DNA of 47,400 nucleotides from an uncultured Eubacteriales bacterium. GTDB lineage: Bacteria; Bacillota; Clostridia; Lachnospirales; Lachnospiraceae. A program made the translations under genes and the position numbers. The DNA lies in the NCBI GenBank assembly GCA_900314525.1, contig OMVN01000018.1, forward strand, positions 12,534-59,933, read 5' to 3'. Numbering within the stretch: position 1 is the first letter of the stretch; the number at the start of each line of letters is the position of its first letter. Below, one piece after another: positions 1 to 47,400 of the stretch. The notes below the pieces were generated by a model. That model was not told where the DNA came from and searched no databases. It saw nothing but the letters and a program-made list of their open reading frames with translations.

Positions 1-26
1 CTTCTTTTCTATCTCTATATATGACA

Positions 27-55
27 ACAAACCAGTTGAAAATCAACTGGTTTGT
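27..55. repeat. Perfect 13-bp inverted repeat downstream of groEL
   Basis: Arms 27-39 and 43-55 are perfectly complementary with a 3-nt loop. It may be the terminator of the groESL transcript or of a convergent gene left of the window, but neither strand has a clear U-tract after the stem, so it is called only as a hairpin. Confidence 0.6.
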
Positions 56-60
56 CGCCT

Positions 61-105
61 TGTCTTAAGGCATCCACCAGACTTCGTCTGGTCCCCCTTA
101 AGACA
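61..105 (-). repeat. Long imperfect hairpin right after the groEL stop codon
   Basis: Outer arms 61-70 and 96-105 pair over 10 bp. Inner arms 76-82 and 86-92 pair over 7 bp around a 3-nt loop. The two stems are joined by an asymmetric internal loop. It begins 4 bp after the groEL stop, so it would form in the 3' untranslated end of the groESL mRNA. No U-tract follows, which suggests a processing or stability element, or a weak terminator acting with the 27-55 hairpin. Confidence 0.55.
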
Positions 106-109
106 TTTA

Positions 110-1738
<1,629 letters not shown>

Positions 1739-1751
1739 TTACCTCCAATTA

Positions 1752-2036
1752 TTATTCTACGATTGCAAGAATATCGCTCTGTCTTACAATCACATATTTT
1801 TCATCGTCAACTTCTACTTCTGTTCCTGAATATTTAGAGTAGATTACTTTATCTCCTTCCTTGACTTCCATCTTAACTTCTTTTCCATCAACAAGTCCGC
1901 CTGGTCCTACTGCAATAACCTCTGCCTGCTGTGGTTTTTCTTTTGCCTGACCTGGTAAAACAATACCTGATTTTGTAGTTTCCTCTGCAATTAACTGTTT
2001 TAATACAACTCTGTCATTTAATGGTACTAACTTCAT
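1752..2036 (-). CDS. groES: 10 kDa co-chaperonin GroES
   Basis: Heptameric lid of the GroEL chamber. At 94 residues it is full length. The N-terminal LVPLNDRVVLK strand is typical, and the mobile loop that contacts GroEL is visible around residues 18-34 (KSGIVLPGQAKE). It is the first gene of the operon, about 50 bp downstream of a perfect CIRCE box, so repression by HrcA is expected. HrcA itself is not in the window. Confidence 0.99.
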   Translation of the reverse strand: MKLVPLNDRVVLKQLIAEETTKSGIVLPGQAKEKPQQAEVIAVGPGGLVDGKEVKMEVKEGDKVIYSKYSGTEVEVDDEKYVIVRQSDILAIVE

Positions 2037-2085
2037 TATAAAATTCCTCCATTCTATTTAATCTAATTTCTTTTTTCTTTATCTA

Positions 2086-2112
2086 TTAGCACTCATTTAC
2101 TTCGAGTGCTAA
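2086..2112 (-). promoter_or_regulatory. CIRCE operator (HrcA binding site)
   Basis: A perfect TTAGCACTC-N9-GAGTGCTAA inverted repeat lies just downstream of the groES -10 box, in the position where HrcA blocks transcription in Gram-positive bacteria. Confidence 0.97.
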
Positions 2113-2124
2113 TCACTGTTAAAT

Positions 2125-2153
2125 ATAATACTTGCTTATAAGTATTTTAGCAA
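2125..2153 (-). promoter_or_regulatory. groESL promoter (SigA type)
   Basis: Reading the minus strand, -35 TTGCTA (2148-2153) and -10 TATTAT (2125-2130) are separated by 17 bp. The CIRCE box begins 12 bp downstream, over the expected transcription start. Confidence 0.75.
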
Positions 2154-2245
2154 GGTTAAAAATTCATCTATTTTTACATTTTTTCTCTATTAAACTAATT
2201 TTTTCTTATTTTTTCATTAATTTTCTTGTATTTTTAAAAAGTGTA

Positions 2246-3124
2246 TTATTTTTTTAGATTCTCTCTTGCATAGAAAAATAAATATTGCTGAGCATATCCG
2301 CCAAGTTCCCCAAATTTTTCCTTGGCAAATTCCATTATTTTATTATTATCTGTAGTTTTTCCAAAATACATTTCTTCCATTATTCGTTTTATCCACACAT
2401 CTACTGGAAAAGAGTTTCTATATCCCAATGAAAATAGAAGAACACAATTTGCAACCTTATCACCTACTCCCTTTATCTCTTTTAACTTCTCCTTTGCTGT
2501 TTCATATCCTAAATCAGAGAGTTCCATTCCAATGTTTTCCTTACCTCCAATCCACATAGCTGCTTCAAAAAGATATGGTGCCCTGAAACCTGTTTTACAT
2601 TTCCTGTAGTCTTCAATCTGTATATTGCCCAGCTGTCCTACATCAGGAAATGAATAAAACTCTTCTCCGTTAATTGCTCCCAGATAATTACCATATTTTC
2701 TTGATAAATCCTGAACTATTTTCTTGATATGAGGTATCTGCTTATTCTGTGAGATAATAAAAGACATTAGTGTTTCTGTAAAATCCTGATTCAGAATCCT
2801 GACTCCATAATTCTTATCTATAACTTCTCTTAATCTTTCATCTGCCTCTATCAGTTTTTCTTTTATAGATTTATAATCCCTGTCCAAATCAAAATAGTGT
2901 TTCCAGATTTTTTCAAAGTCTGAAATACTGGTGTCTTCTAATATTAATTTATCTCCCTCTTGTTTTATATGCAAAAGGTTATCCTTATATACCAGACCGT
3001 ATTCTAAATCATCAATTTTCTGAAAATGAAAACACTGGCCACATTCCATTGTCTGCATAATATCAAAATCTGTTACTCCATTTATAATCAGATTATTATT
3101 ATCTTCCGTATAATTAAAATGCAT
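2246..3124 (-). CDS. ogg: 8-oxoguanine DNA glycosylase/AP lyase (OGG1 type)
   Basis: Base-excision repair enzyme that removes oxidised guanine. The 292-residue protein has an N-terminal OGG_N-like beta domain followed by a HhH-GPD domain. The segment SFIISQNKQI (121-130) matches the family helix. The hairpin GVGDKVA (219-225) carries the expected catalytic lysine, K223, and PVDVW (240-244) the catalytic aspartate, D242. This is the OGG1 branch rather than AlkA or MutY; no Fe-S cysteine cluster is present. Its start lies 1 bp from the stop of the HAD phosphatase gene upstream, so the two are probably translationally coupled. Confidence 0.9.
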   Translation of the reverse strand: MHFNYTEDNNNLIINGVTDFDIMQTMECGQCFHFQKIDDLEYGLVYKDNLLHIKQEGDKLILEDTSISDFEKIWKHYFDLDRDYKSIKEKLIEADERLREVIDKNYGVRILNQDFTETLMSFIISQNKQIPHIKKIVQDLSRKYGNYLGAINGEEFYSFPDVGQLGNIQIEDYRKCKTGFRAPYLFEAAMWIGGKENIGMELSDLGYETAKEKLKEIKGVGDKVANCVLLFSLGYRNSFPVDVWIKRIMEEMYFGKTTDNNKIMEFAKEKFGELGGYAQQYLFFYARENLKK

Positions 3125-3125
3125 C

Positions 3126-3920
3126 TTATATCAATCCAAACCTCCTAAGTGCTTTGGATATTCCTCCTTTGTCATAATCTTCCGTTACATATTTTATTTT
3201 ATTCTTGAAATCTTCACTGGCATTTCCCATGGCCACACCATATTTTACATATTTAAGCATTTCATAATCATTCATTCCATCTCCAAATGCATATGTATCT
3301 TCTATAGGTATTTCTAATTTTTCTATGAGGTAGTCAATTCCTCTTGCCTTTGAAAACTCATTCGGTATCATCTCAATAAATTCTTTGCTATGAAACACAA
3401 TATTAAACCTGTCTTTGTATTTCTCTATAAATTTTGCACCTAGATCTAAATCTGTCATCATTCCACTTAATTTTGAAACATTTAGTTCAGTCACCTCATC
3501 AATATCCTTAACATGTTCTGGAATTTTCTGGATATAATGATCATACAATTTCCTATATTCAGAAGGTATATTTTTTTTATCAAAAAAGATATTTTCTATT
3601 CCTTCTGGGACAGGAATAATTTTATTTTTTTTCATGTCAGAAACAACAGACCATGAAATTTCTTCTGGAAGTATATACTTATAAAAAGCTCCCTGGCAAT
3701 CCACATATGTTCCTGCTCCAGCAATTATTCCGTCAAAACCAATATCAAGTATTTCAGGAAAAATCATGTTTTTTGTCCTTCCTGTGCAAATTACTGCAAT
3801 ATTACCGTTTTCCCTGAATTTTTTAATAGAGCTTTTAGTATCATCAGGAACGCCCTTTCCATATAAATAAATTGTCCCATCTATGTCAAAAAAAGCAATT
3901 TTTGTGTTATTTGTATTCAT
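3126..3920 (-). CDS. Cof-type HAD family phosphatase
   Basis: Class IIB HAD hydrolase, 264 residues, likely acting on sugar phosphates or flavin/PLP-type phosphates; the substrate cannot be told from sequence. Motif I is FFDIDGT, with nucleophile D12 and acid/base D14. Motif II is the TGR segment near residue 47. The C-terminal GDGMNDYEML gives the metal-binding acidic residues. The cap domain lies between. It is preceded by an AGGTG ribosome site and is the first gene of a two-gene unit with ogg. Confidence 0.9.
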   Translation of the reverse strand: MNTNNTKIAFFDIDGTIYLYGKGVPDDTKSSIKKFRENGNIAVICTGRTKNMIFPEILDIGFDGIIAGAGTYVDCQGAFYKYILPEEISWSVVSDMKKNKIIPVPEGIENIFFDKKNIPSEYRKLYDHYIQKIPEHVKDIDEVTELNVSKLSGMMTDLDLGAKFIEKYKDRFNIVFHSKEFIEMIPNEFSKARGIDYLIEKLEIPIEDTYAFGDGMNDYEMLKYVKYGVAMGNASEDFKNKIKYVTEDYDKGGISKALRRFGLI

Positions 3921-3955
3921 TTTTCACCTGTCCATTTTTATTTTTCGATACAGTC

Positions 3956-3984
3956 ATTATATAGCCTGCATCTTTTATTTACAA
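3956..3984 (-). promoter_or_regulatory. Promoter of HAD-ogg unit
   Basis: On the minus strand, -35 TTGTAA (3979-3984), 17-bp spacer and -10 TATAAT (3956-3961). It lies 36 bp upstream of the HAD start codon. Confidence 0.65.
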
Positions 3985-4092
3985 TTATTATTTTTTTGCA
4001 TTTTATTGATAATTTTCCTTTATTTTTTCCACAATAAGTATTACAATATATATATTCAAAAAAAGCATTTTTTACGTGAAAGGAGTATGAAC

Positions 4093-4410
4093 ATGGCTAA
4101 AAAATTTGGAAAAGCTGTAGTATTTACAGCAGTTGCAGCAGCTGTTGCCGCTGGTGGAATGGCAATTTATAATAAGTATAAGGCATCATCTGATGATTTT
4201 GATGACGACGATTTACTTGATTTCGATGATGACGATGATGATGATTTTGACGACCTTGATTTAGATGACGATGAGGACGAGGACGAAGAAGAAGTAAAGA
4301 CAGAGGATAACAATCGTGATTATGTAACAATCCCTAAGGATACAGAATCAGATGCTCCAAAGGTTAATTTAAACGTTAAAATTGCAGACGACAAAAAAGA
4401 CGAAGATTAA
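4093..4410 (+). CDS. Small membrane-anchored poly-acidic protein
   Basis: No named family recognised. The 105-residue product starts MAKKFGKAVVFTA, followed by an alanine-rich hydrophobic helix (about residues 8-26) that is probably a single membrane anchor. After IYNKYK comes a stretch of about 45 residues made almost only of Asp/Glu with Phe and Leu, then a charged tail. The start chosen is the ATG 7 bp after AGGAG (4081-4085); an in-frame ATG at 4087 is too close to it. Upstream AT-rich DNA has only a weak promoter-like pair (TTCCAC, TATATT near 4027-4056). It is a single-gene unit, closed by a strong hairpin at 4431-4463. The acidic run resembles the N-terminus of the transglutaminase-like protein at 18169-19920. 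Confidence 0.8.
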   Translation: MAKKFGKAVVFTAVAAAVAAGGMAIYNKYKASSDDFDDDDLLDFDDDDDDDFDDLDLDDDEDEDEEEVKTEDNNRDYVTIPKDTESDAPKVNLNVKIADDKKDED

Positions 4411-4430
4411 TTCATTTTACTTTTATTAAA

Positions 4431-4463
4431 AAAGAGGTTTTAAACAATGTTTAAAACCTCTTT
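4431..4463. terminator. Bidirectional intrinsic terminator
   Basis: A perfect 15-bp stem (4431-4445 with 4449-4463) and 3-nt loop separates the acidic-protein gene (plus) from glnS (minus). The plus-strand tail is T-rich; the minus-strand tail is weaker but also T-rich. Confidence 0.85.
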
Positions 4464-4480
4464 TATATTTTGCGTAATTA

Positions 4481-6145
4481 TTACTTAGGTAATTTAAATG
4501 AACTCTTTAATGAAACTATTCTGTTAAATACTAATTTATCATCAGTTGTATCTTTTGTATCTACACAGAAATAACCATTTCTTACAAACTGGAATTTATC
4601 TCCAGGTTTTGCTTCGTTAATATTTTCTTCAACATAGCAATTATTTACTACTGTTTTAGAATTTGGATTAAGATTTAATGTTCCATCTTCATTGAGCTTG
4701 CCTTTTTCCTCATCCACAATATTCTCAAATAATCTTGCCTCTACCTGAACAGCCTTAGCTGTGCTTACCCAGTGAATTGTTCCCTTTACTTTTCTACCTG
4801 TAAATCCATTTCCATTTCTAGTCTCAGGATCATATGTTGCATGTACAACTGTTACGTTTCCATCTGCATCCTTTTCACATCCTGTACATGTTACAAAATA
4901 TGCATTCATAAGTCTTACTTCATTTCCTGGGAATAATCTGAAATATTTCTTAGGTGGTTCTTCCATGAAGTCTTCTCTCTCAATATAAAGCTCTTTTGAA
5001 AATGGAACTTTTCTAGTTCCCATTTCCTCATTTTCAGGATTATTAATCATTTCAAAGTATTCAACCTGATCCTCAGGATAATTATCTATTACAAGCTTTA
5101 CAGGATCTAATACTGCCATTACTCTCTTTGTCTTGCTCTTTAAATCCTCTCTAATGCAATACTCAAGCATAGCGTAATCAACTGAGCTGTTGCTCTTTGA
5201 TACACCAACAAGGTCTACAAACATTTTTATTGATTCTGGAGTAAATCCTCTTCTTCTAAGTGCTGCAATAGAAACAAGTCTCGGATCATCCCATCCATCT
5301 ACTATACCATCTTCCACAAGTTTCTTGATATATCTCTTTCCAGTAACTACGTTGGTAAGATATAGTTTTGCAAATTCTACCTGTCTTGGTGGATTTTCAA
5401 ATTCTAATTCATTTACAACCCAGTCGTAGAGTGGTCTGTGATCTTCAAATTCCAATGTACATATAGAATGAGTGATTCCTTCAAGTGCATCTTCTATCGG
5501 ATGTGCAAAATCATACATTGGATAAATACACCATGTATCTCCTGTTCTATGATGTGTCATATGAGCTACTCTGTAAATAATTGGATCTCTCATATTAATA
5601 TTTGGTGATGCCATATCTATTTTTGCTCTTAATACTTTCTCACCATCTGCATATTTTCCGTTTTTCATATTTTCGAACAATTCTAAATTCTCTTCTACTG
5701 TTCTGTTTCTGTATGGACTCTCTTTTCCTGGTTCAGTAAGGGTTCCTCTGTATTCTCTGATTTCATCAGCTGTAAGGTCACAAACATATGCTTTACCTTT
5801 TTTTATAAGTTTGACTGCTGCCTCATACATTTTTGGAAAATAATCTGATGCGAAAAATAATCTGTCTTCCCATTCTGCGCCTAACCATTTTATATCTTCT
5901 TTTATTGATTCTACAAACTCAACTTTTTCTTTTGTTGGATTTGTATCATCGAATCTCATATTGAATTTTCCATTATATTTTTTAGACAAACCATAATTCA
6001 AAAGAATCGATTTAGCATGTCCAATATGTAAATATCCATTTGGTTCAGGAGGAAATCTTGTCTGTACATGGTCAAATCTTCCCTCACTTAAATCTTTATC
6101 AATTATCATCTCAATAAAATTCTTTGATGTATTTTCGTTTTCCAT
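4481..6145 (-). CDS. glnS: Glutaminyl-tRNA synthetase
   Basis: Charges tRNA-Gln directly with glutamine. The 554-residue protein has the class I HIGH motif as HIGH at 40-43 in [15 protein letters not shown], the catalytic domain to about 340, and the two C-terminal beta-barrels that read the anticodon. At the place of the second class I signature (MSKR in E. coli) it reads TGKR at 268-271, keeping Lys and Arg but not Met-Ser. The start has a GAGG ribosome site and the gene has its own strong promoter. Most Firmicutes make Gln-tRNA by GatCAB instead, so a GlnRS is notable. Confidence 0.95.
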
Positions 6146-6208
6146 TTCAAACTCCTCTGTCAGTTATGACATTTCTTTCTATAGATTCTTTTTACTCGTC
6201 TGTGTAAT

Positions 6209-6237
6209 ATAATACCCTAAGAGTAATAACCTGTCAA
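6209..6237 (-). promoter_or_regulatory. glnS promoter
   Basis: On the minus strand, consensus -35 TTGACA (6232-6237), 17-bp spacer, -10 TATTAT (6209-6214). It overlaps the last codons of the upstream aminopeptidase gene. Confidence 0.85.
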
Positions 6238-7563
6238 AAACTTTTCTAAAGTTTTTTCATCTTCTGTCCCCATAAGTTCACGTGCAGAGTGCATTGCTAA
6301 TACTGCTATTCCAATATCTATTGTTCTGATAGGCATAACAGTCTGGAATATTGCTCCTAAAGTCTGTCCCCCTGCCATATCTGAACGATTGACAAATATC
6401 TGATATGGTATGGATTTTTTTCTGCATATTTCTTTTACAACGGCAATACCTATTCCGTCATTTGAATATGTCTGTGCAGCTGCGACTTTAACTACAATTC
6501 CTCCTCCAAGAATTACCTTGTTTGTAACATCGGATTTTTCCGGATAATTAGGATGATAGCCATGTGCAACATCACAGGAAATCATTATTCCATTAATTAT
6601 ATCATCTGTCATTCTTATCTTGTCAAATCCCATCTCTTCATATATTTTTTCAAGCATCATAATAGATATTGCAGATGCTGCTCCCTGCTTTGTTCTGCTT
6701 CCAATTTCCTCATTATCAAAGAAAAATGCTACATTCAGCGAATCGTCATTCTTAGAATTAATGATGGCATTCAGTTGTGCATAGACAGATGAGAGATTAT
6801 CTATTCTCGGTGCTGAAAACATCTCTCCATTAACTCCAATTGTCTGACCATCATCTTTATTGTATAAATAAAGTTCGTAGTCCAATATATTTTCCTTGAT
6901 AATATGTGCCCTGTTTAATTCCTCTTTCAAAATAACATCAATTACGTAATCCTTAACGTTATCATGAAGTTCATCACTTATTCCTGCAATCGGTATCAAA
7001 TCTTTCTGCTTATTTAACTCTATACCTTTATTTATATTTCTATTAAGGTGTATTGCTAGATTAGGTATAATTAGTACAGGTTTATCTACATTTACATTCA
7101 CTGACTCTGGACTAAATTCGTCTTTTCCTCTGACTATAATCCGCCCTGCAATACTAAGCGGTCTGTCCATCCATGTGTTTAATATCGCCCCGCCATACCC
7201 TTCAGTATTAACCTTGATAAATATTTTTCCAGACTGCTTATCCTTAATAACACTATCTGGTTTTATCTTAAATCCCGGGAAATCGGTATGACTGGATGTA
7301 CATCTTAATACTCCTTTTTTGCTCCAGTTTCTATCCAAAGTGAAATTCTTTCCAACAGTAAATGCCATAAGTGATGAATCATAAATATCAATATAATATT
7401 TTTCACCTGCACGGATATCAAAATCTTCTCCTGCTTTTAGTTCCTTAAAACCTTTTAATTTCAGCCTTTTTTTAGCTGACTCGGTTGTATGGAATGGTGA
7501 AACTGCTTCTCTAATAAATTTATTAAAATCCTCTATATTTGAATTTTCTAAAATATTGTTCAT
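6217..7563 (-). CDS. apeB: M18 family aminopeptidase (ApeB type)
   Basis: Zinc metallo-aminopeptidase of the aspartyl aminopeptidase family, cytosolic, removing N-terminal (often acidic) residues from peptides. At 448 residues it is full length. Expected metal and catalytic residues are visible: H92 and D94 in SSHTDF, D255 in PRIDNLSS, E285/E286 in DNEEIGS, D331 in SCDVAHG and H425 in AMHSARE. It starts 13 bp after the GreA-type gene, so the two form an operon. A second, divergent M18 gene is at 14118-15494. Confidence 0.92.
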   Translation of the reverse strand: MNNILENSNIEDFNKFIREAVSPFHTTESAKKRLKLKGFKELKAGEDFDIRAGEKYYIDIYDSSLMAFTVGKNFTLDRNWSKKGVLRCTSSHTDFPGFKIKPDSVIKDKQSGKIFIKVNTEGYGGAILNTWMDRPLSIAGRIIVRGKDEFSPESVNVNVDKPVLIIPNLAIHLNRNINKGIELNKQKDLIPIAGISDELHDNVKDYVIDVILKEELNRAHIIKENILDYELYLYNKDDGQTIGVNGEMFSAPRIDNLSSVYAQLNAIINSKNDDSLNVAFFFDNEEIGSRTKQGAASAISIMMLEKIYEEMGFDKIRMTDDIINGIMISCDVAHGYHPNYPEKSDVTNKVILGGGIVVKVAAAQTYSNDGIGIAVVKEICRKKSIPYQIFVNRSDMAGGQTLGAIFQTVMPIRTIDIGIAVLAMHSARELMGTEDEKTLEKFLTGYYS

Positions 7564-7576
7564 TTAAATCTCCTGA

Positions 7577-8080
7577 TTAATAACTCCTGATATCATCAGT
7601 TCCGTCGTCTTCTGTCTGTATAATTTTCTTTATTACTGCATAGTAACCATAATCGTCAGATACTTTAATATGAACTCTGTCTCCTACCTTATGTCCCTTT
7701 ATAGCTTTACCTAATGGTGAATCTATGCTTATTTTTCCTGCCATAGAATTTCCCCTGATTGAAGTAACAAGTTTTACTTCCATCGTATCATCATCTTCTT
7801 CTAAATAAAGTGTTACCACAGAATAAAGCCCTACTTCATCATCTTTCCTGTCTTCACTAATGATTCTGGCATTTTTTAGCAGTCCTTCTAAATACCTGAT
7901 TCTGCTTTCATTTCTATTCTTATCCCTTTTGGCTGCATAGTACTCGAAGTTTTCACTTAAATCTCCCTGAGCCCTTGCCTCTTTTACTGCTTCAAGTGCC
8001 TCTTTCCTGACAACAAGTTTTCTGTGTTCTATTTCATCCTTTATCTTCTGAATATCTTTATCTGTCATTTCATTTGCCAC
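7577..8080 (-). CDS. GreA/GreB family transcription elongation factor
   Basis: Binds RNA polymerase through the secondary channel and rescues backtracked complexes by transcript cleavage. The 167-residue protein has the N-terminal coiled coil (about 5-75) with acidic residues at its tip (AQGDLSENFEYYAA) and a C-terminal FKBP-like domain containing SPLGKAIKGHKVGD. The start is a GTG 4-5 bp after an excellent GGAGGTGAT ribosome site; the longer frame upstream to an ATG at 8110 would translate through that site and is rejected. It is a divergent member rather than the canonical greA, so no symbol is given. Confidence 0.88.
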   Translation of the reverse strand: MANEMTDKDIQKIKDEIEHRKLVVRKEALEAVKEARAQGDLSENFEYYAAKRDKNRNESRIRYLEGLLKNARIISEDRKDDEVGLYSVVTLYLEEDDDTMEVKLVTSIRGNSMAGKISIDSPLGKAIKGHKVGDRVHIKVSDDYGYYAVIKKIIQTEDDGTDDIRSY

Positions 8081-8117
8081 AAATATCACCTCCGAAATAA
8101 TTTCCGTCACACAATTT

Positions 8118-8147
8118 AGAAAAACCCAGCCGCTGTTGCAGCTGGGT
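8118..8147 (-). terminator. guaB terminator
   Basis: The stem 8124-8130/8141-8147 (ACCCAGC with GCTGGGT) is followed on the minus strand by a run of five U residues. It lies 22 bp after the guaB stop. Confidence 0.85.
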
Positions 8148-8168
8148 ATATATTTATTCTTAAACTAA

Positions 8169-9644
<1,476 letters not shown>

Positions 9645-9660
9645 TCATTGTAATTGCATA

Positions 9661-9689
9661 ATTCTATCAGATTTGAATTTACATGTCAA
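9661..9689 (-). promoter_or_regulatory. guaB promoter
   Basis: On the minus strand, perfect -35 TTGACA (9684-9689), 17-bp spacer and -10 TAGAAT (9661-9666), 35 bp upstream of the start codon. Confidence 0.88.
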
Positions 9690-9706
9690 CACCAATAAAT
9701 TAAATA

Positions 9707-10213
9707 TTATTCAAATACCTTTCTTGGTGCGAATGTCTTCATATCATTGACTATTTCTTCATTTGGTTCAAAAATAATCTTTACTAATTCCTTATCTTTT
9801 CTCTCAAATACAACATATCTTCTGTCTGTATCTTCTAAGGATGAATAGTCTTTATATTTGTAATTCTGTCTCTCAAACTGTTCTAGCTCTGGTGAACCTT
9901 CCTTTGCAACAGCCTCAACCTTATTCATCTCAATCTTGTAGCAGGCTTTTCTTCTGGCTTTCCCACATATTCTGTCGATTTGAAGTTCCCCGCTTAAAAA
10001 ACTGTATTCATATTCAACATCAGTTCTCTGGAACATATATCTTGTAAGATAAGCAAATGCTATCGCAAGTATGAAAAATATTACTCTTGACAATGTACCA
10101 AAAAATGATAAAAAGAACGTAGTAAGTGTTAGAAGAATAAATAATATTCTTATAAGAATATCTATTATAGTTCTTCTTCTCTTTATCAGCCATTCGTGAT
10201 AAACATCACCCAT
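9707..10213 (-). CDS. Small two-TM membrane protein of unknown function
   Basis: A 168-residue protein with two adjacent hydrophobic segments (about 17-39 and 42-62) after a basic KRRR patch, then a cytosolic C-terminal domain. That domain contains a cysteine pair (CGKARRKACYKIEM) and an EKEL-type region rich in charged residues. It resembles a family found widely in Lachnospiraceae (possibly DUF6106), but that name is from memory and unconfirmed. The ribosome site GGAGGGA supports the ATG start. It has its own promoter and precedes guaB, which also has its own promoter. Confidence 0.8.
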   Translation of the reverse strand: MGDVYHEWLIKRRRTIIDILIRILFILLTLTTFFLSFFGTLSRVIFFILAIAFAYLTRYMFQRTDVEYEYSFLSGELQIDRICGKARRKACYKIEMNKVEAVAKEGSPELEQFERQNYKYKDYSSLEDTDRRYVVFERKDKELVKIIFEPNEEIVNDMKTFAPRKVFE

Positions 10214-10254
10214 GCTATCCCTCCATTCATTTCTATTTTGTAAAATTATAATAT

Positions 10255-10283
10255 ATATTAACTCACAATTCTGAAAATAACAA
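10255..10283 (-). promoter_or_regulatory. Promoter of small membrane protein gene
   Basis: On the minus strand, -35 TTGTTA (10278-10283), 17-bp spacer and -10 TAATAT (10255-10260), in the short gap after hemW. Confidence 0.6.
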
Positions 10284-10295
10284 GCCTTTTAAAAG

Positions 10296-11438
10296 TTAAT
10301 CAAGCAAAAATTCTGACATCACAATATTGCTAACATTAATGCCCTTATCTGTCAATAAAATATACTCATCATTTTCGTCGATAAGATTTATTTTCTTGTA
10401 TTTTTCAATAACATTTCCATAAACCTCTGAGATATCTTTAGCAAATTCATTTTTAAATTTTTCTTTAGATACACCATTTATTTTCCTGAGTCCTAGAAAC
10501 ATAAATTCTTCCATTGCTTCTTTCTGTGTTAAGTGTGTAACCTCTTCTCTCACTTCATCCGGATTTCCTTTTAATGAGATATATTTTTTTGTATCAGATA
10601 TATTTCTATATCTCCGATTATTTACAAATGATGCTGCACATACTCCAAAGCCATAATAATTCTCTCTGTTCCAATATTTTAAATTATGTCGGCACTCAAA
10701 TCCTGGTTTTGAATAATTAGATATTTCATATCTAAAGTAACCTTTTTTAGCAAGAGCTTCTTTTGTATAATAATACATTTCTCTTTCGGTTTCCTCAGAT
10801 GGAAGTCTTTCTTCAGCTGGAAGTTTTTCATTGTCAATATTGTATTTATCATAAAAGAATGTACCTTCCTCAATTATCAGACTATATGCTGATATATGCG
10901 CTGGATTAAGTCCTAAGACTTTATCAATTGTATCCTTATATGATTCTATTGTCTGCCCTGGCAAAGCCGACATTAAGTCAATATTTATATTAGTAAATCC
11001 TTTATTTTTTGCTAATGAATAACTTTCCAAAAATTGTTCATAATTATGAATTCTTCCAAGTTTAGCAAGTTCCTTGTCATCAGCACTCTGAAGCCCTATG
11101 CTAAGTCTGTTGATTCCACATTTCAAATAAGATTCCAATTTATTTTCATCTATCGTACCAGGATTTGCTTCTATAGTTATTTCACAATTTCTGTCAAAAT
11201 CAAATTTATTATTTAGCGTTTCAAAAATCTTTTCCATTAATTTTCCAGAAAGTATGGATGGAGTTCCACCACCAACAAAAACCGAATCAATACATTCTTC
11301 TATATAAGTATTATTGATCTCATTAACAAGAGAATCAACATACATTTCCATGTCTTTTACGGTGCCTTCTCCAGATACAAAATCACAATATAGACATTTT
11401 CTAACACAAAATGGTATATGAATATATATTCCTGCCAT
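10296..11438 (-). CDS. hemW: HemW-type radical SAM protein (heme chaperone)
   Basis: Radical SAM protein formerly annotated as oxygen-independent coproporphyrinogen III oxidase; family members studied act as heme-insertion chaperones. The 380-residue protein begins IYIHIPFCVRKCLYCDF, with the cluster cysteines C11, C15 and C18 in the CxxxCxxC pattern. The GGGTPS segment follows, and a C-terminal HemN_C domain ends it. It lies 30 bp downstream of lepA, the common lepA-hemW pairing of Firmicutes. The GGAG ribosome site precedes the ATG. Confidence 0.93.
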   Translation of the reverse strand: MAGIYIHIPFCVRKCLYCDFVSGEGTVKDMEMYVDSLVNEINNTYIEECIDSVFVGGGTPSILSGKLMEKIFETLNNKFDFDRNCEITIEANPGTIDENKLESYLKCGINRLSIGLQSADDKELAKLGRIHNYEQFLESYSLAKNKGFTNINIDLMSALPGQTIESYKDTIDKVLGLNPAHISAYSLIIEEGTFFYDKYNIDNEKLPAEERLPSEETEREMYYYTKEALAKKGYFRYEISNYSKPGFECRHNLKYWNRENYYGFGVCAASFVNNRRYRNISDTKKYISLKGNPDEVREEVTHLTQKEAMEEFMFLGLRKINGVSKEKFKNEFAKDISEVYGNVIEKYKKINLIDENDEYILLTDKGINVSNIVMSEFLLD

Positions 11439-11467
11439 AATTATCTCCAGTTTCTGGGTATACTTTT

Positions 11468-13279
11468 CTAGTTCTCATCTAATTTAAGCACACTCATAAA
11501 AGCTTTCTGAGGAATTTCCACATTACCTACCTGGCGCATACGTTTCTTTCCTTCTTTTTGTTTCTCTAACAGTTTCTTCTTTCTTGATATATCTCCACCA
11601 TAACACTTGGCAAGAACATCTTTTCTCATTGCTTTTACAGTCTCTCTTGCAATTACTTTGCTTCCAATGGCAGCCTGGATTGGTATTTCAAAAAGCTGTC
11701 TTGGAATTTCTTCTTTTAATTTCTCACACATTTTTCTTCCACGCTCATAGGCTGTGCTTGCATGAACTATAAATGAGAGAGCATCAACTTCTTCTCTGTT
11801 AATCAGGATGTCTAATTTAACCAGTTCTGATTTTTCATATCCTTTAAGTTCATAATCGAAGGATGCATAACCTCTTGATCTTGATTTTAATGCATCAAAG
11901 AAATCATATATTATTTCATTTAAAGGAAGGTCATATTTTAACAGAGCACGTGTACCCTCAATATATTCCATTCCTTTATATTCTCCCCTTCGTTCCTGAC
12001 ATAATTCCATAATGGATCCAATAAATTCTGTTGTCACCATTATCTCTGCCTTGACAATTGGTTCCTCCATATAGTCAATTAATGAGGAATCAGGTAAATT
12101 CGAAGGATTTGTAAGTTCAATTACATCACCATTTGTCTGATAAACCTTGTAAATAACACCAGGTGCTGTTGTAACTAAATCAAGATTATATTCTCTCTCA
12201 AGTCTTTCCTGAATTATTTCCAAATGAAGCAATCCAAGAAATCCGCATCTAAATCCAAAGCCCAATGCTAATGATGTCTCCGGTTCATAATTAAGTGAAG
12301 CATCATTTAACTGGAGTTTTTCCAATGCATCTCTAAGTTCTGGATATTTTGCACTGTCTGCCGGATATATTCCACAATATACCATTGAATTTACTTTCTT
12401 ATAACCTGGAAGTGGATCACTGCACGGATTTTCCGCATTAGTTATTGTGTCTCCGACTCTAGTCTCTTTCACGTTCTTTATGCTGGCAGTAAAATATCCA
12501 ACCATTCCTGCTGTTAATTTGTCGCAAGGTATATACTGTCCTGCACCGAAGTATCCAACTTCAACAACATTAAATGAAGCATTTGTAGCCATCATTTTAA
12601 CTACATCTCCAGCTTTAATGCTTCCATCAAATATTCTGAAGAATACAATTACTCCCTTATATGAATCATAAATACTGTCAAATACAAGTGCGCGAAGTGG
12701 TGCATCCTCATCCCCAGATGGTGCAGGTATCTTATTTACTATCTGCTCTAATACTTGGTCAATATTAATTCCGCTTTTTGCAGAAATAAGTGGTGCATCC
12801 TCCGCCTCAATTCCTATTACATCCTCAATTTCCTCTATTACTCTCTCTGGATCTGCACTAGGAAGATCTATTTTATTTATTACAGGCATAACATCAAGAT
12901 CGTGATCTAGCGCCATATATACATTTGCTAAAGTCTGTGCTTCTACACCCTGGGCTGCATCTACAACAAGCACTGCTCCATCACATGCCGCTAAACTCCT
13001 CGAAACCTCATAATTAAAATCTACATGTCCCGGAGTATCAATCAAATTGAAAATATATTCCTCTCCATCCTTTGCTGTATAAACAATTCGTACTGCCTGA
13101 GATTTTATTGTAATTCCTCTTTCTCTCTCTAATTCCATATTATCAAGTACCTGTGCCTGCATTTCCCTGCTTGTCAGTGTACCTGTCATTTCTATTATTC
13201 TGTCTGCAAGAGTAGATTTGCCATGATCTATATGTGCAATTATGCAAAAGTTTCTTATATGATCCTGATTTCTTGACAT
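11468..13279 (-). CDS. lepA: Elongation factor 4 (LepA)
   Basis: Ribosomal back-translocase GTPase of 603 residues. The P-loop is AHIDHGKST near residue 15, the switch II region DTPGHVDF is present, NKIDLP is the G4 motif, and the C-terminal LepA-specific domain ends the protein. The start is the ATG of [10 protein letters not shown], 6 bp after AAAGGAG; the frame extends upstream through the ribosome site but that extension is not family-like. It is the first gene of lepA-hemW. Confidence 0.97.
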
Positions 13280-13356
13280 TTCCTGCTCCTTTCCTATTCT
13301 AATCATAAAATTTGTTACTTTATTTTACTTTATTTTGTCAGATATTTAAAGGTATT

Positions 13357-13386
13357 TTGCATTTTTTTCCCAATTTTTAATAAAAT
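13357..13386 (+). promoter_or_regulatory. Promoter for HTH-like gene
   Basis: -35 TTGCAT (13357-13362), 18-bp spacer, -10 TAAAAT (13381-13386). A second -10-like TATTAT is at 13392-13397. It is divergent from lepA. Confidence 0.45.
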
Positions 13387-13439
13387 TATGGTATTATATT
13401 ATGGTGTATTTTGAAGTTTACTAGAAAGTGGTGGTTATT

Positions 13440-13964
13440 TTGTCTATTTTTAATTTTAAAACAAAGACAATTAACAAAAGATATGAAGAGCATTGTGAAG
13501 AAGCCCGCTCTTTTATTCAGGTTCATTATGTAAGAGAACGAGGCAGTGATAGATATGCATTCAATACACTTACAATAAAATCTGATCCTGAAAGAGAAAA
13601 GTGTGATGAATGGTATGAGTCCCATGGCAATCCCAATACGTTTCCTGAGATTGCATCAATATATCTAACAGATAAAAAGAAAAAGGATTCTGTTATATGC
13701 AAATCCTTTGGACTTGATTCAAAAATATTTTCTTCTGATAAGAAAGGAAATGTAGAGAAATGGGAGGCATTAGCCGTCTGTTTCGGTCTCAACTTAAACA
13801 TAGCTGAGTCAAGAAGATTACTCAAATCAGAGGGATATGCCCTCACAAATTCATCGATTTCAGACCTTGTAATTCGTTATTGTATTGAAAATACAATTTA
13901 CCAGTTGGCTGAAATTAACTATTTATTGCAAAAAATATGCAGCAGAAATCTTAACCAGCTGTAG
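13440..13964 (+). CDS. HTH-like regulatory domain protein, unknown function
   Basis: No named family for the full length. The C-terminal half (about residues 75-165) resembles an XRE-like fold common in Lachnospiraceae at the end of macro-domain and other regulatory proteins. In that fold, a segment like KSFGLDSKIFSS is followed by a helix of alternating Ala/Leu (EALAVCFGLNLNIAES), then LLKSEGYAL, then a terminal helix with EINYLL. The N-terminal 70 residues are charged and unassigned. The start is uncertain: TTG at 13440 has GGTGG 5 bp upstream; GTG codons at 13428 and 13431 are alternatives. It is one of three plus-strand genes, monocistronic, with its own terminator. Confidence 0.75.
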   Translation: MSIFNFKTKTINKRYEEHCEEARSFIQVHYVRERGSDRYAFNTLTIKSDPEREKCDEWYESHGNPNTFPEIASIYLTDKKKKDSVICKSFGLDSKIFSSDKKGNVEKWEALAVCFGLNLNIAESRRLLKSEGYALTNSSISDLVIRYCIENTIYQLAEINYLLQKICSRNLNQL

Positions 13965-13967
13965 AAG

Positions 13968-13995
13968 AACAGATGCGGTCGCATCTGTTTTTTTT
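13968..13995 (+). terminator. Strong intrinsic terminator of HTH-like gene
   Basis: AACAGATGCG (13968-13977) pairs with CGCATCTGTT (13980-13989), and eight T residues end at 13995. The hairpin starts one base after the stop codon. Confidence 0.92.
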
Positions 13996-14115
13996 GGGGG
14001 ACCGTTGTGAGAGCGCTGGTACTTAGCGATTGACTGCATTGCTGGCAGAGCTTAGTATCCACTGTCGCCCTCACCGAACGGGAGTGTGTACCCCGAAAGC
14101 ACGTCCGAATCGTTC
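13996..14115. ncRNA. Candidate structured RNA, family not recognised
   Basis: About 120 bp, close to 55-60 percent GC, in an AT-rich chromosome and with no reading frame. Nested pairings form one rod: 14002-14006/14077-14081, 14007-14011/14070-14074, 14013-14015/14066-14068, 14018-14019/14059-14060, 14020-14023/14054-14057, 14025-14027/14050-14052 and 14034-14037/14045-14048 with a 7-nt loop. Bulges and one U-U mismatch interrupt it. GGAC at 13999-14002 could close against GTCC at 14103-14106. A second hairpin (14076-14088/14100-14115) competes for 14077-14081. The strand is unclear: plus would need an unseen promoter after the 13995 terminator; minus would place it in the 3' end of the apeA transcript. 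It does not fit 5S, SRP, 6S, tmRNA or RNase P hallmarks known to me. Confidence 0.5.
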
Positions 14116-14117
14116 TT

Positions 14118-15494
14118 TTACTCCGAAATAAATGCCTCGTATGCCTTCAGTGCTTCATAAACATCGGCTTTACTTACAACTTCGTGTGGTGCATGCATAT
14201 TGAGTACCGCAACTCCGCTGTCTATTACATCCATTCCATATAATGCCATTATATATGCGATTGTTCCACCGCCCCCCTGGTCTACTTTTCCAAGTTCGGC
14301 AGTCTGAAATGCTACTTTGTGTTTATCAAATATTCTTCTTATTTCTCCAAGGTATTCTGCATTGGCATCATTTGAGCCAGACTTTCCTCTGCTTCCTGTA
14401 TATTTATTTATTACAATTCCTTTTGAAAAATATGCTGCGTTCTTTTTTTCGAATACTGATGCATATGTTGGATCAAATGCAGCACTTACATCTGATGATA
14501 GCATCTTTGAATTAGAAAGTACTCTTCTTAATTTCAAATCGCTGTATTCTCCCATTCTGTCTAACAATTCCGCAAGAATATTTTCAAAAAATTTAGATCT
14601 CATTCCAGTTGCTCCAACACTGCCTATCTCTTCCTTGTCAACTAACAGTGTACATGAAGTTGTTTCAACTTTATTTTTGTTTAACATTGCAGCTAATGAG
14701 GTATATGCGCATACTCTGTCATCCTGTCCATATGCTAAGATCATACTTCTATCAATTCCAGCTTCTCTTGCTCTGCCTGCAGGGACAACTTCAAGTTCCG
14801 CAGACATAAAATCTTCTTCTTCAAAATCATATTTTTCTTTTATTAATTTCAGGATATTCTTCTTAACTGCTTCCTTTTCTTCGTCCTTAACTGGAAGATT
14901 TCCTATAATTACATTAAGATCTTCTCCCTCTACTACTTTTGCACCCTTTTTCTCAAGCTGAGTCTGTGCAAGGTGTATTAATAAATCCGAAACAAATACA
15001 ACAGGGTCACTATCTTCTTCCCCTATAACTATATCAATAACGGAGCCATCTTTTTTTGCTATCACACCATGAATTGCCAGTGGAATTGTGACCCACTGAT
15101 ATTTTTTAATTCCACCGTAATAATGTGTATCAAGATATGCAATTTCTGTATCTTCATATAAAGGGTTTTGTTTTATATCAAGTCTTGGTGAATCGATATG
15201 TGCACCCAGAATATTCATACCATTCTCAATAGGATTCTTTCCGATATTGAAAAATACTACTGCTTTATCCATGTGTGAATAATATACTTTGTCACCTGTT
15301 TTTATTTTCTTATCCTTTTTTATGATTTCCTTTAAATCCTTGTACCCAGATTCTTTAGCAAGTTCTATTGCTCTCTTTACACATTCTCTCTCTGTCTTCC
15401 CCTTATCCAGAAAATCCATGTAATCTTTATTTAATACTTCAAGTTTTTCTAAATCTTTTTTTGTATATGTTTTCCACGCATTTGGTCGTTCCAT
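14118..15494 (-). CDS. apeA: M18 family aminopeptidase (ApeA type)
   Basis: Second M18 zinc aminopeptidase in the window, 458 residues, matching the clostridial aminopeptidase 1 type. H99 and D101 are in LGAHIDSPRLD. GQDDRVCAYTSL carries the bridging Asp, DKEEIGSVG the catalytic Glu pair and LNMHAPHE the last His ligand. KVDQGGGGTIAY is also typical. It is distinct from the shorter-loop paralogue at 6217-7563. The ribosome site GGAGG lies before the ATG, and a TATAAT -10-like hexamer is in the upstream gap. Its 3' flank is the GC-rich candidate RNA. Confidence 0.92.
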   Translation of the reverse strand: MERPNAWKTYTKKDLEKLEVLNKDYMDFLDKGKTERECVKRAIELAKESGYKDLKEIIKKDKKIKTGDKVYYSHMDKAVVFFNIGKNPIENGMNILGAHIDSPRLDIKQNPLYEDTEIAYLDTHYYGGIKKYQWVTIPLAIHGVIAKKDGSVIDIVIGEEDSDPVVFVSDLLIHLAQTQLEKKGAKVVEGEDLNVIIGNLPVKDEEKEAVKKNILKLIKEKYDFEEEDFMSAELEVVPAGRAREAGIDRSMILAYGQDDRVCAYTSLAAMLNKNKVETTSCTLLVDKEEIGSVGATGMRSKFFENILAELLDRMGEYSDLKLRRVLSNSKMLSSDVSAAFDPTYASVFEKKNAAYFSKGIVINKYTGSRGKSGSNDANAEYLGEIRRIFDKHKVAFQTAELGKVDQGGGGTIAYIMALYGMDVIDSGVAVLNMHAPHEVVSKADVYEALKAYEAFISE

Positions 15495-15555
15495 TATGTT
15501 ACCTCCGTTAAATTTGTTCTGATTATATTATATCTCAGTTTCTAATTTTTTAAAT

Positions 15556-15581
15556 CTGTGATGAAAAATTTTTAATCACAG
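15556..15581 (-). repeat. Hairpin between radical SAM gene and apeA
   Basis: CTGTGAT (15556-15562) pairs with ATCACAG (15575-15581), with an A5/T5 inner extension. It sits 5 bp after the radical SAM gene stop, in a terminator position, but lacks a U-tract on the minus strand. Confidence 0.45.
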
Positions 15582-15586
15582 CTGAG

Positions 15587-16504
15587 TTAATCTATTCCCG
15601 TAAAATCAAATTCTGGTGTATATTCTTCCGACTGACTATCTCTTCCCTGTATATAGGTATTGTCAAATCCTAGTTTTATGGCATGATTTACAACGCTGTC
15701 GTACTCAAAGGTAGTTACTGTTCTGTTTATCTCCTTATGCTTAAGAGCCCTATAACTAGGTGTATACTGACTCATGAGGCTGAGTATATAATTTTTATTA
15801 TCATATTTTTCATTCAGATAATCCAGTATCTTAATTGAATCTTTTCTCAGACCTGGCATAATCAGATGTCTGATTATTACACCGGATTTTAAAATTGCAG
15901 ATTCATCATCAAATTTCTTATTATCATAAAAATTTAGTTTTCCCTTTTGATTCATCATCTCCATTAGGGCTTCCGATGTGTTTTCAAAATAATCTGGTGA
16001 ACCAGAATATCTCATTGCAAATCTGTCATCATAATATTTAATGTCAGTAAGGTATATATCAACATAATTATTTAACAGTCTAATTGCATCTGCTGATTCA
16101 TATCCGCTGCTGTTATACACTACGGGTATTCCAAGTTTATCTTTAACTTTATCAAGTGCCTCAATTATTCCAGGTATGTACATTGTCCCAGTGACTAGGT
16201 TAATATTTAACGCACCTTTATCTCTCAAATCAATCATAATCCTGGCCAGTTTTTCAGATGATATTTCAACTCCAAAATTTTCATGAGAAAGTCTGAAATT
16301 CTGACAAAACTCACATTTTAAATTGCACCCGCTGAAAAATATTGCCCCACTACCTGATTTTCCACTTATGCAAGGCTCCTCGCCAAAATACAAATCTGCC
16401 CTTGCAACTTTTAACATATCACCTGCACCACAAAAGCCTGTGCAAATATGTCTGTTTACATGGCATTTTCTAGGACATAAACTGCATTGTTCGTAATAAT
16501 CCAT
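15587..16504 (-). CDS. Radical SAM protein, PflA-like (COG1313 type)
   Basis: The 305-residue protein has the radical SAM cluster motif CNLKCEFC with C60, C64 and C67. Before it is a cysteine-rich N-terminus (C7, C10, C14, C21, C25) that could hold an extra Fe-S cluster or zinc. The family is related to pyruvate formate-lyase activating enzymes, but no glycyl-radical enzyme is nearby, so the substrate is unknown. It lies 15 bp downstream of the ABC-F stop-start junction on the same strand and may be cotranscribed with it. Confidence 0.85.
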   Translation of the reverse strand: MDYYEQCSLCPRKCHVNRHICTGFCGAGDMLKVARADLYFGEEPCISGKSGSGAIFFSGCNLKCEFCQNFRLSHENFGVEISSEKLARIMIDLRDKGALNINLVTGTMYIPGIIEALDKVKDKLGIPVVYNSSGYESADAIRLLNNYVDIYLTDIKYYDDRFAMRYSGSPDYFENTSEALMEMMNQKGKLNFYDNKKFDDESAILKSGVIIRHLIMPGLRKDSIKILDYLNEKYDNKNYILSLMSQYTPSYRALKHKEINRTVTTFEYDSVVNHAIKLGFDNTYIQGRDSQSEEYTPEFDFTGID

Positions 16505-16519
16505 TTGTTTTTCCTCTGC

Positions 16520-18079
16520 TTAAACTGACAGTAATGAGTACTCTTCAATATTCCAGATTTTATCAACAATATCACTATAAAACTCTGGCTCATGACATAC
16601 TAATAAAACTGATCCTCCATATTCCTTCAGTGCTCTTTTCAATTCATCCTTTGCATCTGTATCTAAATGATTTGTAGGCTCATCAAGTAACAATATATTT
16701 GTTTCCCTATTGATTAATTTACAAAGTCTTACCTTCGCCTGCTCGCCTCCACTTAATACCCTTACCAGACTTTCTATATGCTTTGTCGTCAGACCACATT
16801 TTGCAAGAGCTGATCGTACTTCATACTGTGTATATGAAGGAAATTCTTCCCAAATTTCTTCTATACATGAATTGTCACTCATTTTACTTTCCTGCTCAAA
16901 ATATCCAATTGAAAGATAATCTCCAAGTGTTGCTTTTCCACTTACCGGTTCTATAATCCCGAGTACACTTTTTAGGAATGTTGATTTACCAATTCCATTT
17001 GTTCCAATTACAGCAATCTTTTCTCCTCTTTCCATTCTTAGATTAATCGGTTTTGAAAGTGGCACATTGTCATATCCTATAACTAAATCATTTGTCTCAA
17101 AAACAACTTTTCCTGTTTTTCTGGCTTCCTTAAAATTAAACTCAGGCTTTGGCTTCTCCCTCTGCAATTCTATAACATCCATCTTATCAAGTTTTTTCTG
17201 TCTTGACATAGCCATATTTCTGGTAGAAACTCTAGCCTTATTTCTGGCGACAAAATCCTTTAAATCATCAATTTCCTTCTGCTGTCTCTTATAAGCAGCT
17301 TCTAGCTGGGATTTTTTCATTTCATATACTTCAAGGAATTTGTCATAATCTCCAACATATCTGTTTAATTCCTGGTTATTCATATGATAAATGATATTCA
17401 CAACGCTATTCAAGAATGGAATATCATGTGAAATCAGAATAAATGCATTCTCGTATTCCTGTAAATATCTCTTTAACCACTCTATATGTCCTTCATCCAA
17501 ATAGTTTGTTGGCTCATCAAGCAGGAGAATGTCTGGTTTTTCAAGTAATAATTTTGCCATGAGTACTTTCGTTCTCTGTCCACCACTTAAATCAGTCACA
17601 TCCCTGTCTAATCCTAAATCCATAATTCCTAACGCACCTGCAACTTCTGCAACTTTTACATCAATGTTATAGAAATCATGGCTCATAAGAGCCTCCTGTA
17701 TAGTTCCAAGTTCCTCCATCATTTCATTCATTACTGATTCTTGAATAGATGTGTCACCAAGTTTATCACATATCTCATTCATATGCTTTTCCATATCAAA
17801 AAGATAAGCAAATGCACTTTTTAATACATTTTCTATAGTCATCCCCTTTTCAAGTACTGCGTGCTGGTCAAGATAACCCACTCTTACATTTTTATTCCAT
17901 TCGACTTTACCCTCATCCGGCTGTAATTTTCCTGTAATAATATTAAAAAATGTAGATTTACCCTCTCCATTTGCTCCAACAAGTCCAATATGTTCTCCCT
18001 TAAGCAATCTGAAAGATACATCATTAAAAATTGCTCTGTCACCAAATCCATGACTCAGTCCTTTAACATCTAATATCAT
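16520..18079 (-). CDS. ABC-F family ATPase (YkpA/YbiT-like)
   Basis: Soluble protein with two ABC ATPase domains and no membrane segment, a ribosome-acting ABC-F. The first domain has GANGEGKS, LSGGQRTK and LLLDEPTNYLD. The charged linker (DDLKDFVARNKARVS region) is the P-site tRNA interaction motif. The second domain has GTNGIGKS, LSGGEQAK and LLLDEPTNHLD. The 519-residue length is usual for housekeeping ABC-F proteins rather than antibiotic-resistance types, but resistance cannot be excluded. The start is the ATG of MILDVKGL, 6 bp after GGAG; an upstream in-frame TTG overlaps the ribosome site. Confidence 0.92.
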   Translation of the reverse strand: MILDVKGLSHGFGDRAIFNDVSFRLLKGEHIGLVGANGEGKSTFFNIITGKLQPDEGKVEWNKNVRVGYLDQHAVLEKGMTIENVLKSAFAYLFDMEKHMNEICDKLGDTSIQESVMNEMMEELGTIQEALMSHDFYNIDVKVAEVAGALGIMDLGLDRDVTDLSGGQRTKVLMAKLLLEKPDILLLDEPTNYLDEGHIEWLKRYLQEYENAFILISHDIPFLNSVVNIIYHMNNQELNRYVGDYDKFLEVYEMKKSQLEAAYKRQQKEIDDLKDFVARNKARVSTRNMAMSRQKKLDKMDVIELQREKPKPEFNFKEARKTGKVVFETNDLVIGYDNVPLSKPINLRMERGEKIAVIGTNGIGKSTFLKSVLGIIEPVSGKATLGDYLSIGYFEQESKMSDNSCIEEIWEEFPSYTQYEVRSALAKCGLTTKHIESLVRVLSGGEQAKVRLCKLINRETNILLLDEPTNHLDTDAKDELKRALKEYGGSVLLVCHEPEFYSDIVDKIWNIEEYSLLSV

Positions 18080-18130
18080 TAATTTCTCCAATCACTATTT
18101 TATTTACTGCAATTTATATATCGCTTCTGT

Positions 18131-18163
18131 AAAAAAAACTGCCGCAAATAATGCGACAGTTTT
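18131..18163 (-). terminator. Terminator of transglutaminase-like gene
   Basis: The stem 18135-18145/18153-18163 is followed on the minus strand by U residues (A-run 18131-18138). One position pairs as G-U only on the minus strand (18142 with 18156), which supports this direction. Confidence 0.85.
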
Positions 18164-18168
18164 ATATT

Positions 18169-19920
18169 CTATTGTGCTGTTGTCTCTTCCTGAACTGGAG
18201 GCTTTTCTTCAGCCTCTGTAGGATTTTCTTCCACAGGTTTTTGTTCCTCAACGGTTGTAGCTGGTTCCGTAACTTTCTCAGTTGTCGTTGCTTCTGTAAC
18301 CACCTCTTTTGTAGTTGTAGGCTGCTGCTTCTTTGTGTACACCTCTGTCGTCTGCTTTTCTTCAACGTATTTCTTTGTAGTAGTCTGTCTCTCTGTCTCT
18401 TCTTCCACTACATAGTCATCACCTGTTACTCTTACAGTCTTAGATACTGTACATGTTCTTCCATTTGCATCTGTAACCATATAAATAAGTTTTGCATATC
18501 CGCCTTTGCTTGGGCTGTAAGATAATGTATTTTCTGATAACGAATCCGTATCATTATATATTGTTGTTTCCTTAATATAATTCATCTTACTGTCATATGT
18601 CTTTACTACAAGTTTCCATGTGTTATTGTTACTTCCTGTAACCACACCTTTAAGATTAATTGTTGAATTAACTGGGATTGCAATATCACCCTCTGATGCT
18701 GTGGAATTACCCTCTTCACTGTATCCAGCTTTGTATGAAACTTTACCATATGAACTCTGTCCATTATCACTTGTCATTGTAACTTCAAATGTCAACTCTC
18801 CAAGTGCCTCAAAGTTACCAAAGTTTTCCATTGAACTTCCTACATCATCAGTTGTATATACATCTGAAACCTGACTGAATAGTTTACAGAATGAAAAATA
18901 CTTTGGTGAAGTGTTCTGTTTTGTTTTAAGTTTAGCAATCTTATCCTGTACATCTTCTGTTGCAGCTTCTTTTTCAGTCATCTCTGTTTCGGCTGCTGTT
19001 GTTACTTCTTCTTCAACCTGAGAGTCACTAAGTAATATTGAATCATAAGCAGGATCAAATATATATTTCTGTCCTCCAATAACTACAATTGCATAACCAT
19101 GAGATTCATAATCTCCATCTTTATTATATATCGCTCCATCAATATAGTAAGATTCAAGTCCATATGCTCTTGTTAGTACTGTAAATGCACATGCAAAATC
19201 ATCTGGGGAACCCTGATTATTCTGAAGTGATTTATTTGCTCTGTATATAATCTTCATATCAAGTGTTGCAACGTAATTTACCCCAGAAACTGTACTATAT
19301 ACTGCATCATCATCTACATAGGATTTTGCCTGATATTTATAATTAGCCATAAGGTAATCATAGATATTTCTAACATTTTCGTAATTAGTCTTGGAACTAT
19401 CCACTGTCTGGTCTAAAACTGTCTGTACATTATTATCCAGTTCAGCAAAATTAGTCTTTACTGGAGATAACTGTGCACTGTTTATAACATTTTTGACATC
19501 TTCTTCAATATTCTCATCAGAATATGGACTTACAAATTTTCCTGCCTGGGCTGCATCTGTTGTTGTCTCAGACTCTGCAACAACTTGATTATTTCCATCA
19601 TTTTTGTCTTTATGGAATATTCCATATGCAGCAACACCGTAAAATATTGTAAATCCGGCTATAGCGGCACCCATACCTATCATAACCCTATTTATAATCT
19701 GCTCTTTTGTAAGTTTTTTCTTGACTGAGTCTACATTGTCATCCTCATCATAATATGTTATTTCATCGTCAAGTGAATCATCTTCGCTTTCTTCGTCATT
19801 GTCAAAATCCTCTAAATCAATATCATATTTAGAATCTTCATCGATGTCTAAAAAGTTTAATTCTGTTTCGTCATCTAAAAAATCTAATTCAATATCATCA
19901 TTATTCTTGTTATCGCTCAT
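18169..19920 (-). CDS. Membrane-anchored protein with transglutaminase-like domain
   Basis: A 583-residue type II membrane protein. Residues 1-66 are cytosolic and very acidic. A single transmembrane segment (about 79-101) follows a short basic stretch. Outside are a helical region, a transglutaminase/cysteine-protease-like core (about 180-292) and a beta domain (about 370-500). A Thr/Glu/Pro-rich tail (507-583) looks like a stalk, perhaps glycosylated. The core keeps a Cys-His-Asp triad: C244 in DFACAFTVL, H274 in ESHGYAI and D289 in IFDPAYD. The family role (crosslinking, peptidase or peptidoglycan-related) cannot be told. It has its own promoter and terminator. Confidence 0.8.
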   Translation of the reverse strand: MSDNKNNDDIELDFLDDETELNFLDIDEDSKYDIDLEDFDNDEESEDDSLDDEITYYDEDDNVDSVKKKLTKEQIINRVMIGMGAAIAGFTIFYGVAAYGIFHKDKNDGNNQVVAESETTTDAAQAGKFVSPYSDENIEEDVKNVINSAQLSPVKTNFAELDNNVQTVLDQTVDSSKTNYENVRNIYDYLMANYKYQAKSYVDDDAVYSTVSGVNYVATLDMKIIYRANKSLQNNQGSPDDFACAFTVLTRAYGLESYYIDGAIYNKDGDYESHGYAIVVIGGQKYIFDPAYDSILLSDSQVEEEVTTAAETEMTEKEAATEDVQDKIAKLKTKQNTSPKYFSFCKLFSQVSDVYTTDDVGSSMENFGNFEALGELTFEVTMTSDNGQSSYGKVSYKAGYSEEGNSTASEGDIAIPVNSTINLKGVVTGSNNNTWKLVVKTYDSKMNYIKETTIYNDTDSLSENTLSYSPSKGGYAKLIYMVTDANGRTCTVSKTVRVTGDDYVVEEETERQTTTKKYVEEKQTTEVYTKKQQPTTTKEVVTEATTTEKVTEPATTVEEQKPVEENPTEAEEKPPVQEETTAQ

Positions 19921-19963
19921 TTTTCTTTCCTTTTCAATACTACATGCTATGATTAACTAATTC

Positions 19964-19992
19964 ATTTTATTATATTTTCATTAACAAATCAA
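19964..19992 (-). promoter_or_regulatory. Promoter of transglutaminase-like gene
   Basis: On the minus strand, -35 TTGATT (19987-19992), 17-bp spacer and -10 TAAAAT (19964-19969), just after the DUF1015 gene. Confidence 0.65.
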
Positions 19993-19999
19993 GAGATTA

Positions 20000-21235
20000 T
20001 TATAATTCATGAATAAAAAGACCACTTCTCAATTTTGGCTCGAACCATGTTGATTTTGGTGGCATGAGTTTTTCTGCATCTGCGACATCAAATAATTCTG
20101 AAATTGATGTAGGATACATTGAAAATGCAACTTTCATATCACTTCCGCATCTTCTCTCTAATTCATCTAATCCCCTTATTCCACCTATGAAGTCTATTCT
20201 ATTGTCCGTTCTAGGGTCTTCTATTCCTAATATCGGATATAAAAGATTGTCCTGTAGAATTGAAACATCAAGGCCTTCAACTGCATCATCAGACATAATA
20301 TCTTTATGTGCCTTTAAGAGATACCACTCATTTTCAAAAAACATTCCATAAGTTCCCTTTTCCACTGGCTGGATTTGCACATCTCGCCTATTTTCAATAT
20401 CAAATTTTTCTGAAATTCTGTTCAAAAATTCATCTTTTGTCAATCCGTTTGTATCTCTTACAACCCTGTTGTATGGTAATATCATTAATTCCTGCTCCTG
20501 GAATAATACAGAGAGAAAATAATTAAATTCTTCATTTCCTGTATATCCCGGATTTTCTTTTCTTCTCTTTAATCCTACTTTCACTGCCGAAGCAGCTCTA
20601 TGATGACCATCAGCAATGTAAATTTCATTTATTTTATCAAATTCATTTTCTATAGTTTTTATATCGTTTTCTTCATCAATTATATAGCCGACATGTTTTA
20701 TTCCATCTTCTGCAGTAAATGAGAAAATTGGGGCATTTTTCTTTACTTTTTCAATTATTTCCTTTATTATATCATTCTTTCTGTACGCAAGAAAAATAGG
20801 TCCTGTCTGAGCATTACATGTATCTACATGTTTAATTCTGTCTATTTCTTTCTCTTCCCTTGTATTCTCATGTTTCTTTATCACATTATTAAGATAGTCA
20901 TCAATACTTGCGCATGCAACTATTCCTGTCTGAACTCTTCCATTCATTGTGAGTTCGTATATATAATAGCATTTTCTGTCTGACTTAACATATATCTTAT
21001 CCTCAATCATTTTGTCCAATAATTCTTTTGCTTTTAAATATACGGCTTCATCATATGTATCTACTGATGAGTCAAAATTTGTCTCTGCTCTGTCTATTCT
21101 CAGAAAAGAATATGGTTTATTCTCTACTGCCTTGCAGGCTTCTTCTCTGTTATATACATCATATGGCAGGGCTGCCACTTCCTCTGCCATCTCTTTTGCT
21201 GGTTTAATACACTCAAATGCTTTTATTACTGCCAT
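20000..21235 (-). CDS. DUF1015 family protein next to serine biosynthesis genes
   Basis: A 411-residue cytosolic protein of the DUF1015 family, whose function is not established to my knowledge. Family landmarks are LPYDVY at 23-28, KHENT at 121-125 and ADGHHR at 208-213. The last resembles the DGHHR-like motif of the ParB/sulfiredoxin-fold serine kinases (SerK, SbnI). It lies directly after serC-serA, separated by the serA terminator, and has its own promoter. No classical phosphoserine phosphatase is in the window, so a role in phosphoserine/serine interconversion is an inference worth testing. AGGAGG precedes the ATG. Confidence 0.88.
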   Translation of the reverse strand: MAVIKAFECIKPAKEMAEEVAALPYDVYNREEACKAVENKPYSFLRIDRAETNFDSSVDTYDEAVYLKAKELLDKMIEDKIYVKSDRKCYYIYELTMNGRVQTGIVACASIDDYLNNVIKKHENTREEKEIDRIKHVDTCNAQTGPIFLAYRKNDIIKEIIEKVKKNAPIFSFTAEDGIKHVGYIIDEENDIKTIENEFDKINEIYIADGHHRAASAVKVGLKRRKENPGYTGNEEFNYFLSVLFQEQELMILPYNRVVRDTNGLTKDEFLNRISEKFDIENRRDVQIQPVEKGTYGMFFENEWYLLKAHKDIMSDDAVEGLDVSILQDNLLYPILGIEDPRTDNRIDFIGGIRGLDELERRCGSDMKVAFSMYPTSISELFDVADAEKLMPPKSTWFEPKLRSGLFIHEL

Positions 21236-21261
21236 CTATCATTCCTCCTATTTTAAATTAC

Positions 21262-21291
21262 ATTCTATAATAGATATCTCTATAAAGTCAA
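21262..21291 (-). promoter_or_regulatory. Promoter of DUF1015 gene
   Basis: On the minus strand, -35 TTGACT (21286-21291), 18-bp spacer and -10 TAGAAT (21262-21267), just past the serA terminator. Confidence 0.7.
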
Positions 21292-21311
21292 GCTATACAT
21301 TCCCTCTAAAT

Positions 21312-21351
21312 CACAAAAAAGGCTTTTGCAGTATTATACTGCAAAAGCCTT
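21312..21351 (-). terminator. serC-serA terminator
   Basis: A long perfect stem (AAAGGCTTTTGCAGTA at 21318-21333 with its complement ending at 21351) followed by six U residues on the minus strand. Confidence 0.92.
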
Positions 21352-21374
21352 TAATATTCTTATTTTAACTGAAT

Positions 21375-22538
21375 TTATTTGATTACTCTTACTCTGATAA
21401 CTCCATCGATGCCTTCAATTGATTTAATAACATCTTCTGTTGCAGATCCGTCAAGATCTAACATTGTGTAAGAATATTCACCTCTGCTCTTATTTACCAT
21501 GTCAGAAATATTTACATTTGATGATGCAAATACTGCTGCAAACTGGCTTATCATATTTGGAATATTTTTATGACAAATTGTTACTCTTCCTGCCTTATCA
21601 CATACGCCCATATCACATGCAGGATAGTTTACAGAATTCTTGATATTTCCGTTTTCAATGAAATCAGCAATTTCATTAACTGCCATAACTGCACAATTAT
21701 CCTCTGATTCCTCTGTAGATGCACCAATATGTGGAGTTACAATTGCTCCATCCATATTTATTGACTTTGGATTAGGGAAATCTGTCATATATTTCTTTAC
21801 TTTACCAGCTTTTAATGCTTCAGCCATTGCATCCTCATCTACAAGTACGTCTCTAGCGTAGTTAAGAACTACAACTCCGTCTTTCATCATATCGAAAGCT
21901 TCTTTGTTAATCATTCCCTTTGTACTATCTAATGCTGGAACATGAATTGTGATATAATCACATGTCTTATATATTTCTTCTGGTGTATTAACATGTTTTA
22001 CACTTCTTGATAAGTTCCAAGCTGCCTTAACTGACATATATGGATCATATCCGTATACTTCCATTCCAAGAGAAATTGCTGCATTTGCTACCATAACACC
22101 AATTGCTCCAAGTCCAATTACACCAAGTTTTTTGCCCTGAATTTCAGAACCTGCAAATTTTTTCTTTTCTTTTTCTGCTGCTTTCGCAATATTTTCGTCA
22201 TCTTTGTCTGATTTTGCCCAGTCAATACCACCCTTGATATCTCTTGCTGCTAAAAGCATACCTGCGATTACAAGTTCTTTTACACCATTTGCATTTGCTC
22301 CAGGTGTATTAAATACAACTATACCTTTATCTGCACATTTATCAAGTGGAATGTTATTTACTCCAGCTCCAGCTCTTGCAATTGCTTTGAGTGAAGAAGG
22401 CATTTCAAGGTCGTGCATTGCAGCACTTCTTACTAATACTGCATCTGCCTGTGCGAAATCATCTACGATTTCATAGTTATCTGAAAATAAATCAAGACCT
22501 ACCTTAGCAATAGGATTTAAGCAATTAATCTTTGTCAT
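21375..22538 (-). CDS. serA: D-3-phosphoglycerate dehydrogenase
   Basis: First step of serine synthesis, 3-phosphoglycerate to phosphohydroxypyruvate with NAD+. The 387-residue protein has a split substrate domain, a Rossmann domain with GLGAIG at 142-147, and a C-terminal ACT domain (about 316-387) for likely serine feedback. Catalytic R229 (NYARDVLVDE) and H270 (TPHIGAS) are present. The usual Glu of the Arg-Glu-His triad, in a D-V-F-x-x-E-P segment, is not seen; the segment reads TDFPNP. It is the second gene after serC, 40 bp from it after allowing for the ribosome site. Confidence 0.93.
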   Translation of the reverse strand: MTKINCLNPIAKVGLDLFSDNYEIVDDFAQADAVLVRSAAMHDLEMPSSLKAIARAGAGVNNIPLDKCADKGIVVFNTPGANANGVKELVIAGMLLAARDIKGGIDWAKSDKDDENIAKAAEKEKKKFAGSEIQGKKLGVIGLGAIGVMVANAAISLGMEVYGYDPYMSVKAAWNLSRSVKHVNTPEEIYKTCDYITIHVPALDSTKGMINKEAFDMMKDGVVVLNYARDVLVDEDAMAEALKAGKVKKYMTDFPNPKSINMDGAIVTPHIGASTEESEDNCAVMAVNEIADFIENGNIKNSVNYPACDMGVCDKAGRVTICHKNIPNMISQFAAVFASSNVNISDMVNKSRGEYSYTMLDLDGSATEDVIKSIEGIDGVIRVRVIK

Positions 22539-22577
22539 CTTTTCATTTTCCTTTCAATTCATACTGATAATCAGTTA

Positions 22578-23657
22578 TTAGTTCTTAGCTTCGAAATCTT
22601 TCATAAATTCTACTAATGCTTTAACACCTTCGATTGGCATAGCATTGTATATACTAGCTCTCATACCACCAACTGTTCTGTGTCCTTTGAGGTTTTCAAG
22701 TCCTGCAGCTTTTGCTTCAGCAACAAACTTAGCATCTAAATCTTTATTTCCTGTTACAAATGGTACATTCATTAAAGATCTATCTTCTTTAACAACTGTT
22801 CCCTTGAATAAATTACTCTGGTCAAGATAATCATAAAGAATCTTTGCTTTAGCTTCATTATTAGCTTTAATAGCTTCAAGTCCGCCCTGTTTCTTTAACC
22901 ATTTGAATACTTTTCCACAGATATAAATAGCATAGCTATTTGGTGTATTGTAAAGTGAACCTGCATCTGCATGTGTCTTAAACTGTAACATTGTTGGAAC
23001 ATCTGCAAGTGGCTCTGTTGGGATTAAGTCCTCACGGATAACAGAGATTACAAGACCTGCTGGTCCCACGTTCTTCTGAACACCACCGTATACAATACCA
23101 TATTTTGAAACATCAATTGGCTCTGATAAGAAACATGATGATACATCTGATACTAATGTTTTACCCTTTGTGTTTGGTAATGTCTTATATTTTGTTCCAT
23201 AAATTGTGTTATTCTCACAAATATATACATAATCTGCGTTATCATCTATTGGAAGATCTGAACAGTCTGGAATATATGAGAAAGTCTTATCCTCTGAAGA
23301 AGCTATCTTATTAGCTGTTAAGAATTTACCAGCTTCCTGATATGCTTTTTTAGCCCACTGTCCTGTAACGATATAATCAGCTACTCCGTTTTTCTTAAGA
23401 TTCATTGGAATCATAGCAAACTGCTGAGAAGCACCACCCTGTAAGAATAATACTTTGTAGTTTGATGGAATTCCCATTAAATCACGAATATCCTGCTCTG
23501 CTGTATCAATGATATCCTGGAATGCCTGTGATCTATGGCTCATTTCCATAACACCCATTCCTGTACCATTGTAATCGAGCATCTCTGCTGCTGCTTCTTT
23601 TAATACTTCCTCTGGTAAAACAGCTGGACCAGCTGAAAAGTTATATACTCTGCTCAC
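22578..23657 (-). CDS. serC: Phosphoserine aminotransferase
   Basis: PLP enzyme converting phosphohydroxypyruvate and glutamate to phosphoserine and 2-oxoglutarate. The 360-residue length is normal. The N-terminus SRVYNFSAGPAVLP is typical, and the PLP-lysine region YGGVQKNVGPAG is visible with its lysine. The C-terminal GHRTVGGMRASIYNAMP is conserved. The start is a GTG 6 bp after AAGGAGG; the upstream ATG at 23687 would run through the ribosome site and is rejected. It is the first gene of serC-serA. Confidence 0.96.
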   Translation of the reverse strand: MSRVYNFSAGPAVLPEEVLKEAAAEMLDYNGTGMGVMEMSHRSQAFQDIIDTAEQDIRDLMGIPSNYKVLFLQGGASQQFAMIPMNLKKNGVADYIVTGQWAKKAYQEAGKFLTANKIASSEDKTFSYIPDCSDLPIDDNADYVYICENNTIYGTKYKTLPNTKGKTLVSDVSSCFLSEPIDVSKYGIVYGGVQKNVGPAGLVISVIREDLIPTEPLADVPTMLQFKTHADAGSLYNTPNSYAIYICGKVFKWLKKQGGLEAIKANNEAKAKILYDYLDQSNLFKGTVVKEDRSLMNVPFVTGNKDLDAKFVAEAKAAGLENLKGHRTVGGMRASIYNAMPIEGVKALVEFMKDFEAKN

Positions 23658-23697
23658 TTTAAAATCCTCCTTGGAATTATATATCATATTATTTTAT

Positions 23698-23726
23698 GTT
23701 TAGTGTCATAAATTCTAACACTAAAC
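23698..23726 (-). promoter_or_regulatory. Inverted repeat over the serC transcription start
   Basis: GTTTAGTGT (23698-23706) and ACACTAAAC (23718-23726) form a perfect 9-bp inverted repeat beginning one base past the -10 box. It may be a repressor operator or a 5' mRNA hairpin; no U-tract follows, so it is not a terminator. Confidence 0.55.
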
Positions 23727-23727
23727 T

Positions 23728-23756
23728 ATTCTATCTTGATAAATATTAACAGTCAA
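23728..23756 (-). promoter_or_regulatory. serC-serA promoter
   Basis: On the minus strand, -35 TTGACT (23751-23756), 17-bp spacer and -10 TAGAAT (23728-23733). The -35 box overlaps the last codons of ilvB. Confidence 0.75.
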
Positions 23757-25437
23757 GCCCTTTAGCTGCCAAATCCTCTGCTGAGAATGCTTCTGAAATC
23801 GCTGTTCCAGGTGCAACCATTGGGAATACCTTATCATCTGAACCTATCTGACAATCAATAACAACTGGAATATTTAAGCTTATTGCTTCCTTGATTGTTG
23901 GCTCTACTTCTTCAATTTTTGTAATTCTGTATGCCTTTGCTCCCATTGCTTCAGCAAGCTTTACAAAGTCAACATGATCTCTTAATGTTGTATTTGAATA
24001 TCTCTTTCCATAGAACAATGTCTGCCACTGTCTAACCATTCCTAAAACTTCGTTATTAATAACTACCTGTATAATTGGAATGTTGTACCTTGTAGCTGTA
24101 GCTATTTCATTCATATTCATTCTGAAGCAGCCATCACCTGCTATGTTTATTACAACTTTATCTTTATTTGCAACTTTTGTTCCAATTGCTGCACCAAGAC
24201 CATATCCCATTGTTCCTGCACCGCCTGATGAAATAAATGTTCTAGGCTCTTTATATTTATAGAACTGTGCAGCCCACATCTGATGCTGTCCTACTTCAGT
24301 AGTAATTATAGCATCACCATATGTAGCTTTATAAATCTGTTCCATTAAGTATGGTCCATTTAACTCGTCCTTTGGATATGTAAGTGGGTATTTTTTCTCA
24401 AGTTCATCGATATGAGCTAACCACTCTTTATTGCTATGCTGTTCAATCTTATCATTTAATCTTGTGAGAACTTCTTTTACATCTCCAATAACGCTTGCAG
24501 TTGTTGGGATGTTTTTGTTAATCTCAGCAGGATCAATATCAATCTGTAATATCTTAGCATTCTTGGCAAACTTCTTTGTATTACCTGTTACTCGGTCACT
24601 AAATCTCACACCAACCGCTACTAATAAATCACATTCTGTAACACCAAGATTTGATGTTTTTGTACCGTGCATTCCAAGCATACCTGTGTATAAAGGATTT
24701 GTCTCATCAAATGCTCCTTTTCCCATAAGTGTGTTACATACTGGTGCGTCTAATTTCTTTACAAACTCTGCTAATTCATCTTTTGCTCCGGATATAATTG
24801 CTCCTCCACCAACAAATACATATGGTTTTTTAGCTTTCTTTATGAGTTTTAAAGCCTTTTCAATGTCTTCATCTTTAATATTTTCTGTAGATCTCTCTAT
24901 TTTCTTTGGCTCTTTATATTTATAATCACATTTATCTGCAGTTGCATTTTTTAATACGTCTACAAGTACAGGACCAGGTCTTCCTGATTTTGCAATATAA
25001 AATGCCTTTCTGAGTGTCTCTGCAAGATCCTTAACATCTTTCACCATAAAATTGTGTTTTGTTATTGGCATTGTAACTCCAACAATATCAATTTCCTGGA
25101 AAGAATCTTTTCCAATAAGTGGCATTGGTACGTTTGCTGTTATAGCTACAAGTGGAACCGAATCCATATACGCTGTAGCAATACCTGTTACAAGGTTTGT
25201 TGCTCCAGGACCCGAAGTTGCCATACACACACCAACTTTTCCTGTTGAACGTGCATATCCATCTGCCGCATGAGCAGCACCCTGTTCATGTGATGTAAGA
25301 ATATGTGTAATCTCATTTGAATGCTTGTACAATTCATCATAAACGTTTAAAATTGTTCCACCTGGGTATCCAAATACTGTATCAACGCCCTGTTCTTTTA
25401 AACACTCTATTATAATCTGCGAACCTGTTAATTCCAT
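23746..25437 (-). CDS. ilvB: Acetolactate synthase, large (catalytic) subunit
   Basis: ThDP enzyme making acetolactate or acetohydroxybutyrate for valine, leucine and isoleucine. The 563-residue protein has an N-terminal PYR domain with the catalytic Glu in SHEQGAAHAADGYAR, a central FAD-binding domain, and a C-terminal PP domain with GDGCFRMNMNEI for Mg-ThDP. It is the biosynthetic rather than the catabolic type. No ilvN regulatory subunit follows here, so it may be elsewhere. It is the last gene of leuB-ilvD-ilvB. Confidence 0.95.
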   Translation of the reverse strand: MELTGSQIIIECLKEQGVDTVFGYPGGTILNVYDELYKHSNEITHILTSHEQGAAHAADGYARSTGKVGVCMATSGPGATNLVTGIATAYMDSVPLVAITANVPMPLIGKDSFQEIDIVGVTMPITKHNFMVKDVKDLAETLRKAFYIAKSGRPGPVLVDVLKNATADKCDYKYKEPKKIERSTENIKDEDIEKALKLIKKAKKPYVFVGGGAIISGAKDELAEFVKKLDAPVCNTLMGKGAFDETNPLYTGMLGMHGTKTSNLGVTECDLLVAVGVRFSDRVTGNTKKFAKNAKILQIDIDPAEINKNIPTTASVIGDVKEVLTRLNDKIEQHSNKEWLAHIDELEKKYPLTYPKDELNGPYLMEQIYKATYGDAIITTEVGQHQMWAAQFYKYKEPRTFISSGGAGTMGYGLGAAIGTKVANKDKVVINIAGDGCFRMNMNEIATATRYNIPIIQVVINNEVLGMVRQWQTLFYGKRYSNTTLRDHVDFVKLAEAMGAKAYRITKIEEVEPTIKEAISLNIPVVIDCQIGSDDKVFPMVAPGTAISEAFSAEDLAAKGLDC

Positions 25438-25463
25438 CTCTATATCACCTTTCGTTTATATTT

Positions 25464-27137
25464 TTAATTTCCACTTTTAAGGATTGCTCCTGTATTTGCT
25501 GATGTTACCAATGATGCATATTTTGCAAGATATCCTGTCTTAACCTTTGGTTCTCTTGGTTTCCATTCTTTTCTTCTTGCTTCCATCTCTTCATCTGTAA
25601 TATCTACATTTATCTTATTTGCATTTATGTCGATCTTGATAATGTCACCTTCTTTTACAAGTGCTATTGGACCGCCAACTGCTGCCTCAGGAGAAACATG
25701 GCCTATAGATGCTCCTCTTGATGCACCTGAAAAACGTCCGTCTGTGATAAGTGCAACACTTGATCCAAGTCCCATACCAGCAATTGCTGATGTTGGGCTG
25801 AGCATTTCTCTCATACCAGGGCCACCCTTAGGTCCCTCATATCTGATAACAACAACATCACCTGCTACAATCTTTCCTCCTCTGATTGCTGCAATTGCCT
25901 CTTCTTCGCTATCAAATACTCTTGCTGGTCCTTCATGTACAAGCATTTCAGGAACAACTGCTGAACGTTTTACTACACAACTGTCTGGTGCAAGATTTCC
26001 GCGAAGTACTGCAATTCCTCCAACTGGGCTGAATGGATTGTCAATTCTTCTGATTACTTCGTCATTTATTATAACTGTGTCCTTGATGTTCTCTCCAACT
26101 GTTTTACCTGTTACCGTAATAAGATCAGTTTTAATAAGATTCTTCTTTGTAAGCTCGTTCATAACTGCGTAAATACCGCCAGCCTCATTTAACTCCTCAA
26201 TATACGCGTGTCCTGCTGGTGCAAGATGACAGAGATTTGGGGTTGCATCACTGATTTCATTAGCAATATCAAGATTTAATTCAACACCTGCTTCATGAGC
26301 GATTGCTGGAATATGAAGCATTGTATTTGTACTTCCACCAAGTGCCATATCTACTGTAAGTGCATTTCTAAATGCATCCTCTGTAAGAATATCTCTTGGT
26401 TTTATGTCTTTCTCAATTAATTCCATAATCTTCATACCTGCATGTTTTGCAAGTTTTAATCTCTGAGAATAAACGGCTGGAATTGTACCATTTCCTCTGA
26501 GTGCCATACCAAGTGCCTCTGTCACACAGTTCATTGTATTTGCTGTGTACATTCCTGAACATGAACCGCATGTAGGACATGCATTCTCAACAAAATCTTC
26601 TACATCATCCTCTGTCATTTTTCCTGCTGCATAAGATCCTACAGCCTCAAACATACTTGAAAGTGATGTTTTGCATCCTTTAACATGACCTGCAAGCATT
26701 GGTCCACCACTTACAAATATTGTAGGGATGTTAAGTCTTGCTGCTGCCATTAATAATCCTGGTACATTCTTGTCACAGTTTGGAATCATTACTAATGCGT
26801 CAAACTGATGAGCAAGAGCCATACACTCTGTTGAATCTGCAATAAGATCTCTTGTTACAAGAGAATATTTCATTCCAACATGTCCCATTGCAATACCATC
26901 GCAAACTGCGATTGCAGGAAACATTATTGGTGTTCCTCCTGCCATTGCAACTCCCATCTTAACTGCATTTACAATTTTATCAATATTCATATGACCTGGT
27001 ACTATTTCATTATATGAACTTACAATACCTACTAATGGTCTGTCTAACTCTTCCTTTGTCATACCCAGTGCATTAAATAAAGAACGCTGTGGGGCTGTGT
27101 TAACACCTTTTGTAACACATTCACTTCTTCTTGCCAT
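25464..27137 (-). CDS. ilvD: Dihydroxy-acid dehydratase
   Basis: Fe-S enzyme that dehydrates 2,3-dihydroxy acids in valine and isoleucine synthesis. The 557-residue protein is full length. Cluster cysteines are visible in [11 protein letters not shown] and in the [11 protein letters not shown] segment. The C-terminal signature [13 protein letters not shown] is present. It is closely spaced between leuB and ilvB. Confidence 0.97.
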
Positions 27138-27171
27138 ATATATATCTCCTTTTAACGTTATTTTTTATAAA

Positions 27172-28254
27172 TTATATTCTTTCACAGACTGCATCGCCCA
27201 TTTCTTTACATCCAACCTGTTTCATTCCGTCAGACATAATATCTACAGTTCTTATTCCGTCTTTTAAAACCTGTTTAACTGCATTTTCAACTGCATCTGC
27301 TTCTTTATCAAGATCAAATGAATATCTGAGCATCATTGCTGCTGATAATATTGTAGCAAGAGGATTTGCCTTATTCTGTCCTGCAATATCAGGTGCAGCA
27401 CCATGACTTGGCTCATATAATCCCATCTTGTTATATCCTAAACTTGCTGAAGGAAGCATTCCAATAGATCCTGTAATCATGCTTGCCTCATCTGATAATA
27501 TATCACCAAATGTATTTTCTGTAAGAATAACATCAAATTGTTTTGGATCTCTAACAAGCTGCATTGCACAGTTATCAACTAACATATTCTTAACCTGAAC
27601 TTCAGGATAATCCTTTGCTACCTCTGCAACAACCTTCTGCCATAATCTTGATGAATCCAAAACATTGGCTTTGTCAACACTAATAAGATTTTTTCTTCTC
27701 TTCATTGCAGTCTCAAAACCTGTCTTTGCAATTCTTCTGATTTCTTCCTCATTATAAACTAATGTATCAGTTGCTGTTACAACACCATCTACTGTCTCTG
27801 TCTTCTTATCTCCAAAATAAAGACCGCCTGTAAGTTCCCTTACAACTACCATGTCGAATCCTTCTTTAGCTATTGCTTCTTTTAAAGGACATGCCTCGTT
27901 TAATTCCTCATAAAGATATGCTGGTCTTAAGTTTGCATATAATGATAAGGACTTTCTTATTTTTAATAATCCGGCCTCAGGTCTTAACTGTGGGTCAAGT
28001 TCATACCATTTGTCCTTTCCCACGACTCCGCCGACAGCACCTAGTAGGACTGCATCACTGTTTTTGGCAATTTCTATTGTTTCATCTGTTAGTGGAACAC
28101 CATTTGTGTCAATAGAAATTCCACCTATAAGACAATCATTAAAATTAAATGTATGACCAAATTTCTTGCCAACTGTTACTAGTACTTTCTTTGCTTCTTC
28201 AACAATTTCCGGTCCTATACCGTCACCGGACATAACTGCTATGTTGAACTCCAT
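27172..28254 (-). CDS. leuB: 3-isopropylmalate dehydrogenase
   Basis: Third step of leucine synthesis, oxidative decarboxylation of 3-isopropylmalate. The 360-residue protein has the family signature region around [11 protein letters not shown] and [15 protein letters not shown], and [12 protein letters not shown] follows. leuA, leuC and leuD are not in the window. It is the first gene of the branched-chain operon, behind a short leader with a hairpin at 28285-28326. Confidence 0.96.
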
Positions 28255-28284
28255 GAAAATTCCTCTTTTCTATAATGTTGATTT

Positions 28285-28326
28285 CCTACCGGCTTCCCAA
28301 TTGTAAAAAGGGTATAAATCGACAGG
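28285..28326 (-). promoter_or_regulatory. Hairpin in the leuB-ilvD-ilvB leader
   Basis: On the minus-strand RNA, CCUGUCG (28320-28326) pairs with CGGUAGG (28285-28291) using two G-U pairs, and an inner CCC/GGG pair lies at 28296-28298/28310-28312. It is in the roughly 85-nt leader between promoter and leuB. It lacks a U-tract, a T-box sequence and a leader peptide, so its role is unknown. Confidence 0.4.
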
Positions 28327-28346
28327 TAAAAAAAATATTAGCTATT

Positions 28347-28375
28347 ATTTTATATTATTTTTAGATTTTTTTCAA
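28347..28375 (-). promoter_or_regulatory. Promoter of leuB-ilvD-ilvB
   Basis: On the minus strand, -35 TTGAAA (28370-28375), 17-bp spacer and -10 TAAAAT (28347-28352). Confidence 0.65.
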
Positions 28376-28419
28376 TATATATGTAGTATTTTTTTTAATT
28401 TACCATTAATTACATGCAC

Positions 28420-28447
28420 AAAAAAACGTCATACAAATGCATGACGT
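28420..28447 (-). terminator. Terminator of tRNA-Asn transcript
   Basis: The stem ACGTCAT (28426-28432)/ATGACGT (28441-28447) extends by two pairs on the minus strand and is followed by six U residues. Confidence 0.85.
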
Positions 28448-28458
28448 CTTAAATGAAG

Positions 28459-28530
28459 CTCCCCGAGCGGGGCTCGAACCTGCAACAACTCGGTTAACAG
28501 CCGAGTGCTCTACCATTGAGCTATCGAGGA
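28459..28530 (-). tRNA. tRNA-Asn (GUU anticodon)
   Basis: A full cloverleaf is seen on the minus strand: acceptor stem TCCTCGA with TCGGGGA (one U-G pair), D-arm with AATGGTAGAG, anticodon stem ACTCGG/CCGAGT around loop CTGTTAA, and T-arm with GGTTCGAGCC. CCA is not encoded after the G discriminator. It is a single tRNA with its own consensus promoter and terminator. Confidence 0.96.
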
Positions 28531-28545
28531 TTACTGACAAATGCT

Positions 28546-28573
28546 ATTATACAACTATTTAGCAAATTGTCAA
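28546..28573 (-). promoter_or_regulatory. tRNA-Asn promoter
   Basis: On the minus strand, perfect -35 TTGACA (28568-28573), 16-bp spacer and perfect -10 TATAAT (28546-28551), 15 bp from the tRNA 5' end. Confidence 0.88.
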
Positions 28574-28581
28574 CATATTTT

Positions 28582-28615
28582 TATAACAAAGAACACAAAA
28601 ATGTTCTTTGTTATA
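28582..28615 (-). repeat. 13-bp hairpin after rplT
   Basis: Arms 28582-28594 and 28603-28615 are complementary with an 8-nt loop. It lies about 10 bp after rplT, where a terminator is expected, but no U-tract follows on the minus strand. Confidence 0.5.
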
Positions 28616-28624
28616 TTTAATTAA

Positions 28625-28981
28625 CTATGCTAATTTAGATTTAGCAAGATCTGCAAGTTTTGTAAATCCTTCTGCATCATTAACTGCCATTTCAGCTAAG
28701 ATCTTTCTGTTGATTTCTACTCCTGCAACCTTAAGACCATACATAAATTTGCTGTATGAAAGTCCGTTCATTCTTGCTGCTGCATTAATTCTGGCAATCC
28801 ATAAACTTCTGAACTGTCTCTTCTTCTGTTTTCTTCCAGCATAAGAACTTGTTAAAGCTCTCATAACTGACTGTTTTGCTACTCTATACTGTTTTGATCT
28901 AGCGCCTCTATAACCTTTAGCTAATTTTAAAACTCTGTTATGTTTCTTTTTAGCATTTAATCCGCCTTTTATTCTTGCCAT
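28625..28981 (-). CDS. rplT: 50S ribosomal protein L20
   Basis: 23S rRNA-binding assembly protein of 118 residues. The basic N-terminal tail [23 protein letters not shown] begins the protein, and the C-terminal globular helices end it. In this operon L20 also represses its own expression through the infC leader. It is the third gene of infC-rpmI-rplT. Confidence 0.99.
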
Positions 28982-29009
28982 CTTGGTCTTCCTCCTATTT
29001 TAATCTATC

Positions 29010-29207
29010 TTATAAATATGGTAAAATCTTCTTCATGTTCTTTACATTAGTTGCATCTGTCATAGCAGCTTTTCTAAGATTTCTCTTTCTCTTAGAAGAC
29101 TTCTTTGTAAGAATGTGGCTCTTATACGCTTTCATTCTCTTTAACTTTCCAGTACCTGTCTTTTTAAAACGTTTAGCAGCTGCTCTGCTTGTCTTTACCT
29201 TTGGCAT
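29010..29207 (-). CDS. rpmI: 50S ribosomal protein L35
   Basis: The 65-residue basic protein begins [15 protein letters not shown], the standard L35 start. The start lies downstream of AAGGAGG; an upstream in-frame ATG at 29231 overlaps the region of the ribosome site and is rejected. It is the middle gene of the operon. Confidence 0.99.
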
Positions 29208-29263
29208 TATATGTTTCCTCCTTAAATTCATGTTTTTGTATAAATAAACAATAATAATATTGA

Positions 29264-29770
29264 TTATCTCTTCTCTGCGAGATACATCTGAATACTTCTT
29301 CCTTCTAATTTAGCTGGTTTCTCAATTACAGATATATCTGAAAGCAATGCAGCAAAATCATCAAGAATATGTTTACTGCTTGACATATGTGCCATCTCTC
29401 TTCCTCTGAATCTGAGAGTAACTTTTACTCTATCACCTTTTTCAAGGAATTTTCTGGCCATATTTGCCTTTGTGTTCATATCATTTGCTTCAATGTTTGG
29501 AGATAAACGAACCTCTTTTACATCTATTGTTTTCTGCTTTTTCTTTGCTTCTTTTTCTTTTCTAGCCTGCTCATACTTGAACTTGCCATAATTTATAATC
29601 TTGCATACCGGTGGTTTTGCATTAGGCGCAATCTTTACTAAATCAAGCTCTGCTTCTCTTGCGATTTTCAAAGCCTCTTTAGCTGACATAATTCCATACT
29701 GTTTACCATCATCACCGACTACACGTACCTCTTTGTCTCTGATCTGTTCGTTAATACTTAACTCGCTAAT
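29264..29770 (-). CDS. infC: Translation initiation factor IF-3 (AUU start)
   Basis: Prevents premature 50S joining and checks the start codon. No ATG gives the full protein: the first in-frame ATG at 29689 would cut off the N-terminal domain start. Reading upstream gives [18 protein letters not shown], which is the normal IF-3 N-terminus, beginning at an ATT codon (29768-29770) 9 bp after GGAGG. This is the well-known unusual AUU initiation used for IF-3 autoregulation. The product is 168 residues, the usual length. It is the first gene of the operon, behind an attenuator leader. Confidence 0.95.
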
Positions 29771-29920
29771 AGTAGTACACCTCCAAAATTTACTAACTGT
29801 TAATTATATGCAAAAAAAGTGGATAGCTAGACTATCCACATAAATTACAAACTATAAACCATATGTCACGCAATTGTGCATAGGTGAGAGTGGATACTCT
29901 GCTTTTCTTTTATTCACAAT
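29771..29920 (-). promoter_or_regulatory. L20-type leader of infC-rpmI-rplT
   Basis: The roughly 150-nt 5' leader holds an intrinsic terminator (29812-29839) ahead of infC. On the minus strand, GTATCCAC at 29890-29897 can pair with the terminator's left arm and would act as an antiterminator. This is the arrangement of the Firmicute L20 leader, in which excess L20 favours termination. Confidence 0.8.
29812..29839 (-). terminator. infC leader attenuator
   Basis: The 8-bp stem 29819-29826/29832-29839 with 5-nt loop is followed by seven U residues on the minus strand, about 40 nt before the infC start. Confidence 0.85.
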
Positions 29921-29926
29921 ATCAAC

Positions 29927-29955
29927 ATTTTATCATTAAAATCAGACAATGTCAA
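29927..29955 (-). promoter_or_regulatory. infC operon promoter
   Basis: On the minus strand, perfect -35 TTGACA (29950-29955), 17-bp spacer and -10 TAAAAT (29927-29932), immediately after the crh stop. Confidence 0.88.
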
Positions 29956-29960
29956 CCCTT

Positions 29961-30218
29961 TTATTCTTCATTCTCAAGGAATTTTTCTATTTCATCAATT
30001 GCATCCTGCTCATCGTTGCCATCAGCACTTACTTTTATTTCCTCTCCTGCTGGAAGTCCCAGTGTCATCATTCCCATAATACTCTTTGCATTAACTCTCT
30101 TATTATCATATTCTACGTAAATAGCACTGTCAAACTGACTTGCTTTCTGAACAAAAACTGCTATTGGTCTGGCCTCAAGACCTGTACGTATCTCAATTTT
30201 CATATTTTTTGTTATCAT
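29961..30218 (-). CDS. crh: HPr-like protein with Glu at position 15 (Crh type)
   Basis: The 85-residue protein has the HPr fold. With the ATG chosen, the segment GLEARPIA puts Glu at position 15, where PTS HPr has the phospho-accepting His and Bacillus Crh has Gln. S46 (NAKSIMGMMTLGLPAGEEI) is the HPr kinase target serine. It therefore cannot carry sugar-phosphotransfer phosphate but can be Ser-phosphorylated and act as a CcpA co-repressor. The E15/S46 numbering itself supports the start at 30218. The order rapZ-whiA-crh matches Bacillus, and HPr kinase is in the same gene run. Confidence 0.85.
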   Translation of the reverse strand: MITKNMKIEIRTGLEARPIAVFVQKASQFDSAIYVEYDNKRVNAKSIMGMMTLGLPAGEEIKVSADGNDEQDAIDEIEKFLENEE

Positions 30219-30268
30219 AACAAATACACCATGCCTTTCAAAATATCTTGCAACAAATTATGTTGTTT

Positions 30269-31216
30269 TTATTTTCGTAAATCGTCTGCTATTCCACTAA
30301 TTTTTCTCAATCTATGGTTAACTCCCGATTTACCTACTGGAGATGACAACATTTCTCCGAGTTCCTTTAGAGATGAGTCTGGATTCTCAAGTCTTAATTT
30401 TGCTATTTCCATCAGTGGTCCAGGTAAATGTGACAGACCCACAGTATCATTTATATACTTTATATCTTCTATCTGTCTCACTGCTGCCGATACCGTTTTG
30501 TTTAAATTGGCCATTTCACAATTAAACTTACGATTGACGGAATTTCGCATTTCTTTAAGAATTCTGACATTTTCTAATTCCATTAATGAGATATGAGCCT
30601 CCATAATATTTAACATATCTACAATACCAGATCCTTCTTTAACGTATACGACAAAATGTTTCTTTCTTTCTATAATTTTGGCTTCTACGTAAAAACATGA
30701 AATTATATTTTTTATCTGCTCTGCTTTTGCAAGTGCGCTACAGACAATCTCAAAATGATAAAATTTATTTGGATCACTGACTGATCCAGCAGCAAGAAAA
30801 GCCCCTCGTATAAATGCTCTCTTACAACATTCCTTCTGAATAATAATATTATCAGAAACCGATAAGTTCTCACTTATTTCACCATATCTGTCAATTAATT
30901 TCGATGCCCTCAAGATCTTTATTGCATCATCATGATGCTTCACAACCACCGAGTAAATACTCACATTTGCATTACATCGAATGGAAATCTCCGTATCTAT
31001 ACTATATGTTTTTTTCAATAAAGTAAAGTATTTTCTTGCAACTGCAATATTTTCTGTATGTATCTTTACCATGTATTTGTCGTCCATGGATATTATTATT
31101 CTGCCGCACATACTTATAATTGCTGCTATTTCAGCTATTTGACAATGCCTGGCATTTGACCAGTGTCTTGATAATTCGTCTTTTACTTTTCCCGAAAATG
31201 ACATATCTAAAACCAT
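30269..31216 (-). CDS. whiA: WhiA family DNA-binding protein
   Basis: Conserved protein with a LAGLIDADG-homing-endonuclease-like N-terminal domain and a C-terminal helix-turn-helix, linked in other Gram-positives to division and sporulation control. The 315-residue length is normal. The N-terminal MSFSGKVKDELSRHW segment is typical. The last 90 residues carry the HTH (ENPDSSLKELGEMLSSPVGKSGVNHRLRKI). The start is uncertain between ATG 31216 and ATG 31204, because the AAAGG site is close to the first and far from the second. Confidence 0.93.
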   Translation of the reverse strand: MVLDMSFSGKVKDELSRHWSNARHCQIAEIAAIISMCGRIIISMDDKYMVKIHTENIAVARKYFTLLKKTYSIDTEISIRCNANVSIYSVVVKHHDDAIKILRASKLIDRYGEISENLSVSDNIIIQKECCKRAFIRGAFLAAGSVSDPNKFYHFEIVCSALAKAEQIKNIISCFYVEAKIIERKKHFVVYVKEGSGIVDMLNIMEAHISLMELENVRILKEMRNSVNRKFNCEMANLNKTVSAAVRQIEDIKYINDTVGLSHLPGPLMEIAKLRLENPDSSLKELGEMLSSPVGKSGVNHRLRKISGIADDLRK

Positions 31217-31257
31217 GCCTTTCCAATTTCTATATCATTTTGGCACACTTATGCATT

Positions 31258-32118
31258 TTAACGCAAAATGTCACGATGTGCAACCTTTATTCCAAGATTT
31301 TCATCTTTTGAAAGTTTTTCATATATTTCATTGGCAACTGTAACTGACCTATGCTTACCGCCTGTACATCCAATTCCAATTAAAAGCTGGTTCTTTCCTT
31401 CTTTAACATAATTAGGAATTAAGAACTTTATCATGTCATTTAATTTCTCGATAAATTTCTCAGAAACCTCTGAATTCATTACATACTTCTTTACATCATC
31501 ATCATTTCCAGTTTTGTTTTTCAATTCCTCAACATAATAAGGATTTGGCATAAATCTGACATCAAATATAAGATCTGCATCAACCGGTATCCCATATTTA
31601 AATCCAAACGAGAGAATAGTCACAAATAAATTTTTGTATTTTTTATCTGCGATAAATATATCTTCAATTTTCATTCTCAAATCTCTTGTCAGAAGATTGC
31701 TCGTGTCAATTATGTAATCAGACTGTTTTCTAATAAATTCCAGTTTTTCTCTTTCTTTTTTTATTCCCTCATCTACTCTTCCCTCTAATGCAAGTGGATG
31801 TGCTCGTCTTGTTTCTTTAAATCTCTTAATCAGAACGTCATCGCTTGCATCAAGAAAAAGTATTTCATATGCATATCCATATTTTCTCATTTTTGACAAG
31901 GTACTATCTAGTTCAGAAAGTCCTTTACCACTTCTGATATCAATACCCAAAGCTACATTTCTTCTAGTTTTCTCACTCTCCGAAAATGTAATTTCTGCAA
32001 ATTTCAAAATAAGTTCAATAGGGAGATTATCAACACAAAAATAATTATTATCTTCTAGTGTTTTTAAAGCACTGCTCTTTCCTGCTCCTGACATTCCGGT
32101 AATTATAACAAATTTCAT
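31258..32118 (-). CDS. rapZ: RapZ/YvcJ nucleotide-binding protein
   Basis: P-loop protein; in E. coli it is an RNase adapter for GlmZ, and in Bacillus YvcJ has GTPase activity. Its partner here is unknown. The 286-residue protein has Walker A GMSGAGKS at 8-15 and the C-terminal GCTGGKHRS motif. The start is the ATG of MKFVIITG, 7 bp after GGAG; the in-frame TTG upstream overlaps the ribosome site. It lies between murB and whiA. Confidence 0.95.
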   Translation of the reverse strand: MKFVIITGMSGAGKSSALKTLEDNNYFCVDNLPIELILKFAEITFSESEKTRRNVALGIDIRSGKGLSELDSTLSKMRKYGYAYEILFLDASDDVLIKRFKETRRAHPLALEGRVDEGIKKEREKLEFIRKQSDYIIDTSNLLTRDLRMKIEDIFIADKKYKNLFVTILSFGFKYGIPVDADLIFDVRFMPNPYYVEELKNKTGNDDDVKKYVMNSEVSEKFIEKLNDMIKFLIPNYVKEGKNQLLIGIGCTGGKHRSVTVANEIYEKLSKDENLGIKVAHRDILR

Positions 32119-32146
32119 ATTTTTCTCCAATTAATTCAATATCATG

Positions 32147-33046
32147 CTAAATAATTTTTACTTCAGTTTCTAATCTGACTCCAAATTTTTCAAACACAAT
32201 ATCTGAAACATTCTCTATTAACTTTATTATATCTGAAGCTGTTGCATTTCCTTTATTTATAACAAATCCGCAGTGCTTCTCTGAAACACATGCATCACCT
32301 ACGCTATAGCCTCGAAGTCCTGCATCCATAATTAGTTTTCCTGCAAAATATCCTTCTGGCCTTTTAAATGTACTTCCTGCACTTGGAAATTCCAATGGCT
32401 GTTTTTCTTTTCTCGCAGTCATTAGTCTGTTCATTTCTTCTAAAATTTCAGTCTTGTTTCCATTGCGAAGTTTTATAAGGGCACCGGTAACTATGTAATT
32501 ATTATTTTGTATTGCGCTTGTTCTGTAGCCAAATTTCATCTGAGAATTATCAAATTCTACGTTCTTTCCATCACTGTCAACTGCAAATACTTTTACAACT
32601 ACATCTTTGAATTCTCCTCCATAGGCACCTGCGTTCATTGCTACAGCACCGCCTATAAATCCGGGTATACCCGCTGCAAATTCAAAACCTGTTAATGAGT
32701 TATCATATGCAGCTGATGCCACCTTTGAAAGCAGTGCTCCGGCGCCACAATAAATCTCATCACCATTTACTCTTATTTCAGAAAATGGCTTTCCTATCTT
32801 AATCACAACTCCGTCAAAGCCCTCATCCTTAAATAACAAATTACTTCCATTTCCCATAACAAAGTATTTTATGTTATTGTTACTTACATATGATATCAGT
32901 TTTCCCAGTTCTTCATTGCTCTCAGGTGTTACAAAATATCTTGCCTTTCCCCCAGCTCTGAATGTAACATGACTTTTCATATCCTCATTCTCATATATGT
33001 TTTTTTCATCTGTAAAATTACATAATTCTTCATAAATTGAATTCAT
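32147..33046 (-). CDS. murB: UDP-N-acetylenolpyruvoylglucosamine reductase
   Basis: Reduces UDP-GlcNAc-enolpyruvate to UDP-MurNAc with NADPH, for peptidoglycan. The 299-residue protein has an FAD-binding N-terminal part with VMGNGSNLLF and GIPGFIGGAVAMNAGAYGGE. The substrate-binding end has SAGSTFKRPEGYFAGKLI, whose serine is the proton donor of the class. It is the short (type II) MurB. It is in the ftsH-to-crh gene run. Confidence 0.96.
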   Translation of the reverse strand: MNSIYEELCNFTDEKNIYENEDMKSHVTFRAGGKARYFVTPESNEELGKLISYVSNNNIKYFVMGNGSNLLFKDEGFDGVVIKIGKPFSEIRVNGDEIYCGAGALLSKVASAAYDNSLTGFEFAAGIPGFIGGAVAMNAGAYGGEFKDVVVKVFAVDSDGKNVEFDNSQMKFGYRTSAIQNNNYIVTGALIKLRNGNKTEILEEMNRLMTARKEKQPLEFPSAGSTFKRPEGYFAGKLIMDAGLRGYSVGDACVSEKHCGFVINKGNATASDIIKLIENVSDIVFEKFGVRLETEVKII

Positions 33047-33094
33047 GTGGTACTCCTTTTACCTTTTATTTATATGACGTCCACTTTTAAGATA

Positions 33095-34042
33095 TTAGGC
33101 AATTATTAAAGCTGCAGCACCGTACATTCCTGCATCATTTCCAAGAGTTGCAAGTGCAAATTTTGCATTCTTTGTTGCATGGAAAGCATTGTTGCTAAAA
33201 TTATCTTCAATTTTATCAAGAAGGAATTTACCGGCTTTACTTACTCCTCCGCCAATAACAATAACCTGTGGATTTGTAACCGCAGCTATACCTGCAATAG
33301 CATTTCCGAGGTAATATGATAACTGATCAACTTCTTCAGATGCAATCTTGTCCCCTTCCTTTGCAGCGTCAAAAATATCTTTGCATGTTATTTCTTCAAG
33401 ACTTCTGAGTGTTGAATCCTCTGAAGATTTAGCAAGTAATTTCTTTGTTTCTCTCACGATTCCCGTTGCAGAACCTACTGTCTCAAGACAGCCTTTTTTG
33501 CCGCATCCGCAAATTTCTGCATTTTCATCGTATACTGCAGGAATATGTCCAATCTCACCAGCTGCGCCGTTAGATCCTGTGACAATCTTTCCTCCTATAA
33601 TTACGCCTCCTCCTACTCCTGTTCCAAGAGTTACGAGTACAAGGTCCTCAAAACCTCTTCCTCCACCCTGCCATGTTTCTCCAAGTGCAGCGACATTGGC
33701 ATCATTTCCAGCCTTAACCTTAACCCCACCTAACATCTGTGAAAGTTTCTCTTCTACATTAAACATTCCCCATCCTAAATTTACGCAATTTAAAACAGTT
33801 CCATCCTTTGTAATTGGTCCTGGTATACCAATTCCAACTCCAATTAGGTTGTCTCTTGTTATTTTCTTTTCTACAAGTTTTGCCTCGATTGATTCACAGA
33901 TATCTGGAAGAATATGACTTCCCTCGTCTTCTTTTCTTGTAGGTATTTCAAAGCTGTCTACTAATTTAGCATCATCTGCTGTAAATAATCCAATTTTTAC
34001 TGTTGTTCCTCCGACATCTATTCCAAAACATACTTTTTCCAT
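33095..34042 (-). CDS. glcK: ROK family glucokinase
   Basis: Phosphorylates glucose with ATP. The 315-residue protein has the N-terminal phosphate loop DVGGTTVK, the sugar-binding GNDANVAALGE and EIGHIP, and the ROK zinc motif CGCGKKGCLE. No helix-turn-helix precedes it, so it is a kinase and not a repressor. The start is the ATG 6 bp after AGGTG; a GTG upstream overlaps that site. The location between hprK and murB ties it to the carbon-control cluster. Confidence 0.95.
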   Translation of the reverse strand: MEKVCFGIDVGGTTVKIGLFTADDAKLVDSFEIPTRKEDEGSHILPDICESIEAKLVEKKITRDNLIGVGIGIPGPITKDGTVLNCVNLGWGMFNVEEKLSQMLGGVKVKAGNDANVAALGETWQGGGRGFEDLVLVTLGTGVGGGVIIGGKIVTGSNGAAGEIGHIPAVYDENAEICGCGKKGCLETVGSATGIVRETKKLLAKSSEDSTLRSLEEITCKDIFDAAKEGDKIASEEVDQLSYYLGNAIAGIAAVTNPQVIVIGGGVSKAGKFLLDKIEDNFSNNAFHATKNAKFALATLGNDAGMYGAAALIIA

Positions 34043-34080
34043 AATATTCACCTATTTATAATATTCCCTTTCGTTTATTT

Positions 34081-35016
34081 TTATTTTTCTGCCATAGCTT
34101 TTCCGATATTCTCCTGAACTCTTCTGTACAATTCCTGAGCAGCATTATATCCCATCTTCTTCTGTCTGTGGTTAACTGCTGCTGATTCTACAATAATTGC
34201 AAGATTTCTACCTGGACGGATAGGAATAGAATGGCATACAACCTTATTTCCAAGAAATTCTGTGTATTGTTCTTCAAGACCTAATCTGTCATATTCTTTA
34301 TCTTTATTCCAGTCCTCAAGTTTTATTACCATATCTATGGCCTGAGTTTCTTTTACACTCTCTACACCAAATAATGTCTTTACATCAATGATTCCTATAC
34401 CTCTAAGTTCAATAAAATGTCTTGTAATATCTGGTGATGTACCTATTAATGTTTCATCACTTACTTTGTGAATTTCTACAACATCATCAGTTACAAGTCT
34501 GTGTCCTCTCTTTATAAGTTCAAGTGCTGCTTCACTTTTACCTATTCCGCTCTCACCCATGATGAGAACACCTTCACCATAAACATCAACTAAAACTCCA
34601 TGAATAGATATTACCGGTGCAAGTTCAACGTTTAACCATCTTATAATTTCAGCCATAAATGCTGATGTTATCATCTTAGTCACAAGAATTGGAACACCAT
34701 ATCTCTTGCCTGCCTCAATTAAATCTGCATCTGGCATAAGTCCCCTGCAGAAAATCACACATGGAAACTTTGTACTCAGAAGCTGATCATAAATGTACTT
34801 TCTTCTTCCATCATCCAGAGTAGATAAATATGTATGTTCTACATGTCCGATTACCTGGACTCTGTCTGTAGGAAAATGTTCAAAAAATCCCGTTAACTGC
34901 AGTGCCGGTCTGTTAATATCGGTTGAAGTAACTTCTATTCCTTCCACATCAATCTCAGGTGTAAGGTTATCAAGTTGCATTTTTTCTATTATCTTTGATA
35001 AAGATACTGATTGCAT
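34081..35016 (-). CDS. hprK: HPr kinase/phosphorylase
   Basis: Phosphorylates Ser46 of HPr and Crh in response to sugar metabolites, and reverses this. The 311-residue protein has an N-terminal domain, a P-loop GESGIGKS at 154-161 and the conserved H139 just before it. The C-terminal HPrK signature (GIDIIDVKTLFG-like region) is present as IGIIDVKTLFG. The start is the ATG of MQSVSLSK after GAGGAG; the longer frame runs through that ribosome site. crh, its likely substrate, lies downstream in the same run. Confidence 0.97.
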   Translation of the reverse strand: MQSVSLSKIIEKMQLDNLTPEIDVEGIEVTSTDINRPALQLTGFFEHFPTDRVQVIGHVEHTYLSTLDDGRRKYIYDQLLSTKFPCVIFCRGLMPDADLIEAGKRYGVPILVTKMITSAFMAEIIRWLNVELAPVISIHGVLVDVYGEGVLIMGESGIGKSEAALELIKRGHRLVTDDVVEIHKVSDETLIGTSPDITRHFIELRGIGIIDVKTLFGVESVKETQAIDMVIKLEDWNKDKEYDRLGLEEQYTEFLGNKVVCHSIPIRPGRNLAIIVESAAVNHRQKKMGYNAAQELYRRVQENIGKAMAEK

Positions 35017-35064
35017 AATTTTCTCCTCGTTCACTGAATAATTTTATTGTACAATTATATCATA

Positions 35065-36921
35065 TCAGTGAAAAAAATCATAGACCTTTTGGGCGGCCCT
35101 TTCATTCATGGAATCTACATTTTTGAGTCTTGTAACGCTGGCATTTTTTATATCTTCAATTGAATTAAATTCTCTCAGAAGAGCATTTCTTCTTGCTTCT
35201 CCAATTCCTTCTATATCATCTAAAATTGAGTGTACCTGTTTTTTGCTTCTTAAATCCTTATGAAATGTAATTGCAAATCTGTGAGCCTCATCCTGAATTC
35301 TTGTAATCAGTCTGAATCCTTCACTATGAGTATCAATAGGAATTTCCTGATTTTCAAAATACAGACCTCTTGTTCTGTGGTGATCATCTTTAACCATTCC
35401 ACAAACAGGAATATTTATACCAAATTCTTCCAGAACCGAAAGTGCAATGTTCACCTGACCTCGTCCTCCATCCATCATAATAAGGTCCGGAAATCTAGTG
35501 AAACTGCTATATTCTTTTCCATTTGAAGTTTCTTTCAATTCCTCAATCTCTTCAAGTCCGTGTCTGAATCTTCTTGTTAGCACCTCTCTCATGCTGGCAT
35601 AATCATCAGGTCCTGTCACAGTTTTAATCTTAAATTTTCTGTAATCACTGCGTTTCGGTTTCCCATCTTCATATACAACCATTGACCCAACTGAATCGAA
35701 ACCATTTGTATTCGAAATATCGAATGCTTCAATTCTCTTTGTATAATCAAGCCCCAGAAGCCCATCTATCTCTGCAATGGCCCCTCTGGTCTTTCTCTCT
35801 TCACTTCTCAGTTTGTCAATATCTTGTTCAAGTACAATCCTAGCATTTCTTGCAGCAAGTTCTACAAGTTTTTCTTTATCGCCCTTCTGCGGATTCTTAA
35901 CTACAACTTTTGAACCTCTTTTTATAGACAGCCATTTTTCTACTAATTCCAAATCATCTATTTCTTCCTGAATAAGCAATTCCTTAGGAATAAATGGTGA
36001 ACCACCATAATACTGCTTAATGAAATTAGTCATTACTTCTCTGCCTGTCGCAAGTGGTGCCAGCTCTATATGGAAATGTTCTCTTCCAAGTACTTTTCCA
36101 TTTCTTACAAAAAATACCTGTACCACAGCATCGTTGCCTTCCATAGCATATGCAATAATATCCCTGTCCATGCTTTCATCTTTTGTAATTTTCTGTCTTT
36201 TTGATGTCTCATTTACACTTTTTATCAAATCTCGATATGCTGCGGCATCTTCAAATCTCATTTCGTCCGATGCTTTATACATTTTTTCCTCAAGCATTTT
36301 AATTACATGCTCATATTTACCATTCAGGAAATCCAGTGCTTTTTTTATATTTTCACCATATTCCTTCTGGGAAATATAGCCCATACATGGTGCATCACAT
36401 TGTTTGATCTGATAATTAAGACATGGTCTCTGTTTATTTATATCTTTCGGAAGATTTCTGCTGCATGTTCTTGTTTTGTATAATTTTGATACAAGTTCAA
36501 TTGTATTTTTTACAGCACCAGCACTGGGATATGGTCCAAAATATTTTGCTCCGTCTTTTTTCATCTGTCTCGCAAAAATTATTCTTGGAAAAGGCTCATT
36601 TACTGTAACCTTGATAAATGGGTATGCCTTATCATCTTTCAGCATAGTATTATATTTAGGTTTATGTTCTTTTATCAGATTACACTCAAGTATAAGCGCT
36701 TCTAACTCTGAATCTGTGACGATGTACTCAAATCTGGAAACCTGAGAGACCATCTTATTTATTTTAGCGGTTCTCTTTCTGCTAATCTGAAAGTACTGTC
36801 TAACCCTGTTTTTTAGGCTGATTGCCTTTCCTATATAAATAATTTCATCATTTGAACCATGCATAATATAAACTCCCGGTGATGCCGGGAGTTTCTTTAA
36901 TTCTTCTTCTATTACAAACAT
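35065..36921 (-). CDS. uvrC: UvrABC excinuclease subunit C
   Basis: Makes both incisions in nucleotide excision repair. The 618-residue protein has a GIY-YIG domain at about 8-85 ([20 protein letters not shown]), a UVR motif near 200-235, the RNase H-like UvrC domain with [10 protein letters not shown], and a C-terminal HhH pair. The start is the ATG of [10 protein letters not shown] after GGAG; the upstream ATG overlaps the ribosome site. It begins 18 bp after ftsH. Confidence 0.97.
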
Positions 36922-36939
36922 AATATTCTCCATAAAATA

Positions 36940-38952
36940 TTATTGAATATTTTTATCATCAGTCTCACCATTATAGTGCTCGTCTAACTTTTCGCCTGTT
37001 ACTCTCTCAAAAATATCTAAAAATTCCTGACCTGTAAGTGTCTCTTTATCATATAAATATAAAGATATCTGTTCGAGTACATCCTGATGAGTAGTTACAA
37101 TTTCTTTAGCTTTTGCATAGCATTCTTTAAGAAGTTTGTTAACCTCTTCATCAACAAGTGTTGCTGTCTGATCTGAACATGTAAGTTTTGCTCCGCCATC
37201 TAAGTACTGGCTCTGTACCGAAGCAAGTTTCATCATTCCAAATCTTTCTGACATACCAAATCTTGTAATCATATTCCATGCAATATTTGTTGCCTGTTCC
37301 ATATCATTTGCAGCACCACCTGTAACTGAATCAAAAGTAACCTCTTCTGCTGCCCTACCTCCAAATAAGGTGACAATCTCGGAAATCAATTCATCTTTAG
37401 TCTGCAGATTCTTTTCTTCTTCTGGATAATGCATAACATATCCCAAAGCTCCGCCTGTTCTTGGAATAATTGTTATCTTCTGAACTGGTTCTGTATGATT
37501 CTGGAATGCTGATACTATTGCGTGTCCAACTTCATGATATGCTACAATCTTCTTTTCCTTCTCTGATAAAATCTTGTTTTTCTTTTCTTTACCTGCAATT
37601 ACAAGTTCAACTGCATCTAATAAATCCTTCTGGGAAATAGCTTTTTTCCCGTTTTTTACAGCATTGATTGCAGCTTCATTTACCATATTTGCCAAGTCAG
37701 CTCCAACAGAACCGGCAGTTGCAAATGCAACACCTTTCAAATCTACTGTTTCGTCCATTGGTACATTTTTCGTATGAACCTTTAAAATATCTATTCTTCC
37801 CTTTAAATCAGGTACATCTACTATTATTCTTCTATCAAATCGTCCTGGTCTTAAGAGCGCCTTATCTAGAACCTCTGGTCTGTTAGTAGCACCGAGAATA
37901 AATAATCCTTTTGATGAGTCAAAACCATCCATTTCTGAAAGCAGCTGATTTAATGTCTGCTCTCTCTCATCATTTCCTCCGCCATATTGTCCATCTCTGC
38001 TCTTACCAATGGCATCAACCTCGTCAATAAAAATAATACATGGTGCAGACTGCTGTGCCTGTTTAAATAAATCTCTTACTCTGGATGCTCCTACACCAAC
38101 AAACATTTCCACGAAATCAGATCCCGAAATTGAGAAAAATGGAACCTTTGCTTCACCTGCTACTGCTTTAGCAAGCAATGTCTTACCTGTACCTGGAGGT
38201 CCTACAAGAAGTGCTCCCTTTGGAAGCTTAGCACCAATACTGCTATATTTTCCAGGATTATGAAGGAAATCAACAATTTCTGTGAGTGATTCTTTTGCCT
38301 CTTCCTGTCCTGCTACATCCTCAAATGTAACGCCAGTCTCTTTCTCCATATATACCTTGGCATTTGATTTGCCAACTCCCATCATTCCCGAACCTTTGCT
38401 TATCCTTCTGAATAATAAAGACATTATGATATATATGATTCCTAATGGAAGTAAAAATTCAAAAATAAATGATTTTATACTTGATTTTTCGTCAGATACT
38501 TCGCCTTTAAATTTAACATTTTTCTCTTCTAATAACTGAATAATGTTCTCATCGTCAAGCCTTGTAGTCCATTCTGTATATCCATTTCCAAAATATTTGC
38601 TTCCCAAAGCAAAATTTACATCGTCCCGTTCTTCTTCATCTTCAACGTTCTTACTATCCTTTGGTGTAATAATAATCTTCTGTCCAGAGAAAACAACTTT
38701 TTCAATCTCGTCATTTTTAATCTGCTTTACAAACTTGTCATAAGTTATCTCTTTTGTTGTAGCCTTCTCTAACAGTTCCGACATAACTGTTGATGCAATT
38801 AATGTAACTAAAACAGCTACAACCAGAATTATAATTGTTTGTTTTCTCTTATTTCCGTTGTTCCCATTTCTATTACGATTACCGTTATTGTCTCCGCCAT
38901 TCTGATTGTTATATCCGTCTCCACCACCGTTGTCATAATTATTTATCGCCAT
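36940..38952 (-). CDS. ftsH: ATP-dependent zinc metalloprotease FtsH
   Basis: Membrane AAA protease for quality control. The 670-residue protein has an Asn/Gly-rich cytosolic N-terminus (1-33), TM1 at about 39-57, an extracytoplasmic loop and TM2 at about 163-182. The AAA domain has Walker A GPPGTGKT at 251-258 and Walker B IIFIDE. The M41 protease site is HEVGH at 473-477. The conserved loop usually written TPGFSGADL reads TAGSVGADL here. The Asn/Gly-rich leader is longer than in most FtsH proteins. It is the first gene of the run that ends at crh. Confidence 0.97.
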
Positions 38953-39267
38953 ATATATACCTGATGTCTGTTAGACTTCCTTTCTTAGTTATTGCTTTAA
39001 TTGCTATTATACTATTAAAATAATAGTCTTTTTAGTGTTGTTTAAATATATCTTCTTATTATAAATTTAGTCTTTCCATAAATCAATACCATTATCAAAT
39101 TTTTATTTATTTTTCATATATAATTATCTTGCATTCTACAATTCTTGGATGTATAATTCTGTCTGTGTTTTGTGTAAAAATACTTTTATTTTTGTGTCAC
39201 TTTTTATGACAGATATAGATCTAAAATTATACAAAAGATACTAAAATTGAAAGGCACATTTATAATT
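38953..39267. other. AT-rich divergent intergenic region ftsH/ykuD
   Basis: No gene is seen. The minus strand has a TATAAT hexamer at 39006-39011 that could serve ftsH, without a convincing -35 box. The plus strand has a good promoter at 39129-39157 for the L,D-transpeptidase. The rest is AT-rich with no strong hairpin. Confidence 0.6.
39129..39157 (+). promoter_or_regulatory. Promoter of L,D-transpeptidase gene
   Basis: -35 TTGCAT (39129-39134), 17-bp spacer, perfect -10 TATAAT (39152-39157), about 100 bp before the start codon. Confidence 0.7.
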
Positions 39268-40653
39268 ATGAAAATAAAAAAATATTTTACTGATAATTAT
39301 CAGCTTATAATTGCAATTATTATTTCAGCAATTGTTCTAATTTATGCTATTTCAGGAAGTTCTGCTCTTAATGGAAAAAAACAGACAAATAAAAAAAGTA
39401 GTTCTTCGAAAGAAAGTTCAATCAGTGAAAATGAGACAACTCTGTCAGATCTTGAATTTACACTTCCAGAAGATGCTTCAGAAGAAACGGCAACCACTCT
39501 TGAAAGTGGCGACTATGTATATATGATTAAAGTAAACAGAATTGCCAACTGCGTTACTGTCTACAGACAGGATGAAAATGGTAATTTTACTATTCCTTAC
39601 AAAGCAATGGCCTGTTCTTGTGGTAAGGAAATAGAAAATACTCCTCTTGGAAATTTCAAAATTTCATCAACATATAATTGGAGATTAATGGTTGACGATA
39701 CTTATTCTCAATATGCTTCAAGAATTTACAATGGTATATTATTTCACTCAGTTCCTTGTTTTACTGCAAATAGTAATGATCTTGAGTACAAAGAATTTAA
39801 CAAATTAGGTACTAGTGCTTCACTTGGATGTGTAAGACTTACAGTTGCTGATTCAAAATGGATTTATGACAACTGCCCATATGGAACAAAGGTTGAAATA
39901 TATGATGATAAAAGTAACCCAGGTCCTCTTGGAAAGCCTGAAGTAATTAAAATTCCAGATGACAGCCCTAATAAAGGATGGGATCCTACAGACCCCGATC
40001 CAAACAATCCATGGAATTTATGTGAACCTTCAATTGAAAGTTCTGACATAACTGTTCCTCTTGGATATAAACTTGATTTGATGTCTGTTGTAAAGGCAAC
40101 CGATACTTGTGGAAATGATATATCCTCAAATGTAAAAATTACAGGTACTGTTGACACTAAGGTGTCTGGAACATATCAGATAAGATATTCTGTTACAGAT
40201 TTGCTTAACAGATCTGCGAGCCTAGATATTAAAGTGAAAGTAGTTAAATCTTCTTCAAAGAAATTAATAGAATCTGAAAAGAAGTATTCTGCAAAATCAG
40301 GTACAATGCCAGCTACTGAAGCCTTTCCTAATGAGTTTGGAAAGAAAAATAAACACAATAATAATACAACAGAAAGCTATACAAGAAAACAGGTTCAGGA
40401 AACTACAGTTCCTGCTACTACTGTAGAAACTACTACTCAGGCTCCCACAACAACCCAGCCTGTAACTGCTGCTCCTACAACAACTCAGCCTGTAACTCAA
40501 CCTGTAACACAGCCTTCAACAAAAGAAACTGTTCCGGTCACTGCAGCACCTACTACAAATCAGGCAAGTACATCATCCGCACCGACAGAAAAAGTCGAAA
40601 CTTCCACTACTGCTGCTTCAGCAACTACATCAAATGATAACTTACCTCAGTAA
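39268..40653 (+). CDS. Membrane-anchored L,D-transpeptidase (YkuD) with Ig-like domain
   Basis: Crosslinks or modifies peptidoglycan through a cysteine transpeptidase. The 461-residue protein has a basic start, one TM anchor (about 11-30), a Ser-rich linker and a YkuD domain (about 80-213) with H160 (ILFHSVPC) and the SxGCxR motif with C188 (SLGCVRL). A DUF5011-like Ig domain (about 250-330) follows, and the tail is Thr/Pro-rich. The tail holds a 30-bp tandem repeat. The start is the ATG at 39268; a TTG at 39247 is the alternative and AAAGG lies between them. It is a single gene closed by a strong terminator. Confidence 0.9.
   Translation: MKIKKYFTDNYQLIIAIIISAIVLIYAISGSSALNGKKQTNKKSSSSKESSISENETTLSDLEFTLPEDASEETATTLESGDYVYMIKVNRIANCVTVYRQDENGNFTIPYKAMACSCGKEIENTPLGNFKISSTYNWRLMVDDTYSQYASRIYNGILFHSVPCFTANSNDLEYKEFNKLGTSASLGCVRLTVADSKWIYDNCPYGTKVEIYDDKSNPGPLGKPEVIKIPDDSPNKGWDPTDPDPNNPWNLCEPSIESSDITVPLGYKLDLMSVVKATDTCGNDISSNVKITGTVDTKVSGTYQIRYSVTDLLNRSASLDIKVKVVKSSSKKLIESEKKYSAKSGTMPATEAFPNEFGKKNKHNNNTTESYTRKQVQETTVPATTVETTTQAPTTTQPVTAAPTTTQPVTQPVTQPSTKETVPVTAAPTTNQASTSSAPTEKVETSTTAASATTSNDNLPQ
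40441..40500 (+). repeat. Tandem 30-bp repeat in the L,D-transpeptidase tail
   Basis: Two near-identical 30-bp units (40441-40470 and 40471-40500) encode APTTTQPVTA and APTTTQPVTQ. They are imperfect at synonymous positions, so the repeat is not brand-new. Confidence 0.85.
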
Positions 40654-40675
40654 TATATCATTTTGTATCTCAATA

Positions 40676-40721
40676 AAAAGTGCCCCCAAAGAGCATAAAT
40701 AGCTCACTTGGGGGCACTTTT
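40676..40721. terminator. Bidirectional terminator between ykuD and pullulanase genes
   Basis: A 14-bp perfect stem (40676-40689/40708-40721) has an inner 4-bp stem (40691-40694/40702-40705) and T/A tails on both sides. It closes two convergent genes. Confidence 0.88.
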
Positions 40722-40791
40722 GTTTATAAAATATGTTATTAAATATCGCCAATATGTCTGATATTTATATCTATTTTTATAGTCTATTATT

Positions 40792-42756
40792 TTACCTATA
40801 TACTACAAACGTTGACTTAGGCTTTACATTCTCTACTCTATCAGATTTTCTAATACCATTTTCATTTACTGATTTATCTTCTGCTAATACTATATATCCA
40901 TTTAAATCAGTTAATTCATAATCATTTTCAGTTGCATTAAATATGGTAATAACTTCATGACCATTCCTATTAATATGATATTCAATTACACCATCATTAC
41001 CAGTCTCTTTAAAGGATATACATTTCTCTGCATCTGTTTTATTATCTATCCTAAACATGTTATATTTTTTTCTAAGTTTTACAAGACCCTTATAATAATT
41101 GTATACTTCCATATATTTCTCATCTTCAAGTTTACTATAATCTATTCCATTAACACTGTCATCCGATCTTACACTGTCACTTACATAACTTCCGTCAGAA
41201 TCAGTTTTTGTTCTTAAAATTTCTTCACCTGCATGAAGTAATGGAACTCCCTGTGATAGCATTACTATCGAAATTGCAAGTAGATTTTCTTTTATAGCAT
41301 CATCCATTGAAATATTGGGATTACAAAGTCTGATTTTATCAAAAAGAGTATAATTATCATGGCATGATGTATAATTTATAACATCTACAGGAGAACTGCT
41401 CCATTTTGGAAATCCCGAAATAGATTTTTTTAAATTATTTGCAAATTTAACATTTCCTGATATAAATCCTTTTTCTTCCTCATCAAACACACTGCCTTTA
41501 ATGCTATCTCTTAAATCATCATTGAACATTGCAAATCTATCTAATAAATCAATATTTCCCTGTTTAGCCAGCTTTATATCTTCTTTAGTTGTTTCTGTTT
41601 CCAGGTCCCAGCCTTCTCCATATAAGAATATTTTGGGATTAATTTTATCAACTCTTTTTCTAATTTCATTTATCGTATCAACATCTATCAATCCAACAAG
41701 GTCAAATCTGAATCCATCTATATGATATTCCTTTGCCCAATATTCCACTGAATCAGCAATAAACTTGCTAACCATGCTTCTTTCTGATGCAGTATCATTT
41801 CCACATCTAGAACCATCTGATTTATTACCATCACTATCAATTCTGTAAAAATACCCAGGAACAGCTCTGTTAAAGCAAAATTCCTCGTTATATGTATGAT
41901 TATATACAACGTCCATAATTACACTAATTCCATTATCGTGAAGGAACTTAACTGTATTTTTAAATTCCTTTATCCTTATATTTCCATCATTAGGATTAGT
42001 TGAATATGAACCTTCCAACGCATTATAATTTAACGGATCATATCCCCAGTTGTATTCTCTAGAATTATATTCTTTACTTTCATCTATTGTTGCATAGTCA
42101 TAAATTGGCAATAAATGAATATGTGTTACTCCCAAATCCAGAATATGATCAATTCCTGTCTTTATTATGCCCTTATTGTATACTGTAGTGTTTTTTTCTG
42201 TAAGGCCCAGAAACTTTCCCTTGTTCTTTATTCCAGAACAGTCTAACGAAGATAAGTCTCTCGTATGAAGTTCATATATTATGTAGTCAGCTGGATTTAA
42301 ATTATCATTTGGATAACTATCCTTATCCCAATTTTCAGGATTTGTTGATTTTAAATCTGTAATCATTGCTCGTATTCCATTTACACCACACGTTCTGGCG
42401 TAAGGATCACATATTTCTGCATCATATATACCATCGTATTTTCCATCAAACTTGACAGTATATGTATAATACAAATTCTTTTTATCACCACTTAAATCTA
42501 GATACCATGTTCCATAAGCTCCACGATTCATATTAAAGCTTTCAATCAAATCATCCTTTTTATAATCTCCTGATTCATACAAATTAATGATAACTTCTTT
42601 GGCAAATGGAGACCATAATTTAAATTGAGAATTTAACTCTGAATATGTACATCCTAAGTCAGTTCCATTATATGTATATTTATCCTCAAACTCTTTTTCA
42701 GAATATTGGTAATTCCAATCAGGATTAAAATTTCTAGTATATTTTTTTAAATTCAT
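40792..42756 (-). CDS. pulA: Type I pullulanase, cytosolic (GH13_14)
   Basis: Debranching enzyme that cleaves alpha-1,6 links of pullulan and branched dextrins. The 654-residue protein has no signal peptide. It has a CBM48-like N-terminal domain (about 28-125), the type I signature YNWGYDP at 235-241, MDVVYNHT at 281-288, nucleophile D352 (GFRFDLVG), acid/base E381 (LYGEGW) and transition-state H463-D464 (SCHDN). GGGAGG precedes the ATG. It lies downstream of a terminator after the surface-protein gene, so it may have its own weak promoter; none is convincing. Confidence 0.94.
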   Translation of the reverse strand: MNLKKYTRNFNPDWNYQYSEKEFEDKYTYNGTDLGCTYSELNSQFKLWSPFAKEVIINLYESGDYKKDDLIESFNMNRGAYGTWYLDLSGDKKNLYYTYTVKFDGKYDGIYDAEICDPYARTCGVNGIRAMITDLKSTNPENWDKDSYPNDNLNPADYIIYELHTRDLSSLDCSGIKNKGKFLGLTEKNTTVYNKGIIKTGIDHILDLGVTHIHLLPIYDYATIDESKEYNSREYNWGYDPLNYNALEGSYSTNPNDGNIRIKEFKNTVKFLHDNGISVIMDVVYNHTYNEEFCFNRAVPGYFYRIDSDGNKSDGSRCGNDTASERSMVSKFIADSVEYWAKEYHIDGFRFDLVGLIDVDTINEIRKRVDKINPKIFLYGEGWDLETETTKEDIKLAKQGNIDLLDRFAMFNDDLRDSIKGSVFDEEEKGFISGNVKFANNLKKSISGFPKWSSSPVDVINYTSCHDNYTLFDKIRLCNPNISMDDAIKENLLAISIVMLSQGVPLLHAGEEILRTKTDSDGSYVSDSVRSDDSVNGIDYSKLEDEKYMEVYNYYKGLVKLRKKYNMFRIDNKTDAEKCISFKETGNDGVIEYHINRNGHEVITIFNATENDYELTDLNGYIVLAEDKSVNENGIRKSDRVENVKPKSTFVVYR

Positions 42757-42800
42757 TATATCCTCCCTGTTTTCACTATGATGTACATATTTTTATTTAT

Positions 42801-42853
42801 AAAAAATGCCTATGTACTCAATACCACAAAAGTGATATTAACATACATAGGCA
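42801..42853 (-). terminator. Terminator after CBM41-like gene
   Basis: The outer stem TGCCTATGTA (42807-42816)/TACATAGGCA (42844-42853) has an inner stem and is followed on the minus strand by six U residues. One inner mismatch is a G-U pair only on the minus strand. Confidence 0.85.
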
Positions 42854-42891
42854 AATTAATCAAACCATATTTGATTTATACAGAACTAATA

Positions 42892-43545
42892 TTATTTTCT
42901 GTATTTGTGAATCTGCCCTTTGCTGAACTTAGCATAGCATGCGAATGATATTAATGCAAATAATATAATATCAAGTATTAATGCAACCGCAAAATTCACT
43001 TTTAAAGCTTTCGCTTTCTTTGTCTTTGGCACTGTAATTTCTGTTGAACTACTAGTAGAGCTATTGTCTGATGTTACTGAAGGTGAATCACTTGATGAAT
43101 CAGCACTTCCAGTCCATGATGCAGGCTTCTCTGTTGTAAATGTATACTTATCAACTGCCTCCATTGTAATGTATATGTCCATTGAATTGCCAGAAGCAAG
43201 TTCTACGGAATCCTGTAATACTGATACCTTTAAACCGTCATCTCTCTGAACAACAAATGAAATTTCATTATCAACGTCATCCTCTGGGTCTCTGAAGAAA
43301 TTAAATTTATAAAAACCTTCTCCGTCTTTCTTTTCAAATGCTTCAGCTTTTCCCTGATTTGAATTTGTATATGCCTTTATTGTTAATTGTGAAAAATCCT
43401 GACCATCATCTTTTACATGAAAGTTTACAGTATAAGCTTCATCTTCTGCTTTTGCTACAGTGGAATTTTCTACGACCATAGCGCCACCTATTACAGAAAC
43501 TGCCATTAAAGCAACTGCTGCTTTTTTTAAAATGTCTCTAATCAT
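42892..43545 (-). CDS. Secreted CBM41-like surface protein with C-terminal anchor
   Basis: No catalytic domain. The 217-residue protein has a signal peptide (about 1-34, cut after AKA), one beta domain (about 36-128), a Ser-rich linker (143-169) and a single TM with basic tail (184-217). The beta domain matches the N-terminal pullulanase-associated (CBM41-like) domain of the neighbouring secreted pullulanase in spacing (YTVNFHVKDDG against LSVVFHFTKDD), but the tandem tryptophans of that domain (WIW) are absent. Starch binding is therefore uncertain. The start is the ATG after AAGGA; the first ATG at 43554 touches the ribosome site. It starts 20 bp after the secreted pullulanase gene. Confidence 0.8.
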   Translation of the reverse strand: MIRDILKKAAVALMAVSVIGGAMVVENSTVAKAEDEAYTVNFHVKDDGQDFSQLTIKAYTNSNQGKAEAFEKKDGEGFYKFNFFRDPEDDVDNEISFVVQRDDGLKVSVLQDSVELASGNSMDIYITMEAVDKYTFTTEKPASWTGSADSSSDSPSVTSDNSSTSSSTEITVPKTKKAKALKVNFAVALILDIILFALISFACYAKFSKGQIHKYRK

Positions 43546-43565
43546 ATAAATCATTCCTTATTTTT

Positions 43566-46406
43566 TTAGTTTTCTTTTCTTTTTCTTAATACTACTAAAA
43601 CTGATGCACAAATAATTAATGCTAATACTGTCATAGCTACTGCTAAATAGCTATCACCTGTCTTAACTGACTGATTAGCTGGTGTGTTATCAGACTGTGC
43701 TGCAGACTGTGAATCACTGCTTCCAGTTGCATTTACTAAATCAGAATTGCCATTTGCAGGATTGCTTGGATCAACAACTGCATTAGATGGCTGTTTAATT
43801 AATACCATTGCTGAAATTGCATCAACATTAACTGTTCCTGAAACTGTTCCAAGTACTGTTGTACCTGCCTTCTGTCCATTTACATAAATATCCCAGTTTC
43901 CTTCAGGTAATGTAACTTCCTGAATTTTAAGGCTTGGGTTGTAAACAACAATAATTCCTTCAGCTGAATCACCATTTGCTCCTGCTGCTAATTCATAAGC
44001 GATTGCCTGGTTTTCATTGCTTCCGTCTAAAATCTTAGTCCAGTTATTGTAAATATCATCATATGATGTCATTCTGAATGCTGGATGAGCCTTTCTTAAT
44101 TCGATAAGTCCCTTGTAGTATTCATATGTCTGTGAATAATTAGAATCATTTAATGTATCCCATTTGATTGCATTCTCTGCACTTGGTGCATTGTAACTGT
44201 TTCCATCAAATGTACCGTCTTCTTTTACTTTTGTTCTTAAGATTTCTTCACCTGCCTGCATGAAAGGAACACCCTGTGCTGTGTAGAGCATTGCTCCAGC
44301 AAGATTGTTTTCTGCTACACGCATTTCAAATGAATCCTTTGGATTTGAAATTGCAATTCTGTCAAATAATGTGTAATTATCATGACAAGAGTTGTACTGA
44401 ATTACCTGATCTGGTGAAAATGCCCATAATGAAGATGTAGAAGCATCAACATTATCAATTACCTTACCTACAGATGCTTTTCCTCTTGTAACATATCCTG
44501 GAAGTGTATCAAATACACCACCCTTAACTGAATCTCTGAATCCATCATTAAAGTATGCAAATCCAGGTGTTACATCTGCATTTGCCTGTGATGCTAATAA
44601 TACATCTTTAGATGTATTTGTTGTCATTGACCATCCTTCACCGTAAAGAACAATGTTAGGGTCAACTTCATGTAATGCTTCTGTTAATGCATTAACTGTA
44701 TCTGTATCAAATAAACCAACCTGATCAATTCTGAATCCGTTGATATGATATTCCTTTGCCCAGTAAACCATTGAATCAACAATGAATTTTCTGTTCATAA
44801 GTCTCTCAGTTGCTGTATCATTACCACATCCAGAACCGTTTGAGTTCTTTCTTGAGTAATATGAAGGTGTAAGCTGGTTGATTGAGAAGTTGTCGGCACT
44901 ATTAACATGTCCGTAAACAACATCCATAACTACACCAATTCCGTTGTCATGTAATGACTTAACCATCTGTTTGAACTCTTTTACTCTTGTAGCTCCATTG
45001 TATGGATCTGTTGAGTAAGATCCTTCTGGTAAGTTGTAGTTCTGTGGATCATATCCCCAGTTAAAATGATCAGTTGCTAAGTCTGTCTCATCTATTGATG
45101 CATAATCATATGTAGGGAGAAGGTGTACATGTGTTATTCCTAAATCTTTAAGATAATCAATACCTGTAGACTGTCCAAAACTATTCTTTGTACCCTGTTC
45201 TGTAAATGCTAAATATTTTCCTCTGTTAGCTTCTGAGACTCCTGAGCTTGCATCATATGAGAAATCTCTGATATGAAGTTCATATAATACATCATCCTGG
45301 TAAACAGGTGTTTTACATGGATTTGTATCACCATCCCATCCTTCTGGGTTTGTAGAAGAAAGATCGATAACCATACCTCTCTGACCATTTACACCAGATG
45401 TTCTAGCATAAGGATCAATTGTCTCAACCTTTTTTCCTCTTACATCTGCAGAATATGTATAATATACTCCGTTCTGATCTCCATCAACTTTTAATACCCA
45501 TGTACCGTTTTTATCAAGGTTCATTGGAATTGACTGAATTAAATCATCTGCACCTGGGTTACCACTCTTATAGAGATTAACACTTACATCTGATGCTAAT
45601 GGTGCCCACACTTTGAAAGTTGTGCTATCTGCTGACCATGTTGCACCAAGATCATCTCCATTGTATGTATAAGCATCTTCGAAATCCTTTGATACATATA
45701 CATCTGGCATACCAATCATGAATGACATTCCATCGCCATATTCAACCTGATAAGATCCCATTGCATCTAATGGTGTAGCTGTTGTAATTGTAAAGCCATT
45801 AGATCCGTCATCTTTAACATTGCTGATATCAACATATGTATTACCTACAGTATCTTTTACTTTAAAGAAAGTCTGTAAGTCAGCACCTGCTGGAAGAGAT
45901 GAACCTGCTTTAATAGAAATATTTGTTAAATCTTCTGTTGATGCTGAAGCAAGCTTGAATCCTTTTGATGCTTTTGAGTCATCTACTGTTGGTGTAGCCT
46001 GTCCAGATACAAGATAGATATCTATCTGTCCTGAAACATAAGATGAAACATCAATTGATCTGTCTGCATCTACATCCTTTGTAACTCCATCCCATGATGG
46101 ACCATCTTTTACGATGTAATTGATTGTTGTTGTACTTGAATTAATTGCAACTGTTGATGTTGAATTAAGTGTTACAGTTGCTTCAGTACCATTGTTAACC
46201 ATAGGTACATCAACGCCGTCACCTATTGTCCAAATCCACATATAATAATTAGCATAATTATTATCATCTTTTGTGAAATGGAACACAACTGATAATTCGT
46301 CTGATGTATCTTTTGCTTTAGTTCTTATGTCACTGCCATTGAATGAAACAACAGTTGTTAATGTTAAAACTAAAGCAATAATCAAAGCTTTTAATTTTCT
46401 TCCCAT
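43566..46406 (-). CDS. Secreted cell-surface type I pullulanase
   Basis: A 946-residue extracellular debranching enzyme. In order it has a signal peptide (1-32), a CBM41-like domain (about 38-135) with W57 and W59, a second beta domain (about 147-238), CBM48 (about 242-345), a GH13 core (about 370-800), a C-terminal beta domain, a Ser/Asn-rich linker, and a TM plus basic tail (about 917-946) preceded by VKTGD. FNWGYDP (448-454), nucleophile D561 and E590 are present. The segment usually DVVxNH reads DVVYGH (G499), so a usually conserved Asn is missing. AGGAGG precedes the ATG. A cre-like site is in its promoter. Confidence 0.93.
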   Translation of the reverse strand: MGRKLKALIIALVLTLTTVVSFNGSDIRTKAKDTSDELSVVFHFTKDDNNYANYYMWIWTIGDGVDVPMVNNGTEATVTLNSTSTVAINSSTTTINYIVKDGPSWDGVTKDVDADRSIDVSSYVSGQIDIYLVSGQATPTVDDSKASKGFKLASASTEDLTNISIKAGSSLPAGADLQTFFKVKDTVGNTYVDISNVKDDGSNGFTITTATPLDAMGSYQVEYGDGMSFMIGMPDVYVSKDFEDAYTYNGDDLGATWSADSTTFKVWAPLASDVSVNLYKSGNPGADDLIQSIPMNLDKNGTWVLKVDGDQNGVYYTYSADVRGKKVETIDPYARTSGVNGQRGMVIDLSSTNPEGWDGDTNPCKTPVYQDDVLYELHIRDFSYDASSGVSEANRGKYLAFTEQGTKNSFGQSTGIDYLKDLGITHVHLLPTYDYASIDETDLATDHFNWGYDPQNYNLPEGSYSTDPYNGATRVKEFKQMVKSLHDNGIGVVMDVVYGHVNSADNFSINQLTPSYYSRKNSNGSGCGNDTATERLMNRKFIVDSMVYWAKEYHINGFRIDQVGLFDTDTVNALTEALHEVDPNIVLYGEGWSMTTNTSKDVLLASQANADVTPGFAYFNDGFRDSVKGGVFDTLPGYVTRGKASVGKVIDNVDASTSSLWAFSPDQVIQYNSCHDNYTLFDRIAISNPKDSFEMRVAENNLAGAMLYTAQGVPFMQAGEEILRTKVKEDGTFDGNSYNAPSAENAIKWDTLNDSNYSQTYEYYKGLIELRKAHPAFRMTSYDDIYNNWTKILDGSNENQAIAYELAAGANGDSAEGIIVVYNPSLKIQEVTLPEGNWDIYVNGQKAGTTVLGTVSGTVNVDAISAMVLIKQPSNAVVDPSNPANGNSDLVNATGSSDSQSAAQSDNTPANQSVKTGDSYLAVAMTVLALIICASVLVVLRKRKEN

Positions 46407-46426
46407 AATTTCCTCCTTTTATAGCA

Positions 46427-46441
46427 TTTTAACGGTTACAA
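46427..46441 (-). promoter_or_regulatory. cre-like LacI-family operator at the pullulanase start
   Basis: On the minus strand, TTGTAACCGTTAAAA fits the catabolite-response consensus (WTGNAANCGNWNNCA) with one mismatch. It sits just after the -10 box, where binding would block transcription. CcpA or another LacI-family (for example MalR) regulator could bind it. Confidence 0.45.
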
Positions 46442-46444
46442 TCT

Positions 46445-46473
46445 ATTCTAACACATAAATAAGAAAATTAGAA
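46445..46473 (-). promoter_or_regulatory. Promoter of secreted pullulanase operon
   Basis: On the minus strand, weak -35 TTCTAA (46468-46473), 17-bp spacer and -10 TAGAAT (46445-46450), with the cre-like site downstream. Confidence 0.5.
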
Positions 46474-46509
46474 GTAGAAATTAGACATTTTTACTAATAA
46501 ATAAAGTAA

Positions 46510-47229
46510 TTACAGGATAAATTTCCTAATATTGCCTATATTTCCATCCTCAATTATATATTTTGCTTTAACATCATCTAATACAGTGTCTGAGGGCGAT
46601 ATGTCTGTATGTATATATATCGAATCTATTCCATAATCATAGGCTGATTTCATGTCTGCAATCCAGTCATTTCCTATCATTACAGATTTCTTCTTATCTA
46701 GTTTGTACTTATTAAATAGAGAATCAAAAAACATTGCAGATGGTTTCTTTACTGATTCATTTGATGAAATTTTAATTCCATCAAAATAATCATATATTCC
46801 AAGATATTTTAATTCATATGATGTAAAAATATTCTGTGCATTTGAAAGAAGATATATCTTCTTATTTTTTTCTTTTAAAAGTTTCAAGACATCTAATGTT
46901 TCATCATACAATTTTACAAACTTCGTTGATGTAACTCTAAAAAACTGTCCAATTAAAGTGCAGCTCTTATCATCCATTTTGACATTTTTCTCTTCAAATA
47001 ATCTTTTAAATACTTTAAGCACATCTACTTCAGGGTAGTCAAAACCTATGATTTTCTGTTCTTCCTCCCTGCAAAGAGCAATATATCTTCTCTTTAACTC
47101 CATTGGTTTATATTCCGCACCATAAAATGCATAAATCTCTGTCATTTTTTCCCACAATGACCTTTTTGATTCATTTGTTCTTATATCAACTAGTGTTCCA
47201 TATAGATCAAAAATATAATTTTCGTACAT
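46510..47229 (-). CDS. HAD family hydrolase (haloacid-dehalogenase-like)
   Basis: The 239-residue protein has motif I IFDLYGTLVD with nucleophile D8; the second Asp is replaced by Tyr (D-x-Y), as in haloacid dehalogenases and some phosphatases. Motif II is LLSNAQ, the catalytic Lys is in VKKPSAMF, and motif IV is GNDWIADM. An N-terminal helical cap (about 15-90) is present. The substrate is unknown. The ribosome site GAGAGG precedes the ATG. Confidence 0.88.
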   Translation of the reverse strand: MYENYIFDLYGTLVDIRTNESKRSLWEKMTEIYAFYGAEYKPMELKRRYIALCREEEQKIIGFDYPEVDVLKVFKRLFEEKNVKMDDKSCTLIGQFFRVTSTKFVKLYDETLDVLKLLKEKNKKIYLLSNAQNIFTSYELKYLGIYDYFDGIKISSNESVKKPSAMFFDSLFNKYKLDKKKSVMIGNDWIADMKSAYDYGIDSIYIHTDISPSDTVLDDVKAKYIIEDGNIGNIRKFIL

Positions 47230-47272
47230 GTATTTTTCCTCTCAAGCCTTAAATTTTTCATATATGTTTATA

Positions 47273-47301
47273 ATTATATCATTTTATATTATTTTTGAAA
47301 A
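47273..47301 (-). promoter_or_regulatory. Promoter of HAD hydrolase gene
   Basis: On the minus strand, -35 TTTTCA (47296-47301), 17-bp spacer and -10 TATAAT (47273-47278), just after the terminator of the upstream transcript. Confidence 0.5.
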
Positions 47302-47302
47302 C

Positions 47303-47330
47303 AAAAAAAACAAAGGAATAAACCTTTGTT
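47303..47330 (-). terminator. Terminator of an operon beyond the right edge (likely rRNA)
   Basis: AACAAAGG (47309-47316)/CCTTTGTT (47323-47330) is followed on the minus strand by eight U residues. The minus-strand sequence leading into it (47340-47400) contains TGTGTAGTTTTGAAGGTACAG, a type of sequence seen in and after Firmicute rRNA operons, so the 3' end of an rRNA operon probably lies just outside. Confidence 0.65.
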
Positions 47331-47400
47331 TTAATCATATGCTGTACCTTCAAAACTACACATCAAATCATCTTTCAAAACATCTTCCCAAACCGTTATT

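Follow-up and report, generated by a model that had tools for sequence, protein, structure and literature searches.

A probable worn copy of a MITE-like repeat family of Lachnospiraceae with a conserved structured RNA core

Described small repeats and the island next to apeA

The described systems closest to the repeat family reported here are small dispersed repeats, among them miniature inverted-repeat transposable elements (MITEs), and insertion sequences that target hairpins. BOX elements of Streptococcus pneumoniae are, in the part of PMC3049150 consulted, small, dispersed and modular repeats with paired terminal repeats, a predicted stable RNA fold and variable inner units, the number of boxB units differing among elements, and are likely parasitic. 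The same part of that paper describes SPRITE, a terminator-like hairpin repeat made of an 18-bp duplex followed by a uridine-rich tract and enriched between convergent genes. NEMIS/Correia and ERIC, as presented in the consulted part of PMC2229807, are MITEs of ~100-200 bp with terminal repeats, 5′-TA termini, target duplications and transcripts with long stem-loops. Among IS1182-type insertion sequences, IS1272 targets stem-loops and is reported to do so without target duplications in the consulted part of PMC5678879.

The present family shares general features with each of these, and differs in the following. BOX, to which it is likened by description and not by sequence, belongs to another host group; in the present family a covarying core with a GNRA hairpin is common to many genera of one bacterial family. 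The SPRITE duplex is followed by a uridine-rich tract, whereas the stem of the present repeats ends in a complex core. NEMIS/Correia and ERIC are described with long stem-loops in the consulted part of PMC2229807, whereas here a branched covarying core is kept across genera.

The island at 13996-14115 lies between the convergent HTH-like gene and apeA in the window, the whole 47.4-kb stretch of DNA that was analysed; coordinates of the features are given in Table 1. A sequence-only reading had described the island as GC-rich, free of reading frames and folding into a rod, and all three descriptions were confirmed. GC content was 0.575 (57.5%) against 0.341 (34.1%) for the whole window, and no other 120-nt window at 10-nt steps was as GC-high, the next highest reaching 0.55. 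When ORFs of at least 40 aa were counted, only short mechanical ones ran across the island, of 41 aa on the plus strand and 51 aa on the minus strand. Folding of the plus strand gave the rod (P2). The term 'structured' was also borne out, but the argument from the single-sequence fold was weak, with z values against dinucleotide shuffles of +0.23 for the plus strand and -0.95 for the minus strand; with z near 0, single-sequence folding was dropped as proof of structure. As for the limits of the island, the start at 13996 held, whereas the end at 14115 was too far downstream: the conserved core ends at 14094, and 14095-14117 falls outside the covariance-model match. The closing stem and the GNRA hairpin, both outside the rod, belong to the conserved core.

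Table 1. Features of the core and its neighbours in the window
Feature	Position	Strand	Basis
Conserved structured core (99 nt)	13996..14094	+	R3 match; DNA match to three other own-genome loci
P1 closing stem, 5′ strand GGGGAC	13997..14002	+	pairs with 14088-14094
P1 closing stem, 3′ strand GTACCCC, one A bulged	14088..14094	+	pairs with 13997-14002
P2 rod: GTGAG/CTCAC base, TACTTAGC..GCTTAGTA segment with U.U mismatch, apical stem-loop	14007..14074	+	fold, covariation
P3 mini-hairpin AC-GGGA-GU, GNRA tetraloop	14078..14085	+	loop counts over family
Simple terminator-like hairpin with T8, directly after HTH-like gene	13965..13992	+	inverted repeat I1; sequence
HTH-like upstream neighbour (context)	13428..13964	+	ORF; stop at 13964
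M18 aminopeptidase apeA, convergent neighbour (context)	14118..15494	-	PF02127, E 1.3e-93; stop codon at 14118

The simple hairpin I1 abuts the core but is a separate feature, outside the conserved family. A terminator scan of 13300-14400 returned no site; the scan needs loops of 3-8 nt, and I1 has 2 nt between its arms. A promoter scan of the same interval gave 2 promoter-like sites, compared with 4.0 in shuffled sequences. The product of the HTH-like gene had no Pfam match at E 0.001.

The island had also been said to match no known RNA family, and this agrees with the Rfam search, in which nothing reached the gathering score at the island (best E there 1.6). At 17 loci with other copies, no copy matched Rfam 15 at E ≤ 0.1. 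As candidates, IscB/TnpB guide RNAs and known ribozymes had no Rfam support and were rejected. The sole match in the window at the gathering score was a tRNA gene (28459-28530, minus strand). DNA searches with the island gave no match in phage and plasmid collections, and none at E 0.01 outside the own genome when 60 relatives were searched; only the covariance model, not the DNA search, reached relatives. No description of this repeat family was found in the literature searched, and the consulted parts of PMC8040213 and PMC10969869 contained nothing on it.

Copies, intact units and an insertion sequence with the same ends

BLAST in the own genome detected three further partial copies besides the window copy, and a covariance model built from those four (R1) found 6 copies there. 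R1 also found 18, 5 and 2 copies in three of nine other same-genus species, and none at E 0.1 in the remaining six. Another model, R3, used 27 elements from five genomes that belong to other genera, the genomes being chosen for having matches and the elements for having facing terminal repeats. R3 gave a single match at E ≤ 1 in the window, exactly at 13996-14094 on the plus strand (30.7 bits, E 9.6e-6), and it finds all 6 own-genome copies. The window copy is therefore placed in the family by its match to a model from outside the genus.

In a draw of 397 genomes of the family, model R2 had a match at E 1e-3 in 153, so that this repeat family, for which Rfam holds no model, is common. An order-wide draw gave a match in 47 of 344 genomes and a class-wide draw in 7 of 291 at E 1e-4; all 47 and all 7 were from the own or the same family, the family make-up of both draws being listed only in part. 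Copy numbers from these wide draws are lower bounds, as the best 10-14 candidates per genome were scored with stricter filters. Among the 80 matches listed from a pattern scan of named genomes, most were from Lachnospiraceae, including Butyrivibrio, Acetatifactor, Blautia, Roseburia, Lachnoclostridium and strain GAM79, whose complete genome contains at least one copy (L115); these names are the basis for taking the window's family to be Lachnospiraceae. A few titles among the matches listed name Muribaculum, Bacteroides or Gastranaerophilales; all belong to one MAG series and are probably mislabelled. Two IMG/VR contigs (L264 and L272) carry a core copy (E 3.7e-9).

The commonest intact unit observed is 207-212 bp long and consists of TAGGYAATTGCGAAACT, a spacer of ~18 nt, a self-complementary arm of ~25 bp and a core of ~92 nt (P1, P2 and P3), followed by the mirrored arm, spacer and terminal repeat, and 20 units of ~210 bp share this layout. 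More generally, another inverted repeat, in many cases TAGGYAATTGCGAAACT or a close variant of it, flanks the core of many copies at a distance of ~50-60 nt. Sites of TAGGYAATTGCGAAACT or near it numbered 7 to 63 in five of six genomes searched, with none in the sixth. When 31 facing terminal-repeat pairs at most ~300 bp apart were picked by hand from the pairs listed, without regard to the core, 27 of them enclosed one. Like MITEs, the units are short, dispersed and present in many copies, and have no transposase gene inside.

They also have target site duplications. Direct repeats of 9-13 bp abut the ends of 9 of the 20 units, one genome (G220) being the source of 11 of the 20, compared with 0 of 3789 mispaired controls having a direct repeat of at least 7. 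The other 11 units have no direct repeat above 3, which counts against a MITE-like family as the explanation. A clear signal of duplications came only from units selected for their ends: in an initial mixed set, those of at least 11 nt were found in 6 of 99 versus 0 of 489 mispaired controls, and those of at least 8 in 23 of 99 versus 36 of 489, some of them inside the arms.

Likeness between genomes was 87-88% for the ends, 65% for the core, 57-60% for the arms and 36-45% for the spacers; ends and core are thus better kept than spacers. In one genome (G673), six copies at different loci have the same 92-nt core and nearly the same arms, as judged by eye. The units are modular. Those of 78-79 bp (L241 and L242) have the ends without the core, one of 120 bp (L236) has only ends and arms, and one of 136 bp (L235) has apparent P1 and P3 without the rod, whereas units of 259-263 bp (L237-L240 in G220, L254 in G204) have an extra nested hairpin branch and those of 293-300 bp (L243 and L244 in G366) have more nested branches. 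As units with ends and no core exist, the core seems to be unneeded for movement. In the longer units (L237-L240, L243, L244 and L254), the nested branches bear a similar CUUAG..CUUAG motif, an arrangement that looks like insertion of one core into another.

The core was also observed inside units with quite different outer repeats, namely CGTCAATTTGCACA (L080, L097 and L142), GAGGTCAAAAGTCACC (L098, L103 and L113) and TATACTTTATTGTT (L192-L203). The same core within different outer repeats suggests several transposon hosts. Although a MITE should need little beyond its ends, the inner RNA fold is conserved among genera and also within units with different ends, which makes it testable what use a selfish DNA element has for a conserved RNA.

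No autonomous element was found in the first core-bearing loci. A scan of viral contigs for the terminal repeat revealed two contigs with the same ends ~1.8 kb apart around a transposase gene, and hence TAGGYAATTGCGAAACT is common to the small units and an autonomous insertion sequence (IS) of about 1.75-1.8 kb that encodes a DDE transposase of 485 or 507 aa. The best NCBIfam match of the transposase was IS1182 (NF033551), at 68.4 and 69.1 bits; because this is below the cut-off of 270, the transposase is called IS1182-like. Its PF05598 scores of 48.2 and 48.5 exceed the cut-off of 23.1. The likeness to IS1182-type elements is limited by this score (69 versus 270 bits) and by the duplications of 9-13 bp, which contrast with the lack of duplications reported for IS1272 in the consulted part of PMC5678879.

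Relatives of the transposase, some of them fragments, were present in 37 of the 397 genomes of the family, and facing ends (at most 4 of 17 positions mismatched) flanked the transposase gene in 14 of 22 loci. One genome (G390) contains one such IS locus together with six core-bearing units with the same ends. No core was detected beside the IS copies in 20 IS loci at E 0.1, and an own-genome IS locus gave one weak core match (11.8 bits, E 0.36). Across genomes, the core was present in 17 of the 37 with the transposase versus 136 of the 360 without it (tallied by hand), a weak co-occurrence that adds little.

In the own genome, five exact copies of one IS end and three one-mismatch copies of the other were found in a search that allowed 2 mismatches, its 8 matches standing against 5 for a backward control; one of the ends lies beside a transposase fragment of ~70% identity. 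These ends are on contigs C6, C14, C32, C44, C53, C58, C66 and C72, all near contig ends, which suggests that several IS copies broke the assembly.

Taken together, we consider it likely that the island is a worn copy of a MITE-like family of Lachnospiraceae that carries a conserved structured RNA module. To judge from the common ends and the duplications, the IS1182-like transposase would recognise the ends and act in trans to move the small units, and other transposases would serve lineages whose terminal repeats differ.

Conserved structure of the core

In an alignment of 31 copies, changes on both sides were found in 32 of 35 pairs and 85.9% of cells were paired. The covariation score was 0.389, compared with 0.167 for shuffled alignments and no more than 0.088 when partners were slid; fitting of the alignment to the model favours structure, and the aligned copies from one genome are related. 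P2 had changes on both sides in 23 of 26 pairs, with 92.4% of cells paired. Of the helices, P1 aligned least well, with 60.8% of cells paired and both sides changed in 7 of 7 pairs; inspection by eye shows copies displaced by one position, which explains part of the low pairing. Alignments A2 to A5 were fitted to models and lean towards structure. The strong covariation and the match to the model built outside the genus uphold the claim that the island is a structured RNA. They also carry a caution for RNA discovery, since a mobile element, and not just a resident RNA gene, can show covariation.

Conservation in the core extends to GGUACUUAG and the CUUA(n)GUACC opposite it, which include a U.U mismatch, to a YU bulge in the 3′ strand and to P3. 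When the own-genome copies were compared side by side, the P3 stem varied and the loop stayed GNRA. Across the family, the loop was GNRA in 85 of 89 matches outside the pattern-scan loci and GNYA in none of the 89. This count leaves out L067-L186, which were found by a pattern fixing part of the core and are therefore invariant there by construction, and the remaining copies were found with models that include P3. Of the four other rows, one was AGGA, two were opposite-strand partial matches at loci that had been counted before, and one was a nested unit whose loop is empty.

Template switching in quasi-palindromes keeps arms complementary, and the structure could in principle be kept at the DNA level, through movement or repair as a single-stranded hairpin with no RNA function. 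The arms are indeed self-complementary, although their sequence varies among copies. With the arms included, the fold of either strand is far better than that of shuffles: with outer stems, the other three own-genome copies had z values from -7.2 to -8.7 for the GNRA strand and from -6.7 to -7.4 for its complement, though such strong values of arm-bearing copies would come from any long inverted repeat. In core pairs that are mostly Watson-Crick, G.U and A.C were balanced (35 v 30 and 29 v 21), and in the outer region the balance was reversed (G.U 24 v A.C 40, p 0.06), which also fits a DNA palindrome. The near-constant GNRA loop, on the other hand, points to RNA, as do the differences between arms, which were of the G.U type in 97 cases versus 51 of the A.C type (p 2e-4), or 62 versus 34 when each arm cluster was represented by a single copy (p 0.006). 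In two pair columns wobble pairs are frequent or in the majority, and these two make up most of the excess of 102 v 18 and 101 v 9 among pairs flanked by Watson-Crick pairs. On this evidence a purely DNA-level palindrome appears unlikely, and RNA-level selection on the core is likely, though short of proof; it would act on the plus-strand RNA.

Placement of the copies and what the core may do

The sequence-only reading had proposed a structured RNA gene residing between the HTH-like gene and apeA. A stationary RNA gene or cis-regulatory element (small RNA, leader or 3′ UTR element) serving one of these genes would be consistent with the strong conserved structure and with the position of the core, which begins 31 nt after the HTH-like stop codon and ends 23 nt from that of apeA. 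The distribution of the element argues against it. Of 30 apeA loci searched with R2, only that of the own genome contained the element. Among the ten same-genus loci, the HTH-like gene is near apeA in the own genome and four of the nine other species; three relatives with the same close gene pair (L208, L210 and L214) are without the element, and in a fourth (L209), with a spacer of ~400 nt, it was also not found. By eye, each of the spacers of L208, L210 and L214 contains an inverted repeat, followed in L210 and L214 by a T-rich tail. As relatives with the gene pair lack the element, the window copy is either an insertion in this lineage or was lost elsewhere.

Over the family, 149 of 191 matches had enough flank for orientation to be scored; 12 of these were inside ORFs of at least 100 aa and 15 had no neighbour within 600 nt. 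The 122 that could be classed, which include two opposite-strand duplicates and several copies from one genome, comprised 43 sense, 41 antisense, 22 convergent and 16 divergent placements. Sense and antisense are thus equal, orientation of the copies to genes is random, and no placement or orientation to a gene is conserved as in a cis-regulatory element. The claim of a resident gene is therefore left with its structure and its lack of a known family, while residence at this spot fails on the relatives without the element, the random orientation and the transposon-like intact copies. The stationary reading is largely refuted, and we regard it as very improbable.

No terminal repeats and no target duplication were found at the window copy (L011), so that it is a core-bearing relic, not an intact MITE, and its own insertion history is one that we infer. 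The own-genome copies in general keep the core without terminal repeats.

Five of the six own-genome copies lie between convergent genes, an arrangement recalling SPRITE as described in the consulted part of PMC3049150, where such repeats are enriched at convergent sites. These copies may act as, or shelter within, bidirectional terminators, the core then occupying the loop of a terminator stem. By eye, A and T tracts border several arms. The consulted part of PMC5678879 reports that IS1272 replaces inverted-repeat targets and that some IS1182 members target palindromes; an IS1182-type aim at stem-loops would fit copies in terminator stems and hairpins nested in hairpins, and is possibly how such copies arose. 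Weighing against this are the number of copies, six only, and the argument, made in the consulted part of PMC3049150, that tolerance alone may explain why repeats accumulate at convergent sites. In addition, the arms are gone from the window copy, and the HTH-like gene already has a separate hairpin downstream. Conversion of the own-genome copies into terminators is thus a tentative reading, possible but not favoured, and is compatible with a MITE-like origin of the family.

Under the favoured MITE-like origin, our best guess at the role of the RNA module is that it makes insertions tolerable at the transcript level, as a stable insulating hairpin, with no particular neighbour being regulated; as an alternative guess, the core may have a function in trans. 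A further and rather doubtful version would have a transposon-borne RNA domain outlive its transposons, one module occurring with different terminal repeats across Lachnospiraceae, growing by nested branches and being selected as an RNA that acts in trans, e.g. by binding a protein of the host or of the transposon and so promoting or controlling movement. The models could be used to annotate many intergenic hairpins.

At five loci (L036, L137, L169, L170 and L176), pairs of copies were observed in opposite orientation a few hundred bases apart, perhaps as nested or preferred-target insertions.
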